A DNA stretch of 64,000 nt from Natrarchaeobius oligotrophus (lineage in GTDB: Archaea; Halobacteriota; Halobacteria; Halobacteriales; Natrialbaceae), in NCBI RefSeq assembly GCF_003841465.1, contig NZ_REFZ01000003.1, forward strand, positions 62,001 to 126,000, written 5' to 3'. The position numbers were made by a program, and so were the translations under genes. Below are positions 1 to 64,000 of this stretch, in pieces. Positions within the stretch are counted from its first letter, which is position 1, and every line of letters begins with the position of its first letter. The notes beneath the pieces were generated by a model, which was given only the letters and a program-made list of their open reading frames with translations, had not been told where the DNA came from and ran no database searches.

Positions 1-641
1 AACGCGAACAGCGCCCGGACGACTGCGAGCACGGCAATCAGGGCGAGCATCAGAAGCAACGCGACCAGCACCGAGAGGATCGGCGAGGCGATGGCGAGCG
101 CGACGGAGGCGAACAGCGCGAACGCACCGATCGCGAGTATCGCGACCCACCACAGGACGAACTCGAAGATCGCGAGGCCGAGAAACCGCAGCGAGTACCG
201 GCGGACGCCCGCGATCCCCGCCGCCGTCCCGCGTTCGTTCCGGAGACGCGCCTCGCAGGCGGCCAGTTGGCCGGCCGAGACGACGACGTAGAGGACGAGT
301 ATCGTGAGAATCGTCGCGACGATCGTCGCGGCTGCCAGGGCGACGATCGGGAGCGTCACGACCTGCTCGACGATCGGTTCGAACTGCAGCGCCCACTCTT
401 CGAACGCCTCGTCGCCCGCGTCCGGATCGGGCGGCGTCGTATCGATTCCCGCGAGCTGATCCGTCAGCCCCTCGAGCCGGCCGGTTGCCTCGAGGTATGC
501 GTAGCCGATCAGCAGCCCGAAAAACAGGAACACTCGGGCGATTGCGGGGACGGCTGCGCCGAGCAGATACAGCGGGAGGAGGTCGCTCGGTCGACGACGA
601 AGCGTCGCGACGACGGCGGAGACGGCGTCTGAAAGGACCAT
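1..641 (-). CDS. multi-pass membrane protein, 3' end outside window
   Basis: The reverse strand reads open from an ATG at 641 to the window edge, giving about 213 residues without a stop. The product starts MVLSDAVSAV and has an N-terminal hydrophobic segment, a soluble acidic loop (TPPDPDAGDEAFEEW), then four or so long Ala/Val/Leu/Ile segments. The pattern resembles haloarchaeal membrane proteins of the DUF7847/YihY-like kind, but I cannot assign a family. The C-terminus is cut off by the window. The same DNA is open in forward frames, but those translations are Arg-rich and not protein-like. Confidence 0.7.
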   Translation of the reverse strand, partial: MVLSDAVSAVVATLRRRPSDLLPLYLLGAAVPAIARVFLFFGLLIGYAYLEATGRLEGLTDQLAGIDTTPPDPDAGDEAFEEWALQFEPIVEQVVTLPIVALAAATIVATILTILVLYVVVSAGQLAACEARLRNERGTAAGIAGVRRYSLRFLGLAIFEFVLWWVAILAIGAFALFASVALAIASPILSVLVALLLMLALIAVLAVVRALFA

Positions 642-716
642 ACCGGAGAGACGGACTAATCTCAGTTAAACGAACCTATCGGAGACGGTACGTGAGAGGC
701 GTCTCGCTCGAGCCGG

Positions 717-986
717 TCAGTTGAACGTTCGATCGTCGAACCGATCGCCGTCCTCCTCGTCGATTCCGCCGGAGAGCCGCGGCGTGAATCCGCCGGTGAG
801 GATAACGGCGACGACGATCAGCGCCGCCGCGAGGACGACGTAGTCGGCGCTCGGCTCGTAGCCGGCGAGTCCGGCGCCGGTCGAGACGACGAAGATGGTC
901 ACCGCGAAGACGACCGTTGCGAGGAGACCGATGACGACGATTCCGACGACGCTCGCGAGGAGCCCCTTCAGGATGCGACGGATCAT
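717..986 (-). CDS. small two-TM membrane protein
   Basis: This 89-residue product (MIRRILKGLL...) has two clear transmembrane segments, at roughly residues 8-35 (rich in Val/Ile/Gly) and 48-66. An acidic C-terminal tail follows (GGIDEEDGDRFDDRTFN). The acidic tail and the hydrophobic pattern mark it as real against the Arg-rich overlapping frames. No family is recognised. It lies 75 bp from the preceding reverse-strand membrane protein and may be cotranscribed with it. Confidence 0.65.
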   Translation of the reverse strand: MIRRILKGLLASVVGIVVIGLLATVVFAVTIFVVSTGAGLAGYEPSADYVVLAAALIVVAVILTGGFTPRLSGGIDEEDGDRFDDRTFN

Positions 987-1076
987 GACGTCGCGTGCGG
1001 CTTCGCGGGCGGGATACGTAGTGATTGCGTGTTCGGACGACGGAGTCGCCCGGCGGCGACCCCGCGGTCGTCGTGG

Positions 1077-1793
1077 TCACGACCGCATCGCCGCGAACAG
1101 CGCGCGAACCTGGCTCGGTCCGTTTTCGACCACCGCACGGGGAAGTCGTCGCCTGGAGACGGCCAGCGCGTACTCGAGCGCTCGCGTTGCCTCGTCGAAG
1201 ACGCCCTCGCCGTGGCCGACGAGGACGCGCTCGGGTTCGAGGTCGGCCAGGCGGTCACGCGGCGGGTTCACCCGCCGGATCACGCCGGTTCCGAGTCGCT
1301 CGTCGCCGACGGTGTACGTGGGCGCCGTCGCGAGCGACTCGGGGACGTACAACGTGGCGTCCGCCTCGCGGTACAGCATCGCCTCCGACCACCCCGGCAT
1401 CGGTTCGCATCGCCGCAGTTCCAGCCCCGCGTCACCCGTTCCCGGTCGATCGGCGAACCGTTCGACGGACGCCTCGAGTCGCGCTTCGACTCGATCCATT
1501 CCGGGCCAGTCCGGAACCGACACGGGCACGTCGTACCGTCGAGCGAACCGATCGGCGTCTCTCGCGTGCCAGTTGAAACAGACGAGAACGCCCGCAACCG
1601 TTCCGAGTTCGTCGATCCGGTCGTCGACGTCGGGTGCCCAGAGCGGATCAACGAGCCAGACGCCGTCGTCACAGCGAACGGCGTGACTGGCTCGCTTCGC
1701 CCGCTCGCCGGGGTGGGCGATCCAGCCGAACCCGTCCGCCCAGCGATCGGTCGGTTCGAATCCCGCCGCGTCGGTCCGATCGTAGATGACCAT
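1077..1793 (-). CDS. degenerate metallo-beta-lactamase-fold-like protein
   Basis: The 238-residue protein begins MVIYDRTDAAGFE. It has the layout of short haloarchaeal MBL-like proteins: a strand pair with WLVDPLW, then a turn where the family carries HxHxDH but here reads FNWHARDADRF, and a late VGHGEGVFDEA segment that could supply the C-terminal His. Without the full metal-ligand motif, catalysis is doubtful. The family placement rests on fold-like order and spacing only. It stands alone on the reverse strand. Confidence 0.65.
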   Translation of the reverse strand: MVIYDRTDAAGFEPTDRWADGFGWIAHPGERAKRASHAVRCDDGVWLVDPLWAPDVDDRIDELGTVAGVLVCFNWHARDADRFARRYDVPVSVPDWPGMDRVEARLEASVERFADRPGTGDAGLELRRCEPMPGWSEAMLYREADATLYVPESLATAPTYTVGDERLGTGVIRRVNPPRDRLADLEPERVLVGHGEGVFDEATRALEYALAVSRRRLPRAVVENGPSQVRALFAAMRS

Positions 1794-1966
1794 CCTCCTC
1801 GACGTTCGGACGTCACTACCAGTACAGTTTCGAAACGCGTAACGAACGCAGCTCGAACTGACGACCTACTCGGTGGGAAACAGGTGTAAAACGAAAAAGT
1901 ACGGCAGGGAAACGGAGTGGTTCGCCGGGGAAACGCCTCCGCGAATCGGAGCGACCGGAGGGTCGC

Positions 1967-2518
1967 TCAGCCGAGGAGGTACCGAAGCTTCGGGTACCGC
2001 TCGATCAGCGTCCGGCCGCCGACCTCGAGTCGCTCGATGTGGCGGTCGAGACCGAGGATGCGTCCGGCACCGAAGGCGGCGATCGCCAGGAAGACCATCA
2101 GGTAGACGAGGTCGCTGTTGACGAACCCGAGCGGCCCGGCGACGTCCCAGCTTCCCAGGTAGAACATCGCCATCTGGATCGCGCCGCCGAGGGCGGCCAG
2201 CCGGACGAACGCGCCGACGACGAGCGCGAGGCCGATCATGACCTGCGTCGCCGGGACGACGACGTTGACCACGTCCATCAGCGCCGGATTCGCAGCCATC
2301 GCGGCGTACAGTCCCGCGACGGGTCCTTCAGCGCCCATCAGGTAACCGCTGGCGTCGAACGAACCGCCCGCGACCTTCCCGAGTCCCGCACCCAGGAACG
2401 CGAGTCCCATCGTCAATCGCAGTGCGACGACGAACCACGCGCTCAGCGCGTGGGGTTCGCCCTCGAGCGTTACGCCACCGAGGCGGCTTTCCAACCGGTT
2501 TACCGGAGTCGTTTCCAT
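1967..2518 (-). CDS. DoxX family membrane protein
   Basis: The 183-residue protein has four hydrophobic segments: about 27-48 (VVALRLTMGLAFLGAGLGK), 84-105, 108-125 and 137-155. The arginine and glycine pattern is typical of DoxX/DoxD-like proteins, and LRLTMGLAFLGAGLGK is the characteristic first helix. DoxX proteins are small quinone-reactive or redox-partner membrane subunits; the substrate here is unknown. An AGAGGTGA ribosome-binding-like sequence lies about 8 nt before the ATG at 2518, so this gene probably has a leader. Confidence 0.85.
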   Translation of the reverse strand: METTPVNRLESRLGGVTLEGEPHALSAWFVVALRLTMGLAFLGAGLGKVAGGSFDASGYLMGAEGPVAGLYAAMAANPALMDVVNVVVPATQVMIGLALVVGAFVRLAALGGAIQMAMFYLGSWDVAGPLGFVNSDLVYLMVFLAIAAFGAGRILGLDRHIERLEVGGRTLIERYPKLRYLLG

Positions 2519-3306
2519 TGTCGGTCACCTCTTACGGTTAGACGTTGGACGTTCGGCCACATATACTCGGATCGTAGTTCCCATTTTCCAGGAATTGGGT
2601 CAGATTGTCGTCACGTGTGCCACCGAATGGCGTGATCGCCGTCTCGTCCCGCACCCGTCCGACGGAACCGCGGATCGAACGGCTTCGCGCGGCGATCGAA
2701 ACCGCCGGCTAACGGCAGATTTCGGATCGAGTACGGCCGTCCGCGGCTCGAGTTCAGGGGCCGTCCGCGACTCGAGTTGGCGAGATCGTCGTCGCTCGAT
2801 CGCGAGGGGTCGTCGATTTCACGAGCGGGTCGAACCTCGCGATCGGTCGTCGCGTACCCTACCGGAGCCGAACACCGTTTCGGAGACCGATGGAGCACCG
2901 CCGGACACGCGGACGGTGTAAGACGCCCCTTCGGACGCGATACGCGGGGAAGGACGACGATACCGCGCGAACGGTGGGCTATCGTCTTCGACCGGAGACG
3001 GGTTACGCCGCATCGAGTTGCGACAGACGAATCCTACCCGTCGCTCTCGTGAGCGGGAGACGGACGATTCGGAACCGTCCCCGTCGAAACCGGCGTGTAC
3101 CGGTTGTAGCGGAAGATTTCCACGAGAACGTCGCGCGTTCGGGCGAAACGGGTGTTTCAGAGACGTGCAGTGTTGTCACCGCAGAATAGTCTACTGGGTA
3201 GCACTTTCGTTAATTACAGTAGTTCACTGATAACAAAACGTCAATCAGATGGAGGTATCGGTACTCGCCAGTTCGACGGTGACACCGTCGCACTGGGGGG
3301 AGTACC
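2519..3306. other. 788-bp intergenic region, no gene recognised
   Basis: No frame gives an acidic, haloarchaeal-looking protein; the open frames are Arg/Ser-rich shadows. The stretch holds the DoxX promoter side (an A/T patch CACATATACT near 2560-2570). It also holds a 20-bp near-perfect direct repeat, GGCCGTCCGCG(G/A)CTCGAGTT, twice with a 24-bp period near 2743-2786. The promoter of the next gene includes an A/T-rich patch around 3206-3240. A GGGGGGAG purine run sits just before the ATG at 3307. Confidence 0.5.
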
Positions 3307-3843
3307 ATGACAGACGACGATCGCATTTCACGACGTGCGAGCCTCAAAGGTATCGCAGCGACCGGTGCGCTGATCGGCGGCTCCGCTCTCGGTGTCAGTT
3401 CCGCAAGCGCCGGCGAAAAGAAAGAGAAGAAAGATCACGGCAAAGACAAGAAAGACCACGGCAAGTACAAAAAAGGCAAGAAAGGTAAGAAAAAGAAGGA
3501 TCACGGAAAGGAGAAAGACTGTAAAAAAGAAAAGAAGAAAGAGCGGCGCAGGCGAAAGAAGGCCCGCGAGGTCGCAGATCAGGTGGCGTTCAACTTCGAG
3601 TGCTTCGATCCCGAAACGGAGTACGCGCGGTTCTACCTGCACCACGGCAAAGACACCGACCTGACGTTCACCGTCAAGGTCGTCGAGACCGGGGCGACGG
3701 GTGAGATTACGGTCGAGAACACGCTCGCCAGCGCCGAAACCTTCTGGGTCCACGCTCCCGACGGCAACGCGACGGTCAAGCTGTACTACAAGGGATACCA
3801 CATCGCCACGGCCCAGAGCGACCCCGACGACCACTGCGACTAG
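3307..3843 (+). CDS. secreted lysine-rich protein with Tat signal
   Basis: The 178-residue product starts with a twin-arginine signal ([22 protein letters not shown], residues 8-29), with likely cleavage near ASA-G. Residues 36-83 form a highly basic low-complexity stretch with about 25 Lys and 5 Arg, including three KKDHGK units. The C-terminal half (about 88-178) is an ordinary beta-rich domain with an acidic end (SDPDDHCD). No family is recognised. A basic exported protein is odd in a halophile with an acidic proteome; binding of an anionic surface or polymer is possible but unproven. The purine run GGGGGGAG before the ATG fixes the start. Confidence 0.75.
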
Positions 3844-4222
3844 AACCGCGAACCGGTTCGATTCGCACCTGAGGTCGGTCACATTTCGTCGCTTTCGTCG
3901 CGAGAGTCGGTCCTCTCGTCGAGATTTGCGGTCTCGAGAAAGTCGACGCCCGGAGTTCCGTTGCGGATCGCCGTTTTCGTCACGCCCCTTCGGTTTGCGA
4001 TCGAGTTCCGGCCGTCCGGTAGTGCGCCCGTTCTTTCGTTCGTCGCTATCTGAACCGGTTGGTGGGTGCGTTCTCGAATCGGAGAACTCATCCCAACAGT
4101 TAGGAACCTGTTTCGCGAACGACAGACCCAACGGCCGTCACGAACCGCGTCGTCGATTCCTTCGGTTCGGGATTCCGAGGGTGAGCGAACCGAACCCGGG
4201 GACGGCTTCGACGGAGAATCTC
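3844..4222. other. 379-bp intergenic region before copper ATPase
   Basis: No coding signal was found; the forward frame that runs into the ATPase is Arg/Ser-rich here and unlike a haloarchaeal protein. The notable element is the inverted repeat at 4161-4194, just upstream of the ATPase start. Confidence 0.4.
4161..4194. promoter_or_regulatory. inverted repeat upstream of copB copy 1
   Basis: A perfect 9-bp inverted repeat (TTCGGTTCG at 4161-4169, CGAACCGAA at 4186-4194, centres 25 bp apart) ends 28 bp before the ATPase ATG. The position fits a repressor or activator site over the promoter. No regulator gene lies next to it. Confidence 0.35.
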
Positions 4223-6526
4223 ATGTCACGGGACGCATCAACGGGAACGTCCGATTCGAACGACGTTCACGAAGCACAAACACGGCGCGAGAAGCCGACC
4301 GACCGCGATTGCCCGTGCTGTCGCGTCTGCGGGCTCACCGCCGGGGAGACCGAACGAACCGAGGTACTGTCGGGTCGACGCGACCCTCGAGCGGACGACC
4401 GCGAAGACCGGCGGTCGTCGGGCCACGACCACGGCGAGCACGTCGACCGCACCGGCGACGAAGCCCACGTCGGCCACGCCCGCGACGGTCACGACAGCGA
4501 GACCGACGTCGACCACGCGGGCCACGAGGAGCTGTTCAAACGGCGCTTTTTCGTCTGCCTCGTCCTCTCGATTCCGGTGTTGTACTACAGCGAGATGCTC
4601 CAGGCGTGGTTCGGCTACGCGGCGATCTCGTTCCCCGGAAGCGAGTTCGTCGCGCCGGTGCTCGGCGCCGCCGTCTTCGTCTACGGCGGGGTTCCGTTCC
4701 TGCGGATGGGTGCCGTCGAGGCGCGCAACCGGGAACCCGGAATGATGCTGTTGATCTCGCTTGCGATCACCGTCGCGTTCGTCTACAGCGTCGCGGCGGT
4801 CGCGTTCGACATCGGAGAGCCGCTGTTCTGGGAACTCGTCACGCTGATCGTCATCTTTCTGCTCGGGCACTGGATCGAGATGCGAAGCGTCCGACGAGCC
4901 TCGGGAGCGCTGGACGAACTCGCCGAGTTGATGCCGGATACGGCCGAGCGAATCACCGAGGTGGGCGAGACCGAAGAAGTCCGCGTCGACGACCTCGAGG
5001 CGGACGACCTCGTGCTCGTCCGACCGGGAGCGAACGTCCCCGCCGACGGCGTCGTCGAGGACGGCGAATCGAACGTCAACGAGGCGATGATCACCGGCGA
5101 ATCTCGACCGGTCGAGAAAGAACCCGGCGACGAGGTGATCGGCGGGACGACCAACCGAGACGGCAGCCTCCGCGTTCGCGTCACTGCAACGGGCGAGGAG
5201 ACGACGCTCTCCGGGATCGTGCGACTGGTCGAGGAGGCACAACAGAGCCGGTCTCGAACGCAGATGCTCGCCGATCGGGCCGCGGGCTGGCTGTTCTACG
5301 CCGCGATTGCGGTCGCGGTCGTCACGGCCGTCGCGTGGACCGTCGCCGCGGGATTCGGATTGACGGTCGTCGAGCGGGTCGTCACCGTCCTGGTGATCGC
5401 CTGTCCCCACGCGCTGGGACTCGCCGTCCCACTGGTCGTCGCAATCAACACGACGATGGCGGCGCAAAACGGTATGCTCATCCGTGACCGGATCGCCATG
5501 GAGGAGGCGCGCAACCTCGATACGATCGTCTTCGACAAGACGGGAACTCTCACCAAAGGCGAGCAGGGGGTCGTCGACGTCGCCACGACCGACGGCTGGG
5601 ACGAAGCCGAACTTCTGTCGCTGATGGCCGCAGCCGAAGGCGACTCCGAGCACATGATCGCGGAGGCGATCCGCGACGAGGCCGACGAGCGCGGGCTCTC
5701 GGTACCGGACGTCCGCGAGTTCGAGGCCCTCGAGGGCCGGGGCGTCCGCGCAACCGTCGACGCGGAACCCGCGGCTACTCCGGACGTGAACGGGGGCCCG
5801 GCCGAAGATGGCGAAACGGTATCCGTCGGCGGTCCGAATCTGCTGCGCTACCTCGACGTCGCGCTCGATCCCGACCTCGAGGCGTTCGCGGCGGAAGCGG
5901 GTGAGCGCGGACGGGGCGTCGTCTACCTGCTTCGAAACGGCGAGGCGGTGGGCGCAGTCGCGCTCGCGGACGTGATCCGCGAGGAGAGTTACGAGGCGAT
6001 CGACGCGCTCCACGAGATGAACGTCGAGGTCGCGATGCTAACCGGCGATACCGAAGACGTCGCCCGGGCCGTCTCCGCGGAACTCGAGATCGACACCTAC
6101 TTCGCCGAAGTCCTTCCGGCGGACAAAGACGAGAAGATCGTCGAACTACAGGAGCAGGGCAAGCTCGTGTCGATGGTCGGCGACGGGGTGAACGACGCGC
6201 CCGCGCTGACGCGTTCCGACGTCGGAATCGCCATCGGCTCGGGAACTGACGTCGCCGTCGAGTCCGCCGACGTCGTCCTCGTCGAAAACGACCCGCGGGA
6301 CGTCGCCCACCTCGTCGGACTGAGTCGGAAGAGCTACCGAAAGATGCAGGAGAACCTCGTGTGGGCGGCCGGTTACAACGTGTTCGCGCTGCCGCTGGCC
6401 GCGGGCGTCCTCGCGCCCGTCGGCGTCCTCCTCTCGCCGGCGGTCGGCGCAGTGTTGATGTCTGCGAGTACGGTTATCGTCGCGATCAACGCGCAGTTCC
6501 TGCGCCGTGCCGACGTGTCGGCGTGA
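4223..6526 (+). CDS. copB: copper-exporting P1B-type ATPase, CopB-like (copy 1)
   Basis: The 767-residue protein is an ATP-driven metal pump of the plasma membrane. It has a Cys motif CPCCRVCGL (residues about 30-38), a His/Asp-rich stretch (about 67-100), membrane helices, the actuator TGES at 291-294, the ion-path CPH at 394-396, the phosphorylation DKTGTLT at 438 and the hinge GDGVNDAP at 653. CPH rather than CPC defines the P1B-3/CopB group, linked to Cu(II)/Cu(I) export. No classical HMA GMxCxxC domain is present. The ATG at 4223 was chosen because upstream sequence in the same frame is non-protein-like. A close paralogue lies at 53576. A SHOCT protein follows in both places. Confidence 0.93.
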
Positions 6527-6687
6527 CCGTCTCCGGTGTGTGCGTTCGGATCGACGGCCGTCCGAGACGGCGGTGAACGATCGTCCTGTGGGAGACGCGA
6601 CGGACGGATACCGAAGACCCTTTCGAGTACTCCCGCTCGCGGGGTCACGCCCACGCACTCAAATGCCGCGTCGACGTATGGTAGTGC

Positions 6688-7044
6688 ATGGCAACCGACG
6701 ACTCCCTCGTTCGAACGCTACTGATCGTCATCGTCGTACTCCTGCTCTTGCCGTTTCTGGTGATGGCGCTCGCGATGCCGTTGATGGGGATGTGGGGCGG
6801 CGGACACATGTGGAACGGTGGGACGTGGGATGCCGCCGGAGGCGGTTGGATGTGGCTTCTCACGGGGATCGTCCCGCTCGTCGTGGCCCTCGCCATCGGA
6901 TACCTGCTCTACAGCGCGCTCCAGCAACCGGACGCCGGCCGAACCGATCCCGCCATCGAGGAACTTCGGACGGCGTACGCTCGAGGGGAGCTCTCCGACG
7001 AAGAGTTCGAGAAACGCCGCGAGCGACTGGAGCGAGATCGGTAG
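6688..7044 (+). CDS. SHOCT-domain small membrane protein (copy 1)
   Basis: The 118-residue protein has two transmembrane segments (about 8-33 and 53-75), joined by a Gly/Met/Trp/His linker (MGMWGGGHMWNGG). It ends in a SHOCT domain (about residues 88-116: EELRTAYARGELSDEEFEKRRERL). SHOCT is a short C-terminal oligomerisation-type domain. The Met/His/Trp linker could touch copper, and the gene follows the CopB ATPase. The second copy at 56200 has the same length and the same ATPase neighbour, which supports a functional link. Confidence 0.85.
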   Translation: MATDDSLVRTLLIVIVVLLLLPFLVMALAMPLMGMWGGGHMWNGGTWDAAGGGWMWLLTGIVPLVVALAIGYLLYSALQQPDAGRTDPAIEELRTAYARGELSDEEFEKRRERLERDR

Positions 7045-7216
7045 TCCGCTCGTGCGAACCGGGTCGAATCGACCGATCGGCCGGCCGGGATAGCGCTCCG
7101 AACGTCGCCGCACGACGGCTCGAACGGAGGCCAGATCGCCCCGGATGCGACCGCCGACCGGGCTTCGAGGGGAAATCGAGCGCAATCTACTCGTTGTTCG
7201 AGTGATATGATTCGGT

Positions 7217-7966
7217 ATGGACCTCGTTTCGATACTCATCGGGCTGATCGTCGCCGGCCTCGGCGTCGCCGGCCTGGCCGTCGGAGGGTCGTCGCTTCGG
7301 CGCTGGCGGCGACTCGGCGCGGACGATCCGGTTTCGATCGCGTCGGCGATCGCCGAATCCGGAACCGTCGAGATAGAAGGCGACGTTCGCCCCCACGACT
7401 CGACGCTCGAGTCGCCTCACTTCGGGGAGGAGTGCGTCGCCTACGAGTACGCGGTCGAAAAGCGCCGAAACCGATCGAGCAAGTCGGGCTCGAGGTCGAG
7501 GTGGCGGACGATCGATTCCGGAGGGGCCTCGCGCCCGTTCGTCGTCCAGGACGAGACGGGAACGGCATACGTCGATCCCGAGGGGGCGTCGCTCTCGCTC
7601 GAGTCGGAGCGAACCCGCAAGACGAACGCCGGCGGCGAGCCCGTCCGGGACGACGGGGGCTGGAACGTCAGCGTCTCGGCGAACATCCCGGGAATCGGCA
7701 GCGCCGGCATCCGGAACCGACGCTACACCGAGAAGCGACTCGACGTGGGCGGCCACTGCTACGCCGTGGGGACGGCGGAGCGGCCGCCGGCGGGCGTCGA
7801 CGCGGACGTCGCGATCGTCGGCACCGACGCGCCGACGTTCCTGATTTCGGACGCGACCGAAGCGGAGACGAGACGGCGGCTCCTGTTGCGCGGCGTGGGA
7901 TACGCGCTGGTCGGCATCGCCGGCGTCGCGCTCGGGCTGGGCGTCGTCGGTACGGAACTCGTATAG
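7217..7966 (+). CDS. GIDE-domain membrane protein
   Basis: The 249-residue protein has an N-terminal membrane helix (about 5-25), a central soluble domain and a C-terminal helix (about 226-246). The middle (GTVEIEGDVRP ... EECVAYEYAVEKRR ... PFVVQDETGTAYVDPEGA) matches the GIDE domain found in eukaryotic MUL1/MAPL E3 ligases and in many haloarchaeal membrane proteins. No RING follows, as is normal in archaea. The role is unknown. The ATG at 7217 is preceded by an A/T patch near 7190-7210. Confidence 0.75.
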   Translation: MDLVSILIGLIVAGLGVAGLAVGGSSLRRWRRLGADDPVSIASAIAESGTVEIEGDVRPHDSTLESPHFGEECVAYEYAVEKRRNRSSKSGSRSRWRTIDSGGASRPFVVQDETGTAYVDPEGASLSLESERTRKTNAGGEPVRDDGGWNVSVSANIPGIGSAGIRNRRYTEKRLDVGGHCYAVGTAERPPAGVDADVAIVGTDAPTFLISDATEAETRRRLLLRGVGYALVGIAGVALGLGVVGTELV

Positions 7967-8010
7967 CGCGCTCGAGCGGATCGGTTCGTTGTCGCACGCC
8001 TGATTCGCGG

Positions 8011-9144
8011 TTACTCGCAGCGGTTGGGTGCGGATTCGTTCGTCGTCTCCGCTAGGTCGGACGGGGTTTTCTCGCCGACACGCTCGACGCCGGTAATCTC
8101 GAATCGGGCACCACCTTCGTCCCCCTCGATAACGCGAATCTCCCAGCCGTGGGCCTCGACGATCTGCTTGACGATGCTTAACCCGAAGCCACTTCCCGAT
8201 CCGCTGGTCGAGTAGCTGGCGTCGAACACGTCACCGCGGTCGGCGTCGGGAATGCCCGGACCATCGTCCTCGACGTAGAAGCCGTCGTCGAGTTCGCCGA
8301 CCGTCACGGTTACGTCCGCTCCGGCGTGTTCGATCGCGTTGCGAAACAGATTCTCGAACACCTGACGTAATCGACTCTCGTCGGCTTCGATCACCGACCC
8401 GACCGCCGTAACGTACGTCGCTCGTTTCACCTCCACGTTCCTCCAGCACTCCCGAACGAGGGATTCGAGATCGACCGGCTCGGGATCGGTTACCGCTTTT
8501 CCTTCCCGTGCGAGGGTTAGGAGGTCATCGATCAACGTCTCGATCCGATCGAGAGATTGCTCGGCTATTTTCAGGTGGTCGCTGTCGTGGGTCTCCCGAG
8601 CTAACTGAATTCGGCCAGCGGCGACGTTCAGCGGATTTCGAAGGTCGTGAGAGACGACGCTGGCGAACTCGTCGAGTCGGTCTCGTTCCCGCTGAAGTTC
8701 CGCTTGACGGAGGCGGACCCGATCCGTCGCGAGCTGTCGATTGATCGCTCTCGCTTCGAGCAGGCCGATACCCAACCCGATGCCGGCACCAATACTGATC
8801 GACCATCGAACGGTCCCGATAAGGTGAAGCAGCCGCTCCACTTGTATCGATCGCATGAAGCTGAGATTGACCACCAGGAAAACGAGAGCCCCACCGAAAC
8901 ACCAGAGAGTGATCCGTCCGTACCTGGTCGGCGATAGTTCGCTCCCGACGATCCAGTAACTACCGTAGAGCAAGAAACCGATGGATAGGACGGACGTAGT
9001 AGTGGCGATTAGATACTCGAGCCGGAAACTGGCTGAACCGAACCTGATCGCGAGTATCTCCACGCACAGGCTGAGACCCAGGACGCCGCCTAACCCTGCG
9101 ATCGGCCAGAGCGCTCGCGTATCGGCGGTGGTCCTGATCCGCAT
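8011..9144 (-). CDS. membrane sensor histidine kinase
   Basis: The 377-residue protein has about five N-terminal transmembrane helices (residues about 12-140), a short coiled linker rich in Arg/Glu, then HisKA with the phosphoacceptor His166 in SHDLRNPL. The HATPase domain follows, with an N box (FENLFRNAIEHA), a G1 box (EDDGPGIPDADRGDVF) and a G2 region (GSGSGFGLSIVKQIV). It should autophosphorylate in response to a membrane-sensed signal and pass phosphate to a response regulator. No receiver gene is adjacent, which is common in haloarchaea. Confidence 0.9.
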   Translation of the reverse strand: MRIRTTADTRALWPIAGLGGVLGLSLCVEILAIRFGSASFRLEYLIATTTSVLSIGFLLYGSYWIVGSELSPTRYGRITLWCFGGALVFLVVNLSFMRSIQVERLLHLIGTVRWSISIGAGIGLGIGLLEARAINRQLATDRVRLRQAELQRERDRLDEFASVVSHDLRNPLNVAAGRIQLARETHDSDHLKIAEQSLDRIETLIDDLLTLAREGKAVTDPEPVDLESLVRECWRNVEVKRATYVTAVGSVIEADESRLRQVFENLFRNAIEHAGADVTVTVGELDDGFYVEDDGPGIPDADRGDVFDASYSTSGSGSGFGLSIVKQIVEAHGWEIRVIEGDEGGARFEITGVERVGEKTPSDLAETTNESAPNRCE

Positions 9145-9396
9145 CTACGCGGTTATATCAGTATTCGATAATAACGGTGTCGGCCGAAATGTCTGTACGA
9201 GCGAAGTAATTATGCAGGATACGACCCACGCGTCCAGTATAACTCACCAACTGAAGTTTTCACCTGACATATTTTCCACTGTCTCTCCCTGATGCGCGCG
9301 TCTCGCGACGACCGACGCCACCCAGCGACTGGTGGCGACGGCGATATCCGACCGGTACTCGCGTGATAGTGAGATCGGCGACCGCCGCCGATCCCC

Positions 9397-9624
9397 TCAG
9401 CCCGCTTCGCCGTCGGATCGAGTCTCGAGTTCGAGCATGCCGACGGCGGCGACGCAGTCGGGACAGTAGGGCTTCGTGACGGCGACGTACCGTCCCTCGA
9501 GCGCGGGGCAGGGCTCGCTCGAGAGGCGGATCACCCGATCGCGCGAAACGGGGTCGCCACACCGGTCGCAGACGGAGTCGGCGAGGTCGTCGGCGCTTCC
9601 GGCGGCGTCGGTGCTGGAACTCAT
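9397..9624 (-). CDS. small zinc-ribbon protein
   Basis: The 75-residue acidic protein carries two CxxC knuckles (CDRCGDPV near residue 19 and CPDC near residue 58), the usual arrangement for a four-Cys zinc site. Such small zinc-finger proteins are abundant in haloarchaea and mostly uncharacterised. The ATG at 9624 follows the hairpin-rich gap described below. No partner gene suggests its role. Confidence 0.7.
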   Translation of the reverse strand: MSSSTDAAGSADDLADSVCDRCGDPVSRDRVIRLSSEPCPALEGRYVAVTKPYCPDCVAAVGMLELETRSDGEAG

Positions 9625-9671
9625 CAGCGTCGGCCCCGCGGCCGCGGCCGGCTTCGGTGTCGTGTGAGTCG

Positions 9672-9738
9672 ACTCGAGTTGTGGGCTGTTCGAAGCCCAC
9701 TCGAGGTGTGGACGGCTCGAAGCCGACTCGAGTTGCGG
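9672..9738. repeat. 27-bp tandem repeat, about 2.5 copies
   Basis: Units start at 9672, 9699 and 9726 (ACTCGAG at each start). The first two share ACTCGAG...TCGAAGCC, and the third breaks off after about 14 bp. It lies in the 585-bp gap between the zinc-ribbon gene and the multi-PAS kinase. No coding frame here looks real. Confidence 0.55.
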
Positions 9739-9811
9739 GGGACTCGAGTCGCGGTCGAACCGCCGCTGGGCCGACGCCGCGGCTGGTCGATGGCGATACT
9801 CCGCTGTCGTG

Positions 9812-9985
9812 CGAGACCTTTTTGTCTCGGTGGCAGGAACGTAAGCATGGCAACCGAGTCGTAAGCTTGGAAGCCACCGTCTCGGGTGTCATCACCACCC
9901 GGGGCATTTCAGTACGCATGCCCCCCGCGTCCGCTTTTGGAGCGCGATGACTTCCATTCTGATCCTCTTTCTGGGAGATAATATA
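9812..9985 (-). ncRNA. candidate structured small RNA (unidentified)
   Basis: Several stems crowd 9812-9948: CGAGAC/GTCTCG around a CTTTTT loop (9812-9829), CGGTGGC/GCCACCG (9828-9834 with 9873-9879), CGGGTG/CACCCG (9883-9901), GGGGCAT/ATGCCCC (9901-9924) and an imperfect CGCGTCC/GGA-GCGCG stem (about 9926-9948). The first two stems are mutually exclusive at their shared edge. On the reverse strand an AATTATATTAT box (about 9972-9984) sits about 27 nt before the first stem, where an archaeal TATA box would be. It matches no RNA family I recognise. It could instead be the 3' end of the upstream kinase transcript. Confidence 0.3.
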
Positions 9986-10209
9986 ATTTCTGGTGTTCGG
10001 TGAAGGAAGCTGCGTGCGGTCCGTTCGGCGTGGAGAACCGGTACTCGGTCAGCCCCGCCCGGTACGGGTTGCTATCGCTGATTCCCGGTGCGACCACGAC
10101 GGTCCGGGGTCGCACCGACGATGACTGACGGCGGACCGGACGAGCCTCGGTGCCGGTTGCGGATCGCGGCTCGTCGAGACGCGTCCCGTCCCCGAAGACG
10201 AGCGCTCGC

Positions 10210-13200
10210 TCACCCGTCGTGTTCACTCGCCGGCGGGAGCGTGAACGAGAACGTCGATCCCTCGCCGGGCTCCGACTCGACCCGGATCTCGCCACCGTGG
10301 CGCTCGAGGATGCGTTCACAGAGGGCGAGTCCGATACCCGTCCCCGGATGTTCCTCGTGCGTGTGCAGTCGCTCGAACACCTCGAAGATACGATCCTGTT
10401 CGTCGGGGTCGATTCCGACCCCGTCGTCGTGAACCGAGATTCGCCAGTCGTTGCCGTCGCGTTCGACGGCGACGTCGATCCGCGGTGGCCGGTCGTCGCT
10501 GTACTCGATCGCGTTACTCAGGAGGTTCTGGAGGACCTGTCGCAGTTGATCGGCGTCGCCCGCTACGCGCGGCAGATCGTCGGTCGTGATCTCGGCGTCG
10601 TTCTCCTCGAGTCGTATCCGCAGATCCTCGCGAACGGCGTCGAAAACCTCGTTCAGGTCGACCGGTTCGAACGGATCTCCTCGCGTTTCGACCCGCGAAT
10701 ACGCGAGCAATCCGTCGATCATGTCGCGCATCCGGTCGGCACCGTCGATGGCGAACTCGAGGAATTCCTCGCCGTCGTCGTCGAGCGCGTCTCGGTATCG
10801 GTGGTCGATCAGTCGGAGATAGCTCGAGACCATCCGGAGTGGCTCCTGCATGTCGTGGCTGGCGGCGTACGCGAACTGCTCGAGGCGTTCGTTCGACTCC
10901 TCGAGGTCGTCGACCAGCTGTTCGAGCTCCCGCTGGTATCGGTGGCGTTCGATGGCCTCGGCGAGGATGTTGGCGACGCTCTGGACGAAGGTGACGTCCT
11001 GGCCGGTGAACGTCCGAGGGTCGGTGTCGTGAGTGCCGAGGATACCCCACGCCTCGTCGAACGGCCCGATGACGGTACTGATCCCGCTACGCACGTCGTG
11101 GCTCCGCAGTAGATCGGGGCCGCGAAACCGCGTTTCCGTCTCGAGGTCCTCGACCACGATCGGGTGATCGTTCGCCAGGGTGTACGCGGCCTGGGAGTCC
11201 GTTTCGACGGACGACACCGTCGCCTCGCCGACGATCCCGTCTCGCCAGCCGACGCCCTGGCGCAACGACAGCTCCCGTTCGTCGGGATCGAGATCGAGCA
11301 CCTTGCAGTACTCGTTGTCGAGGACGTCCGCAACCTGCCGGGCCGCCTCGTGCATGAGTTCGTCGAGGTCGTCGGTTTCGAGCGCGAACTGTCCGAGATC
11401 GGCGACGACCTGTTGCTGGCGGGCGCGCCGTTCGAGCGCCCGCTCGCGCGCTTTCCGCTCGGAGATGTCACGGACGACGCCGGTGCGACCGATCGATCCG
11501 TCTTCGAGTTCGTACGGCCCGAACCGTCCCTCGACCGGGATCGCCCCACCACCGGCGGTTTCGAGGTCGAACTCGAGCGAGGCGTACTCCGCATTCTCTG
11601 CGACGACGTCCTCTTTTAACTCCTCGGCGCGCTCGTCGATCATCTCGTCGTGGATGAGCGTGACGGGTTCACCCAGCAATTCGTTCCGCTTGAAACCGCT
11701 CATCTCGCAGAACGCGTCGTTGACCATGACGAATCGGCCGTCGGCGTCGATCGTCGCGACGCCGTCCCAGATCGTTTCGACCGTCTGCTCGTACCGTTCC
11801 AGTTCCCGTTCGCGCTCTTTGCGCTCGGTGACGTCAGTAAAGTAGACCGACAGTCCCGTCTCGGAGGGGTAGACGTTCACTTCGGCCCAGATACCGAGCG
11901 GTTCGGAGTAGCGCTCGAACGCGATCGCCCGCTGGTTTTCCATCGCGTCCGTGTAGTTGTCGTAGAGTTCCGATCCGACGGCCTCCGGGAAAACGTCCCA
12001 CAAGACCGTTCCGCGTAGTTCGCTTTCCGAGTAGCCCAGGAGGGTTTCCGCATGGGAGTTGACGTGGGTGAATCGAAACTCGTCATCGAGCGTGTAGAAC
12101 GCATCGGAGAATCGATCGAATATCCGCTGGAGTTCGCGCTCGAGTTCCCGTTCGCGCCGGTGACGCTCGGTCATATCGCGCGTGACCTTCAGGTACCCGC
12201 GGTGCGTTCCGTCGTCGTCCCAGACCGCCGAAATCGTCACGTTCGCCCAGAACTGACTCCCGTCTTTTCTGACGCGCCACCCCTCGTCTTCGATCGATCC
12301 GTTTTCGGTCGCCCGTTCGAGGTTCCGGGTCGGAACTCCTGTTGCTCGATCGTCTTCGGTGTAAAAGGTCGAGAAGTGTTGGCCGAGGATCTCCGCGCGG
12401 TCGTATCCCTTGATCTCCGCCGCACCTTCGTTCCAGCTGATGACGTTTCCCTCCGGATCGAGCCGAAAGATCGCGTACTCCTCGACGGCGTCGACCAGCG
12501 ACTGAAACTGTTCTTCGCTTTCACGGTGTGCGTCTTCCGATCGTTTTCGATCCGTGATATCGTAGTAGAGTTCGATCCGCCCGCCGGCGTACTGGCCCGA
12601 TTCGATCGGTTTGCTCTGGTGCTCGAGCCAGCGTTCGTCACGGGTTTCGCCTGCGGTGACGCGACACTCGAACGTCTCGAAGTACCCGTTCTCTTCGTCC
12701 GTTGCCCGAACCTTCTCCGCGAACCGTTCCGGGTCGTCGAATCGGTGCTTGATGGTTTCCTCGAGTACGGTTCGTTTGTCCCGTCCGACGAGATCCTCGC
12801 GCTCGAGGCCGAGGTACTCTCCGATGGTCTCGTCGGCCCACTCGATCGTGAACTCGTCGTCGACGACGAAGACGCCGATGTTGGCCTCGTCGAGAACGGT
12901 CGCGATCGATTCGACCGACGTCCGTCCCGACTCGAGCGACGCCAACCGTTGCGTCTCCTCGGAGAGCGCTCGTGTGACGCCGATCGTTCCTCGAAACTCC
13001 CCACCTTCGACCAGCGCGTTGATCCGCAGTTCACAGGGAAACGCGCCACCGTCGGCGGTTTGGACGCCGAGTTCGAAGGGGACGATTTCCGCGTCTTCCG
13101 TTCCGATCCGGTTCTCGATTTCACGTTCGATGTGGTCGACGTCGCCATCGGTGAGAACGAGCGAGACGTGTTCGCCGAGAAGATCGTCGCGCGAATGCCC

Positions 13201-13368
13201 CGTCGCCTCGACGAACGCGTCGTTGGCCGCAACGAACTGTCCGTCCGAATCGAGCTGAAACACGCCGTCGTCGATCGCGTTGACGAGCGTCCGATACCGC
13301 CGGAGCGCCACGTCGTCGTCGACGTCGTCCCAAAATGCTCCGCCGGGCGCACCCGATCGCGTACTCAT
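10210..13368 (-). CDS. multi-PAS/GAF sensor histidine kinase
   Basis: The 1052-residue soluble protein has five PAS domains beginning near residues 20, 155, 285, 410 and 530 (for example DGVFQLDSDGQFVAANDAF). A GAF domain follows (about 650-800), then HisKA with His838 in SHDMQEPL, and HATPase with LLSNAIEYS and DDGVGIDPDEQDRIFEVFER. It has no transmembrane segment, so it senses cytoplasmic cues such as redox, light or small ligands. The ATG at 13368 was preferred over one 35 codons upstream, because the extra residues are Arg-rich and a TTTAA-like box lies just upstream. No response regulator is adjacent. Confidence 0.92.
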   Translation of the reverse strand: MSTRSGAPGGAFWDDVDDDVALRRYRTLVNAIDDGVFQLDSDGQFVAANDAFVEATGHSRDDLLGEHVSLVLTDGDVDHIEREIENRIGTEDAEIVPFELGVQTADGGAFPCELRINALVEGGEFRGTIGVTRALSEETQRLASLESGRTSVESIATVLDEANIGVFVVDDEFTIEWADETIGEYLGLEREDLVGRDKRTVLEETIKHRFDDPERFAEKVRATDEENGYFETFECRVTAGETRDERWLEHQSKPIESGQYAGGRIELYYDITDRKRSEDAHRESEEQFQSLVDAVEEYAIFRLDPEGNVISWNEGAAEIKGYDRAEILGQHFSTFYTEDDRATGVPTRNLERATENGSIEDEGWRVRKDGSQFWANVTISAVWDDDGTHRGYLKVTRDMTERHRRERELERELQRIFDRFSDAFYTLDDEFRFTHVNSHAETLLGYSESELRGTVLWDVFPEAVGSELYDNYTDAMENQRAIAFERYSEPLGIWAEVNVYPSETGLSVYFTDVTERKERERELERYEQTVETIWDGVATIDADGRFVMVNDAFCEMSGFKRNELLGEPVTLIHDEMIDERAEELKEDVVAENAEYASLEFDLETAGGGAIPVEGRFGPYELEDGSIGRTGVVRDISERKARERALERRARQQQVVADLGQFALETDDLDELMHEAARQVADVLDNEYCKVLDLDPDERELSLRQGVGWRDGIVGEATVSSVETDSQAAYTLANDHPIVVEDLETETRFRGPDLLRSHDVRSGISTVIGPFDEAWGILGTHDTDPRTFTGQDVTFVQSVANILAEAIERHRYQRELEQLVDDLEESNERLEQFAYAASHDMQEPLRMVSSYLRLIDHRYRDALDDDGEEFLEFAIDGADRMRDMIDGLLAYSRVETRGDPFEPVDLNEVFDAVREDLRIRLEENDAEITTDDLPRVAGDADQLRQVLQNLLSNAIEYSDDRPPRIDVAVERDGNDWRISVHDDGVGIDPDEQDRIFEVFERLHTHEEHPGTGIGLALCERILERHGGEIRVESEPGEGSTFSFTLPPASEHDG

Positions 13369-13625
13369 TACTTCCCGAAGGTCATTGACCGTGTTAAAGC
13401 ACTCGCCGCTCGCACGCTGCAAGGGTCTGCGTTCGCGCCTGGAGAGTACACGGGATCTCGAAGTGGCGTTCACGTCCTTTTCGGCTCGATTTCACGTCTC
13501 CGGTGAGCGGACGTCGATTATCGTTTGCGGCGCGCAGAACGTATCGCACACTCCCCGTACCCGTAGAGCCACCGAGTGAGATGGCAATAGAGTTTAGTAA
13601 TCAAACTACAATTAATCGACAATCT

Positions 13626-14774
13626 ATGAGACAGGGACAGAAGAGCGTGGGAAAATGGTGTGATTACGAGAGGTGCAACCGCTCAACGTGGGAGGATACG
13701 GGCTTTTGTTTTTGGCACGCTGAAGTAGCGGAGAAACCGGTAGCGGACCGTGACGAATGGCCAGTCGATATTGAAGGGGCGTATCTGAACGGTGTCGATT
13801 TAGAAGGGGCCAGGCTTCCCGAAATACGTCTCTGGGGTGCGGATCTATCCGATGCCTGTTTACGCGGAGCTATCCTACATCGCGCTACTCTCCGGGGAGC
13901 TAATCTCACTAACGCAGATTTGACCGGGATCGATCTCGATTATGCTAATCTGATGGATTGTAATGCAGCGTGTGCCGATTTGACCGGAGCCGATCTCTCC
14001 TCAACCTGCCTTGCTCACGCCAACCTCGAGAACGCCGTCCTGGCTCGAGCGAAACTCAACGAGGCAGATCTCTGGGCTGCCAACCTGACGGATGCTACCC
14101 TTTCTAACGCCGTTTTATCGGGGACGAACCTCGTCGATGCAACCCTCACGGACGCCGATCTTGATGGGGCTGTGATAGCAACGGACATCGATAGAGCGGA
14201 ATTTGGATACGAATGGGTCACTCCGGACAGGAAACTGACCGACGTTCTTCGACCGACTCCATACACTCCACACACGTACTGGGAATTGCCGAAGGCAAAA
14301 CCGAACTCGTTTTTCTACTACTTCACGAGCAGAGAGTATCGGCAAGAAGACAGCAAATATCGTCTACTCGACGAAACACTCCTCACGTTCGGGGCGTTTG
14401 GCGAACGGAGAGAAGTAGTGACGCTGGATCGAAGCTGTATCCCCAATCCGCTCTGGGACTCGATCCTTGCGGAGTTAGAGATCGACAACTGGCCAGCGCT
14501 TGCCATCTCCAAGAAACCACTAGGCTTCGAAAAACTCAGTTCAACGGACACCAGCTTTGCGCTCTCAGAAGATCGTCGTTTCGTGAAATTAGAAAGCGGT
14601 GTCATTACCGACCGACTTCTCTCCGATCCGGATGAATTGAAACAGTTTCTAAACTCTCTGCACGAAGGAGCGAAAGAAAACGATCTCAAACGCACTATGC
14701 AAAAGAAAAAGTGTAGAGAATTATTGAACATCGGTGGAAAGAAAATCGAAGACGTAGTAATTAACAGTCTGTAA
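13626..14774 (+). CDS. pentapeptide-repeat protein with N-terminal Cys/His motif
   Basis: The 382-residue protein opens with a Cys/His cluster (WCDYERCNRSTWEDTGFCFWHA). About 30 pentapeptide repeats follow (A(D/N)L-type, residues about 45-190), forming a right-handed beta-helix. The last 190 residues are unlike any family I know and end in a Lys-rich, asparagine-containing helix. Base use is clearly A/T-richer than the neighbours, which suggests acquisition. The ATG at 13626 was chosen because a TTTAGTAAT box lies about 30 nt upstream (leaderless); an in-frame ATG at 13581 is possible. It converges with the reverse-strand gene at 14761, overlapping by 14 bp. Confidence 0.8.
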   Translation: MRQGQKSVGKWCDYERCNRSTWEDTGFCFWHAEVAEKPVADRDEWPVDIEGAYLNGVDLEGARLPEIRLWGADLSDACLRGAILHRATLRGANLTNADLTGIDLDYANLMDCNAACADLTGADLSSTCLAHANLENAVLARAKLNEADLWAANLTDATLSNAVLSGTNLVDATLTDADLDGAVIATDIDRAEFGYEWVTPDRKLTDVLRPTPYTPHTYWELPKAKPNSFFYYFTSREYRQEDSKYRLLDETLLTFGAFGERREVVTLDRSCIPNPLWDSILAELEIDNWPALAISKKPLGFEKLSSTDTSFALSEDRRFVKLESGVITDRLLSDPDELKQFLNSLHEGAKENDLKRTMQKKKCRELLNIGGKKIEDVVINSL

Positions 14775-15000
14775 GTATCTTCGTCTCGATTTCCGGGTCG
14801 CTCGGCTTCAGATCGGGTCCGTCGAGGGCCTGTCGACGGAACTCACTCCGGAGATCGCTCGTTCGGACGAGTATTGCGAGGTTCGTCGTCTCGCCCTTCC
14901 GAGCGAGTGCATCGATCGCTTCGTAGTGGTTCGTTCGTGAAACGTTCGTTTTGACTGCCGTTTGGAAGGTCGTAGACGTCGTCGTTTCGTTGCTGATCAT
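14761..15000 (-). CDS. small conserved-looking haloarchaeal protein
   Basis: The 79-residue product starts MISNETTTSTTF and contains an NHYEAIDALARKGET-type helix, then LAILVRTSDLRSEFRRQALDG. Its ATG overlaps the stop of the upstream DUF7511-like gene (ATGA, 14997-15000), so the two are translationally coupled. I recognise the sequence style from haloarchaea but cannot name the family or function. The helix-rich form could suit a regulator, but no helix-turn-helix is obvious. Confidence 0.65.
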   Translation of the reverse strand: MISNETTTSTTFQTAVKTNVSRTNHYEAIDALARKGETTNLAILVRTSDLRSEFRRQALDGPDLKPSDPEIETKILTDC

Positions 15001-15182
15001 CGGACGTCTCTGAGCGCACAGTACGAACCTTCTCGAGCTGAGATCCACGTCGTTACCAGCGAGTCTTCGGACGCGAGCGAGTAGATCGTACACAGTTTTT
15101 CTCCCGTCTCCGTCGGTTCGACGATCGCACGGCACTCGTCCGTTGGATGCTCGGACGGCGAGGGTGGGTCCGTATCGGTCAC
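14997..15182 (-). CDS. DUF7511-like small protein
   Basis: The core (CRAIVEPTETGEKLCTIYS ... TTWISAREGSYCALRDVR) matches the pattern seen again in the protein at 18843 (CTLYP ... WIRATGDGFRSLEECR), a family I recall as DUF7511. A GTG start at 15182, 22 nt after the GTPase stop, gives 61 residues. An ATG at 15236 would add an Arg-rich extension that overlaps the GTPase gene and seems less likely. Function is unknown. It is the second gene of the operon running from the COG0523 GTPase. Confidence 0.6.
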   Translation of the reverse strand: MTDTDPPSPSEHPTDECRAIVEPTETGEKLCTIYSLASEDSLVTTWISAREGSYCALRDVR

Positions 15183-15204
15183 GTGATCGGTGGTGCGTGA
15201 TCGA

Positions 15205-16479
15205 TCAATCCGCGAGTCCGATCTCTTCCTGGCCATCGTGTTCGAGGCTCTCCGTTTCGTCTTCGTCGGCTTCTTCGAGGGGTTCGAACGTCGGGAACCG
15301 ATCCTCGAACGTCGTCCAGTCGGCGTCCATCTCCTCGTCGGTGAGCAGACACAGTTCGAAGTGATCCCGGATCGATTCGTGGTCCATCTCGGTACCGATA
15401 ACGACCAGGCGCGTTCCGCGGTCGCCCCACTCGTCGTCCCACGTCTCCTCGAGATCCGGGTACGCTTCGAACTGCTCTTCGCGTTCCTCGGGCGGGAGGG
15501 CCGCGATCCAGCTTCCGGCGGGTGCGATTCGAATCGACCGCCCGGCGACGTTCAGCGCGAGGGCCGTCTCCTCGCGGCCGGCGAGCCAGAAGTGACCCTT
15601 GGATCGAACGACGTTCTCCGGAAACTCGTCGAGGAGGTAGGCGAACCGCTCGGGGTGAAAGGGCCGTCGCGCCTCGAAGACGAACGAGGTCACGCCGTGT
15701 TCCTCTTCGGCGGACTCGTGCGGCTGCTGGAGTTCCCGTATCCAGCCGGCCGATCGGCTCGCGTCCTCGAAGTCGAACCGTCCGGTCTCGACGACGGTCT
15801 CGGGATCGACTCGACCGTGGGTCGTCCGGACGATCTCGGCTCGAGGCTGGAGCGTCGCGAGGGTCTCTTCGACTTCGGCGAGCGTCGACTCGTCGACGAG
15901 GTCGCACTTGTTCAAAAGCAAGACGTCGCAGAACTCCACCTGTTCGACGAGCAGATCGCCGAGGTGTTTTTTCGTCCCGTCGTCGTCGAGGATCTCGTCC
16001 GATCGCATCGCCTCGTGGAACTGGTGGGCGTCGACGACCGTCACCGTCGTATCGAGGTGACAGTTCTCGAGCGGCTCGATTCCCGTCTCCTCGTAGAACT
16101 CGGTGGGATCGAGGTCCGACTGATCGAACCCGAGCGTCAGCGTCTGGGCGACCGGCAGCGGTTCGGCGACGCCCGTCGACTCGACGACGATGGCGTCGAA
16201 CTCCCGTTCGCGGGTGAGCGCGTCGATCGCCTCGAGCAGGTCGCCGCGCAGCTCACAGCAGATGCAGCCGTTCGAGAGTTCGATCAGTTCCTCGTCGTCC
16301 GCCGAAATGTCGGAGGATTCGGCGACCAGGTCCGCGTCGACGTTCACCTCGCCCATGTCGTTGACGAGAACGGCGAGATCGCGGTCGTCGCTCTCGGACA
16401 GCACGTGGTTGAGCGTGGTCGTCTTTCCGGCACCGAGCGTTCCGGAGAGCACGGTCACGGGGATCGTCTGTTCGTCCAT
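15205..16479 (-). CDS. COG0523 (CobW-like) metal-handling GTPase
   Basis: The 424-residue protein has a Walker A motif GTLGAGKTTTLNHVL (about residues 13-27), the family-defining CxCC motif (GCICCELR, about residue 72), and a NKCDL guanine-specificity motif near 192. A C-terminal CobW domain follows (about 265-400). COG0523 proteins use GTP hydrolysis to deliver metal (Zn, Co or others) to client proteins. The acidic, His/Glu-containing tail may bind metal. An A/T-rich quasi-palindrome covers the likely TATA region at 16509-16525. It heads an operon with two small genes. True CobW of cobalamin synthesis is possible given the context, but zinc is equally likely. Confidence 0.85.
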   Translation of the reverse strand: MDEQTIPVTVLSGTLGAGKTTTLNHVLSESDDRDLAVLVNDMGEVNVDADLVAESSDISADDEELIELSNGCICCELRGDLLEAIDALTREREFDAIVVESTGVAEPLPVAQTLTLGFDQSDLDPTEFYEETGIEPLENCHLDTTVTVVDAHQFHEAMRSDEILDDDGTKKHLGDLLVEQVEFCDVLLLNKCDLVDESTLAEVEETLATLQPRAEIVRTTHGRVDPETVVETGRFDFEDASRSAGWIRELQQPHESAEEEHGVTSFVFEARRPFHPERFAYLLDEFPENVVRSKGHFWLAGREETALALNVAGRSIRIAPAGSWIAALPPEEREEQFEAYPDLEETWDDEWGDRGTRLVVIGTEMDHESIRDHFELCLLTDEEMDADWTTFEDRFPTFEPLEEADEDETESLEHDGQEEIGLAD

Positions 16480-16508
16480 GTGATGATAACATAGGAAGAT
16501 GAGCTAAT

Positions 16509-16525
16509 ATAAGTTATTATCTTAT
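16509..16525. promoter_or_regulatory. quasi-palindromic candidate operator upstream of COG0523 gene
   Basis: The 17-mer ATAAGTTATTATCTTAT pairs in seven of eight positions around its centre. It lies 30-46 bp upstream of the GTPase ATG, overlapping the expected TATA box, inside an unusually A/T-rich divergent gap (16480-16583). A metal-responsive regulator is the obvious hypothesis. Confidence 0.35.
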
Positions 16526-16583
16526 CCAAAACTCTTATTAACTATCGGAGGCTGTCTTCGGACACCCGCGCCACGGATCCCGC

Positions 16584-17849
16584 ATGACGCCACACGACTC
16601 ACCCTCGACGTTCGACTGCACCATCGTCGGCGGAGGTATCCACGGAACGTACCTTCTCCAGCGCCTCCTCGAAGACGCGCCGTTCGATCGGTCCGACGTT
16701 TGCGTCGTCGATCCGCACGACCGATTGCTGGCGTCGTTCCGGGAGAAAGCGAGAGCGTGCGGTATGGAGTCGCTCCGGTCGACGTTCGTCCACCACGTCG
16801 GTACCGAACCGTTCGACCTCGAGAGCTACGCCGAAGCGAACGATCGCGAGGACGAACTCGTTCCGACGGTCGACTATCCCTCGCGGCCGTCCCTCGATCT
16901 CTTTCTGGACTACTCGGCGTCCGTGATCGACCGGAAGGACCTCGAGTCGCTCCATCGTCGGGCCGCCGTCGACGGAATCGGTGAACGTTCCGGTGAGCGG
17001 GGACTCCGGCTCGAGACGACTGCGGGCCCCATCGAGACCGACCATTGCGTCCTGGCGATCGGCCACGGCGGTCGGTATCGCCGGCCGGACTGGGCGACCG
17101 GCCTCGACGGCGTCGAGCACGTCTGGGACGGATTCGACCCCGACGCGTCGGTCGATCGAACCATCGTCGTCGGCGGCGGGATCACGGCCGCGCAGCTCGC
17201 GTGTACGCTGAGCGAAACGCAGTCGGTGGCTCTGCTCTCACGGCACCCGCTCGAGTGGGAGGTGTCCGAAGCGGATCCGCCGTGGATCAACTGGTCGCAT
17301 ATCGAACGGAACCTTCACGTCCACCCGCCGGGCTCGAGGGAGCGGTACGACGTGATTTCGAACGCTCGAAACGATGCAACGGTTCCACCGTACCTCTACG
17401 ACGAGTTCGAGGATCGAATCGACGAGGGCGGGCTCACGCTCGCACAGGGTGCGGTCGAGTCGGCGACGATCGAAGACGGGTCGGTTCGGCTCTCTCTGGA
17501 CCACGGACTGGAGTTACTGGCCGATCGCGTCGTCCTCGCGACCGGATTCGAACCGGTGTTCGATCATCCGTTCGTCGATCGCGTCGCCGACGAACTCGAG
17601 CTGGCTCGAGGCTATCGAGGAATGCCGGTTCTCGACGACGAGACGCTCGCCTGGCATCGCGACGACGGACGATTCGTTCCGCTGTACGCCTCCGGGGCGC
17701 TGGCGCTCGGATCGGTCGGGCCGTACGCGCCGAACGTTCCGGGAGCCAGGCGGGCCGGCGATCGGATCACGGCCGCCATCCCGCGGCGTCTTCGCTCCGA
17801 CGGTGACGAAACGAGCGCTCCCGTTTGCGAAACGGAAGCATCCGATTGA
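16584..17849 (+). CDS. FAD/NAD(P)-binding oxidoreductase, SidA-like
   Basis: The 421-residue protein has an N-terminal FAD site (TIVGGGIHGTYL, residues 12-23), a second dinucleotide site (TIVVGGGITAAQLA, about 193-206) and a late ATGFEP motif. This two-Rossmann layout is that of N-hydroxylating monooxygenases (lysine/ornithine hydroxylase, SidA/IucD) and related flavoproteins. If it hydroxylates an amine it could make a metal-chelating hydroxamate, which would suit the neighbouring transporter; this is inference. It is divergent from the COG0523 gene. Confidence 0.8.
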   Translation: MTPHDSPSTFDCTIVGGGIHGTYLLQRLLEDAPFDRSDVCVVDPHDRLLASFREKARACGMESLRSTFVHHVGTEPFDLESYAEANDREDELVPTVDYPSRPSLDLFLDYSASVIDRKDLESLHRRAAVDGIGERSGERGLRLETTAGPIETDHCVLAIGHGGRYRRPDWATGLDGVEHVWDGFDPDASVDRTIVVGGGITAAQLACTLSETQSVALLSRHPLEWEVSEADPPWINWSHIERNLHVHPPGSRERYDVISNARNDATVPPYLYDEFEDRIDEGGLTLAQGAVESATIEDGSVRLSLDHGLELLADRVVLATGFEPVFDHPFVDRVADELELARGYRGMPVLDDETLAWHRDDGRFVPLYASGALALGSVGPYAPNVPGARRAGDRITAAIPRRLRSDGDETSAPVCETEASD

Positions 17850-18012
17850 TCCGACGCGGCGTGGCGGCGACGAACGGCCAGGTCGCCGCCGTGAACGCCT
17901 CCACCGACGATCGCGATGAGCGCGTCGGAGTCCGTCTCTACGGTCGCCGTTCTACGCTCCATCGACGGGAGAACAGTATTCGGCTCGAGGTGACCCAATT
18001 GTCACCGTCCGT

Positions 18013-18711
18013 TCACCCCCGTCGACGTGCCAGCACGTGTCCGTCGTGGCACCGGCAGTTACACGCGAAGAAGGCCGCGTCGTAGCCGGCCGTTTCGAAC
18101 GCGTCGACGAGCGAATCGGCGTCGGCTCGCTCTTCGACTTCGACGTTGACGATCGACCGTTCGCCGCGCTCGAGCGCCTCGATGAGTATCGCTTCGACGG
18201 TCCACTCCGAAAGCGTCGGTACGTTCCCATCGGCGACCGCCGTCCGGATGGCCTCGTCCTCGTAGAAATACTCCGCGAGTTCCGGCCCGTCGAACGTCCG
18301 AAGCCGATTCCTCGCCGGCTCTCGGAACCGATTGACCACGAGGAAACACTCGACGTCGTGGTTGCTGGCACGACGCTCGTACCTCGCGACGCTCTCGAGC
18401 GTCTCCGGCGTCGCGACGACGAACGCCGCGTCCAGCCGTTCGGCTCGAGCGCCGATCGCCTCCGCGTCCGGCGGACAGTCGTCGATCGTCCACTCGAGTC
18501 CGAGCGCGCCGACGGGGCGGTCGCCGCGGTCGCCGACCAACTGCGCTGCCTCGCCGGTGACGCGCACGCGCGTTCGTTCGGCCAGTCGAGCCGCGACGAG
18601 GGCGGCGATCGTCGTCTTTCCGACGCCCGCATCGCCGACGAATGCGACGTGGCGCGTCTCAGACGTGCGCTCGCTCTCGGTGGCTCCGGTTTCCGTTGTC
18701 GTCGTGGACAC
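18013..18711 (-). CDS. P-loop NTPase with Cys/His C-terminal tail
   Basis: The 232-residue protein has a Walker A motif GDAGVGKTTIAALVAARL (about residues 26-43), as in CooC-like or MinD-related and COG0523-like NTPases. The middle (DAAFVVATPETLESVARYERR, CFLVVNRFRE) fits a SIMIBI GTPase/ATPase fold. It ends in FFACNCRCHDGHVLARRRG, a compact CxCxCHxxH cluster fit for binding Zn, Ni or Co. I infer a metal-insertion or metal-sensing NTPase. Neighbours (COG0523 GTPase, metal-type ABC transporter) support this. Confidence 0.7.
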   Translation of the reverse strand: MSTTTTETGATESERTSETRHVAFVGDAGVGKTTIAALVAARLAERTRVRVTGEAAQLVGDRGDRPVGALGLEWTIDDCPPDAEAIGARAERLDAAFVVATPETLESVARYERRASNHDVECFLVVNRFREPARNRLRTFDGPELAEYFYEDEAIRTAVADGNVPTLSEWTVEAILIEALERGERSIVNVEVEERADADSLVDAFETAGYDAAFFACNCRCHDGHVLARRRG

Positions 18712-18755
18712 AGGTGGTAGTAACTCTAAACCTTGAGATAATCAAAATTGCTATT

Positions 18756-18767
18756 ATAGATATCTAT
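18756..18767. promoter_or_regulatory. 12-bp perfect palindrome upstream of P-loop NTPase
   Basis: ATAGATATCTAT is a perfect palindrome 45-56 bp upstream of the NTPase ATG, in an A/T-rich gap (18725-18775) that must hold its promoter. It could be an operator or simply part of the upstream promoter element. Confidence 0.25.
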
Positions 18768-18842
18768 TTTAACATCGGTCTCGAGGTGCGAGTTAGCGGT
18801 GAGACGACACCCAGCTCACACCGACGAGACCACCAGTCCGCC

Positions 18843-19046
18843 ATGAACGAACCCACGCCTTCGACGGCAGAGACGCCAGCCGATCCGCGGACGGTGCCGA
18901 GGTCGACGCTCTGCGCGTTCGTTCGTCGTCGCGGCGGCGTCGACGTCTGTACGCTGTATCCGCCGACGGTCGTCACCCCGGACCGAAGCGACGCGTGGAT
19001 CCGTGCGACCGGCGACGGGTTTCGGTCGCTCGAGGAGTGTCGATGA
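18843..19046 (+). CDS. DUF7511-like small protein (second copy)
   Basis: The 67-residue protein starts MNEPTPSTAETPAD. Its core aligns by eye with the protein at 14997: CTxYP, then W-I-x-A, then G-x-x-x-x-L-x-x-x-R. Function is unknown. It lies between the P-loop NTPase and the transporter operon and has the opposite orientation to both. Confidence 0.6.
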   Translation: MNEPTPSTAETPADPRTVPRSTLCAFVRRRGGVDVCTLYPPTVVTPDRSDAWIRATGDGFRSLEECR

Positions 19047-19057
19047 GTGGACGGTGG

Positions 19058-19873
19058 CTACGACTCGTCGGTAAACCACTCGCACATCCACGCGCGGCCG
19101 CGGTCGGCGCGCGAGCGACGTTCCTCGTGTGAAATCTCTTCGACGCCGACCGGAATCTCCTTGCCGTACCCTTCGTAGTAGCCCGCCGGAGCGATCCAGT
19201 CGTTGTAGAACGCCGGGATCAGCTCGGAGATCAGGTTCAGCGCGACTCGAGCCCCGTCGCCCGCGCTCACGAGAGCCTGATGGGGGGTCCCGGTGATCCG
19301 ACCGGCGGCGTAGAGCCCCTCGACGGTCGTTCGACCCTCCGCGTCGGTAACGATCTCGCCGACGGGTCCGTCTTCCTCCCGTTCGGTTTCGACGCCCAGT
19401 TCCTCGAGGTAGTCGCTTTTCGACCACGACGCGGCGAGAACCGTCCGGGTGAGGATTCGCTCTCCGTCGACCACCACCTCGAACCCGTCCTCGCACCGTC
19501 GAACCGTCTCGACGGTCGCCGATCGGACGGTACACTCGGTCCGTGCGACGTGTTCGCTCATGAGTTCGAGGAGCTCTCGCGGCGCGATTCCACGCGGAAA
19601 GCCGAGGTAGTTCTCGACGTACGCGCACTTCTGGAGCGTCGATCGTCCGTTCTCGAGTTGCAGCGTTTGCAGGCCAGCGCGAGCGCAGAACAGACTCGCC
19701 GCACACCCGGCGGGACCGCCGCCGATCACGACGGCGTGATAGCCCTCGTCGGCCGGCGGATCGATCGCGGGCTCGTTCGCCGTTTCTCGCGCCGATTCCG
19801 GTGCGGTACAGTTCGTTTCGTTCGTCGATCGTGTGTCGGTTCCGCTCGGTTCAGTCGGATTCGTCGGTGGCAT
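19058..19873 (-). CDS. thioredoxin-reductase-like FAD protein
   Basis: The 271-residue protein has a disordered Thr/Glu/Pro N-terminus, then an FAD-binding motif AVVIGGGPAGCAASLFCARAG (residues 47-67) and an end motif GLYAAGRITGTPHQALVSAGDGARVA typical of thioredoxin reductases. The redox-active CxxC of true thioredoxin reductases is not seen and the NADPH domain looks shortened. A non-thioredoxin substrate is therefore likely, for example reduction of an imported metal complex. Its start overlaps the upstream ABC ATPase stop by 23 bp, so it is the last gene of the transporter operon. Confidence 0.8.
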   Translation of the reverse strand: MPPTNPTEPSGTDTRSTNETNCTAPESARETANEPAIDPPADEGYHAVVIGGGPAGCAASLFCARAGLQTLQLENGRSTLQKCAYVENYLGFPRGIAPRELLELMSEHVARTECTVRSATVETVRRCEDGFEVVVDGERILTRTVLAASWSKSDYLEELGVETEREEDGPVGEIVTDAEGRTTVEGLYAAGRITGTPHQALVSAGDGARVALNLISELIPAFYNDWIAPAGYYEGYGKEIPVGVEEISHEERRSRADRGRAWMCEWFTDES

Positions 19874-21551
19874 GTGTCGTGTGTGTCCGTGTGTCGGCGG
19901 TGGTGTTCGTCCGGGAGTCGGCGGACGAACCGCCGAGCGTCGCGTCGATCAGCGTTCGCGTCTCGGCGTGCGTCGGTTCGGAGAGCAGTTCGCTCGTCGG
20001 ACCCTCGTCGACGACGCGACCGTCGGCGAGAACGAGCGTTCGGTCGGCCAGCCGTCGCGCGATGTCGAAGTCGTGGGTCACGACGAGCATCGACCGGCTG
20101 TTCCGTCGACCGAGTCGTTCGAATAGCGAGCAGAGGCGGTGGGTCGTCACCGTATCGAGCGCGCTCGTTGCCTCGTCGAGCACCAGCAGATCCGGCTCCA
20201 GGGCGAGCGCGCGAGCCACGGCGACCCGCTGTGCCTCGCCGCCGGACAGTTCTCGCGGATACCGGTCACCGTATCCCTCGAGACCCACGTGCTCGAGCAG
20301 TTCGCGGACCCGCTGGTCGCGACGCGATCGACTCCAGCCGGCCCCGACGAGCGGTTCGGCGACGCTCTCGGCGACGGTGCGTCGCGGATCGAGACTCGAC
20401 CGAGGCGACTGGAAGACGTAGCCGACCGACGCCCGTTGTGCAGGTCGCCGCTCCGCGACCGGACCGGCGATTTCGCCGCGTATTCGAACCGTCCCCGCGG
20501 AGGGGGTCTCGAGCCCGGCGATCAGCCGGGCCGCCGTCGTCTTGCCGGCACCGGAGCGCCCGACGAGGGCGACGCACTCGTCCTCGCGAACGGAAACCGA
20601 CGCGTCGACGAGCGTGTCCGTCGTCGTTTCGCGCCCGAGGAGGGCGGAGACGAACGATCCGTCGCGGTAGCGCTTGGTCGCGGTCTCGAGTTCGGCGACG
20701 ATCGCGTCACCGGTGCCCGGAGCCGACGACGTTCCCCCGTCGACGGCCCGTGAAGTCGACCGACGAGCGTCGACGAGCGTCGAGGTGTAGGGATGCGCCG
20801 GGTTCGAGAACAACCGATCGGTGACGCCCCGGTCGACGAGTTCGCCCTCGCGCATGACGACGGTTCGATCGCAGCAGTGCTCGACGACGTCGAGGTCGTG
20901 GGTGATCAGGAGGACGGCGAGATCGCGTTCGGCCATCACCCGCTCGAGGGTCTCGAGCACGTGCGCCTGGGTGACCGCGTCGAGCGAACTCGTGGGCTCG
21001 TCGAGTACCAGCACGTCGGGATCGCCGGCGAGGGCGATCGCCAGCAGCGCCCGCTGATTCTGTCCGCCCGAACACTCGTGGGGATACCGATCCGCGAACG
21101 CCGGCTCGAGTCCGACGTCCTCGAGCAGGCGATTCACGCGCGATTCGTGTCGCCGCCGCCACCGCCGGCGTCTCCCGTCGACGCTCTCGGCGATCTGTTC
21201 GCCGAGGGTGTACGCGGGGTGGAGGGCGTCGTCGGCGTTCTGGAACGCGAGGCCGACCCGCCGTCGGCGGATCCGTCGGACCGTCCCGTCGTCGGCCCCG
21301 ACGAGTTCCGTTCCCCCGATCCGAACGGAGCCCGACGCTTTTCCGCCGAGTCCGACGAGCGCGAGTCCGAGCGTCGACTTTCCGGCGCCGGATTCGCCCA
21401 CGAGACCGACGAACTCTCCCCGCTCGAGGGACAGCGAGACGGTTCGAACGGCGACCGTCTCCCCGTAGCGGACGGTGAGGTTCTCGACGCTCACCATCGC
21501 CCGTTCGTCGCGGAGCTCGATCGACGCCGGCTCGGGAGCGGCGGCCGTCAT
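19851..21551 (-). CDS. fused double ATPase of nickel/peptide-type ABC importer
   Basis: The 566-residue protein holds two complete ABC domains. Domain 1 (about 15-255) has Walker A GESGAGKS and signature SGGQNQR; domain 2 (about 290-540) has Walker A GRSGAGKT and signature SGGEAQR. It equals a fusion of the DppD/NikD and DppF/NikE subunits and powers import through the two adjacent permeases. The ATG at 21551 overlaps the stop of the permease before it (ATGA); an open frame further upstream is the permease gene read in a shadow frame. Confidence 0.9.
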   Translation of the reverse strand: MTAAAPEPASIELRDERAMVSVENLTVRYGETVAVRTVSLSLERGEFVGLVGESGAGKSTLGLALVGLGGKASGSVRIGGTELVGADDGTVRRIRRRRVGLAFQNADDALHPAYTLGEQIAESVDGRRRRWRRRHESRVNRLLEDVGLEPAFADRYPHECSGGQNQRALLAIALAGDPDVLVLDEPTSSLDAVTQAHVLETLERVMAERDLAVLLITHDLDVVEHCCDRTVVMREGELVDRGVTDRLFSNPAHPYTSTLVDARRSTSRAVDGGTSSAPGTGDAIVAELETATKRYRDGSFVSALLGRETTTDTLVDASVSVREDECVALVGRSGAGKTTAARLIAGLETPSAGTVRIRGEIAGPVAERRPAQRASVGYVFQSPRSSLDPRRTVAESVAEPLVGAGWSRSRRDQRVRELLEHVGLEGYGDRYPRELSGGEAQRVAVARALALEPDLLVLDEATSALDTVTTHRLCSLFERLGRRNSRSMLVVTHDFDIARRLADRTLVLADGRVVDEGPTSELLSEPTHAETRTLIDATLGGSSADSRTNTTADTRTHTTHATDESD

Positions 21552-22426
21552 CGGTTCACCTCCGTCGGATCCGTATCGAGCGCGTCGCGGAGCCCGTCGC
21601 CGAGCAGGTTGAACCCGACGACGATAACGGCGATCGCGATCCCCGGGGCGTTGACAAGCCACGGCGCTGATCGGAGGTAATCGGCACCGTCCGCCACCAT
21701 CGCTCCCCACTCCGGCGTCGGCGGCTGCGCACCCAGTCCGAGAAAGGAGAGGCCGGCCGCGGCGAGAACGACGCCGCCGAGATCGAGCGTCGCGAGCACG
21801 ACGACGGGACCGGCGACGTTCGGCACGAAGTGGGTCCGGATCAGTCGCACGCGGGAGATGCCCGCGAGCTTCGCGGCGTCGACGAACGGCTCCTCGCGGA
21901 CGGACAGGACCGAACTCCTGACGACGCGGGCGTAGCTGGCCCAGCCGACGACCGCCAGCGCCAGGAGGACGTTGCGGAGACTCGGCCCGAGGATACCGGC
22001 GATGACGAGCGCCAGGACGATCCCGGGAAACGCGAGGAGGAAGTCGACGACGCGCATCAACGCCTCGTCGACGAGCCCGCCGCACAGTCCGGCAACCAGC
22101 CCGACGACGAAACCGATGACGAGCCTGACGAGGGTGATCGCCACGGCGACGGCGAGGGTGATTCTGGCGCCGTGGACGAGTCTCGTCAGGACGTCCCGAC
22201 CGAGCGGATCCGTACCGAGCGGGTGAGCCGTCGACGGCGGCTGGAGCCGATTCGACAGCGCGCCGGCGTTCGGATCGCCGACCAGCGCCGGGCCGACGAT
22301 CGCGACCAGCACAACGAGTGCGACGACGATACCGCCGGCCAGGCTCGCGGGATTGCGTCGCAGTGCCCTCCGGAGGTTCGATCGTCCGACGGCTTCGACG
22401 CGACTCGGATCGTCGATCGTGCTCAT
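21548..22426 (-). CDS. ABC permease, DppC/NikC-like
   Basis: The 292-residue membrane protein has about six helices. It carries the DppC hallmark HPLGTDPLGRDVLTRLVHGAR (about residues 69-89) and the EAA loop region (EEPFVDAAKLAGISRVRLIRTHFVPN, about 175-200) that contacts the ATPase. It forms the translocation path with the neighbouring permease. It overlaps both neighbours by 4 bp and is plainly cotranscribed. Confidence 0.9.
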   Translation of the reverse strand: MSTIDDPSRVEAVGRSNLRRALRRNPASLAGGIVVALVVLVAIVGPALVGDPNAGALSNRLQPPSTAHPLGTDPLGRDVLTRLVHGARITLAVAVAITLVRLVIGFVVGLVAGLCGGLVDEALMRVVDFLLAFPGIVLALVIAGILGPSLRNVLLALAVVGWASYARVVRSSVLSVREEPFVDAAKLAGISRVRLIRTHFVPNVAGPVVVLATLDLGGVVLAAAGLSFLGLGAQPPTPEWGAMVADGADYLRSAPWLVNAPGIAIAVIVVGFNLLGDGLRDALDTDPTEVNR

Positions 22427-23364
22427 CTACTCGCCTCCAGGTCGATCCGCGGATCGAGGTACCGATACGAGAGGTCGACGAGGAGATTCGTCGTCACGAA
22501 CAGGACGGCGGTCACCAGTACGACCCCCTGGACGACCGGATAATCCCGTGCGAAGATCGCGTCGACGAGAAGCGTCCCCAGGCCCGGGCGATCGAAGACG
22601 ACCTCGACGATGACCGCACCGTTCAACACGTACGCGAACTGGAGGCCGATGACGGTGACGACAGGGATGAGGGCGCTGCGAAGCGCGTGCCGACAGACGA
22701 CGACGCGTTCGCACAGTCCCTTCGATCGCGCGGTTCGGACGTACGGCTCCTCGAGCGTCTCGAGCAGCGACGCACGCAGCAGCCGGGTGACGACCGCGGC
22801 CAGTCCCGTTCCCAGCGTCACCGCCGGCAGGACGAGGTGCGAAACGCCTCCCGACCCGGAGGTCGGAACGGCGCTGAGCGGGAGTGCAACGGCGACGATC
22901 AGCAGGTATCCCAGCCAGAAGTTGGGGACCGAGACGCCAAAGAGCGCTCCGAACTGGCTGAGGTAATCGAAAGCCGTTCGACGATACACCGCGCTGACGA
23001 TGCCCGCCGGAACGGAGATGAGTACCGCGACGAGCATGGCGGCGACGGCGAGTTCGATCGTCGCTGGGAGGTGAGCCGCGATCAACTCGCGAACCGTTCG
23101 GCCGTGAAAGTACGACTGACCGAGGTCGCCGGTGAGGACGCCGCTGAGCCAGTCGGCGTACTGCACGTGAAGCGGCTCGTCGAGGCCGTGTTCCGTGCGG
23201 AACTGGGCGATCTGCTCGTCGCTCGGCTGACTGTTGAGTTGCTCGCGGAGAATCGTCTCCGCGGGATCGCCCGGCGTGAGCAACACCAGCGCGTACGTGA
23301 CGACGCTCACCGCGCCGAGGACGACGACCGAACTCGCGAGGCGTTTCAACAGGTACCGGTGCAT
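22423..23364 (-). CDS. ABC permease, DppB/NikB-like
   Basis: The 313-residue protein has six predicted helices. The first is in MHRYLLKRLASSVVVLGAVSVVTYAL, followed by the periplasmic-side PGDPAETILREQL segment usual in DppB/NikB. The EAA loop is ETLEEPYVRTARSKGLCERVVVCRHALRS (about 195-225). It pairs with the DppC-like permease. It starts 4 nt after the binding-protein stop. Confidence 0.9.
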   Translation of the reverse strand: MHRYLLKRLASSVVVLGAVSVVTYALVLLTPGDPAETILREQLNSQPSDEQIAQFRTEHGLDEPLHVQYADWLSGVLTGDLGQSYFHGRTVRELIAAHLPATIELAVAAMLVAVLISVPAGIVSAVYRRTAFDYLSQFGALFGVSVPNFWLGYLLIVAVALPLSAVPTSGSGGVSHLVLPAVTLGTGLAAVVTRLLRASLLETLEEPYVRTARSKGLCERVVVCRHALRSALIPVVTVIGLQFAYVLNGAVIVEVVFDRPGLGTLLVDAIFARDYPVVQGVVLVTAVLFVTTNLLVDLSYRYLDPRIDLEASR

Positions 23365-23368
23365 GGCG

Positions 23369-24928
23369 TTACGTCGAGAGCGTGGTCCAGTCGGTCATGT
23401 GTGGAATCGCGTGGAGGTCGGGACCGTCGACGTCCGCGCCGGTTCCGATGACGTAGTCCTTGTAGTAGATCGGAATCGTCACCCCGTCGTCCATCACGCG
23501 CCGCTGTACCTCGCGGTACGCCTCGCGTTTAACGTCCTCGTCGAAGGCCGTGTCACCCCGTTCAATGAGTTCGTCGACCTCCTCGCCGGGGTTGACGACG
23601 CCGGTTCCCTCGCTTTCGTACTGATCGACGTTGTCTCCGCCTTCGGAGTGGTACATCACGTACACGAGGTAGTCGGCTGCGCCGTTTATCGATCCGAGCT
23701 CCACGAACGCGAGATCCGCCTCGCCGCCGGTGTACTCGGAGAAAAACGCCGCCGACTCGACCTGTTCGATAGCGACGTCGATCCCGAGGTCGTCGTACCG
23801 GCGTTGCATCTCCTGAGCGATGAGTTGTTGCTCGGACTGATCACCGTCGATGATAAATCGTAGCTCCTCCCCGTCGTACGCCGACGCCTCGAGGTACTCC
23901 CGAGCCCGGTCCGTATCCGTGTGCGCCGACAGCTCGTCGTGGGCCGACCACGGAATCGTCTTCGAGAACGGCGATCGTGCCGGTTCGCCGACCCCGTCGA
24001 GTACCTCCTCGACGAGTTCGTGTTGGTCGACCGCGTACTGCAGGGCCTTCCTGAGATCGCGATCGCTCGTCGCCTCGCGGTAGCGATTCACCATCACCAT
24101 TCCGGTTCGCGGCTCGGTTTCGGTTCGAACCTCGAGGTCGTCGCTCGCGGCGAGTTCCTCGTAGCTCCCTCGCGGGAGGTCGAGGGCGACGTCGGTCTCG
24201 CCCGACTCGAGACGAAGCGATCGAGTCCGGGGATCGGTGACGCCTTCGAAGACGAGCGTCGGTTCCGGGACCGTTCCCCGGTAGTCGTCGAACCTCACCG
24301 CTTCGACGGGCCGGTCGGGGGTGACGTCTTCCGCGACGTACGGGCCGGTCCCGACCGGCTCGTCCGCCGCTGGATGTTGCAGACTCATCAGCGGATGCGC
24401 GAGGTTTCCGGGGGTCGCCGGCTCCGGCTGCGTGGTTTCGATCTCGAGTTCGTACTCGTCGACGGCCGTGAAGCTGTCCGGCGTGAGGCGGGTGAATCCG
24501 ATGGGGCGGGCCTCGAGGAGCGCCGCTAACGCGTCGGCCGCGAGCGACGCGGTCAACTCGCTGCCGTCGTGAAAGCTCACGTCGTCTCGCAGTGAGAACC
24601 GCCACGTCGTCTCGTCGAGCGTCTCCCATTCACGGGCGAGTTGTGGCTCGACGGACTGCAGGTCCGCGGGAGCTGCCGTCAGCGTTTCGTGGAACGGCGT
24701 GTGGTAGGGAACGACGCCTCCGTACGCCTCCCAATCGCCGTCGGTCGGATCGCTCGCCAGACTGATTCGGACGGGCGCGTCTCCTGAGGCGTCCGACGTG
24801 AGACAACCGGCGACCGAGGCGAAGCTTACACCTGCGACTCCGGTTACCAGCTTTCGACGCGATACCGGCATCCCGGCCGGTTCGTTGCCGTGCGTTCCGT
24901 GCGTTTCGTGTGGTGTGGATCGGTTCAT
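23369..24928 (-). CDS. substrate-binding lipoprotein (SBP family 5, nickel/peptide type)
   Basis: The 519-residue protein has a Tat signal (SRRKLVTG, about residue 23) followed by a lipobox VAGC with Cys42, so it is a twin-arginine-exported lipoprotein anchored outside the membrane. The body (REWETLDETTWRFSLRDDVSFHDGSELTA ... LQYAVDQHELVE) is typical of the NikA/DppA/OppA family. Ligands of this family include peptides, nickel and metal-chelator complexes. Its place between cobalamin and metal-GTPase genes favours Ni/Co or a metallophore. The ATG at 24928 has an AATATT box about 30 nt upstream. Confidence 0.9.
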   Translation of the reverse strand: MNRSTPHETHGTHGNEPAGMPVSRRKLVTGVAGVSFASVAGCLTSDASGDAPVRISLASDPTDGDWEAYGGVVPYHTPFHETLTAAPADLQSVEPQLAREWETLDETTWRFSLRDDVSFHDGSELTASLAADALAALLEARPIGFTRLTPDSFTAVDEYELEIETTQPEPATPGNLAHPLMSLQHPAADEPVGTGPYVAEDVTPDRPVEAVRFDDYRGTVPEPTLVFEGVTDPRTRSLRLESGETDVALDLPRGSYEELAASDDLEVRTETEPRTGMVMVNRYREATSDRDLRKALQYAVDQHELVEEVLDGVGEPARSPFSKTIPWSAHDELSAHTDTDRAREYLEASAYDGEELRFIIDGDQSEQQLIAQEMQRRYDDLGIDVAIEQVESAAFFSEYTGGEADLAFVELGSINGAADYLVYVMYHSEGGDNVDQYESEGTGVVNPGEEVDELIERGDTAFDEDVKREAYREVQRRVMDDGVTIPIYYKDYVIGTGADVDGPDLHAIPHMTDWTTLST

Positions 24929-24946
24929 ACGAGGAACTCCAGTGAG

Positions 24947-25016
24947 TTGTTCACAATATTAAACACATATTTATTAATCTTTGCTAAATTCATTTGGCAA
25001 AATGATATTGTTCACA
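24947..25016. promoter_or_regulatory. candidate operator array before ABC operon
   Basis: Two identical TTGTTCACA repeats (24947-24955 and 25008-25016) lie 61 bp apart, about six helical turns. They flank a near-perfect 22-bp palindrome, TTTGCTAAATTCATTTGGCAAA (24980-25001), with nine of eleven paired positions. One repeat abuts the presumed TATA box of the binding-protein gene. The layout suggests dimeric regulator binding with co-operativity or looping, possibly metal-controlled. Confidence 0.5.
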
Positions 25017-25059
25017 GTTCGCATTCTCTGGCGGATGGGACGCCGGACGCCCACCCCGC

Positions 25060-27300
25060 TCACTCCCGGTCATGCGGAATCTGCGCCGTGATCGACCGAA
25101 TCCGTTCTGCGGTCAACGCCGAAAGCGAAACGCGCTCCCCGCCGGTTTCGGCGACGATCACGTCGGAGAGTCCGTGGCGAGGATCCTCGGCCGCGTCCAC
25201 CACGAGAACCTCGTCGACCGTTTCGGCGAGACGCCGGGCGGCCGCCCTCGTCGCCTCGGTCGGACTGCCCGCCGCGACGTTTCCCTTTCCGTCGGTTACG
25301 AGGAGCACGATCGCCGCGTTCGAACTCTCGTGCTCGAGGACCGAACGCGCCGTCTCGAGGCCCGCCGAAAGCGGCGTTCGGTCGCCGGTCGGGAGCTCTT
25401 TGAGGTGACGGGCCGCCAGCGAGACGCTTTTCGTCGGCGGGAGCAGGACGTCGGCGTCGTCACCCGCAAACGCCACGAACGCGATCCGGTCGCGGCTCTG
25501 GTAGCTGTCCTGCAACAGCTCGAAGACGACCCCCTTCGCCGCTCGCATCGCCGGTCGCATGGACGCGCTCGCGTCGACGACGAAGACGATCGTCGCCTGC
25601 GTCTCGCCGCTTCGAACGGATCGGCGCAGATCCGTCTCGTCGACGCGAGATCGCCCCCGCATCGCGGCCGACCGAACCGACGCCGCGGCGTCGATCGGTC
25701 CGTCTCTCGACGCGGGTTCGGTTCGGACGCGGGGTCCACGGTTGTCGACGCTCGGTGCGGCGTTCGTCCTCGAGCCGCTCGTCGATTCACCGCGGGCGCC
25801 GCGGCGACCCTCGAGCGACGGCGCGGTGGCGTCGCCGACGCCCGCTCGTCGCTGTCCCGGAAGCAACGGGGTCGCGTCGTCGTCCGTGTCGGGATCGGCG
25901 CTCGAATCGTTCGCGTCGGACGCGTCGCGCTCGTCCGATCCGTCCGTCGTCCCGGACGACCGATCGTCGAGCGATCTCGGTCGCGACGTTCCCGTGGAGC
26001 CGTCCATCGGTCTCTCTTCGCCGTCGTCTTTGGACGAGTTCGCGTCCGGTGTCCGTCCGCCGTCGTCTTCGGGCGAGTCGGCGTCCGATCTCCGTCCGCC
26101 GTCGTGACGATCCTCGGCTGCGCCGTCGTCACCGACGCCGTCGGCGCTTTCGCGCGATCGATCTCCGCCGGATTCGTCGGTCGGGTCGCCTTCGTCGGGG
26201 TCGGACCCGTCCGAGTCGACCTCGTCGGAGTCGGACCGCTCGTCGCCGTCGCGCGCCCCCCCGAACTGCTCCTCGAGGATCTCCTCGAGGTCGGGTGCGT
26301 CTTCGAACGGCGTGCTCCGAAGGCGGTGTGGGAGCGTGTAGGACGCCGCCTCGAGGACGGTGGATTCGTTCACCGTCGACCGGCCGTCGAGCGCGGCCAG
26401 CGCCCTGGCCGTTCGCACCGTGGCGACGTCGCCCCGGTGACCGTCGACGCCCGCCTCGAGACAGAGTCGAGCGACCTCGACCTTCCGCTCGCGGGGAATC
26501 GCCACCTCGGACAACCTCGTCTTGGCTTTCGCGAGCCGTTCGCGGAGGGCCCGTACGTCCTCGGCGGCGCGTTCGGCCGATACCGCGTCGCCATCGGAAT
26601 CGGGATCCGACCGGCCGGACTCGAGGGCTCGATCGATGATCTCGACGCGCGAATCGAGGTCTCGAGCGCCTTCGACCGTCGCCCGGAGGGCGAACCGATC
26701 GCGGAGCTGCGGACGGAGGTCGCCCTCCTCGGGGTTCATCGTTCCGATCAGGGTGAACGACGCCGGGTGGGTGACGCTCACGCCGTCGCGTTCGACCGCG
26801 TTGATCCCGCTTGCCGCCGCGTCGAGGATGACGTCCACGAGGTGATCCTCGAGGAGGTTCACCTCGTCGACGTAGAGGATGCCGCGGTGGGCCCGCGCGA
26901 GCAATCCGGGATCGAATTCGACCTCGCCGTCGACCGCGGCCCCGACCGAAAGCGTCCCGACGACCCGGTCGCGCGTCGCACCGAGCGGCAACGGGACGAG
27001 CGGCGGCGGTCGACGCTCGACCGGCGGCTCCTCGCGATTTCGACAGTCCGCACACTGCAGGCTCGGATCGTCGGGCGCGCAGCCGTAGGGACAATCCGTA
27101 ACCGTCGGCTGTTCCGGGAGGACGTCCACCAGGGACCGGACGGCCGTCGACTTGGCGGTCCCCTTCTCACCGGAGATCAGGGCCCCGTCGAGATCCTCGT
27201 CCACTGCGACGGCGAGTAACACGCGTTTGAGTTCGTCCTGACCGACGATGGCCGGAAACGGGAGCGACGATACCTTTTTGGCCCCGCGCTCTGCAACCAT
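25060..27300 (-). CDS. chlID: fused ChlI-ChlD-type chelatase subunit
   Basis: The 746-residue protein combines an AAA+ ATPase (Walker A GEKGTAKSTAVRSL near residue 43, a CPYGC...CADC cluster at about 70-90, Walker B GILYVDEVNLL), an acidic Asp/Ser-rich linker (about 350-540), and a C-terminal von Willebrand A domain with MIDAS DASAS (near 570). It is the ATP-hydrolysing partner of CobN for cobalt insertion into the corrin ring. The ATG at 27300 has a TTTAAA box about 26 nt upstream, so the transcript is probably leaderless. It is divergent from cobN with a 34-bp gap. Confidence 0.92.
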   Translation of the reverse strand: MVAERGAKKVSSLPFPAIVGQDELKRVLLAVAVDEDLDGALISGEKGTAKSTAVRSLVDVLPEQPTVTDCPYGCAPDDPSLQCADCRNREEPPVERRPPPLVPLPLGATRDRVVGTLSVGAAVDGEVEFDPGLLARAHRGILYVDEVNLLEDHLVDVILDAAASGINAVERDGVSVTHPASFTLIGTMNPEEGDLRPQLRDRFALRATVEGARDLDSRVEIIDRALESGRSDPDSDGDAVSAERAAEDVRALRERLAKAKTRLSEVAIPRERKVEVARLCLEAGVDGHRGDVATVRTARALAALDGRSTVNESTVLEAASYTLPHRLRSTPFEDAPDLEEILEEQFGGARDGDERSDSDEVDSDGSDPDEGDPTDESGGDRSRESADGVGDDGAAEDRHDGGRRSDADSPEDDGGRTPDANSSKDDGEERPMDGSTGTSRPRSLDDRSSGTTDGSDERDASDANDSSADPDTDDDATPLLPGQRRAGVGDATAPSLEGRRGARGESTSGSRTNAAPSVDNRGPRVRTEPASRDGPIDAAASVRSAAMRGRSRVDETDLRRSVRSGETQATIVFVVDASASMRPAMRAAKGVVFELLQDSYQSRDRIAFVAFAGDDADVLLPPTKSVSLAARHLKELPTGDRTPLSAGLETARSVLEHESSNAAIVLLVTDGKGNVAAGSPTEATRAAARRLAETVDEVLVVDAAEDPRHGLSDVIVAETGGERVSLSALTAERIRSITAQIPHDRE

Positions 27301-27334
27301 ACTTGTGCTAATACAACAGAGGTTTAAATAATCG
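27301..27334. promoter_or_regulatory. overlapping divergent promoters of chlID and cobN
   Basis: Only 34 bp separate the two start codons. A TATTTAAAC box (27322-27330, reverse strand) is set at leaderless distance from chlID. A weaker GCTAATAC box (27307-27314) is similarly placed for cobN. The two core promoters interlock, so transcription of the two chelatase subunits may be mutually exclusive or jointly controlled at one site. Confidence 0.6.
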
Positions 27335-30300
27335 ATGATACGCATCGGCATCTACACGGCGACCGAAAACGAACTGGGGTCGCTCGGCCGCGCGGCCGAG
27401 CGACTCGAATCCGTCGAACTGGTGGTCAGATCCGAGTCGGACCTCGACGACGAGGCGGCGATCGAGGCGTTCGTCGAGGAACTCGAGACGGCGACGGCGG
27501 CGATTTTCTGGCTCCACGGCGCCGAGGACAGCATGCCCGGCTACGAGTACGCGACGGCGAAACTGACCGAGGCGGACGTTCCGCTCGTGGTGAAGTCCAC
27601 GGGGGACGCGTTCGCCGTCGAGGACACGACGATCTCCGACGCACACCGCGACCTGGCGTACGAGTACCTGGAGAGGGGCGGAACGATCAACGTCGAAAAC
27701 CTGTGTCGGTTCCTGCGTTCCGAGTACGGGGACCGAACCGTCGAGTACGACGATCCGGTCGCGCTTCCGACGGAGGGGGTCTACCATCCCGATCATCCGG
27801 GGATCGCGTACGAGGAACTCCTCGAGACGTTCGATCCCGACCGCCCGACCGTCGCGGTCTGGTTCTACGAATCCCACTGGACGCACGAGAACACTCGCTA
27901 CGTCGACGCGCAGGTGCGGTCGCTCGAGGCGAAGGGAGCGAACGCGTTGGCGATCTTCTGTAATCCGGTGACGGATTCGGCCGAACGCGCGGACGACGAG
28001 GCGTCGGGAGACGCCGAGTGGGTGACCGACAACTGGTTGACCGATTCGGACGGCGAGGCGATCGTCGACGCCGTCTGCTCGTCGTTCATGTTCTCGCTCT
28101 CGATGGACGAGCGCGGTCGAAGCGCGAGCGGGGAGGGAACGTCGGCCGAGGACGTGTTTCTCGACCGTCTCGGCGTCCCGGTGATCCAGACGATCACCAC
28201 GATGCGGTCGCGATCGCGGTACGAAGCCAGCGACACCGGCGTCATGGGGTTCGAACTCGCCCTCTCCGTGGCGCTGCCGGAGTTCGACGGGAACGTGATC
28301 ACCCACCCGATCTCCGGGAAAGAACGGACCGACGACGACGCGGGCATCGGCACCGCGCCGAAACACCACTTCCCGATCGAGGACCGGATCGATCACGCGA
28401 CCAGCCTCGCGGTCAACTGGGCGCGCCTGCGGCACACGCCGAACGAGGAGAAGAAGGTGGCCGTCGTTCTCCACAACTACCCGCCGAGCGACGACGGCAT
28501 CGGGACGGCGTTCGGCCTCGATTCGCCCGAATCGACCGTAAATCTGCTTTCGGAGCTGGACGCTCGCGGCTACCGGGTCGGTGACGCGGTTCCCGAGGAC
28601 GGGCGGACGCTCGTCGACGAACTGACCGCACAACTGACTCTCGACGATCGCTGGGTTGCACCCGAAGACGTCCGCGATCTGGCCGTCGACGTGGTGTCGA
28701 CCGACCAGTACCGGGGCTGGTTCGAAGCGGCCGACGAGCGGTTCCAGGAACGCGTCCGCGAGGAGTGGGGCGAGGTGCCCGACCGGCCGTTCGCCGTCCC
28801 CGGCGTCGAACTGGAGAACGTTCTCGTCACCGTCCAGCCGCCCCGCGGGTTCGGGATGGATCCGTCGACGGTGTACCACGACTCCGATCTGCAGCCCCCC
28901 CACGATTACTACGCGTTCTACGCCTGGCTTCGCACCGAGTTCGAGGCGGACGCCGTCGTCCACCTCGGCACGCACGGCAGCCTCGAGTGGCTGCCCGGCA
29001 AGACCGTCGGGTTGAACGGCGAGAGCGCGCCGGATGCCCTGGTGGGCGACCTGCCTAACGTCTACCCCTACATCGTGAACAACCCCGGCGAGGGAACCCA
29101 GGCGAAACGGCGCTCCTACGCGGCGATCGTCGACTACCTCACGCCGGTCATGCGAAACGCGGGCACCTACGACGAACTGGCGGAACTCGAGGAACTCGCC
29201 GACCGGTACCGTGAAGCCGGCATGGAGGACGCTCGCGCCGACGACGGTGCCCACCTCGAGGCCCTGATCCGGGAGGCGGTCGACGAACTGGATCTCGCGG
29301 TCGAACTCGGGATTTCGGGGACGATCGACGAGACGGTCGACGTCCGCGGGCCCGAGGAGGCCGGCTCGACGCTCGCCGAGGGAACGGTCGAGGGCGACGT
29401 CGTCGACGCGGACGAACTGGTCGAACGCGTCCACGAGTACCTCACGGACGTGAAGACGACGCAGATCCGCCTCGGGTTGCATACGATGTCCGAACCGCCC
29501 GAGGGCGAGCGACTGGTCGAGTATCTCGTTGCCCTCACGCGCCTCGAAAATCCGGGCGCGCCGAGCCTGCGCGAGAGCGTCGCCGGCGTACTCGGCGTCG
29601 ACTACGAGGCCATGCTCGAGTCGCCGGGAGCCTACGACGAGCAGCTGGGGATGACCTACGCCGAGGCCGCGGACGCGGTGTACGAGACGAGCGTCGAGTT
29701 GATCGGGACGCTCGCGGAACGGGACTTCGACGTGCCGGTCTCCGAACGCGAGGGGGGCCGCGACGACGAAGTAAACATCAACCTGCTGATCGTCGACCTC
29801 GAGACGATCGGCGACGCGAAGGCGAAACCGGGCGCGCACGACCGGCTGCGCGAAGCGCTGGCGTTCGTCTGTCAGGAGGCACACCCCCGCGTTCGGGGTG
29901 CCGAAGACGAGATCCCGCGGACCGCGGACGCGCTCGAGGGCGAGTACGTCCCGCCCGGCGGTTCCGGAGCGCCGACGCGCGGCGGGGTCGACCTGCTCCC
30001 GACGGCGCGGAACTTCTACACGCTCGATCCGCGGAAGGTGCCCGCGAAGTCGGCCTGGCACGTCGGCAGCGAGGTCGCCGAGGGCGTCCTCGAGCGCCAC
30101 CGCGACGAGCGCGCGGCGGCGGAATCGAGCGACGACGGCACGGAGCCGCGAGGAGGTGGCTACCCGGAAGAGATCGGCGTCGTCGTCTGGGGAACTCCGA
30201 CGGTCCGCACCCGCGGGGAGACGATCGCCCAGGTGCTCGCGACGATGGGCGTCGAGCCGGTCTGGACCGACGCCGGTCGGATCGACGGCGTCGAGCCGAT

Positions 30301-31282
30301 CCCGCTCGAGGAGCTGGGACGGCCACGGGTCGACGTCACCACCAGGGTTTCCGGCCTGTTCCGCGACGCCTTCCCGGCTGCGGCCGGCGTCGTTCACGAC
30401 GCCGTCGACGCGGTGGTCGACCTCGACGAACCCCACGAGATGAACTACGTCAAAAAACACGTCGAGGAGGAGCAGGCGGCCCTCGAAGAAGACGGACTCG
30501 ACGCGGGGGAGGCCCGGAACGCCGCGATGCACCGGGTTTTCACGACGAAACCCGGCGGCTACGGGGCCGGGACCAACAAGGCCGTCGACGAGGGCAACTG
30601 GGACGACCGCTCCGACCTCGCGAGCGTCTACGTCCAGTGGGGCGGCTACGCCATGGGCTCGCGCGGGCGCGTCTCGGCCGCCCACGGCGCGTTCGAGCGG
30701 CGGCTCTCGAGCGTCGAGGCGACGGTGAAGATCGAGGACACGATGGAACAGGACGAGTTCGACTCCTCGGACTGGTACGCCTTCCACGGCGGCTTCATCT
30801 CTGCGGTCGCCGAGGTTTCGGGAACCGAGCCCGCGTCGTACGTCGGCGACTCGTCCGATCCGGACAACGTGGACGTCTACACGAACGAAGAGAAGGTGCG
30901 CAAGGCGATGCGCGCGCGGGTGCTCAACCCCGACTGGCTCGAGTCGATGGAAGAACACGGCTACAAAGGGGCCGGAGACCTCTCGACGACGGTCGACGTG
31001 ACTCTCGGTTGGGACGCGACGACGGGCGTCGTTTCGGATCGCCTCTGGGCGGAGGTCGCCGAGAAGTACGCGTTCGACGAAGCGCGCCGGGAGTGGATGC
31101 GGGAGGTGAACCCGTGGGCGCTCGAGTCGATCACCGACACGTTGCTCGAGGCGATCGACCGCGGCCTCTGGGACGCAGACGACGGGACGTCCGATCGCCT
31201 GCGGGACGTGAACCTCACCGTGGAGGGTGACCTCGAGGCGCGAACGACCAACGACGCGATCGGGGTGGGGACCGATGACTGA
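27335..31282 (+). CDS. cobN: cobaltochelatase large subunit CobN
   Basis: The 1315-residue protein has the CobN/magnesium-chelatase H-subunit fold throughout, including the family motif HLGTHGSLEWLPGK (near residue 543) and the late NPWALESITDTLLEAI segment. It binds the corrinoid and, with ChlI-ChlD activity, inserts cobalt. Length is normal for the family. In bacteria CobN belongs to the aerobic, late-insertion route; here it opens an operon of otherwise anaerobic-type (cbi) genes. Its stop overlaps the cbiC start by 8 bp. Confidence 0.95.
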   Translation: MIRIGIYTATENELGSLGRAAERLESVELVVRSESDLDDEAAIEAFVEELETATAAIFWLHGAEDSMPGYEYATAKLTEADVPLVVKSTGDAFAVEDTTISDAHRDLAYEYLERGGTINVENLCRFLRSEYGDRTVEYDDPVALPTEGVYHPDHPGIAYEELLETFDPDRPTVAVWFYESHWTHENTRYVDAQVRSLEAKGANALAIFCNPVTDSAERADDEASGDAEWVTDNWLTDSDGEAIVDAVCSSFMFSLSMDERGRSASGEGTSAEDVFLDRLGVPVIQTITTMRSRSRYEASDTGVMGFELALSVALPEFDGNVITHPISGKERTDDDAGIGTAPKHHFPIEDRIDHATSLAVNWARLRHTPNEEKKVAVVLHNYPPSDDGIGTAFGLDSPESTVNLLSELDARGYRVGDAVPEDGRTLVDELTAQLTLDDRWVAPEDVRDLAVDVVSTDQYRGWFEAADERFQERVREEWGEVPDRPFAVPGVELENVLVTVQPPRGFGMDPSTVYHDSDLQPPHDYYAFYAWLRTEFEADAVVHLGTHGSLEWLPGKTVGLNGESAPDALVGDLPNVYPYIVNNPGEGTQAKRRSYAAIVDYLTPVMRNAGTYDELAELEELADRYREAGMEDARADDGAHLEALIREAVDELDLAVELGISGTIDETVDVRGPEEAGSTLAEGTVEGDVVDADELVERVHEYLTDVKTTQIRLGLHTMSEPPEGERLVEYLVALTRLENPGAPSLRESVAGVLGVDYEAMLESPGAYDEQLGMTYAEAADAVYETSVELIGTLAERDFDVPVSEREGGRDDEVNINLLIVDLETIGDAKAKPGAHDRLREALAFVCQEAHPRVRGAEDEIPRTADALEGEYVPPGGSGAPTRGGVDLLPTARNFYTLDPRKVPAKSAWHVGSEVAEGVLERHRDERAAAESSDDGTEPRGGGYPEEIGVVVWGTPTVRTRGETIAQVLATMGVEPVWTDAGRIDGVEPIPLEELGRPRVDVTTRVSGLFRDAFPAAAGVVHDAVDAVVDLDEPHEMNYVKKHVEEEQAALEEDGLDAGEARNAAMHRVFTTKPGGYGAGTNKAVDEGNWDDRSDLASVYVQWGGYAMGSRGRVSAAHGAFERRLSSVEATVKIEDTMEQDEFDSSDWYAFHGGFISAVAEVSGTEPASYVGDSSDPDNVDVYTNEEKVRKAMRARVLNPDWLESMEEHGYKGAGDLSTTVDVTLGWDATTGVVSDRLWAEVAEKYAFDEARREWMREVNPWALESITDTLLEAIDRGLWDADDGTSDRLRDVNLTVEGDLEARTTNDAIGVGTDD

Positions 31283-32033
31283 CGGAACGGAGCCGTCCGA
31301 CGACGACGCCGAGGAGAGCGGGGAGTACGCTGACCTGGGTGCGACCACCCGGAACGCGATGGAGATCGCCGAGACGAGCATGGACATCGTCCGGCAGTTC
31401 GTCCCCGACGAGACGCTCGCCGATCGAGTGCGACAGAAATCCGTCCACTCGATGGGCGACGTCGAGTTCCAGCACCTGCTCGAGTTCACGGGCGCCGACG
31501 AACGTGGCGACGACGAGGACGCGCCGGTTCGAGCCGGCGCGAGGGCGGTGCTCGAGGAGGCCACCATCGTGACCGACATCACGATGACGAAAGCCGGCAT
31601 CACGAGCCGGGGCCACGACTGCGAAAAGCGCAAGGCGATCGGCCACGGCGCGGAGTTAGCGAAGAAAACGGGCATGACGCGGACCGCTGCGGCGGTGCTC
31701 GAACTCGACGAACGCGGCGTGTACGACGGGGCGATCGCGTCGATCGGGAACGCGCCCACGGCCGCCTTCGCGCTGGCGGATTGCATCGAGGACGGAACCC
31801 GCCCGGCGGTGATCGTCGCGACGCCGGTCGGCTTCGTGAAAGCGGAGGAGAGTCGCGCGCGGATCCGCGAGATCAGCGAGACCTCCGGCGTGCCCGCGAT
31901 CACGAACGTCGGCCGCCGCGGCGGGAGCGGACTCGCGGCGGCCCTGACGAACGAGTTGATCCACGTCGCCTCGGACGTCCGCGCGGGGGCGGTGGCGCTC
32001 GAACCCGCCGAACGCGAGGCGGGTGAGCGATGA
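31275..32033 (+). CDS. cbiC: precorrin-8X/cobalt-precorrin-8 methylmutase
   Basis: The 252-residue enzyme moves the methyl group from C11 to C12 to give (cobalt-)hydrogenobyrinate/cobyrinate. The active-site His is in RQKSVHSMGDVEF (His58). VTDITMTKAGI, IGNAPTAAFAL and the GFVKAEESR region are family landmarks. A haloarchaeal acidic N-terminus precedes the core. The ATG at 31275 lies inside the cobN 3' end, which implies coupled translation. Confidence 0.93.
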   Translation: MTDGTEPSDDDAEESGEYADLGATTRNAMEIAETSMDIVRQFVPDETLADRVRQKSVHSMGDVEFQHLLEFTGADERGDDEDAPVRAGARAVLEEATIVTDITMTKAGITSRGHDCEKRKAIGHGAELAKKTGMTRTAAAVLELDERGVYDGAIASIGNAPTAAFALADCIEDGTRPAVIVATPVGFVKAEESRARIREISETSGVPAITNVGRRGGSGLAAALTNELIHVASDVRAGAVALEPAEREAGER

Positions 32034-32836
32034 GCGACGGCTACGACCTCGAGAGCGGACCGGACCCGGCGACGGCCGCGGCCCGCGCGCCGGAGCCCCC
32101 AGTCGACGACGAGGCGGACGTCGCCTACGCCGTCGGAATCGGTCCCGGGAACCTCGAGTACCTCACGCCCCGCGGCGAGCGAGCGATCCGCGACGCCGAC
32201 GTCGTCGTCGGCTTTTCGACCGTCGTCGAGTTCGTCGAGGACCTGACCGAGGCCGATCCGTTGACCTGTGGCTACCGCGACGAAGCCGAGGCGCTCGAGG
32301 CGTTCGGCCGGCGCGTCGCCGCCGGCGAGCGCGGAACGGCGGTCCTGATGGGCGATCCGAACCACTCGGGCTACCAGTTCGTCGGGAAGGTACGGACCGC
32401 GATCCGGCGGGAGGCGGCGCACGAGGCGGTCGATCCGCCCCTGTTACGGATCGTCCCGGGGATCTCCTCGCTCCAGGTCGCGGCGAGTCGCGCCCGCACG
32501 CCGATGGAAGACGCCGAGTTCGTCACCCTCCACAAGAGCGGCGACTGCTCGGCGGACCTCGAGAGGCTCGCGCGGGCGGCGGGCGATCGACACCTGCTCG
32601 TCCTCCCGCGTCCGTTCGATCTGATGCCCGGCGACGTCGCCGACTTTCTCCTCGATCGGGGTGCCGACGGCGACCTCGAGGCGCTCGTTCTCGAGAAACT
32701 GACGCACGACGACGAGCGGATTCACCGATTCACGCTGGCAGAGTTGGCGGAACACGCCGGGGGAAGCGGACGCGAGGAGACGCCGTTTTCAGACCTGGTC
32801 GTGCTCGCGGTTCGCACGGACGTCGACCTCGAGTGA
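32030..32836 (+). CDS. cbiE: cobalt-precorrin-7 C5-methyltransferase
   Basis: The 268-residue protein has the tetrapyrrole methylase fold: GIGPGNLEYLTPRGERAI (about residues 36-53) binds S-adenosylmethionine, and IVPGISSLQVAASR (about 140-153) is the second signature. The order of motifs and the HKSGD segment match CbiE. It works with CbiT, whose gene follows after a 125-bp spacer, to methylate C5 and C15. An N-terminal acidic extension of about 30 residues is haloarchaeal in style. It overlaps cbiC by 4 bp. Confidence 0.88.
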   Translation: MSDGYDLESGPDPATAAARAPEPPVDDEADVAYAVGIGPGNLEYLTPRGERAIRDADVVVGFSTVVEFVEDLTEADPLTCGYRDEAEALEAFGRRVAAGERGTAVLMGDPNHSGYQFVGKVRTAIRREAAHEAVDPPLLRIVPGISSLQVAASRARTPMEDAEFVTLHKSGDCSADLERLARAAGDRHLLVLPRPFDLMPGDVADFLLDRGADGDLEALVLEKLTHDDERIHRFTLAELAEHAGGSGREETPFSDLVVLAVRTDVDLE

Positions 32837-32881
32837 CGGCGGAAACCGATCGATACCCTCTTTTGAAACTCTCATTGGAGT

Positions 32882-32909
32882 AGTCCAACCCTACTTCAGC
32901 AAGTGGACT
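32882..32909 (+). terminator. bulged hairpin in the cbiE-cbiT spacer
   Basis: AGTCC (32882-32886) and ACTT (32893-32896) pair with AAGTGGACT (32901-32909) around a CAGC loop, leaving a 6-nt bulge. This gives a nine-pair stem in the only sizeable spacer of the cobalamin operon. It may attenuate read-through or mark the end of the first transcript; there is no clear U-tract. Confidence 0.3.
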
Positions 32910-32934
32910 TGCCGAAATACAAACAAAATTGTTT
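32907..32934 (+). promoter_or_regulatory. candidate internal promoter of cbiT-onward operon
   Basis: An A/T-rich run (ATACAAACAAAATTGTTTTA) lies about 28-45 nt before the cbiT ATG in otherwise GC-rich DNA and offers a TATA-like box. Its start, ACTTG-N4-AATACAA (32907-32922), recurs at 27301-27316 between chlID and cobN, so the two promoter regions may share a regulator. Confidence 0.4.
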
Positions 32935-32961
32935 TACCGGCGGCGGGAGACTGGCCGGACG

Positions 32962-33534
32962 ATGTCCGCTATCGCGCTTCCACACGACGCCAAAGCGGGG
33001 CCGACCAAGCCGGAGGTGCGCTCGGTGGTGCTCGGGAAACTCGAACTCGAGCCCGCCGACCACTTCGTCGACGTCGGCTCCTGTACCGGTGCCGTGACCA
33101 TCGAGGCGGCACGCCGGGCGGGACGAGTCACCGCTATCGAACGAAAAGCCGCTCGACTCGAGGTGACGGAAAAGAACCTCGCGGCCAACGACGTCCGCGC
33201 CGAGGTCGACTGCACGAACGCGGAAGCGCCCGCCGGCATTCCGGACGGCGCGGACGCGATCTTTCTGGGCGGCAGCCGGAACTTCGAATCGGTCCTCGAC
33301 CGAGCCGTCGAAGTCGGCGCGGGACGGATCGTCATGAACGTCTCGCGACTCGAGGTGGCCGGGCGGGCGGTCGACGCGTTTCGAGACCGAGGCCTCCTCG
33401 AGGAGGTCCTTCAGGTACAGGTGAGTCGCGGCTACGAACTCGCCGGGGCGACCAGCTTCGACGCGAACAATCCGGTCTACGTCCTCGTCGGCTCGGCGGC
33501 GCGAGCCGACGGTGGAGAGGTGACCGGCCGGTGA
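32962..33534 (+). CDS. cbiT: cobalt-precorrin-6B C15-methyltransferase (decarboxylating)
   Basis: The 190-residue protein is a class I methyltransferase with DVGSCTGAVTIEAA (about residues 36-49) and an acidic residue at the end of strand 2 (AIERK), as in CbiT. It methylates C15 and removes the C12 acetate carboxyl. The ATG at 32962 gives the usual N-terminus, with T-K-P-E-V-R before the core. It follows the internal promoter and is coupled to cbiL by a 4-bp overlap. Confidence 0.92.
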   Translation: MSAIALPHDAKAGPTKPEVRSVVLGKLELEPADHFVDVGSCTGAVTIEAARRAGRVTAIERKAARLEVTEKNLAANDVRAEVDCTNAEAPAGIPDGADAIFLGGSRNFESVLDRAVEVGAGRIVMNVSRLEVAGRAVDAFRDRGLLEEVLQVQVSRGYELAGATSFDANNPVYVLVGSAARADGGEVTGR

Positions 33535-34358
33535 CGCTCTACGGCGTGGGGCTCGGTCCCGGCGACGCCGACCTCGTGACGGTTCGCGGAAAGCGCGTCC
33601 TCGAGTCGGCCGACGTGGTCTACTCGCCCGGTCGCCTCTCGAGATCGGTCGCACTCGAGCACGTCTCCGAGTCGACGATCGGGGATCTCGACTTCCCGAT
33701 GACGAGCGACGAAACGACGCTTCGGCGAGCCTGGAAGGAAGCGGCTGCGGAGGTCGCTCCTCGAGCCAGAGCGGACGACGTCGCCTTCGTCACGCTCGGC
33801 GATCCGAACGTCTACTCCACCTTCGGCCACCTCCGTCGGACGCTCGAGGCGTTCCATCCGGACGTCGACGTCGAAATCGTTCCCGGCGTCAGCGCGATGA
33901 CGGCGTTCGCGACCGCGCTGGGCGTCGAAATCGAGGCCGGGGCGGGACTGTCGCTTCGAGAAGCGGCCGGCGGCGAGAGCCCGACGGGTCCCGACAGGAT
34001 GATCCTGTTCAAAGTAACCGATGCGCCGGCGACGCACGAGGGACTCGTCGAGGCGGGCTACGACGTTCGCTACGGACGTCGGCTGTTCATGGAACACGGC
34101 GAAACGATCGTCACGGACGATCCCGCCGACCTCGCGGACCGCGATTACTACACGCTGGCGTACGCCGAGAAGCGAGACCTCGAGATCGAGTCGGCGACGG
34201 CGGCGTTTCAAACGGACGCGCCCGCTTCGGCTGCGGCGGACGCCCCTGACGGCGAACCGACCGCGACGAGCGCAGAGCGGACCGACGGCGGCGTCGCGGA
34301 TCTCGAGCGCACGGAAGCCTGCGAGGGCGGCGATTGCGGAGGACACACCGACGAATGA
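33531..34358 (+). CDS. cbiL: cobalt-precorrin-2 C20-methyltransferase
   Basis: The 275-residue enzyme starts MTLYGVGLGPGDADLVTVRG, the N-terminal motif of CbiL/CobI. VTLGDPNVYSTFGHL and IVPGVSAMTAFATALG are the second and third landmarks. It adds the C20 methyl that is later lost in ring contraction. The GTG at 33531 overlaps the cbiT stop. The C-terminus carries a non-family tail ending EACEGGDCGGHTDE, with two Cys and one His that might bind metal. Confidence 0.92.
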   Translation: MTLYGVGLGPGDADLVTVRGKRVLESADVVYSPGRLSRSVALEHVSESTIGDLDFPMTSDETTLRRAWKEAAAEVAPRARADDVAFVTLGDPNVYSTFGHLRRTLEAFHPDVDVEIVPGVSAMTAFATALGVEIEAGAGLSLREAAGGESPTGPDRMILFKVTDAPATHEGLVEAGYDVRYGRRLFMEHGETIVTDDPADLADRDYYTLAYAEKRDLEIESATAAFQTDAPASAAADAPDGEPTATSAERTDGGVADLERTEACEGGDCGGHTDE

Positions 34359-35263
34359 CGAACGCGACAGACGACGAACGACACGATCCGCAGGCGGCGA
34401 TCGACGCACAGGGTGATCGACGACGGACCGAGTTGGACGACCGAATCTTCGAGCACGCCGCGGGTGACGACCAGGAGGGAATTCCCTTCGTCGGCGCCGG
34501 ACCCGGCGATCCCGGTCTCCTGACGGTCACCGGAAAAGAGCTGCTCGAGGGGGCCGACCTGGTCGTCCACGCCGGGTCGCTCGTCAACAGCGAGCTGCTC
34601 GAGTCCTACTGCGGCGACGCCGAGTTAGTCAATTCGATCGGCAAGGACCTCGAGGAACTCGTTCCGTTGATGCACGATGCGTACGAGGACGGCCTGTCCG
34701 TGGTTCGTCTGCACAGCGGCGATCCCGCCATCTTCGGGGCGGCGCTCGAGCAGATGGACGCCCTCGAACACGAGGGCGTTCCCACCTACTTCGTGCCGGG
34801 CGTCACGTCGGCGTTCGCGGCGAGTGCGACGCTCCGGACGCAACTGACGCTCAACGAGGTCGCCAACCACGTCGCGTTCACCCGCCCGCAGGGCAAAACC
34901 TTGAGCGAAGACGAGGATCACGTCTCCGAATTCGTCGGGATGGGCGACGTGACGACCTGCATCTACCTCGGCACGCACGCCGTCCGCGACACGATGGAGC
35001 GGCTGCTCGAGGACGGCCACGATCCGACGACGCCCGTCGCGGTGGTGTACCACGCCTCCTGGCCGGACGAAGACGTCCTCGTCGGAACGATCGACTCGAT
35101 CGCCGACCAGGTCGAGGAGGCGGGCTATCGCGCCTCCGCGCTGGTCGTCGTCGGCGACGCCGTGACGGGAGCCGGATACGAGCGGTCCTACCTCTACGGC
35201 GACTGGGCGAACGGCGAACCGGAGTCGTCGGATGCGACCGAAACGGAGGCGGGTGACGACTGA
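34355..35263 (+). CDS. cbiF: cobalt-precorrin-4 C11-methyltransferase
   Basis: The 302-residue protein has a haloarchaeal acidic lead of about 45 residues, then FVGAGPGDPGLLTVTGKELL (about residues 47-66) and VHAGSLVN, both diagnostic of CbiF/CobM. The motif VRLHSGDPAIFGA follows, then VPGVTSAFAASA. It methylates C11. The start ATG overlaps the cbiL stop (ATGA), and the stop overlaps the cbiG start by one base. Confidence 0.94.
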   Translation: MTNATDDERHDPQAAIDAQGDRRRTELDDRIFEHAAGDDQEGIPFVGAGPGDPGLLTVTGKELLEGADLVVHAGSLVNSELLESYCGDAELVNSIGKDLEELVPLMHDAYEDGLSVVRLHSGDPAIFGAALEQMDALEHEGVPTYFVPGVTSAFAASATLRTQLTLNEVANHVAFTRPQGKTLSEDEDHVSEFVGMGDVTTCIYLGTHAVRDTMERLLEDGHDPTTPVAVVYHASWPDEDVLVGTIDSIADQVEEAGYRASALVVVGDAVTGAGYERSYLYGDWANGEPESSDATETEAGDD

Positions 35264-36240
35264 TGAGTACGAACGACGAGGACGCGGAGGCGGACTCGAG
35301 CGGACACTGCTCGACGCCCGACAGCGACGGAGAGGTCGCCGAGGAGATCGCGATCGTCTCCTTCGAGCGAAAGATGGAGACGGCCGAGGCGATCAGAGAG
35401 GGGATCGAGGATCGGTACGAGGCGATCGAGATCCTCGAGTACCACGGCGACGTCTTCGACGAACACTGGGGCGAGTACGACTGTTTCGTGGGCCTCATGG
35501 CTTCCGGAATCGCGATGCGCAAGACGGCACACCTGCTCGACGACAAGTGGGACGATCCCGCTATCGTCGTCGTCGACGAGGAGTTGACGTGGGCCATCCC
35601 GATCACGGGCGGCCACCACGGCGCTAACCAGGTCGCCGGCGATCTCGCCTCGCTCGGTGCGATTCCCGCGATGACCACGGCGTCGGAGGTTGCGGACAAA
35701 CAGGGCGTCGAGGCCCGCGCGAAGGCGATGGACGCCCACGTCGTCAACGGCGATTCGACGGTGCAAACGAACCTCGCCGTCCTGGACGACGAACTCGGTC
35801 CGGTCGCCCGCCTCGACGGGCCGAAAGCGGTACTGGTCGGCGACGACGTGACGGTCCTCAAACGAAACGGCGCGGACGGATGCGTGATCGGGACCGGCAG
35901 CGTCTCCGGCGCGAGCGCGGACTCGTTTCTCGCCGCCTGGTGGACGGCCCTCGAGCGAACCGAATACGATCTCGACGACGTCGAGTTCGTCGCCACGGCG
36001 ACCCGCAAAGAAGACGAGACGGGTCTCCTCGAGGCGGCCCGGGAGCTCGACCTGGGCGTCGTGGTCTTCGATAAGGAGACGCTGCTGGCCAACGAAGGGC
36101 CGACCCCGTCGCGATCGAAGGAGTTGATCGGGTGGCCGGGCGTCTCCGAGGCGGCGGCGATCGCCGGCGGTCGAGAGCGGGAACTTGTGCTCGAGAAGAT
36201 CGGGTACGAAAACGAGGTCACGGTGGCGATCGGTCGATGA
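35263..36240 (+). CDS. cbiG: cobalt-precorrin-5A hydrolase
   Basis: The 325-residue protein contains GLMASGIAMRKTAHLL (about 85-100) and ITGGHHGANQVAGDLA (about 117-132), which are CbiG N-domain signatures. The C-terminal CbiG domain (GTGSVSGASADSFLAAWWTAL to the end) is also present. It opens the delta-lactone and releases the C2 fragment in ring contraction, an anaerobic-route step. The N-terminal 25 residues are acidic and include an isolated SSGHCSTP. Confidence 0.93.
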   Translation: MSTNDEDAEADSSGHCSTPDSDGEVAEEIAIVSFERKMETAEAIREGIEDRYEAIEILEYHGDVFDEHWGEYDCFVGLMASGIAMRKTAHLLDDKWDDPAIVVVDEELTWAIPITGGHHGANQVAGDLASLGAIPAMTTASEVADKQGVEARAKAMDAHVVNGDSTVQTNLAVLDDELGPVARLDGPKAVLVGDDVTVLKRNGADGCVIGTGSVSGASADSFLAAWWTALERTEYDLDDVEFVATATRKEDETGLLEAARELDLGVVVFDKETLLANEGPTPSRSKELIGWPGVSEAAAIAGGRERELVLEKIGYENEVTVAIGR

Positions 36241-37106
36241 GTCCCGACGGTCACTCGAGCGCCGACGGGACGCCGGACGACCACGGCACGCTCTTCGTCG
36301 TCGGGATCGGCCCCGGCTTGCCCGACCACACGACCGCGAACGCAAAGCGGGTTATCGAGTCCGCCGACGTCGTCATCGCCTCGAGTCTCTACCAGACCTT
36401 CCTGCGGGAGGACGGAACCCTGCCGCCCGAAGACGCGGTCGACGAGAACGGCGTCGTCACTCGCGACGATGGATCCGAACAGGAGATCGTCCGTTCGACG
36501 ATGGGCCGACAGATCGAGCTGGCGAGGCTCGCGTTCGATCGGGTTCGGGACGGACGGGACGTCGCCCACGTCTCCGGTGGCGACCCGTCGGTTTACGGGA
36601 AATCCGACCTCATCTTCACGATGGCCGAGGAGGAAGATGCGACCGACGTCCCGATCGAGATCGTTCCCGGTCTCACCGCCGCCCTCGGCGGCGCGGCGAA
36701 CGTCGGCGCGCCGCTGTGTAACGACTTCTGTACCGTCTCGCTGTCGGACAAGTGGCGGGGCTGGGACGAGATCGAAGAGAAGCTGCGAGCGGCGGCGATC
36801 GCCGACTTCGTGATCGTCCTCTACAACTGTTGGCGCAACTACGAGGAGGCCGTCGAGATCGTTCGCCAGGAGCGGACCGACGACGCGCCGGTCGCCATCG
36901 TCAACGACGCCGGCCGCGCCGACGCCGGTCGCAACGGCGAGAGCGAGTTCCTCACCACCCTCGCCGAGGCGGCCGAGCACGACGAGAAAGTGTCCGGGAT
37001 GGGAACCTCGCTCATCATCGGCACCCACGAGACGAAAACCTGGAGCAACGACGATCGAACGTACCTCGTCACCCCGCGCGGCGGGCGTGACGTCGACAAC
37101 TTCTGA
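36237..37106 (+). CDS. cbiH: cobalt-precorrin-3B C17-methyltransferase (copy 1)
   Basis: The 289-residue tetrapyrrole methylase has VVGIGPGLPDHTTANAKRVI (about residues 21-40), HVSGGDPSVYGKSDLIF and IVPGLTAALGGAANVGAPL. The C-terminal half (RTYLVTPRGGRDV) fits CbiH/CobJ, which methylates C17 and triggers ring contraction. A second CbiH-like gene follows directly, as in other haloarchaeal cobalamin clusters; which of the two catalyses the C17 step cannot be decided here. It overlaps cbiG by 4 bp. Confidence 0.85.
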   Translation: MSPDGHSSADGTPDDHGTLFVVGIGPGLPDHTTANAKRVIESADVVIASSLYQTFLREDGTLPPEDAVDENGVVTRDDGSEQEIVRSTMGRQIELARLAFDRVRDGRDVAHVSGGDPSVYGKSDLIFTMAEEEDATDVPIEIVPGLTAALGGAANVGAPLCNDFCTVSLSDKWRGWDEIEEKLRAAAIADFVIVLYNCWRNYEEAVEIVRQERTDDAPVAIVNDAGRADAGRNGESEFLTTLAEAAEHDEKVSGMGTSLIIGTHETKTWSNDDRTYLVTPRGGRDVDNF

Positions 37107-37110
37107 GCGC

Positions 37111-38196
37111 ATGAACACCGATACCACCGAAGACGCTGAATCGAAATGCGGTGCCTCGACGACCGACTCGAAGTGCGGCGGTTCGTCGACGGACGAGACG
37201 ACCGACTCGAAGTGCGGCGGTTCGTCGACGGACGAGACGACCGACTCGAAGGCGGACTCGAAGTGCGGCGGTTCGTCGACGGACGAGACGAACGAGACGA
37301 AGTGCGGAGACTCCGCTTCGTCGTCCGCAAGTTCGAGTTCACGCACCACGTCTGGTGCGTCCGAGAGCAAGCGCGACTCCGTCGAGGAGCGCGTCGGCGC
37401 GACGGTCGCCGACTTCGACGGCGACGCCGGCACGCTGATGGCCGTCGGTCTCGGCCCCGGCCACCCCGAAGGGATGACTCGTCGAGCCAGAGAGGCGTTG
37501 CTCGAGGCCGAACACATCGTCGGCTACACGACGTACGTCGAGCTGTTACCCGACGAGATCACCGACCAGGCCGAGGAGCTCTACGACACGCCGATGTGCG
37601 GAGAGGTTTCTCGAACCGAGGAGGCGATCGATCGGACGCTGGCGGGAAACGACGTCGCGATCATCGGCAGCGGTGATCCGAACGTCTACGCGCTCGCCGG
37701 ACTGGCGCTCGAGATCCTCGAGTCGAAAGGAGCGACGGCGTCGATGGTCGACTTCGAGGTGATCCCGGGCGTTCCGGCCGCACAGTCCTGTGGTGCCCGG
37801 CTGGGTGCCCCGCTGGTCAACGACACGGTCTCGATCTCGCTTTCGGACCACCTGGTGGCGATGCCCGAGATCGAGTCCCGTCTGCACGCCGCGGCGAAGG
37901 AGAACTTCACGATCACGATCTACAATCCCTGGAGCCGAAAGCGCAGGGAGAACTTCGAGAAGTGCTGTGAGATCCTCCTGACTCACCGCGAGCCGACCAC
38001 GCCGGTCGGTATCGTCCACGCCGCCGGTCGCGAGGACGAAGACGTGATGATCACGACGTTATCGGAACTCGAGGATCTCGGCGAGAGCGAGATCGTCGAC
38101 ATGACGACGACGATCGTCGTCGGCAACGAGGAAACGTACGTCTGGGACGACCGGATGGTCACCCCGCGGGGGTACGAGACGAAATACGACTACTGA
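37111..38196 (+). CDS. cbiH: CbiH-like methyltransferase (copy 2) with Cys-repeat N-terminus
   Basis: The 361-residue protein has a catalytic part from about residue 105 (AVGLGPGHPEGMTRRAREAL, IGSGDPNVYALAGLAL, VIPGVPAAQSCGARLGAPL, MVTPRGYETKY). In front is an extension with five (S/T)KCG units; their cysteines are at 13, 22, 35, 52 and 65. The middle units are SKCGGSSTDETTD and near-copies, encoded by a 39-bp tandem DNA repeat. Such an arm could carry cobalt or an iron-sulfur cluster. The ATG at 37111, 4 nt after the previous stop, is well supported. Confidence 0.88.
   Translation: MNTDTTEDAESKCGASTTDSKCGGSSTDETTDSKCGGSSTDETTDSKADSKCGGSSTDETNETKCGDSASSSASSSSRTTSGASESKRDSVEERVGATVADFDGDAGTLMAVGLGPGHPEGMTRRAREALLEAEHIVGYTTYVELLPDEITDQAEELYDTPMCGEVSRTEEAIDRTLAGNDVAIIGSGDPNVYALAGLALEILESKGATASMVDFEVIPGVPAAQSCGARLGAPLVNDTVSISLSDHLVAMPEIESRLHAAAKENFTITIYNPWSRKRRENFEKCCEILLTHREPTTPVGIVHAAGREDEDVMITTLSELEDLGESEIVDMTTTIVVGNEETYVWDDRMVTPRGYETKYDY
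37163..37320 (+). repeat. 39-bp tandem repeat inside cbiH copy 2
   Basis: The unit GACTCGAAGTGCGGCGGTTC plus the following GTCGACGGACGAGAC part occurs three times almost unchanged (near 37164, 37203 and 37254), with partial units on either side. It encodes the KCGGSSTDET arm and can expand or contract in frame. Confidence 0.75.
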
Positions 38197-38233
38197 CCGA
38201 GCGGCAATCGACGCAATCCACTACCAGAGATCC

Positions 38234-38500
38234 ATGCCACGATACGAAGTGACGATCGAAACGGACGCTTGCGACGGTATCTTCGCCTGTTTGACCCGCG
38301 ATCCGCGGTTCGTCGAAGGGGCGGACGGTCTCGCCACGATCGACCCCGACGGCGATCCGATCTACGACGGCGACGGAACGGTAACCGACGCCGACGGGCG
38401 CGTCGTCGCGACGTTCGACGACGATCGAATCGACGACGCGAAACGAGCAGCAGCCGCCTGCCCGACGGACGCGATCCTCGTCCGGGAGGTCGGCGAATGA
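38234..38500 (+). CDS. small ferredoxin
   Basis: The 88-residue protein has a C-x5-C spacing near the N-terminus (ACDGIFACLT, Cys13 and Cys19) and a late ACPTDAI motif (Cys near 77). This gives three well-placed cysteines, which fits a [3Fe-4S] or modified [4Fe-4S] single-cluster ferredoxin. An acidic loop lies between. Inside the cobalamin operon it probably supplies electrons for a corrin-ring reduction or for cobalt reduction. It is coupled to the next gene by a 4-bp overlap. Confidence 0.8.
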   Translation: MPRYEVTIETDACDGIFACLTRDPRFVEGADGLATIDPDGDPIYDGDGTVTDADGRVVATFDDDRIDDAKRAAAACPTDAILVREVGE

Positions 38501-39207
38501 CCGAGCGGACGTCGGAGACGTCCGTCGCGTCCGGCGGCGAACGCGAACTCGAGGTGCCGGCCGACCCGGTGGCGGCACATCCCGCGTCGGCGTACTTCTG
38601 GGGACACGTCGCCGGTAGCGGAACGGTCGCGGACGACGGCATCGAAGTCGTGACCGCCGACGAGCGATCGGCGACGGTGCTCGCGGCCATCGCCGGCGGC
38701 GAGATCGAGCACGAGGCGTCGAGCCGACCGTACGTCCACGACACCTCGATCACGCGCACCGAGGACGAGTACGCGCTCACGATCGACGCCGACGAAGGCG
38801 GGCTGCTCGGTCGGACGACCGCGCTCGGCTTGCCGGTCGACGGTCGCGGAAACTACCGGTTTACCGCGTTCGCTGAACACGAACGCGAACTCCTCCGCGG
38901 ACTGTTCGAGGGCTGTGGAACGATCTGTTACAAATCGAGCAGCGAAACGGTCGGGATCTCGTTCGTCCACGAGGACGAGGCGCTCCTCTCGACCGTTCTC
39001 GACCTGCTCGCGGACGCTCCCGTCGAGGCGCCGACCGGTTCCCTCTCGGAGACGGCTTCGGGCGGGTACTGGTTCGGCGTCGACGACGACGCGGCACCCG
39101 ACGTCGGGAGCTGGCTGTACGAGACGTGCGAGGAAACCGGCCTGTACGCGCCGAGCCGACGGCGAAAACTCGAGCGGAGTCTGGAACGGGCCGACGACGC
39201 CGACTGA
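38497..39207 (+). CDS. cobalamin-cluster protein with degenerate LAGLIDADG-like motifs
   Basis: The 236-residue protein of unknown function is locked into the operon (ATGA overlap with the ferredoxin gene). Two segments about 105 residues apart, AYFWGHVAGSGTV (near residue 32) and LLRGLFEGCGTI (near 137), look like the paired LAGLIDADG helices of homing endonucleases. The catalytic acidic residue is replaced by Ser and Cys. A non-cleaving, DNA- or ligand-binding descendant is possible, as in WhiA. It may instead fill a missing corrin step. The resemblance is by eye only. Confidence 0.75.
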   Translation: MTERTSETSVASGGERELEVPADPVAAHPASAYFWGHVAGSGTVADDGIEVVTADERSATVLAAIAGGEIEHEASSRPYVHDTSITRTEDEYALTIDADEGGLLGRTTALGLPVDGRGNYRFTAFAEHERELLRGLFEGCGTICYKSSSETVGISFVHEDEALLSTVLDLLADAPVEAPTGSLSETASGGYWFGVDDDAAPDVGSWLYETCEETGLYAPSRRRKLERSLERADDAD

Positions 39208-39260
39208 CCGAACCGACCGACCGCCAGACCGGTCGAGCCTACACGGACACGGATTCACAC

Positions 39261-40481
39261 ATGCATCACACGACCGACGCCACGCCGTCGTTCGACGACG
39301 AAGCCATCCTGCTCGTCGGCCACGGATCCCGTCGCGAACGATCGAACGAGCAAGTTCGCGAACTGGCGGCCGGCCTCGAGTCGCGCCTCGAGATACCGGT
39401 CGACGCGGCGTTTCTCGAGTTAGCGCAGCCATCGCTCGAGGACGCGTTCGACGACCTCTCGAGCGTCACGGAAACGGTCACGGTCGTTCACTGCTCGCTG
39501 TTCGCAGCGAGTCACGTCAAAAACGACGTGCCGCTCGCGATCGAACGCGCGCGGGCGCAATTCGACCTCGAGATCCACGCCGGCGCTCACCTCGGAATCC
39601 ATCCCGCGATCGTCGACCTCCTCGACGATCGGGCGGCAGCCGTCGAGCGATCGCTCGGCGTCGACCGGGAGCGAGACGACGTCGCCGTCGTCCTGTGTGC
39701 CCGCGGCTCGAGCGACCCGGACGCCAACGCGGACGTCCACAAGCTCGCTCGACTGTTCTACGAAGGGCGGCCGTTCTCGCGGGTCGAGGCGTCGTTCGTC
39801 GGCGTCACCGAACCGGTACTCGAAGCGAGCTTACACGCCGTGGCCAAACATCGGCCCGACGCAGTCGTCGTCCTCCCGTACATGCTGGGTGACGGCGTCC
39901 TTACCCGGCGAGTTCGGGAGTGGACCGACGAGTTCGACGCGGACTATCCGTACGTCGATGCGGCCGCGGGCGATCCCCTGGGGACGGACTCGCGGTTGCT
40001 CGACGCGTTCGCAGACCGGTGGCAAGAAGCGCGGTCGGGGAGCGTCGAGATGTCCTGTGATACCTGCAAGTACAAGGTCGATCTGACGGGGTACGAGGAG
40101 GACGTCGGTGGCGCGCGCGCGATGCTGCGAGCGCTGTCACACCAGGGCGCACACGCAGACCGGGAGAACGTCGACGACGAACCCCACTCGCACGACGGGC
40201 CGGAAAAACACGTCGCCGTCTGCACGAACCGAACCTGTGCGAACGCGGGCTCGCCGGCCGTCCTCGAGCGGTTGCGACAGGCAACTCGCGACGGCGACCG
40301 CCGTGACGTCCGCATTACGCGGTCGTCGTGTCTCGGTCGCTGTGGCGACGGGCCGATGGTCGCCGTCTATCCCGACGGGATCTGGTACGGCGACGTCGAT
40401 CAGTCGGACGCAGAACGTATCGTTTCGTCCCACCTCGAGCGGGACCGCATCGTGAGCGACATCGTCGATCGAACGCTCTAA
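39261..40481 (+). CDS. cbiX: CbiX-type chelatase fused to thioredoxin-like [2Fe-2S] domain
   Basis: The 406-residue protein has two CbiX/SirB half-domains (AILLVGHGSRRERSN, about residues 15-29, and VAVVLCARGSSDPDAN, about 143-158), which carry the metal-binding His in the first. It then has a DTCKYKVDLTGYE cysteine pair and a C-terminal thioredoxin-like ferredoxin domain with VCTNRTC...SSCLGRC (about 315-355). It would insert cobalt early, into sirohydrochlorin. Its coexistence with CobN/ChlID gives the operon both early and late chelatases. The ATG at 39261 was chosen by homology-like start. Confidence 0.92.
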   Translation: MHHTTDATPSFDDEAILLVGHGSRRERSNEQVRELAAGLESRLEIPVDAAFLELAQPSLEDAFDDLSSVTETVTVVHCSLFAASHVKNDVPLAIERARAQFDLEIHAGAHLGIHPAIVDLLDDRAAAVERSLGVDRERDDVAVVLCARGSSDPDANADVHKLARLFYEGRPFSRVEASFVGVTEPVLEASLHAVAKHRPDAVVVLPYMLGDGVLTRRVREWTDEFDADYPYVDAAAGDPLGTDSRLLDAFADRWQEARSGSVEMSCDTCKYKVDLTGYEEDVGGARAMLRALSHQGAHADRENVDDEPHSHDGPEKHVAVCTNRTCANAGSPAVLERLRQATRDGDRRDVRITRSSCLGRCGDGPMVAVYPDGIWYGDVDQSDAERIVSSHLERDRIVSDIVDRTL

Positions 40482-40504
40482 TCCAACTGATACCCAGCCT
40501 ACAG

Positions 40505-40873
40505 ATGAGCTGTTACGAACTCGAAGCACTGAAACTCGGACTGTTGAACGTCCTCGGAACCGCCGATCGAAGCGCCCGCGAACACGCCGAAACCGAACTC
40601 GAGGGACACCTCGACGGACCGATCGGCGCGCTCGCGGCGGCCGACTCCCTCGCGGAGATCGAACGTCACCTCGACGCGGCGCTGGTCGACCTGGAGGAAG
40701 ACGTCGCGGCGATGAGCGCGGACGATCCCGAATACGGCTACACCCGCGGTCGGTTACTGGCCGTCAGAGACGCGGAGCGAGCCGTCCATCGACTCACCGC
40801 CCAGGGAGAAAGCATCCTCGACGGTCTCGACGATGCACACGACCTGTTGCACGAAACGTTCCCGGACGAATGA
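40505..40873 (+). CDS. DUF3209 protein
   Basis: The 122-residue, all-helical acidic protein starts MSCYELEALKLGLLNVLGT, the hallmark of DUF3209, a family that travels with archaeal cobalamin genes. Function is unknown. A GY-rich central loop (DDPEYGYTRGR) splits two helical halves. It is coupled to the next gene by a 4-bp overlap. Confidence 0.85.
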   Translation: MSCYELEALKLGLLNVLGTADRSAREHAETELEGHLDGPIGALAAADSLAEIERHLDAALVDLEEDVAAMSADDPEYGYTRGRLLAVRDAERAVHRLTAQGESILDGLDDAHDLLHETFPDE

Positions 40874-42111
40874 CGGGCCCACAGCGCGCTTCGGAGTGGC
40901 GACGCGTCGCGCTCGGCGACGTCGAACCCGCCCGAAGCCGGCACATGTGGACGCGCTCGAGCGTCCACATCGACGGGGACCACCTCGTCGCTGGACGGTG
41001 GGATGGCACGATCGTGGCCGTCGATCGCGAGTCACTCGACCGTCGGTGGGACGTCGACCACCCCGGCCGGCCAGCCAGGATGGACTCCCTCGAGGACCTC
41101 CTCGTCGTCGCCAGCCGTGGAGAACGGGGGGCGATCGTCGCGTACGATCCGGAATCGAGCGAAACGCGGTGGAGCTACGACACCGCGTCGGACGTCGGCT
41201 CGCCGGCCAGCGACCGGCTGTTCGCTCTGCCGTACGTCGTCGCGCTCGAGACCGACGACGACCGCGGAGTGCTGTACGCGGCGGCTCGACGGTACGAGCG
41301 CGTCGACGGGAGCCGCCGGTGGCGAAGCACGATCTACGCGATCACCGCCGACGGGAGCGTTCGGTGGCGGTACGAAACCGACGCGTCGCCGATCGCCCTC
41401 GCTCTCGACGCCGACGGCGAACGGCTCGCGGTCGGCTACAACCGCTGTCCGGGCGACCACGACGTCGGACTGGTGGTTCTCGACGCCGCGTCCGGGCACC
41501 CGCGCTGGAACTGGGATCCCGGGACGGCGGGGGATCGTCGCGTCGGCGACGTCTCGTTCGGTGGCGACCACCTCGCCGTCTCGAGCCACGGCGACAAGCG
41601 CGGCTACCTCCTCGGTCCGACGGGCGAGGAACGGTGGCGAGTCGACCTCGCGACCGAAACCGAAATCGACGGCGAAACGCTGTACGCGTATCCCACCCAC
41701 GTTCACGCACGTACCGACCGCGTCGCGTTCGTCACGGGGAACACTTACGCCACGGATCGGCGCGAAACCGAGCACCGCCATCCGAACGAACACCGGCTCG
41801 CGACGTTCGACAGCGACGGGGCAATGCGCTGGGAGGCGTCGCTCGGGGGGTTCGCCCACGAACTTGCTAGCACCGACGAGCGACTCGTCGTTCCGTCCGC
41901 ACAGAACTTCCGCGTTCGCGATCCGGATACTCACGCCGTCCGCCGGTTCGGTCTCTCGAACGGCGAGGAAACCCGCGAGCGCTTCGACGGCGTCGCCACC
42001 GCGGTCGCGGCCAGCGACGCCACGATCGCTGCGATCGAAGAGCCGGTCGTCTATCACGACGACGGCCGCGTCTGCGGAGCGTACGCGCTCTGGACGACGT
42101 CGCTCGAGTGA
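40870..42111 (+). CDS. PQQ-type beta-propeller protein
   Basis: The 413-residue protein shows repeated propeller blades: GTIVAVDRESLDRRWDV, GAIVAYDPESSETRWSYD, STIYAITADGSVRWRYE, LVVLDAASGHPRWNWD and LLGPTGEERWRVD. It has no signal peptide, so it is cytoplasmic. No PQQ-binding dehydrogenase residues are evident. As the last gene of the cobalamin operon it may scaffold the enzymes or bind a corrinoid; this is inference from position. Confidence 0.85.
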   Translation: MTGPQRASEWRRVALGDVEPARSRHMWTRSSVHIDGDHLVAGRWDGTIVAVDRESLDRRWDVDHPGRPARMDSLEDLLVVASRGERGAIVAYDPESSETRWSYDTASDVGSPASDRLFALPYVVALETDDDRGVLYAAARRYERVDGSRRWRSTIYAITADGSVRWRYETDASPIALALDADGERLAVGYNRCPGDHDVGLVVLDAASGHPRWNWDPGTAGDRRVGDVSFGGDHLAVSSHGDKRGYLLGPTGEERWRVDLATETEIDGETLYAYPTHVHARTDRVAFVTGNTYATDRRETEHRHPNEHRLATFDSDGAMRWEASLGGFAHELASTDERLVVPSAQNFRVRDPDTHAVRRFGLSNGEETRERFDGVATAVAASDATIAAIEEPVVYHDDGRVCGAYALWTTSLE

Positions 42112-42227
42112 CCGGCCGGCCGCGAGGATTCGAGCCCGACGGCGGTCGGCCGGTGAGGCCACCGCAGACGGCGGCGGAGAGACGGTCGTGTCCGCCCCTC
42201 GTCCCGCAAACCGTGCGCGCTTTCTCG

Positions 42228-43193
42228 CTACTTCGACAGTTGGCGGCGAAGTTGGGTCCGGCCGCGAGCAGTCCGAGCCACGGTCGCGAGGTTGAGAATC
42301 GACTGCGCGACCCACGTCCCCTTGTACAGTGGTGCCCGATTCTCGTACCCGGACTCGAGTGGCGCGTGATCCCTGTAGCTCGAGCGAAACGTCTCCCGCA
42401 ATCGCGATCGTTCGTCGGACGGGATCGAACGAGCGCTATCGACGAAGCGCACTTCCGCTCGCGCAACTGCGTACTCCGCCGGACCGACGTGGGCGTTTCC
42501 CCAGTCGAGGAGCGCGGTGATCGATCCGTCGGCCTCGACCAGGACGTTGTCGGGCTGAAAGTCGCCGTGACAGAGGACCGGGCGGGGGGCTGACGAGCAG
42601 TCCGACGGCGTTCGAACGGCCGAAGAAAGCGCGTCGACGACGGACGGCGGAGTCGGATCGCAAACGCGGAGCCGCGTCGACTGTTCCGGGGCGCGTCCGA
42701 GCCCGCCCGTTCGATCGAAATCGAGTTCGGCCGCCGACCACGCGTGTAATCGACCCAGGATCGATCCTGCGTCGGCGACGAGTCGACGCCGAGCCGCGAG
42801 GTCGCACGCCCCCTCCCGACAGACTGAGGGGGGTTCCCCGTCGGCGAACTCGTAGAGGGCCCATCGAGAGCGCGGTGCGTCCGTCTCGTCGAAGTCCTGG
42901 AGCTCTCCAGTGGGACGAGTGACGAACCGTCCCGACGCCAGTACCTCGGGGACCGGCAGCGCCGTCCGATCGGCGACGAGTCGACGGACGGCCGGCTCGA
43001 CTACCTCGCCCGTCCACACGCTCGCCCCCGCGAGTTTGCAAACGGCGCGTCCCGGATCGTCGTCGAGTTCCAGGAGGTACGTCTCCGCCACCGAACCGGC
43101 GGTCGGCCGGCGCCACGTCCGGACGGTCGTCCCGAGAACCGCCGAGACGAGACGACGAACGGAGGCGGGAGCCGGATCGTCGACGTCGCTCAT
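42228..43193 (-). CDS. aminoglycoside-phosphotransferase-family kinase
   Basis: The 321-residue protein has the APH fold: a Lys-containing N-lobe (AVCKLAG), the catalytic loop CHGDFQPDNVLVE (about residues 208-220) and the metal-binding ALLDWGNAHVGPAEYAVA. Members phosphorylate small hydroxylated compounds. A true antibiotic substrate is unlikely in an archaeon; a sugar, nucleoside or amino alcohol is more plausible. It is divergent from the methyltransferase operon that follows. Confidence 0.85.
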   Translation of the reverse strand: MSDVDDPAPASVRRLVSAVLGTTVRTWRRPTAGSVAETYLLELDDDPGRAVCKLAGASVWTGEVVEPAVRRLVADRTALPVPEVLASGRFVTRPTGELQDFDETDAPRSRWALYEFADGEPPSVCREGACDLAARRRLVADAGSILGRLHAWSAAELDFDRTGGLGRAPEQSTRLRVCDPTPPSVVDALSSAVRTPSDCSSAPRPVLCHGDFQPDNVLVEADGSITALLDWGNAHVGPAEYAVARAEVRFVDSARSIPSDERSRLRETFRSSYRDHAPLESGYENRAPLYKGTWVAQSILNLATVARTARGRTQLRRQLSK

Positions 43194-43312
43194 CCGTGTG
43201 GGAGATCGACGCCGCCCGTCCTAATCGTTGGGTTCGCGCACGTGCCGGGTCGGATGAACCGATCGGGCGGTCGGACGAAACACTCAACCCGAGCGCGGTC
43301 GACGTCCCGGCC

Positions 43313-44080
43313 GTGTCGGTCGCGTCAGTGAGGCGGGCCCTGTACGCCCGGCTGCGGCGGCTGTTTCTCGGCGGCTACTACCGCCTGGTCCACCAGAACT
43401 ACGACCGGGAAGTACTCGCCACCCGACAACGGACGCTCGGCGGGACCGTCCGCAGCTACGAACTCTACAACCGCCACGGGCGCGACGAGATGCTCGCCGC
43501 GGTCGAGTCCCACTGCGGCCCGGAGAGCGTCGTCTACGACGTCGGCGCGAACGTCGGCGTCTACGCGCTCGCACTCGCCGCGGGTGAGCCGGATCGCCGG
43601 ATCGTCGCGGTCGAACCCGCACCGACTGTCGCCGATCAGTTGACGGCGAACGTTCGGGTCAACGGCTTCGGGGACCGAATCGCGGTTCGGCGCTGCGGAC
43701 TCGGGGACGAGTCGGGCGAGCGCGACTTCTACGTCTCGACGTACACGGAGCTTTCGGGGTTCGACCGCGCGAGCGCGAGCCGCTGGGAGGCGTCCGTCGC
43801 GGCGGTGGAACCGGTCCAGGTCGATCGTCTCGACGACCTCGTCGCCGAGACGTCGCCGCCGGACGTCGTCAAGATCGACGTCGAAGGCGGTGGCGCGTCC
43901 GTCCTCCGGGGCGGCCGGGACACCCTGGAGCGCCACCGGCCGACGATCGTACTGGAGCCCCACAGCGACGGGCTCGACGGTACCGAACCGACGGCCTGTC
44001 GAACCCTGCTGACGGATGCGGAGTACGAGATCACCGAGCGCGACGACTTCTGGGTGGCCGAGCCGGCGACGTCACCGTGA
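43313..44080 (+). CDS. FkbM-family methyltransferase
   Basis: The protein of about 255 residues has the S-adenosylmethionine motif VVYDVGANVGVYALALAAGE and a second-strand VAVEPAP. It also has the FkbM hallmark DVVKIDVEGGGASVLRGG near the C-terminal third. FkbM enzymes O-methylate sugars or polyketides. A GTG at 43313 gives a basic amphipathic N-terminus (VSVASVRRALYARLRRLF). A GTG at 43196 would add 39 residues and cannot be excluded. It opens a cluster of seven forward genes. Confidence 0.85.
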   Translation: MSVASVRRALYARLRRLFLGGYYRLVHQNYDREVLATRQRTLGGTVRSYELYNRHGRDEMLAAVESHCGPESVVYDVGANVGVYALALAAGEPDRRIVAVEPAPTVADQLTANVRVNGFGDRIAVRRCGLGDESGERDFYVSTYTELSGFDRASASRWEASVAAVEPVQVDRLDDLVAETSPPDVVKIDVEGGGASVLRGGRDTLERHRPTIVLEPHSDGLDGTEPTACRTLLTDAEYEITERDDFWVAEPATSP

Positions 44081-44514
44081 CGGACACCGACGAACCGTTC
44101 GACCGACCCGAAGATGCTTTGGGCGCGCCGTCGAAGACGGAGCCGATGGAAATCACCGGCTGGGCGTCGACGGAGAGCGTGTCGGGCCTCGAGTGGCTCG
44201 CCGTGGCTCTCGCCGGGATCACCGGAGGTATCCACCTGGTGCTCGGATTCGCGTTCCTCCCGGATCCGATCGCGGTGGCGTTCGTCCTCGCGGGGCTCGG
44301 GTTCGCCGGCGCGCTCGCGCTCTTTCTTCTCGAGATCCGTCGACGGCTGCTCTACGCGCTGGGCGTCCCGTTCGTCGCCGCCCAGATCGCCGCCTGGCTC
44401 GCCATCGCCCGGCCGGCGGGCGTCGGCGACGTCGGACCGCTCGAAGCCGTCGACAAGGTCGTACAGGTGACGCTGATCGTCGTGCTGCTCGGATTGCTCG
44501 CCCGTGACTCCTGA
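44077..44514 (+). CDS. four-TM small membrane protein (DUF7475-like)
   Basis: The 145-residue protein has an acidic N-terminus (about 35 residues) and four hydrophobic helices (about 40-60, 63-85, 90-108 and 118-142), with the pattern LEWLAVALAGITGGIHLVLG. I recall this form as the haloarchaeal DUF7475. Function is unknown. The GTG at 44077 overlaps the FkbM stop, and the stop overlaps the next gene by 11 bp. Confidence 0.75.
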   Translation: MTDTDEPFDRPEDALGAPSKTEPMEITGWASTESVSGLEWLAVALAGITGGIHLVLGFAFLPDPIAVAFVLAGLGFAGALALFLLEIRRRLLYALGVPFVAAQIAAWLAIARPAGVGDVGPLEAVDKVVQVTLIVVLLGLLARDS

Positions 44515-45355
44515 CGACCGATCCGCGAGCGGCGAGTTCGAGACTCGAAAACGGGTGGTTCCGAGCCGGTTCGACGCTCGGATCGGTCGGTGGCTCGAGG
44601 CGACGGCGGGGCTCGTCGCGCTCACCGCGCTCGTCGCCGGTGCGATCGCCGTCGCGTGGCATCCCGCCCGGACGGCCGCGTTCGGCGGTTCGCTCACCCT
44701 CGCGGTCGTCGTCGTGGCGATCGTAACCGGCGTCGCCATCGACCGGACGGCTCGAGGGGGCGATCCCGGTCCGCTCACGGTCGCCTCGTGGATCACGGTG
44801 ACGCGCGGAGCGCTCCTCGCGTGTTTCGTCGGCGCGTTCTGGAGTACGACGGTCGTCCCGGAAAGCGGAGTCGAGACGCTGACTGAGTACGGAGAACGAA
44901 CGGCTGAAACCGACGCGTGGCTGCCCGCCGTCCTCTTCGCGGCGGTCGGACTCCTCGACGCCGTCGACGGGATGGTCGCCCGGACGACCGGTGCAGTGAC
45001 CGACCTCGGCGCGCGTCTCGACGCCGAACTCGACGGGCTCACGGCGCTCGCGGGCTCCGTCGCCGTGGTCGCACTGGGCGCTGCGTCGGTCGCGTTTCTG
45101 GCGGTCGGGGCCGCCCGGTACCTCTACGTCGGGAGCCTGTGGTGGCGACGTCGCCGCGAGCGCCCGGTTCGCGATCTGCCCTCGAGTCGGGTTCGAGCGC
45201 CGCTGTCGGCGGCCGTTCTGGTATCGATCTGGCTCGCCGTGTCGCCGATCACGACCGCACAGCAGTCGGTCCTCCTCACCGCCTTGGTCGCCGTGCCGTT
45301 CCTGGCGAACTTCCTGTGGGACTGGCTCGCGGTGACGGCGCGCGTCTCGCGGTGA
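44504..45355 (+). CDS. CDP-alcohol phosphatidyltransferase
   Basis: The 283-residue membrane enzyme carries the full active-site motif D-x2-D-G-x2-A-R-x8-G-x3-D-x3-D (LLDAVDGMVARTTGAVTDLG and the following ARLDAELDG, about residues 148-175) between transmembrane helices. It transfers a phospho-alcohol from a CDP-lipid or CDP-alcohol, making phospholipid head groups or related compounds. The substrate is unknown; the pathway neighbours suggest an unusual lipid or a phosphodiester-linked small molecule. The GTG start at 44504 overlaps the previous gene. Confidence 0.88.
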   Translation: MTPDDRSASGEFETRKRVVPSRFDARIGRWLEATAGLVALTALVAGAIAVAWHPARTAAFGGSLTLAVVVVAIVTGVAIDRTARGGDPGPLTVASWITVTRGALLACFVGAFWSTTVVPESGVETLTEYGERTAETDAWLPAVLFAAVGLLDAVDGMVARTTGAVTDLGARLDAELDGLTALAGSVAVVALGAASVAFLAVGAARYLYVGSLWWRRRRERPVRDLPSSRVRAPLSAAVLVSIWLAVSPITTAQQSVLLTALVAVPFLANFLWDWLAVTARVSR

Positions 45356-45421
45356 GTTCGAGTTTCGGCGCGGGCGAGTTCACACAATACCCAAGTGTTC
45401 GCGGGTGGACGAGTCGGTCGA

Positions 45422-46492
45422 GTGAACAGTTACGATCGAGAGGCGGACGAGCCGGCCGCCGAGGAGCGGGCCGAGTCGCGAACGGTCACGTTCACCGGCC
45501 CCCGAACCGTCGAGGTCGAACACGGATCCGTGCCCGAACCCGGTCCGGAAGAGGTCCTCGTCGAGGCGGCCGTGTCGGCCATCAGCGCCGGCACCGAAGG
45601 GCTGCTGTACCGCGACGAGGCGCCGACCGAGCTGCCCGCGGACGAGTCGATCGACGCCCTGTCTGGGGACCTGTCCTACCCGCTCGCCTACGGCTACGCC
45701 GTCGTCGGTCGCGTCCGAGCCGTCGGTGCGGACGTCTCCGGCTCGTGGCTCGATCGTCGCGTCTTCGCGTACAATCCCCACGAGAGTCACTTCACCGCCA
45801 GACCGGCGGACCTCGTCCGGGTGCCGGACGGCGTCGGAACGGAGACCGCGGCCCTGCTCGCGAACGTGGAGTCGGCCGTCACGTTCCTGCTCGACGGCGA
45901 GCCGTTGCTCGGCGAGCGGGCGGTCGTCCTCGGTCAGGGCGTCGTCGGCCTGTTGACCACGGGACTGCTCGCCCGGACGCCCCTCGAGTCGCTCGTCACC
46001 GTCGATCGCCACGAGAGCCGGCGCAGCCTCTCCGAACGGCTCGGGGCCGACCGGTCGATCCCGCCTCTCGACGACGATGCGGCGGCGGCGCTTACGTCGG
46101 TCGGTGCCGATCGGGCGGATCTGACCTACGAACTGACCGGCAGTCCGGACGCCCTCGACGACGCGATCGCGATGACGACCTACGACGGACGGGTGATCGT
46201 CGGCTCGTGGTACGGGCGCAACTCCGTCTCGCTCGACCTCGGCGGGCGTTTCCACCGCGAACGGATCGACGTCCGCTCGAGTCAGGTGAGCACGATCGCA
46301 CCTCGTCACCGGGGGCGGTTCGATCGCGATCGACGCCACGAGATCGCCTGGCGCTGGCTGGAACGCCTGGAACTGGACCCGTTGATCACCCACCGCGTTC
46401 CGGTCGACCGAGCGGGCGAGGCCTACCGCCTGCTCGACGAGCGACCGACGGAGGCGCTGCAAGTGCTGTTGACGTACGACGACGCTCGGTGA
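45422..46492 (+). CDS. MDR-family dehydrogenase (BchC-like)
   Basis: The 356-residue protein has the medium-chain dehydrogenase layout: a GroES-like N-domain (SAISAGTEGLLYRDE, about residue 57) and a Rossmann motif VVLGQGVVGLLTTGLLA (about 167-183). The GTEG pattern and lack of the catalytic-zinc GHE motif resemble BchC/threonine-like dehydrogenases that act on bulky substrates. The GTG at 45422 was preferred over one at 45395, because an ACAATAC box at about 45384 fits that spacing better. Confidence 0.82.
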   Translation: MNSYDREADEPAAEERAESRTVTFTGPRTVEVEHGSVPEPGPEEVLVEAAVSAISAGTEGLLYRDEAPTELPADESIDALSGDLSYPLAYGYAVVGRVRAVGADVSGSWLDRRVFAYNPHESHFTARPADLVRVPDGVGTETAALLANVESAVTFLLDGEPLLGERAVVLGQGVVGLLTTGLLARTPLESLVTVDRHESRRSLSERLGADRSIPPLDDDAAAALTSVGADRADLTYELTGSPDALDDAIAMTTYDGRVIVGSWYGRNSVSLDLGGRFHRERIDVRSSQVSTIAPRHRGRFDRDRRHEIAWRWLERLELDPLITHRVPVDRAGEAYRLLDERPTEALQVLLTYDDAR

Positions 46493-46531
46493 GGGCCACC
46501 GTTTATGGTCAGTTCTCCTGTAGGTAAGATC

Positions 46532-46930
46532 ATGTACACCGTGTCGGTTTCGCGATCGTTCGTCGCCCAGCACTTCCTCACGGTTCCCGATCCCGGCCCC
46601 GAAGGCGAGCTCCACTCTCACCACTACTCCCTCGAGGTGACGGCCGGCTCGCCCGACCTCGACGCGTACGGGTACGTCGTCGACATCGACGACCTGACGG
46701 CGGCCGTCGACGACGTCACCGACGAGTTCCGCGATCGAACGCTCAACGACCAGTCCGCCTTCGACGGACTGAATCCGAGCGTAGAACACTTCGCCCGCGT
46801 CGTCGCCGACCGGCTGGCTGCGGATGCCCGGATACCGTCGGACCGGGTACGCACTCTTCGGGTCGCGATGGACGAAGACGACGTCGCACGCGTGAGCTAC
46901 GAACGGGAGTTGGCCGCGGGGCCGATCTAG
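46532..46930 (+). CDS. 6-pyruvoyl-tetrahydropterin synthase-family protein (PTPS-III-like)
   Basis: The 132-residue enzyme has the zinc site His14 and His28-x-His30 (ELHSHHYSLEV). The position that holds the catalytic Cys in PTPS/QueD is Glu24 (E-x3-H-x-H). Glu there defines the PTPS-III type, which can make 6-hydroxymethyl-dihydropterin from dihydroneopterin triphosphate for folate synthesis. A GTTTATGG box about 30 nt upstream supports the ATG at 46532. Its neighbours are lipid, sugar and methyl-transfer genes, which is unusual. Confidence 0.85.
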   Translation: MYTVSVSRSFVAQHFLTVPDPGPEGELHSHHYSLEVTAGSPDLDAYGYVVDIDDLTAAVDDVTDEFRDRTLNDQSAFDGLNPSVEHFARVVADRLAADARIPSDRVRTLRVAMDEDDVARVSYERELAAGPI

Positions 46931-46945
46931 CGGGCGTGGTGATCC

Positions 46946-48100
46946 GTGCACGTCGGACTCGTCGTCTACGGCGGCCTCGAGGAAACCTCCGGCGGCTTTC
47001 GCTACGACAGGCGACTGGTTGCACACCTCGAGCGGCGAGACGACGACGTAGAGGTCGTCGCGTTGCCGTGGCGATCGTACCCGCGGCACTTGCTCGACGG
47101 GTTCTCGCCATCGATCCGAACGCGGCTCGATCGACCGTTCGACGTGCTCGTTCAGGACGAACTCTGTCACCCGTCGCTGTGGCGTCACGTCGACCGACTC
47201 GACCGGCCCGCGGCGGTCGTCTCGCTCGTCCACTTGCTTCGATCCGGCCGGTCGGAGCGATCGCGACATCGGCTCGATCCGCGGCGAATCGTGGACGCGA
47301 GCGTCGAACGTCGCTATCTCCGGGGCGTCGACGCGGCGATCTGTACGAGCCGCGATACGCGCGACCGGGTCGCCGAACTCGCCGACGTGCCGACGCTCGT
47401 CGCACCGCCCGGTGGACGCGCCGAGGGACCCGCACTAGACGACGACCGAGTCGAGACGCGTGCACGGACGATCCATCCGCTTCGGATCGCATTCCTCGGA
47501 AACGTGATTCCGAGAAAAGGGCTCCCGACGCTCCTCGAGGGGCTTCGCCGGGCAGACTGCGCCTGGAACCTCACCGTCGTCGGGAGCCTCGAGACCGATC
47601 CCGCCCACCGGGAGTCGGTGCTCTCGACGGTGCGCGAGTCCGGCCTGGACGACCGCGTCACGCTCACCGGGGAGGTGACCGACGAGGAGTTGGAGCCGAT
47701 CCTCGAGCGCCAGCACGTCCTCGCAGTTCCGTCGACCTACGAGGGGTTCGGGATGGCCTACCTCGAAGCGATGGAGTACGGCGTCGTCCCGATCGCGAGC
47801 GCGGTCGGCGGAGCCGGCGAGTTCGTCGAGCACGGCCGGAACGGCTACCTCGTCGAGCCCGGCGCGGCGGGCGCGATCGCGGATATCGTCGACCGACTGG
47901 CGGCAAATCGCGACGAGCTCGCGGCGCTCGGCGCGAACGCCCTCGAGACGGCCGCGTCCCATCCGACGTGGGAGGAGTCGATGGCGTCCGTTCGGCGATT
48001 TCTCAAGGAGCAGGCCACACGGAAGCGGCGGGATCGGTCGTCCGGAACGCCGAGTGGCGGACGGCTCGAGCGTGGATCGCACAGGGGTGATCGCTCGTGA
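46946..48100 (+). CDS. family 4 glycosyltransferase
   Basis: The 384-residue GT-B enzyme starts MHVGLVVYGGLEETSGGFRYDRRLV, the N-domain of GT4 proteins. It has the donor-binding part RIAFLGNVIPRKGLPTLLEGL and the family motif PSTYEGFGMAYLEAMEYG, with the E-x7-E pair. It transfers a sugar from a nucleotide or lipid donor with retained configuration. The GTG at 46946 follows the pterin enzyme by 15 bp. The Arg-rich parallel frame is a shadow. Confidence 0.9.
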   Translation: MHVGLVVYGGLEETSGGFRYDRRLVAHLERRDDDVEVVALPWRSYPRHLLDGFSPSIRTRLDRPFDVLVQDELCHPSLWRHVDRLDRPAAVVSLVHLLRSGRSERSRHRLDPRRIVDASVERRYLRGVDAAICTSRDTRDRVAELADVPTLVAPPGGRAEGPALDDDRVETRARTIHPLRIAFLGNVIPRKGLPTLLEGLRRADCAWNLTVVGSLETDPAHRESVLSTVRESGLDDRVTLTGEVTDEELEPILERQHVLAVPSTYEGFGMAYLEAMEYGVVPIASAVGGAGEFVEHGRNGYLVEPGAAGAIADIVDRLAANRDELAALGANALETAASHPTWEESMASVRRFLKEQATRKRRDRSSGTPSGGRLERGSHRGDRS

Positions 48101-49062
48101 GCACGTTCCACGCATATCTCGAAGCCAGGCGACCGGTCGACGATCGGGCGCTCGACGACCGCGCGTTCGAGGCGTTCGCGGACGGACTGGCGGCGCGCTC
48201 GACGGGGACCGACGAGCCGCTTCGGATCGTCGAGGTCGGCGGCGGCGTCGGGACGATGATCGCCCGTCTCGTCGAACGGAACGCGCTGTCCGGGCCGGTC
48301 CGGTACCGGTTGATCGACCGCGACGCGGACGCCGTCGACCGGGCGCGGGAGCGACTGCCCGACTGGCTCGAGGCGGCCGGCTGTACCGTCGAGCGGACCT
48401 CGACGGGGCTGGTGGCGCGCTCGAGCCGTCCCCGATCCGGAGCGACGGACGCTCCGTTCGGGCTCGAACTCGAGGTGACCTTCGAAATCGGCGACGCCTT
48501 CGCCGCCTCGATCGATCGAGGGGCCGACGCCGTGATCGGTTCGGCGGTCTTCGACCTCGTCGACCTCGACCGGGCGCTGCCTTGGGTCGCCTCGGTACTC
48601 GAACCGGACGGGCTCCTGTACGCGCCGCTGACCTACGACGGCGCGACCGGATTCGCGCCCGTGGACCCGTTCGACGACCGCCTCGAGGAGTTCTACCACC
48701 GCCACATGGACGAGGTTCGGGACGAGCCGGGTGGAAGCCGGGCCGGCAGACGGCTCGTGGGGGCGCTCGAGGGCGACGACCTGTCCGAGGTGCTCGCGGT
48801 CGGCGGATCGGACTGGGTCCTGCGACCGCACGATCGACCGCCCTCCGTCGAGTCGGCCGAGCGAGTCGTCCTGGGCCACGTACTCGAGACGATCGACGAC
48901 GCGCTCGCGGATTGTTCGGCGGACGCGATCGATCCGCGCGACCGACGCCGGTGGCTCGACCGGCGAGAAGACGAACTCGAGGCCGGCGAACTCACGGGAT
49001 TCGCGCGTCACGTCGACGTGCTCGCTCGGGCCGACTCGACTGGCCGCGACGACCGGTCGTGA
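48097..49062 (+). CDS. class I SAM-dependent methyltransferase
   Basis: The 321-residue protein has RIVEVGGGVGTMIARLVE (about residues 42-59), an acidic RLIDRDADAV at strand 2, and ADAVIGSAVFDLVDLDRAL (about 147-165), as in small-molecule methyltransferases. The C-terminal 120 residues have no clear match. The GTG start overlaps the glycosyltransferase stop. It closes the operon-like cluster. Confidence 0.85.
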   Translation: MSTFHAYLEARRPVDDRALDDRAFEAFADGLAARSTGTDEPLRIVEVGGGVGTMIARLVERNALSGPVRYRLIDRDADAVDRARERLPDWLEAAGCTVERTSTGLVARSSRPRSGATDAPFGLELEVTFEIGDAFAASIDRGADAVIGSAVFDLVDLDRALPWVASVLEPDGLLYAPLTYDGATGFAPVDPFDDRLEEFYHRHMDEVRDEPGGSRAGRRLVGALEGDDLSEVLAVGGSDWVLRPHDRPPSVESAERVVLGHVLETIDDALADCSADAIDPRDRRRWLDRREDELEAGELTGFARHVDVLARADSTGRDDRS

Positions 49063-49084
49063 CGGGACGCGTCTCGCTCGACTG

Positions 49085-49208
49085 GTTAGTATCCTAACGT
49101 TCTTTACGATTGGTTTCGAACGAGTAAGCGCGCACGAAAGTGCGCAGAGCCGGAGCGCTCTGCTTGGAGGCGGACACTCCGGCTCGAGCGACTCCCGCGT
49201 AGCGGGAG
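49085..49208. ncRNA. array of perfect hairpins, candidate structured RNA
   Basis: In order: GTTAG/CTAAC (about 49085-49098); GCGCAC-GAAA-GTGCGC (49130-49145, a GNRA tetraloop); AGCCGGAG/CTCCGGCT (49148-49155 with 49177-49184); and CTCCCGC-GTA-GCGGGAG (49192-49208). The density is far above the surroundings and includes a loop stable only as RNA. It sits at the edge of the island, so it may be the end of a lost IS200/IS605-type element or an independent RNA. Neither can be shown. Confidence 0.4.
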
Positions 49209-49332
49209 CAAATCACGATTGACACCCCCGAAATAAAGACCTGCCGACGTCCGCTCGAGCCGATCACGGACTGGTCCGGGTCTCGAGTCGATCCGCTCTC
49301 CGCTGCGTCGGATGCGGACACCACCACGACGC

Positions 49333-49512
49333 ATGCCTACACCAGCGACTATCCACTGCGACTGCGGTACCGACCTCCGATCAGAACCGACCGACGGCAG
49401 GGTCTCCTGTCCGGACTGTGAATCAGCGTTCGCCGTGAGGATCGTCGAACTGCCTCGAGCGCACGACGACTCGAGTCCGTTCTCCGGCACGCACTCGACC
49501 CGCGGTCCGTGA
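49333..49512 (+). CDS. micro zinc-ribbon protein
   Basis: The 59-residue protein has IHCDCGTDLRSEP and VSCPDCESAF, giving a CxC...CxxC zinc ribbon, and a disordered Ser/Thr/His tail. Start at ATG 49333 (MPTPATIHCD). Families of this size and shape are common in haloarchaea. Function is unknown. It is the first of several tiny zinc genes in this 1.2-kb stretch. Confidence 0.6.
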   Translation: MPTPATIHCDCGTDLRSEPTDGRVSCPDCESAFAVRIVELPRAHDDSSPFSGTHSTRGP

Positions 49513-49577
49513 GGAACGCGGTCGAGTCGGATTTTCGGTGCGCTCGAGAGACTCGCCCGCAACCGGACCGAGGAGTT

Positions 49578-49850
49578 TTGTTTGTACAGTGGTGTGCAAG
49601 CGAGGAAATCGACAATCTAAACGACTTCTCCGCGCGCGACATTCATCGCTTCCGAGTTAAGCGGCAAAACGAGGACGAACTTGCAACGGCGTCGATGAAG
49701 GGACAGTTAGCAACGTTGCGTGTCTTCCTCCGGTTCTGTGTGAGTATCGATGCAGTGCAAGCAGAACTCGACGGGAAAATCATCCTGCCGACTACCACAG
49801 CTGACGACGCACGCGACGAGTTACTCAGCAGGGATCGCGCTCAAAAGATC
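49578..49850 (+). pseudogene. integrase N-terminal fragment
   Basis: The translation FVQWCASEEIDNLNDFSARD and the following about 70 residues match residues about 40-130 of the intact integrase at 56893 (for example ATASMKGQLATLR, KIILPTTT). No N-terminus, catalytic domain or stop in phase remains. DNA divergence from the intact gene is clear (roughly three quarters identical by eye), so it is an older relic than the 50688 copy. Confidence 0.75.
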
Positions 49851-49959
49851 CCGGACCACCTCGAGTGCGGCGGGCTTCGCGAGCGCAGTCCGGACAACTC
49901 GTCGCGGGAACGGACCCGTCACACCGCTCACACTCGGTAGAATCGACGAGTCGGCTCAT
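49825..49959 (-). CDS. micro zinc-finger protein (44 aa)
   Basis: Reverse-strand ATG at 49959 encodes MSRLVDSTECERCDGSVPAT, then SCPDCAREARRTRGG to a TGA at 49825. Two CxxC knuckles ten residues apart make a credible zinc finger. Its 3' end runs into the integrase relic, so the original C-terminus may have been lost. Confidence 0.45.
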   Translation of the reverse strand: MSRLVDSTECERCDGSVPATSCPDCAREARRTRGGPGSFERDPC

Positions 49960-49991
49960 CGGGAATCACCGTCGCGGTCACTACCCGCGCT

Positions 49992-50141
49992 CTATTTTCG
50001 GAACCGTTCCCCGCAGTCGGTACACTCGCCGTAGTTCCCGATACGGAGGATTCGACCGTCACAGAACGGACAGCGGAGTTCCTCGCGTTTCTCGTCCCAC
50101 AGTTCGTAGTTCTCTGGGGGAACAGTACCGTCACTCGACAT
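49992..50141 (-). CDS. micro zinc-ribbon protein (49 aa)
   Basis: From ATG 50141 the product is MSSDGTVPPENYELWDEKRE followed by ELRCPFCDGRILRIGNYGEC and TDCGERFRK. CPFC...CTDC is a clear zinc ribbon. The frame is open further upstream with a plausible sequence (IYSIIDQYTRKAIG), so the true start may lie near 50210. Confidence 0.55.
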   Translation of the reverse strand: MSSDGTVPPENYELWDEKREELRCPFCDGRILRIGNYGECTDCGERFRK

Positions 50142-50252
50142 TCCGATCGCCTTCCGTGTGTACTGATCGATGATCGAGTAGATGCCTGTTATCAGATAGT
50201 TGTAGAGAGGTGGTTCAACATCGTTATCCGCGTTCGGGAGGTAGTATAGAGT

Positions 50253-50483
50253 ATGAATCCCTCCACACAACCTGTCGACCAACCCCCACCTCGGAAGACG
50301 ACGCTCTATTGCTTCAATTGCGGTCACGAAAGCACCGTCGACGGAGACTGGGAGATTCGAAAGTACGGTAGGTGCGCTGACTACGACTGTCCCGAGTGCA
50401 AAACGACGATTACCACCCGTCCACGTACGTCGGACACCCTGACCGCAGGTAACGGAGTCTCCTGCTATTGTTCGGGGGACTAA
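50253..50483 (+). CDS. small zinc-finger protein (DUF8106-like)
   Basis: The 76-residue protein has LYCFNCGHESTVDGDWEIRK and DYDCPECKTTITTRP, four cysteines in the CxxC...CxxC arrangement, with GDW between. I recall this pattern as haloarchaeal DUF8106. Role unknown. The reverse frame over this region is also open, but here it lacks zinc motifs. Confidence 0.6.
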   Translation: MNPSTQPVDQPPPRKTTLYCFNCGHESTVDGDWEIRKYGRCADYDCPECKTTITTRPRTSDTLTAGNGVSCYCSGD

Positions 50484-50524
50484 TTTTCGGCGGTCGCGTT
50501 CAGTATCACTCGTAGAGTTGACGC

Positions 50525-50659
50525 TCACGCGGTTTCACCTCGATTCTCGAGGGCACGGTGAACGTCGGCGGCGTCGGCCTGGTGAGCTGAATGGACAATC
50601 GGCGTTCGACTTCCGACGTCGTACAACTCGCTTGCAGGGACGAACAGCGGTTTACGCAT
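50525..50659 (-). CDS. possible 44-aa haloarchaeal protein
   Basis: Reverse ATG at 50659 gives MRKPLFVPASELYDVGSRTP then IVHSAHQADAADVHRALENR and GETA. The composition is protein-like for a haloarchaeon (Asp/Ala/His, few Arg). No family is recognised. A short ORF in a relic-rich stretch may also be a gene fragment. Confidence 0.4.
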   Translation of the reverse strand: MRKPLFVPASELYDVGSRTPIVHSAHQADAADVHRALENRGETA

Positions 50660-50687
50660 CCGGCTCACCCCCCGGAGTGTGACGCTG

Positions 50688-50899
50688 TACCTACTGAGCG
50701 TTCACATGCGTGCCCTTCCTCGTTGAACCCACACCCAGTCCGACGTGGCGCGATCACTCATTTTCTGTAATCTGACGTTCCCGAGAGCGTTGTGAGCGAT
50801 CGGATGGATGCCAGCGAAGCAGTTCTTGACCGCCACTATGACCAGCGATCAGAACGCGAAAAGCTACGACAGCGACGACGCTACCTCCCCGAAAATTAA
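50688..50899 (+). pseudogene. integrase C-terminal fragment
   Basis: This reproduces the last about 70 codons of the intact integrase at 56893: (H)PxRRGAIT, DRMDASEAVLDRHYDQRSER, ending at a TAA at 50899. A codon corresponding to the Lys of FLKSD is a TAA here (FL*SD), so it could not be translated through. The front of the gene is missing. Confidence 0.8.
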
Positions 50900-50921
50900 G
50901 TGCATGAACTGAAGCGATTCA

Positions 50922-51107
50922 ATGGCTACCCTACGATTTTACCAATTTGCGACCTTGCTGATCGGTGTGGCGCTATTTGCAGTTGGCGTGCTCGGCCTTA
51001 CGAGCAGCCTCTCGATACAGACGATATTGATGCTACTGATCCTCACTGCGGTGTCATTGGTGTCGTTTTATTTTGGACAAACTTCTGCGTCCCAATACCG
51101 CCAGTGA
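50922..51107 (+). CDS. two-TM micro membrane protein (copy A)
   Basis: The 61-residue protein (MATLRFYQFATLLIGVALFA...) has two hydrophobic helices separated by GLTSSLSIQT. It is nearly identical to the copy at 57929 and lies immediately behind an integrase 3' end in both places, so it travels with the mobile unit. Function unknown. Confidence 0.6.
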   Translation: MATLRFYQFATLLIGVALFAVGVLGLTSSLSIQTILMLLILTAVSLVSFYFGQTSASQYRQ

Positions 51108-51189
51108 TCAAAACTATCCGTTATGTGTAAATGTAAACTGACCGCCCATCCGCGTCGGTACTTTATGTGCTTGCGTCCTATCGAGACGT

Positions 51190-51624
51190 ATGCCCGAGGC
51201 GACTCGCCCGTGTCCTGAGTGTCGGAACGACGCAAAGCAAGTGTACACGGAAACGGTTCGGAATATGCTACATCCATTTACGAACCAAGAGGTCGAAGAC
51301 GAACCGCAATATCGTCTCTGCCAAACGCAGGACTGTGAGGTCGTGTACTTCTCCGACGAAATCGACCAACAGTTCGAGACAGATAATGTACGGGTTCCAG
51401 TAAACTTCAAACTCAATAGTGACGAGCGTCCGTATCCGCTGTGCTACTGTTTCGGGTACGGGAAAGAGGACGTAGCTACCGAGCTCGACCAGACGGGCGA
51501 AAGTAGCGTCGTCGAGTGGATTACCGAACGGGTTCAGGCCGAAGAATGTGCCTGTCGGTGGAAGAATCCTCGGGGTGGCTGTTGTCTCAGTGACGTACGC
51601 AATGCCGTCGAAGAGTTCCAGTAA
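51190..51624 (+). CDS. CopZ-like iron-sulfur/copper metallochaperone
   Basis: The 144-residue protein has a Cys quartet (CPECRNDAK ... CQTQDCEVVYF) and then PLCYCFGYGKEDVATEL, ending ECACRWKNPRGGCCLSDV. This is the zinc/[2Fe-2S]-binding CopZ-type domain known from Archaeoglobus CopZ, here without the HMA copper domain. It should hand copper to the CopB ATPase or reduce Cu(II). An ACTTTATGTG box about 27 nt upstream supports the ATG at 51190 (leaderless). Confidence 0.8.
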   Translation: MPEATRPCPECRNDAKQVYTETVRNMLHPFTNQEVEDEPQYRLCQTQDCEVVYFSDEIDQQFETDNVRVPVNFKLNSDERPYPLCYCFGYGKEDVATELDQTGESSVVEWITERVQAEECACRWKNPRGGCCLSDVRNAVEEFQ

Positions 51625-51734
51625 CGGCCCGATATGTGAGTTCTCTGTACTGAACGGTTGGGGACTCGGTTTGCAGGCAATCACTATTCATCTCTCCGTG
51701 GGCGCTCGTGATACTGTGAGACGGATCTACCGAA

Positions 51735-52151
51735 TTAGAGCGTGTCAAATGAGTTGATCACGTCACTTGTCGAATAGGTCTCGACCAGATTCTGTTCGTC
51801 GAAGTCAGAATCGTCGCTCCAGATGGCAGCATCGTTGGCGATCGCACACGCGAGGTACAAGACATCGTCGGGGTCGGTATCTCCGATCGCCGATTCCGCT
51901 GTCTCGATAGCCGGATAGAAGTCGTCGGCAGGGACGACCTCAATGTACTGAAACAGGAGGTCGATAAATTGTGCCACTCGATCCGGTTCGAGTCCGGATT
52001 TCTCTACGATTAGGTCTTCGTAGTTCTCTACTTCGTCGTGGACAAACGCTGGCGTCAAGAGATCCGGTTCAAGTGTAACGATGAGTTCCCGCGTTTTCGA
52101 ATCAGCGATGAGTGCAGAGATGACGACGTTGGCGTCGATGACCAGCTTCAT
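51735..52151 (-). CDS. vapC: PIN-domain toxin (VapC)
   Basis: The 138-residue protein has the PIN core: VIDANVVISALI (Asp6), a mid-protein EVENYEDL acidic pair, DTDPDDVLYLACAI (Asp near 95) and SDDSDF. VapC toxins are Mg-dependent RNases that cut tRNA or rRNA. The gene follows its antitoxin by 9 bp. Confidence 0.88.
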   Translation of the reverse strand: MKLVIDANVVISALIADSKTRELIVTLEPDLLTPAFVHDEVENYEDLIVEKSGLEPDRVAQFIDLLFQYIEVVPADDFYPAIETAESAIGDTDPDDVLYLACAIANDAAIWSDDSDFDEQNLVETYSTSDVINSFDTL

Positions 52152-52160
52152 TCGTCGAGT

Positions 52161-52391
52161 CTACTCCGATTCTTCTTCGACGCGCTTGCGTCCACGTTCG
52201 TTGATCCTATCGGCGATTTCCTGAACGTCGCGCTCGGTGAGTTCGCTCTCGCTGGTGAGTTCGTCCATCATTTCGAGCGCCTCGATCTTCTCCTGGATGG
52301 CCTGTCGCGTGACCTCGCTCCAGTTGATCTCTGGATGCTGTTCCATTCGCTCTTTGAGGTCGTCGTCCACGTTAACCGTGATACTGGGCAT
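52161..52391 (-). CDS. vapB: ribbon-helix-helix antitoxin (VapB)
   Basis: The 76-residue protein starts MPSITVNVDDDLKERM, a ribbon-helix-helix beta strand and helix. It has a second helix SEVTRQAIQEKIEAL and an acidic C-terminal tail that would wrap the toxin. It should bind the operator at 52406-52425 and repress its own operon. The ATG at 52391 is chosen by the RHH start. Confidence 0.82.
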   Translation of the reverse strand: MPSITVNVDDDLKERMEQHPEINWSEVTRQAIQEKIEALEMMDELTSESELTERDVQEIADRINERGRKRVEEESE

Positions 52392-52405
52392 ACAGGAATC
52401 TATGC

Positions 52406-52425
52406 AGACACAGAATACTGTGTCT
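52406..52425. promoter_or_regulatory. candidate VapBC operator
   Basis: Perfect 8-bp arms AGACACAG (52406-52413) and CTGTGTCT (52418-52425) around AATA, starting 15 bp upstream of the antitoxin ATG. The position and symmetry suit autoregulation by a dimeric RHH antitoxin. Confidence 0.5.
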
Positions 52426-52640
52426 TCCGGTGCGTCCGTTTCCTTGCACGCAGAAGTCTCACGGCACAAAAACCAATCCGTTCGACAGTCGAACTGGATC
52501 CGCTGTTCGCGTTTTGTCCGAATCCAGGTACTGTGAACTCGAATTCCGGTAGTACCATCGCTCACGAATAGCCGATCACGACAACAGGTTGCGTATTCCA
52601 GTCCGCGTTTTACTGGATAGGTTGGTGGGATCATAGAACG

Positions 52641-53378
52641 ATGGTGGATAACCCAACACGACGGCAGATGCTCTGTGCGACTGGTGCGGCGAGCACGGCC
52701 GGATTCGCGGGCTACGTGACCGTCGGTACACAGGACGACGAGGATCAGGACGAAGATACCGAATTCAACGCCGTGGACGTCATGTTCGTACGGATGATGA
52801 TTCCCCATCACGAGGGAGCGATCCAGATGGCCGAACTCATCCCGGAGAGAACCGACCGGGAGGAATTGCTCGATCTTCGGACAGGGATCATCGAGGAGCA
52901 AGAAGCAGAGATCGATCTCATGTGTGAATTACTCAACGATGCTAACGTCGCCGGTTGTGACGAGGTGGGGAGTATGATGCCCCATGAGATGGGAGGGATG
53001 ATGCGCGGCGACGGGATGGGGAACGGGATGCACGATAACGATGACGAGATGCACGACGATGAGATGGGTAACGGAATGCACGACGACGATGAGATGGGTA
53101 ACGGAATGGGTCCCGACGAGATGGAGGAGATGATGCCGCGAGAGCACATGATGACCCACGACGACAGGCGTGAACTCCGTCGCGCCGAAAACGAGGAGTT
53201 CGATTGCCTGTTCGCCGAACACATGATCCGCCACCACGAAGGTGCCGTCGCAATGTCAGAACACGTCTTGGACGAAGGTGAATCCGAGCGCGTTGCCGAC
53301 CTGTCGGATGATATTATCGATGCCCAGCAGGAAGAGATTGAACTGATGGAGGAGTGGCGAGACGACTGGGATTGTTGA
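52641..53378 (+). CDS. secreted DUF305 protein with Met/His-rich copper-binding linker
   Basis: The 245-residue protein has a Tat-like N-terminus (TRRQMLCATGAASTAGFAG). It carries two DUF305 motifs, MMIPHHEGAIQMAE (near residue 53) and HMIRHHEGAVAMSE (near 194). Between them residues about 112-170 are extremely rich in Met, His, Asp and Gly (GMGNGMHD repeats), typical of Cu(I)-binding sequences. It probably sequesters copper outside the cell. The neighbours are CopZ- and CopB-like genes. Confidence 0.88.
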   Translation: MVDNPTRRQMLCATGAASTAGFAGYVTVGTQDDEDQDEDTEFNAVDVMFVRMMIPHHEGAIQMAELIPERTDREELLDLRTGIIEEQEAEIDLMCELLNDANVAGCDEVGSMMPHEMGGMMRGDGMGNGMHDNDDEMHDDEMGNGMHDDDEMGNGMGPDEMEEMMPREHMMTHDDRRELRRAENEEFDCLFAEHMIRHHEGAVAMSEHVLDEGESERVADLSDDIIDAQQEEIELMEEWRDDWDC

Positions 53379-53575
53379 TTTACAATCCTCAACTTGGTCT
53401 CGTTCGGAGGTGTTTCTGTCCTTTCAAGGAGATAACACACCCAATAATTAGAATTCTGTGTGACGAACAACAAGAACAGCGGCCGTCAACGAATCGTTCC
53501 GTTCGTCCCTCGCGGACGTCTCTCCAGTGAAGGACCCGACGACTCCGGAGAACGGCTGCAAGGGAGGCACTACCC

Positions 53576-55843
53576 ATGTCACAATACGATCCCGCGGACA
53601 CGCCCGATTCGAATCACGTCCACGAAGAGCAATCACGCGATGAAAAGCCGACCGACCGTGATTGCCCGTGCTGTCGAGTCTGTGGACTGACCGCCGAGAG
53701 GGCCGACCGTTCTGAAAAGCCGCCGGCTCGACACGAATCTCGTGAGGAACAGCATGCGGAACACGCTCACGAGCCGTCTGACCACGCACACGAAGATCAC
53801 GCTGACCACGATCACGAGGCGCACGTCGATCACGCCGGTCACGAGGAGATGTTCAAGCAGCGCTTTTTCGTCTGCCTCGTGCTCTCACTCCCGGTGTTGT
53901 ACTACAGCCCAATGCTCCAGGAGTGGTTCGGCTACGCCGCCATAACGTTCCCCGGGAGTCAGTTCGTCGGGCCGGTTCTTGGTACGATCGTCTTCCTCTA
54001 CGGCGGGATTCCGTTCCTGCGGATGGGTGCAGTCGAGGCGCGGAACCGCGAACCGGGGATGATGCTGTTGATCTCGCTGGCCATCACCGTCGCGTTCGTC
54101 TACAGCGTCGCGGCGGTCGCGTTCGGGATCGGTGAGCCGTTCTTCTGGGAACTCGTCACGCTGATCGTCATCTTCTTACTCGGCCACTGGATCGAGATGC
54201 GCAGCGTCCGACGCGCCTCGGGCGCGCTCGACGAGTTAGCCGAGCTGATGCCGGACACAGCCGAACGGATCACCGAGGACGGTGGGACCGAAGAAGTCCG
54301 CGTTGACGACCTCACTGAAAACGACCTCGTGCTCGTGCGACCGGGTGCGAACGTTCCCGCTGATGGCGTCGTCGAGGAGGGCGAGTCGAACGTTAACGAG
54401 GCGATGGTCACCGGCGAGTCCCGGCCGGTCAAGAAAGAACCGGGCGACGAGGTGATCGGCGGGACAACCAACCGCGACGGTAGCCTCCGGGTGCGCGTGA
54501 CCGCGACGGGCGAGGAGACGACGCTTTCGGGCATCATGCGGCTGGTCGAGGAGGCCCAGCAGAGTAAATCACGGACGCAGGTGCTCGCCGATCGAGCGGC
54601 GGGCTGGCTGTTCTACGCCGCGATTGCGGTGGCAGCTGTCACTGCCGTCGGGTGGACCGTCGCTGTCGGGTTCGGATTGACAGTTGTGGAACGGGTCGTC
54701 ACCGTACTCGTGATCGCCTGTCCACACGCACTGGGACTTGCCGTTCCACTGGTCGTCGCCATCAACACGACGATGGCAGCGCGCAACGGGATGCTCATCC
54801 GTGATCGGATCGCCATGGAAGAGGCACGTAACCTCGATACGATCGTCTTCGACAAGACGGGGACCCTCACGAAAGGGGAACAGGGGGTCGTCGATGTGGC
54901 CACGACTGACGACTGGGATGAAGACGAGTTGCTGGCAGTGATGGCTGCCGCCGAAGGCGACTCCGAACACATGATCGCGGAGGCGATCCGTGAGGAGGCC
55001 GATGAACGAGGGCTTTCCGTACCAAGTGTGCGAGAGTTCGAGGCGCTCGAAGGCCGCGGGGTCCGTGCGACCGTTGAAGTCGAAGCGGCGGCGACTCCCG
55101 GCGTGGACAGGGATAGCGTGCGAGACGGCGAGACGGTCCACGTCGGTGGACCCAACCTGCTACGCTACCTCGATGTTGAACCGGACACCGACCTCAAAGC
55201 GTTCGCAGACGAGGCTGGGGAACGCGGCCAGGGAGTCGTCTACCTGCTTCGAAACGGCGAGGCCGTGGGCGCAGTCGCGCTCGCGGACGTGATCCGCGAC
55301 GAGAGTTTCGAGGCGATCGATGCGCTCCACGAGATGGACGTCGAGGTTGCGATGCTCACCGGCGATACGGAAGACGTCGCCCGCACCGTCTCCGAGGAAC
55401 TCGACATCGACACGTACTTCGCCGAAGTCCTTCCGGAAGACAAGGACAAGAAAATCGTCGAACTCCAAGATCAGGGTAAACTGGTAGCGATGGTTGGCGA
55501 CGGGGTGAACGATGCACCCGCACTGACGCGTTCTGACGTCGGCATTGCGATTGGCTCGGGGACTGACGTTGCCGTGGAATCCGCTGATGTCGTCCTCGTG
55601 GAGAACGATCCGCGAGACGTCGCACACCTCGTGCAGTTGAGCCGGAAGAGCTACCGGAAGATGCGGGAGAACCTCGTGTGGGCGGCCGGCTACAACGTGT
55701 TCGCGCTGCCGCTCGCTGCTGGCGTGTTGGCTCCGATCGGCATCCTACTTTCACCAGCTATCGGTGCCGTCCTGATGTCGGCGAGTACTGTTATCGTCGC
55801 AATCAACGCCCAACTCCTGCGAGGGGCTGATCTCACAGTATGA
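53576..55843 (+). CDS. copB: copper-exporting P1B-type ATPase, CopB-like (copy 2)
   Basis: The 755-residue protein is a close paralogue of the ATPase at 4223, with the same CPCCRVCGL start motif, a denser His stretch ([20 protein letters not shown]), TGES, CPH at 382-384 and DKTGTLT at 426. Differences lie mainly in the N-terminal spacer (12 residues shorter), and base use is less GC-rich. It pumps copper out using ATP. A GGGAGG site about 8 nt before the ATG at 53576 indicates a leadered start. The SHOCT protein at 56200 follows. Confidence 0.93.
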
Positions 55844-55930
55844 GTTGGCCTCCGATCAGTAGCTTACTGGCGAAGAAGACCGTTGAGAGACGGTGAGAGA
55901 CGCTCACAAATTCATTAGCCGGGATGGTGT

Positions 55931-56120
55931 AGTACTTCCACTATACAGGCACGTATCACGACGGAATTGGAGTGTACGCCAGAACGAGCGTGGGTTGAAG
56001 TACTCCGACCCGAGTTGCTGCTGTTCGTCTCGTGGCCGCTGATGACGTTCTATCCGCTCGATCCGGAGTCGTTTCGACCGTGCTTATCGACGAACTTCCG
56101 GAGTGAGATATTGATCATAA
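55931..56120 (+). pseudogene. possible SRPBCC (polyketide-cyclase-like) gene fragment
   Basis: One frame reads ITTELECTPERAWVEVLRPE followed by LLLFVSWPLMTFYPLDPESF. This resembles the start of haloarchaeal SRPBCC proteins, then loses sense. No start codon and no matching C-terminal half are present. Treat as a relic; the similarity is from memory of the pattern. The 356-bp gap (55844-56199) otherwise holds the SHOCT promoter. Confidence 0.35.
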
Positions 56121-56199
56121 TCATATCTGATCGCACTACGTTTCCTGATGCGTGGGATTCGGGGACTAACTAACATACTTGGACAGCGTATCTCTGAAT

Positions 56200-56556
56200 A
56201 TGACAACCGATGATTCGGTAGTTCGGACGGTCCTGATCGTCATCGCTGCGATCCTGCTTTTGCCCTTCCTCATGATGGTAGTGATGATGCCGATGATGGG
56301 CGTATGGGGATGGGGACACATGTGGGACGGGAGTATGTGGAACGGCACAGGAGCCACGTGGATGTGGCTTCTCATGTCGGTGGTGCCTTTGCTCATAATT
56401 CTCGGGGCCGGGTACCTCCTGTACAGTTCGATTCGCCAGTCCAGTACTCAACAAAGTGATACTGCACTCGAAGAGCTGAGAACGGCCTATGCCCGTGGCG
56501 ATATTTCGGATGAAGAGTTCGAAGAACGCCGCGAGCGACTCCAAAGCGAGGTGTAG
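56200..56556 (+). CDS. SHOCT-domain small membrane protein (copy 2)
   Basis: The 118-residue protein has the same length and layout as the one at 6688. It has two transmembrane helices around a Met/Trp/His linker (MGVWGWGHMWDGSMWNG) and a C-terminal SHOCT (EELRTAYARGDISDEEFEERRERL). The ATG at 56200 gives exact length agreement. It sits behind the second CopB ATPase. Confidence 0.85.
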   Translation: MTTDDSVVRTVLIVIAAILLLPFLMMVVMMPMMGVWGWGHMWDGSMWNGTGATWMWLLMSVVPLLIILGAGYLLYSSIRQSSTQQSDTALEELRTAYARGDISDEEFEERRERLQSEV

Positions 56557-56892
56557 TCTCTAGGAAAATCAGTTCAGAAGTCTCATTGATTCTTGAAAGT
56601 GGATCCAGTTTCTCAGGATCGAAGTCAGTAAATCAGACACGTGTCACCGTCCCGAATTCGGCTGGCTCAGAACCCCGCACATTTTGGATGCTCTCCTCAG
56701 GTCGAAGTATTCTGTAATCGAATAAGTGCCGTTTTTGGCCTCCTGAGTTGGTCTTACACCAAATATCTCAAACCATGGGCCCTGACGGGGAACGTCCAGA
56801 ATCTTCGGGGCTCTCAGCCAGCTGTTATAGCATGCGAGAAACGCTCTTACGAGTGTTTAGAACTCGCTGTCTTCGGTCTTCAATGAGAGACC
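56557..56892. other. 336-bp gap before the integrase, no gene recognised
   Basis: An 81-codon open frame here (56641-56886) has no protein-like pattern I trust. The integrase promoter should lie within it; A/T patches occur near 56755-56775. No repeat or att-like site was identified. Confidence 0.35.
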
Positions 56893-57906
56893 ATGACAGA
56901 CAACCTCGAACCACTCGCCCCAGCAGAGGGAATGCAAATGTACCTTGACGAACGACGGCACGAACTTGCGGACGCGACAATCCAATCTCACCGCTATCGT
57001 CTCAAGCAGTTCGTCCAGTGGTGTGAACAGGACGGCATCGACAACCTCAACGAATTTAGCGGGCGAGACGTCCATCGGTTCCGTGTGAAACGTAGAAATG
57101 AGGACGGGCTCGCAACAGCCAGCATGAAGGGACAGTTGGCAACCCTGAGAATGTTTCTCCGCTTCTGTGCCACGATCGATGCGGTCGAACCAGGACTCGA
57201 CGAGAAGATCATTCTTCCAACGACGACCGAGGAGGATGCTCGCTCCGAATTGCTGAATCCTAAACGAGCTCAGAAGGTCCTCCAGTTTCTCGACCAATAC
57301 CGCTACGCGCGTTTAGAACATGCGCTAATAGAGGTCCTCTGGCACACTGGACTTCGTATCGGCGCAGCGATTGGGCTCGATATTGGGGACTACAACGCTG
57401 ACGAGCAGTATCTCACCCTCGTTCATCGGCCTGAGGAAGGTACCTCACTAAAGAATGGACGAAAGAGTGAACGACTCGTCGCACTGAGTGACCCAGTCTG
57501 CGAGGTATTAGATGACTGGCTCTCGGTCAATCATCCGGGGGTCGTTGATCAGTACGACCGAAAGCCTCTGTTTGCGACGAAAATCGATCGCTTGAGTCGG
57601 ACCCGTGGTCGGACGATCATCTACCAGTACACGCGCCCGTGCGTCTACACCGATAGCTGTCCTCACGATCGAGATCTCAACAGTTGCGATGCCCTACCTA
57701 CTGAGCGTTCACATGCGTGTCCTTCCTCGTTGAGCCCACACCCAGTCCGACGTGGCGCGATCACTCATTTTCTAAAATCTGACGTTCCCGAGAACGTCGT
57801 GAGCGATCGGATGGATGCCAGCGAGGCGGTTCTTGACCGCCACTATGACCAGCGATCAGAACGCGAAAAACTACGGCAGCGACGACGCTACCTTCCCGGC
57901 AATTGA
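56893..57906 (+). CDS. tyrosine recombinase (integrase)
   Basis: The 337-residue protein has a SAM-like N-domain (residues about 10-105) and a catalytic domain with Arg in WHTGLRIGAAIGLDIG, HPVRRGAIT (H-x-x-R) and LDRHYDQ (the Tyr nucleophile). A CPHDRDLNSCDALPTERSHACP cysteine segment near 245 is an unusual insert that may bind zinc. Parts of it are duplicated upstream at 49578 and 50688. It is the likely engine of the island's mobility. Confidence 0.9.
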   Translation: MTDNLEPLAPAEGMQMYLDERRHELADATIQSHRYRLKQFVQWCEQDGIDNLNEFSGRDVHRFRVKRRNEDGLATASMKGQLATLRMFLRFCATIDAVEPGLDEKIILPTTTEEDARSELLNPKRAQKVLQFLDQYRYARLEHALIEVLWHTGLRIGAAIGLDIGDYNADEQYLTLVHRPEEGTSLKNGRKSERLVALSDPVCEVLDDWLSVNHPGVVDQYDRKPLFATKIDRLSRTRGRTIIYQYTRPCVYTDSCPHDRDLNSCDALPTERSHACPSSLSPHPVRRGAITHFLKSDVPENVVSDRMDASEAVLDRHYDQRSEREKLRQRRRYLPGN

Positions 57907-58127
57907 GTCTGTGAACTGAATCAATTCAATGCCTATTCTCCGATTTCACCAGTTTGCGACCTTGCTGATCGGAATGGCGCTATTTGCAGTTGGCGTGCTC
58001 GGCCTTACCAGCAGCCTCTCGATACAGACCGTATTGATGCTGTTGATCCTCACTGCCGTGTCACTGGTGTCGTTTTACGTAGGTCAAATTTCCGCACCCT
58101 AATACCACAAGTGATCAGAACTATTCG
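57695..58127. repeat. 433-bp direct repeat, right copy
   Basis: Gap-free partner of 50688-51120. It comprises the integrase 3' end and the micro membrane-protein gene, plus about 25 bp downstream (GTGATCA...ACTAT). Confidence 0.85.
57929..58102 (+). CDS. two-TM micro membrane protein (copy B)
   Basis: The 57-residue protein starts MPILRFHQFATLLIGMALFA and matches copy A at 50922, with a few substitutions and a shorter tail (GQISAP). It is too short for many gene finders. The conserved frame in both copies, with mostly conservative changes, argues that it is translated. Confidence 0.6.
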   Translation: MPILRFHQFATLLIGMALFAVGVLGLTSSLSIQTVLMLLILTAVSLVSFYVGQISAP

Positions 58128-58180
58128 TCTCATGTAGACAGGAACTGTGTGCGTAGCCTAATTGGATCTCTGAGAAACAA

Positions 58181-59908
58181 CTAATTGTTGAGATTCATGC
58201 CATCGCGGATATCCTGTATACAATTGATCCATCGATCACAGTCCTCCTGATCTGCATTTTCACTCACCCAATTCGCAAAATCCACTTTAGCAGAAGAGCT
58301 AATTTCCACATGCTTTCTTCCGTTCCCTCTTTTCTTCCATCCGTCAACCGCAGAGTCTCCATATGCCGCAATAAATTCATCGACAATATTTGTGGAAAAC
58401 AGGTCTTCTGCCTCCACATCTGCGCCTTTTCGAGGTTGCCACTTTCTGTAAGTGAATACTTCACTATTTCCCTGAAATCCGAGTTTATCAGTTAGCGTAG
58501 AGTATGCACTCTTCCCATGTTCATCGTCGTCAAGCAGAGCACATACTGCCTTTTCGTTCCCATAAATTGATTTCATTACCACGGCGTCTTTCATCGCCTC
58601 ACTGGCTCCTCCCGAGTCGAGTATATGTAGGTCTCGGAGTGGGGAGTCTAAACTGCTTACTTCGGCAGCAGTTTCTAAGAACGATTTATCAGTCCAACCT
58701 TCAACGATCAGGATACCCCTGCACTCATCGTTAATGGAGTCGATGACATCTGTGGTGTCCGGAACATCATCTGCCCCTGTCAGAAGTTTCTTTGCGTTGT
58801 TTATGGCGAGCTGCCGCACTCGCTCTGTTTTGACCTGTGTCCTGCCGTCACCTGTCTTGCTTGCAGTGAATACTGCCGCATTAGTGTTGTTCGTCAGAAT
58901 GAAGGGTGAGTGTGTCGTGACTAATAGACTGATATCCGATTGAGTGGTGAACGATTCAAGGTTGTGTCCCAGTTGTTCGTGCCTCTCCGGATGGAGGAAT
59001 GCCTCTGGTTCCTCAACGGCGAATATTATTGATCTCCTCGATGCATCAGCAATGAACGCCATAATCATCTGAATAAGAGCGCTCCTCACACCAGTCCCCT
59101 TTGATGAAAGGGGAGTATGTACGGAGTCATCCATTTCAATAGATAGATCAGCAAGAGCTTCATCAACAGCTTTTAGATTCGGTTCAAATTCTACTTTATC
59201 AATACCCGACAAGTGCCTACCCAGCTCCTCTGTGATATACTCGTCTACTTCACCGAGAACATCCTCAGAGAGGAAATTAATATAGTCACCCCGGAGTCGC
59301 TCAGCCTCCGAAATTTCACTTCTAAACCGTTCAGACAACACACGAGTGAATAACTCGTTGAACCCTCTCTGAAGAAGACTGTCCAAGTCCTCACCGCTCT
59401 CGATATCCACTAGCCTTACTGTTTCGTGGAACTGCACAAGCGCTTTCTCAAGCAAATCTTCGTCGCCCTTGATAGCACCCTCTCCTTTCGCTTGGAATCG
59501 TTCATCGCGGCTATTTTCTTCTACACCGTATTGTACGTAGAAACGAACTCGGTCATTTTCAGCGAACGTTTCTGCGTCTTCACCGACGATAGACCGTTCG
59601 TATTCCTCGACGTATCTAAGTAGTGTTTTATACGGACCTCGCTGCCGTTCCATTTTAAAATCCAGGGTGATAGTGGGATACGCCCAATCCATCTGTTTGG
59701 GCTGATCTAAGTCCGGTTCATACTCCGGAGCACTCTCCGGCCGTAACGCTAACCTCAATGCCCGCAAAATATTAGATTTGCCGACATTATTTGGACCTAC
59801 TATATAATTTCCATCAGGAGATAATTCCATAGTGAGATCTTCATACCCCTTATCATCATCCGTGTATATTGAACGAAAATTCTTGATTCGGATTCTTCTT
59901 AATCTCAT
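58181..59908 (-). CDS. OLD-family ATPase/TOPRIM nuclease
   Basis: The 575-residue protein has an ABC/SMC-like ATPase head (Walker A GPNNVGKSN, residues 38-46; a late VEEPEAFLHPERHEQLG signature/Walker B near 300). A C-terminal TOPRIM domain follows (GILIVEGWTDKSFLETAAE with Glu403, then LLDDDEHGK near 455). OLD nucleases act against phage or foreign DNA, sometimes with a helicase partner (GajB in Gabija). No helicase gene is next to it. Low GC and a type I system beside it mark a defence island. Confidence 0.88.
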   Translation of the reverse strand: MRLRRIRIKNFRSIYTDDDKGYEDLTMELSPDGNYIVGPNNVGKSNILRALRLALRPESAPEYEPDLDQPKQMDWAYPTITLDFKMERQRGPYKTLLRYVEEYERSIVGEDAETFAENDRVRFYVQYGVEENSRDERFQAKGEGAIKGDEDLLEKALVQFHETVRLVDIESGEDLDSLLQRGFNELFTRVLSERFRSEISEAERLRGDYINFLSEDVLGEVDEYITEELGRHLSGIDKVEFEPNLKAVDEALADLSIEMDDSVHTPLSSKGTGVRSALIQMIMAFIADASRRSIIFAVEEPEAFLHPERHEQLGHNLESFTTQSDISLLVTTHSPFILTNNTNAAVFTASKTGDGRTQVKTERVRQLAINNAKKLLTGADDVPDTTDVIDSINDECRGILIVEGWTDKSFLETAAEVSSLDSPLRDLHILDSGGASEAMKDAVVMKSIYGNEKAVCALLDDDEHGKSAYSTLTDKLGFQGNSEVFTYRKWQPRKGADVEAEDLFSTNIVDEFIAAYGDSAVDGWKKRGNGRKHVEISSSAKVDFANWVSENADQEDCDRWINCIQDIRDGMNLNN

Positions 59909-60121
59909 TAATCGGCCTGTTGGAGGGGAGTCATATAATGTTGTATCACTGAAGCAGTTTATTAGCGGATATTACGATACCTCTTGTGAGGCACACTGGG
60001 ACTTCCGTAGAGAAGCGTTGAGAACGCGTTTAAGTGCTTTCGCTCAGATGTCATATAGAATTATTTGGCTGGAAGGCTGCAACCGTAATGATTAGACCCC
60101 TAGCGTGCACCTTCTGATTCA

Positions 60122-60352
60122 ATGCGGCGATTTGAAGCCGGGGATCGCGTACGCATTGATATCCCCGACGAAACCGATCTGGATCACGAACGGTTACACG
60201 GTTTGCATGGAACCATAGTAGACATCATTGAGGATGACGCTGGTCAGGAAACTAATGATCCGAGAGATTCGTACATTTTCTGCGTGGAAACTACGGATGG
60301 CGACGTCGTTCACCTACGATGGCGTGACCTTCGCCCTGCGTCTGAACAATAA
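60122..60352 (+). CDS. small beta-barrel-like acidic protein
   Basis: The 76-residue protein starts MRRFEAGDRVRIDIPDETDL and has a second stretch GLHGTIVDIIEDD...VHLRWRDLRP. This resembles KOW/SH3-type small barrels that bind nucleic acid or protein. It lies 69 bp before the hsdMS gene and may be its first operon partner. No exact family is named. Confidence 0.55.
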   Translation: MRRFEAGDRVRIDIPDETDLDHERLHGLHGTIVDIIEDDAGQETNDPRDSYIFCVETTDGDVVHLRWRDLRPASEQ

Positions 60353-60421
60353 TCCAACCGGCTGTCGTTCGACGGACCCTCCGCACCACTTAAGAATCCT
60401 CAATGAACACATCTCTCGTAG

Positions 60422-63148
60422 ATGGTCGAGAACTTTAGAGAGAAGGCTGATTTCATTTGGTCTATCGCAGACCTTCTCCGTGGGGATTACAAGCAGTCCG
60501 AGTATCAAAAAGTCATTCTGCCGCTGACGGTACTTCGTCGCCTCGACTGCGTAACGCAGCGCAACAAGGAAGACGTTTTAGAGCGCTACGAACAGCTCCA
60601 AGAACAGGGTATCGAAAACGTCGCGCCCGCATTGAAGAAGGCGTCTGGTGAGAAGGTGTACAACACCAGCGAGTACACCTTCAAGTCGCTGTGCAACGAC
60701 CCCGACCAGATTGCTAGTAACCTTCAGTACTACATCAACTCGTACGACGAGGAGACGAAGGAAATCTTCGATAAGTTCGATTTCGACCACCAAATTCAGC
60801 GCCTCGATGAGGCTGACCTCCTGTACCAGGTCATGAAGGAATTCAAGGAGATCGACCTGCATCCAGATGAGGTTCCCAACGAGGAGATGGGGTACATCTA
60901 CGAGGAACTCGTCCGGAAGTTCAACGAACTCAGCAACGAAACAGCTGGGGAGCACTTCACTCCCCGCGAGGTTATCGAGCTAATGGTGAACCTCATTTTC
61001 GACGAGGACGACGAGGTGTTGACCGAGGAAGGTGCAGCACGTACGGTCTATGACCCTGCCTGTGGAACCGGTGGGATGCTTAGCGTGGCACAGGAACACG
61101 TACGAAGTTTTAACGAAGAAGCAAGCCTCCACGTCTTCGGCCAGGAACTGAACCCGGAGAGTTACGCCGTCTGCAACTCCGACATGCTGATCAAGGGCCA
61201 AGAACCCGGGAATATTGCGTATGGAAACTCTTTCACCGAAGATGGGTTTAAGAATGAAAAATTCGACTACATGTTGTCGAATCCCCCCTTCGGCGTTTCC
61301 TGGAAGAAAGTCAAGGACCAGATCGAAATGGAGCACGAAGAGCAAGGGTTCGGTGGCCGCTTCGGAGCGGGTACGCCGCGCGTCAATGATGGTGCCTTCC
61401 TTTTCCTCCAGCACATGATCAGCAAGATGAAATCCCCAGAGGAGGACGGTTCGCGGATTGCAATCGTGTTCAACGGCTCGCCACTGTTCAACGGAGCACC
61501 AACCAGTGGTGAATCAGCCATCCGTCAATGGATTATCAAGAACGACTTGCTGGAGGGTATTGTCGGTCTACCAAAGAACCTATTCTACAATACAGGTATT
61601 CGGACGTACATCTGGGTCCTCTCGAATAATAAGCCGGCACACCGCGAGGGCAAAGTCCAACTCATCGATGCACAGGACCTGTACGAGGAGATGGACGAGA
61701 GCCTAGGCGACAAGCGCCACAGACTCACAGAGGAACACATCAAGGAGATCACGCGCATCTTTGGCGACTTTGAGGCCAACGGGCGGTCGAAAGTCGTCGA
61801 TGGTGAAGAGTTCGGATACCGGCGCATCGTCATCGATCAACCACTTCGACTCCGCTTTCAGGTCAGTGAGGAGTGTATCAAGGATCTCGACGACGAACAG
61901 GCATTCACAAATCGTGATGAGGATGTCCAAGAGCGTATTAAGGACGCTCTGTCGGAGATGGATAAGGAGAAGGTTTGGATGGACCGCGAGTCATTCCTGA
62001 ACGATGTCGAGCTCCAATTGAATATGGCAGGTCTCGATGTTCGGGACAGTGTGTACAACGCCATTGAGCGCGTAATGGGTGAACATGACCCAGAAGCAGA
62101 GATCTGCCGTGATGGAAATGGCAATCCAGACTACAACAGTGATCTAAGGGAGAAAGAACGGGTTCCATTGGGAGTAGATCCTCATGACTATTTCGAGGAA
62201 GAAGTGGCTCCGTATTTAGAAAACGCTTGGATTAACGAGAGCAGTAAGTATCACGATGACAAGGACGGTAAGTTGGGAATTGTCGGTTACGAAATTAACT
62301 TTGACCGGTTCTTTTTCGAGTACGATAATTCAGGTGGCCTTCAAGAGGTTGATAATCAATTGGATCTGATTGGGTCAGATGTAATTGATGGCATTGAAAG
62401 CTTGATCTCAGGTGATAACCGAGTTCACCAAGCAGTCACAAAAGGACTTGAAGACGATATAGAGATGAAAGAGTCTGGGGTTGGCTGGATTGGTGAAGTC
62501 CCTGAACATTGGGATGTCGTCAGAACTCGCTTTATTGCTAGGCTGGAATCAGGCCACACTCCTGCCCGCTCCGAAGATGAATACTGGGAAGATACGGATA
62601 TCCCTTGGGTGACTACTTCCGATATCAAGCCATTCCGGAAAGGAAAGAAGATTTATCTTCACGACACTGAGAACAAAATCAGCCAATTGGGTTTGGAGAA
62701 CTCCGGTGCGCGACTTCTTCCAGAGGGAACAGTATTTCTCTCACGTACCGCTTCCGTAGGATTCTCCGGCATTATGGGTCAAGAGATGGCAACATCTCAG
62801 GATTTCGCTAACTGGGTATGTGGTGATGAGATTATCCCCGAATACCTTCTTTATGTTTTTCGTTCCATGGATTCGGAATTCGAACGTCTCACACAGGGCT
62901 CCACACATCAGACAATTTATATGCCTGATATCCGGTCATTCAAGACACCACTACCACCTGTTGATGAACAACGAGAGATTGTTAAACACGTCCAGGCCGA
63001 GACAGAGAAGCTCTGGGAACTCATCGAGAAGACTGAAGAAACATTAGACCTACTAGAAGAAAAACGGAAGGCATTGATCAATGCGGCAGTAACGGGTCAG
63101 ATTGATGCCATCAAAGACCAAGATGACGAATTAGAGACTACCACATGA
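60422..63148 (+). CDS. hsdMS: type I DNA methyltransferase HsdM fused to a single-TRD HsdS
   Basis: The 908-residue protein has an HsdM N-terminal helical region, the SAM motif DPACGTGG (near 211) and the catalytic NPPF (287-290), giving N6-adenine methylation. From about residue 680 (KESGVGWIGEVPEHWDVVRT) it continues as one HsdS target-recognition domain with the usual LPPVDEQREIVKHV hinge and a coiled coil, ending near 895. Normal HsdS has two such domains. The linker 480-680 is unassigned. It overlaps hsdR by 4 bp. Confidence 0.92.
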   Translation: MVENFREKADFIWSIADLLRGDYKQSEYQKVILPLTVLRRLDCVTQRNKEDVLERYEQLQEQGIENVAPALKKASGEKVYNTSEYTFKSLCNDPDQIASNLQYYINSYDEETKEIFDKFDFDHQIQRLDEADLLYQVMKEFKEIDLHPDEVPNEEMGYIYEELVRKFNELSNETAGEHFTPREVIELMVNLIFDEDDEVLTEEGAARTVYDPACGTGGMLSVAQEHVRSFNEEASLHVFGQELNPESYAVCNSDMLIKGQEPGNIAYGNSFTEDGFKNEKFDYMLSNPPFGVSWKKVKDQIEMEHEEQGFGGRFGAGTPRVNDGAFLFLQHMISKMKSPEEDGSRIAIVFNGSPLFNGAPTSGESAIRQWIIKNDLLEGIVGLPKNLFYNTGIRTYIWVLSNNKPAHREGKVQLIDAQDLYEEMDESLGDKRHRLTEEHIKEITRIFGDFEANGRSKVVDGEEFGYRRIVIDQPLRLRFQVSEECIKDLDDEQAFTNRDEDVQERIKDALSEMDKEKVWMDRESFLNDVELQLNMAGLDVRDSVYNAIERVMGEHDPEAEICRDGNGNPDYNSDLREKERVPLGVDPHDYFEEEVAPYLENAWINESSKYHDDKDGKLGIVGYEINFDRFFFEYDNSGGLQEVDNQLDLIGSDVIDGIESLISGDNRVHQAVTKGLEDDIEMKESGVGWIGEVPEHWDVVRTRFIARLESGHTPARSEDEYWEDTDIPWVTTSDIKPFRKGKKIYLHDTENKISQLGLENSGARLLPEGTVFLSRTASVGFSGIMGQEMATSQDFANWVCGDEIIPEYLLYVFRSMDSEFERLTQGSTHQTIYMPDIRSFKTPLPPVDEQREIVKHVQAETEKLWELIEKTEETLDLLEEKRKALINAAVTGQIDAIKDQDDELETTT

Positions 63149-64000
63149 GTAAGATTCACGACGAAGGGAACTTTGAGGATTTCATTGCGTCCCACCTCGT
63201 AGAGCACGGTGGGTACGAGCGCTTGCCATCCGAGGAGTTCAACCGGGAGCAAGGTATCTTTCCGGACGTCGTCGTGTCCTTTGTCAAGGAGACGCAGCCA
63301 GAGAAATGGGAGAAGCTGGAAACCGCATACAAGGGTAACGCGCGGAAGCGATTCCTACAGGACCTCACGAGTGCGATGGAGGGGCGTGGCACACTGGAAC
63401 TACTCCGTCACGGCCTTCGGACTACTGGGACGACGATCGACCTCGCGGCTTTCAAGCCGAACACCGGACTGAACCCTGAGGTCCAAGAACGCTACGAAGC
63501 GAACCGTCTGGGTGTCACGCAGCAGTTCTACTACTCGACGACAGACCCAAAGAAGAGTATTGACCTCGCGTTGAGCGTCAACGGGATTCCAGTGGCCACT
63601 GCGGAGCTGAAGAACAAGTTCACTGACCAAAGTGTTATCAACGCAAAAGCTCAGTACAAATCCGACCGCGATTCCGGTGAACCTGCACTAAAATTCAAGC
63701 GAGGCGCGCTAGTGCACTTCGCTGTTGACCAAGACGAGGTCGAGTACACGACCGAGCTGGACGGCGATGATACCCACTTCCTTCCGTTCAATAAGGGGCA
63801 CGATGGTGGGGCCGGGAATCCCCCGCGGGAGGATAGTCATCGGACGGCCTACTTATGGGAAGAGGTCTGGGAGAAGGACAGCTGGATGGAGATTCTCCAA
63901 CGGTTCATCCACATCGACACTGAGGAGATTAGGAAGGGCGGTGTGAAGGTAGACGAAGAGGAGACCATTATTTTCCCCCGGTACCACCAGCTGGAATGTG
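63145..64000 (+). CDS. hsdR: type I restriction subunit HsdR, 5' part
   Basis: The first about 285 residues are in the window: MSKIHDEGNFEDFIASHLVE, then GIPVATAELKNKFTDQS (the PD-(D/E)xK nuclease core, ELK near residue 155) and YHQLECV-type sequence just before the motor begins. HsdR translocates and cuts unmethylated DNA. The rest, including the helicase motifs, is beyond the window end. Confidence 0.9.
   Translation, partial: MSKIHDEGNFEDFIASHLVEHGGYERLPSEEFNREQGIFPDVVVSFVKETQPEKWEKLETAYKGNARKRFLQDLTSAMEGRGTLELLRHGLRTTGTTIDLAAFKPNTGLNPEVQERYEANRLGVTQQFYYSTTDPKKSIDLALSVNGIPVATAELKNKFTDQSVINAKAQYKSDRDSGEPALKFKRGALVHFAVDQDEVEYTTELDGDDTHFLPFNKGHDGGAGNPPREDSHRTAYLWEEVWEKDSWMEILQRFIHIDTEEIRKGGVKVDEEETIIFPRYHQLEC

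Follow-up and report, generated by a model that had tools for sequence, protein, structure and literature searches.

A nuclease-dead LAGLIDADG-fold protein as a candidate accessory factor of cobalt-early cobalamin synthesis in haloarchaea

What is a protein with two LAGLIDADG-like motifs doing in a cobalamin operon? The question is raised by a gene in a 64,000-nucleotide stretch of DNA from the haloarchaeon Natrarchaeobius oligotrophus (NZ_REFZ01000003.1, positions 62,001 to 126,000; hereafter the window, in whose numbering all positions are given), which the initial annotation, made from the sequence, had read as an inactivated homing endonuclease recruited to metabolism or regulation. The gene, labelled LAG here (38497-39207, + strand), encodes a protein of 236 aa with a predicted two-domain LAGLIDADG fold that is in all likelihood nuclease-dead; its start, its stop and both motifs were verified in the window sequence. 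Upstream in the same operon lie the cobalt-early corrin genes cbiT-cbiL-cbiF-cbiG-cbiH1-cbiH2 (32962-38196, + strand) and, directly 5' of LAG, a gene for a ferredoxin with three conserved Cys (C-x5-C ... C-P; 38234-38500, + strand), which matches the family PF13459 Fer4_15 with an E-value of 8e-15. The ferredoxin stop and the LAG start overlap as ATGA, and this overlap is kept in 67 of 71 orthologous loci, in agreement with the translational coupling proposed earlier. On the 3' side, LAG is followed by genes for the sirohydrochlorin cobaltochelatase CbiX, which has an MSCDTC motif and a thioredoxin-like [2Fe-2S] tail (39261-40481, + strand), for a DUF3209 protein (40505-40873, + strand) and for a PQQ-like beta-propeller protein. 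The 71 loci were taken from a scan of our collection, and residue counts were made over 72 members; the order cbiH2-ferredoxin-LAG-cbiX-DUF3209 is kept across these loci, within reach of each contig.

To judge by its gene neighbourhood and by published locus numbers, the window gene is probably the ortholog of HVO_B0055 of Haloferax volcanii, in which HVO_B0056 is the ferredoxin and HVO_B0054 is CbiX1. HVO_B0055 and HVO_B0056 have been described as unassigned cluster genes and as candidates for the gaps in the pathway (Pfeiffer et al., 2021; PMC8305020). HVO_B0055, placed here from the published locus order, and the PGAP 'cobalamin biosynthesis protein', which was read directly, share the cob-cluster slot between ferredoxin and cbiX, but these annotations name neither a fold nor a function. 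Literature searches on HVO_B0055, on DUF3209 and on LAGLIDADG together with cobalamin, largely in the freely accessible part, returned no earlier statement of a LAGLIDADG fold or origin.

Comparison of a predicted structure with LAGLIDADG folds had been suggested as the critical test of the assignment. The AlphaFold model of LAG, calculated from the ortholog alignment (pLDDT 87.6, pTM 0.85), consists of two alpha-beta-beta-alpha-beta-beta units, i.e., the LAGLIDADG fold, and ends after the second of these domains and a C-terminal helix. A Foldseek search of the PDB placed full-length WhiA at the top (E 8.8e-6) and listed nothing but LAGLIDADG proteins in its first 39 rows. VIA-align, in which Z differences within 1 count as ties, aligned 181 residues of the model with Streptomyces WhiA (Z 15.1, rmsd 3.2) and gave a Z of 14 or more for each of PI-PfuI, I-Tsp061I and I-DmoI. 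At the sequence level, a profile of the LAG family aligned with 30 haloarchaeal intein endonuclease segments over 230 columns (hhalign, E 8.3e-7, probability 84%), with both LAGLIDADG motifs in register. The top Pfam family was PF14528 LAGLIDADG_3, matched by 20 of 35 LAG members with a best E of 2.5e-4; the match of the window protein itself is weak (E 0.039) and lies under the curated cut-off. Single-sequence and profile searches of solved structures gave chance matches only and no LAGLIDADG protein, no NCBIfam family matches LAG, and no HTH family was found in it. Domains 1 and 2 have no detectable similarity in an hhalign internal-repeat test, so that the pseudo-twofold of LAG is read solely from the structure. 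The structural matches and the profile match to inteins together support homology of LAG to homing endonucleases, and the motifs are no product of chance. The description of LAG as a single-chain LAGLIDADG-like protein thus holds: the predicted fold is paired, each clear structural match is to a LAGLIDADG protein, and WhiA ranks with the nearest of the solved structures.

Motif 1 (residues 32-44, AYFWGHVAGSGTV; 38590-38628, + strand) carries a Ser at the acid position. Motif 2 proper comprises residues 132-143 (LLRGLFEGCGTI); together with the following residue (132-144, LLRGLFEGCGTIC; 38890-38928, + strand) it contains two cysteines, C140, which replaces the acid, and C144. The motifs are as described in the initial annotation, except that their starts are 100 and not 105 residues apart. 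Position 140 is Cys in 71 of the 72 members and Ser in the remaining one, the ortholog at locus L044, which keeps the second Cys. Four residues further on, C144 is invariant (72/72). At the acid position of motif 1 (residue 41) the 72 members have S (51), D (10), G (9), A (1) or N (1), which amounts to S/G/A/N in 62 of them. On the family tree, several haloarchaeal groups have Asp at this position, which implies a loss, or a regain, of the motif 1 acid inside the LAG family. Of the two proposed replacements of catalytic acids, the Cys is therefore a near-invariant feature of the family, whereas the Ser is a lineage state and 10 of 72 members keep the Asp.

When the diverged members from genomes G021, G183 and G014 are added, A32, Y33, W35, G36, H81, R134, G135, E138, G141, C144, G153, S155, Y208, R221 and K224 are still invariant, and the most distant, unlinked member keeps H81, R134, E138, C144, G153 and S155. 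From known LAGLIDADG structures we expect residues 142, 144, 146, 153 and 155 to face the groove, and the C140/C144 pair would then sit on the floor of the saddle. The strand residues under conservation cluster on one side of the saddle. Together, the Cys pair and the small residues that never vary would resemble one binding site, located in domain 2, and not a two-sided DNA-reading surface. The net charge per residue of LAG is -0.107, like that of the operon enzymes, compared with -0.060 in haloarchaeal intein endonucleases.

LAG was found in 146 of the 292 Halobacteria genomes sampled, and each of these 146 also has cbiG, which is present in 151 of the 292; five cbiG genomes are without LAG. 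The gene is single copy per genome and nearly always located within the cob cluster. Its dN/dS in close pairs is 0.08-0.33, which indicates purifying selection, and its pairwise distances follow those of the operon genes (Spearman 0.89 for ferredoxin, 0.87 for cbiH1, 0.86 for CbiX). In the 71 loci it occupies a fixed operon slot and is carried by neither an intron nor an intein. Among 247 phylum-level genomes there was no convincing relative outside Halobacteria (best outside match E 0.04), and no match to LAG was found in phages. Operon linkage and co-occurrence with cbi genes, by which pathway membership was tested, both place LAG in the cobalt-early pathway, and we are confident that it is a component of cobalt-early B12 synthesis. 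In G021, a diverged copy lies outside the cbi cluster (L092:11825-12421, - strand). As judged by reading the sequences, one neighbour of this copy is a rhodanese-like gene, the other resembles a cation-diffusion-facilitator transporter gene, and a second such gene comes next along.

The cbi clusters without LAG differ in their chelatase. In G001, G007, G129 and G269, cbiG is present and the cluster lacks LAG, ferredoxin, DUF3209 and the propeller gene; CbiX has a His-rich tail in place of the [2Fe-2S] tail. G512, a third member of the G001 genus, shows the same pattern as G001, with no LAG and a His-tailed CbiX. G052, by contrast, lacks LAG and keeps the ferredoxin and the Fe-S-tailed CbiX. 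Here a second, His-tailed CbiX (L089:12203-13144) occupies the LAG slot between ferredoxin and CbiX, a natural replacement; four congeners of G052 have LAG in that slot. His-tailed CbiX thus occurs in 6 of 6 cbi clusters without LAG and in none of about 82 clusters with LAG, a number that includes some species twice, from two collections. Apart from G052, those clusters without LAG that were placed on a tree form one clade (support 0.997), so that the mutual exclusion of LAG and His-tailed CbiX rests on few independent events. For the His-rich extension of Bacillus CbiXL, a role in metal storage and delivery has been proposed (reviewed in PMC7689651). Taken with this proposal, the exclusion ties LAG to cobalt supply or insertion.

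Four other readings of the gene have to be weighed against these data. It is very improbable that LAG is an active or recently stranded homing endonuclease. LAG has the fold, the motif spacing and the profile match in common with I-DmoI, I-Tsp061I, PI-PfuI and the haloarchaeal inteins, and 10 of 72 orthologs retain the motif 1 Asp, but it differs from these enzymes in the Cys at the motif 2 acid position in 71 of 72 members and in its vertical, operon-bound inheritance as a single-copy gene under purifying selection, outside any intron or intein and with no phage match. On motif 2 and inheritance we reject this reading; LAG is almost certainly a domesticated, nuclease-dead LAGLIDADG protein, and the recruitment of such a protein to the corrin operon in the manner of WhiA, as originally proposed, is supported by the paired fold and the WhiA match. 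The kinship with WhiA, a Gram-positive transcription factor (DUF199), could also point to a redox- or B12-responsive regulator that acts with the ferredoxin at cob promoters in the manner of WhiA and WhiB, which we consider unlikely. Like LAG, WhiA is a chromosomal, domesticated protein with a degenerate two-domain LAGLIDADG fold and is among the closest solved structures; in actinomycetes it works with the Fe-S protein WhiB, and LAG is encoded beside a ferredoxin. In Streptomyces, WhiA and WhiB bind promoters co-dependently (PMC6282962), which offers a parallel. However, DNA binding by WhiA is done by a C-terminal HTH that LAG does not have, and the WhiA LAGLIDADG domain alone was reported not to bind DNA (PMC6282962), although a modelling study of mycoplasma WhiA disagrees (PMC11701221). 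LAG also differs from WhiA in its metabolic operon, in the Cys pair in motif 2 and in its restriction, in these searches, to haloarchaea. The enzyme-like net charge and the gathering of conserved strand residues in one half of the saddle speak against a regulator as well. In favour of one, a conserved promoter element with CAA-N6-TTG repeats lies 5' of cbiT (32885-32935, no strand assigned), and a related half element precedes cobN (27303-27316). The cbiT element has the pattern TA-N3-CAA-N6-TTG-N-TTT, to which the window copy has one mismatch, often with further CAA-N6-TTG copies, and is found about 47 bases before cbiT; across haloarchaea, a longer form, CAA-N6-TTG-N8-CAA-N6-TTG-TTTT, is seen before cbiT. 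Of 66 clusters with LAG, 62 have the element, as do 6 of 6 without LAG. Its occurrence irrespective of LAG disfavours LAG as its reader and makes another regulator the simpler explanation; the element looks like an operator for a cob regulator other than LAG. The suggestion that LAG acts at the motifs at 27301 and 32907 is accordingly not supported, and of the two destinations initially offered, metabolism or regulation, metabolism fits better.

Within metabolism, LAG, alone or with the ferredoxin, might be the missing cobalt-precorrin-5B methyltransferase or cobalt-precorrin-6A reductase, which we regard as distinctly improbable. None of the 292 haloarchaeal genomes gave a match to CbiD, or one above cut-off to CbiJ, in agreement with the two gaps described for the Haloferax pathway (PMC8305020); HVO_B0055 and HVO_B0056 were named there as gap candidates, and the ferredoxin could supply electrons. 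Against this, the fold of LAG is unlike known methyltransferases or reductases, and CbiD and CbiJ are likewise missing from G001, G007, G129 and G269, genomes that are without LAG, ferredoxin and DUF3209 and keep cbiL-F-G-H1-H2-X. Indeed, all five LAG-less genomes among the 151 with cbiG are without CbiD and CbiJ matches above cut-off. The same gaps occur where LAG and ferredoxin are absent from the cluster, which makes these two proteins less likely gap fillers. On this ground LAG is disfavoured as a replacement for CbiD or CbiJ, and it probably corresponds to neither of the two missing enzymes of cobalamin synthesis. A further reading, which we also hold to be unlikely, takes ferredoxin, LAG, the Fe-S tail of CbiX, DUF3209 and the beta-propeller protein as a module through which aerobes can run the oxygen-sensitive cobalt-early pathway, in which case LAG would protect or re-reduce an intermediate or cobalt. 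COX1 is missing from only 4 of the 292 genomes (G001, G007, G093 and G129). The three of these that have cbiG all lack the module, and LAG is present in 146 of the 148 cbiG genomes that have COX1. However, the COX1-less genomes belong to one cbi clade and so represent little more than a single evolutionary event, and LAG is missing from two COX1-positive genomes, G269 and G052. The cbi cluster of COX1-positive G269 (L091) groups with those of COX1-less genomes, which suggests transfer of the whole cluster.

The explanation that we prefer is that haloarchaea have taken a catalytically dead homing-endonuclease scaffold permanently into cobalt-early B12 synthesis as an accessory factor. LAG would most likely be a protein partner, neither a nuclease nor a local DNA-binding regulator, and would act with its coupled ferredoxin at the point where cobalt is supplied and inserted by CbiX, or close to it. 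This part of the reading, drawn from genomics, is tentative, and we give it somewhat less than an even chance. In homing enzymes, a metal ion is held by acids at the saddle centre. In LAG, the centre would instead carry the pair C140 and C144, lined by the small, invariant G153 and S155, and this pair may bind a metal, the tetrapyrrole, or a partner of Fe-S or redox type. That a homing-endonuclease fold has in this way become a cobalt- or redox-handling protein, its Mg2+ acid site turned into a thiolate site that serves tetrapyrrole metalation with the ferredoxin, is a more doubtful proposition. That LAG partners ferredoxin and CbiX, and that its Cys pair serves a metal or redox purpose, is inferred; counter to the preferred explanation, G052 retains the ferredoxin without LAG, and the aerobic-type genomes G052 and G269 both live without LAG. 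Cobalt supply beside the chelatase has likewise been suggested for CobW, which holds Co(II) through a Cys motif, and for the His-rich tail of CbiXL (PMC7689651); for LAG such a role is proposed from genomics only, its fold is unrelated to theirs and it has no GTPase domain.

Domesticated LAGLIDADG proteins are, to our knowledge, few (WhiA, yeast HO and the maturases), and all those we know of act on nucleic acid or transcription. LAG differs from them in that it lies in a metabolic operon and is widespread across a whole class. Metabolism seems to have taken a parasitic gene into its service. Were the conversion to a cobalt- or redox-handling protein true, LAG would be a member of the LAGLIDADG group whose action on nucleic acid has been lost. 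LAG probably accounts for one of the four cob-cluster genes that lack an assigned function in the genetically tractable H. volcanii, and its probable exclusion narrows the open question of the two missing cobalamin enzymes.

In Leptospira, an Fe-S-tailed CbiX is followed by DUF3209 with no LAG adjoining, which indicates that this type of CbiX can do without LAG. The CbiX-DUF3209 pair is accordingly older or more widespread than LAG, which, with its ferredoxin, looks like an addition made to the pair in haloarchaea. The Leptospira DUF3209 gene is preceded by that of the Fe-S-tailed CbiX, and genes for an FAD oxidoreductase and CbiD come next. The haloarchaeal DUF3209 protein gave a confident helical AlphaFold model, has a solved relative in TTHB059 (2ehw, E 1.4e-14) and carries invariant C3, H27, H55, H112 and H116; it could plausibly be a partner of CbiX that binds metal.
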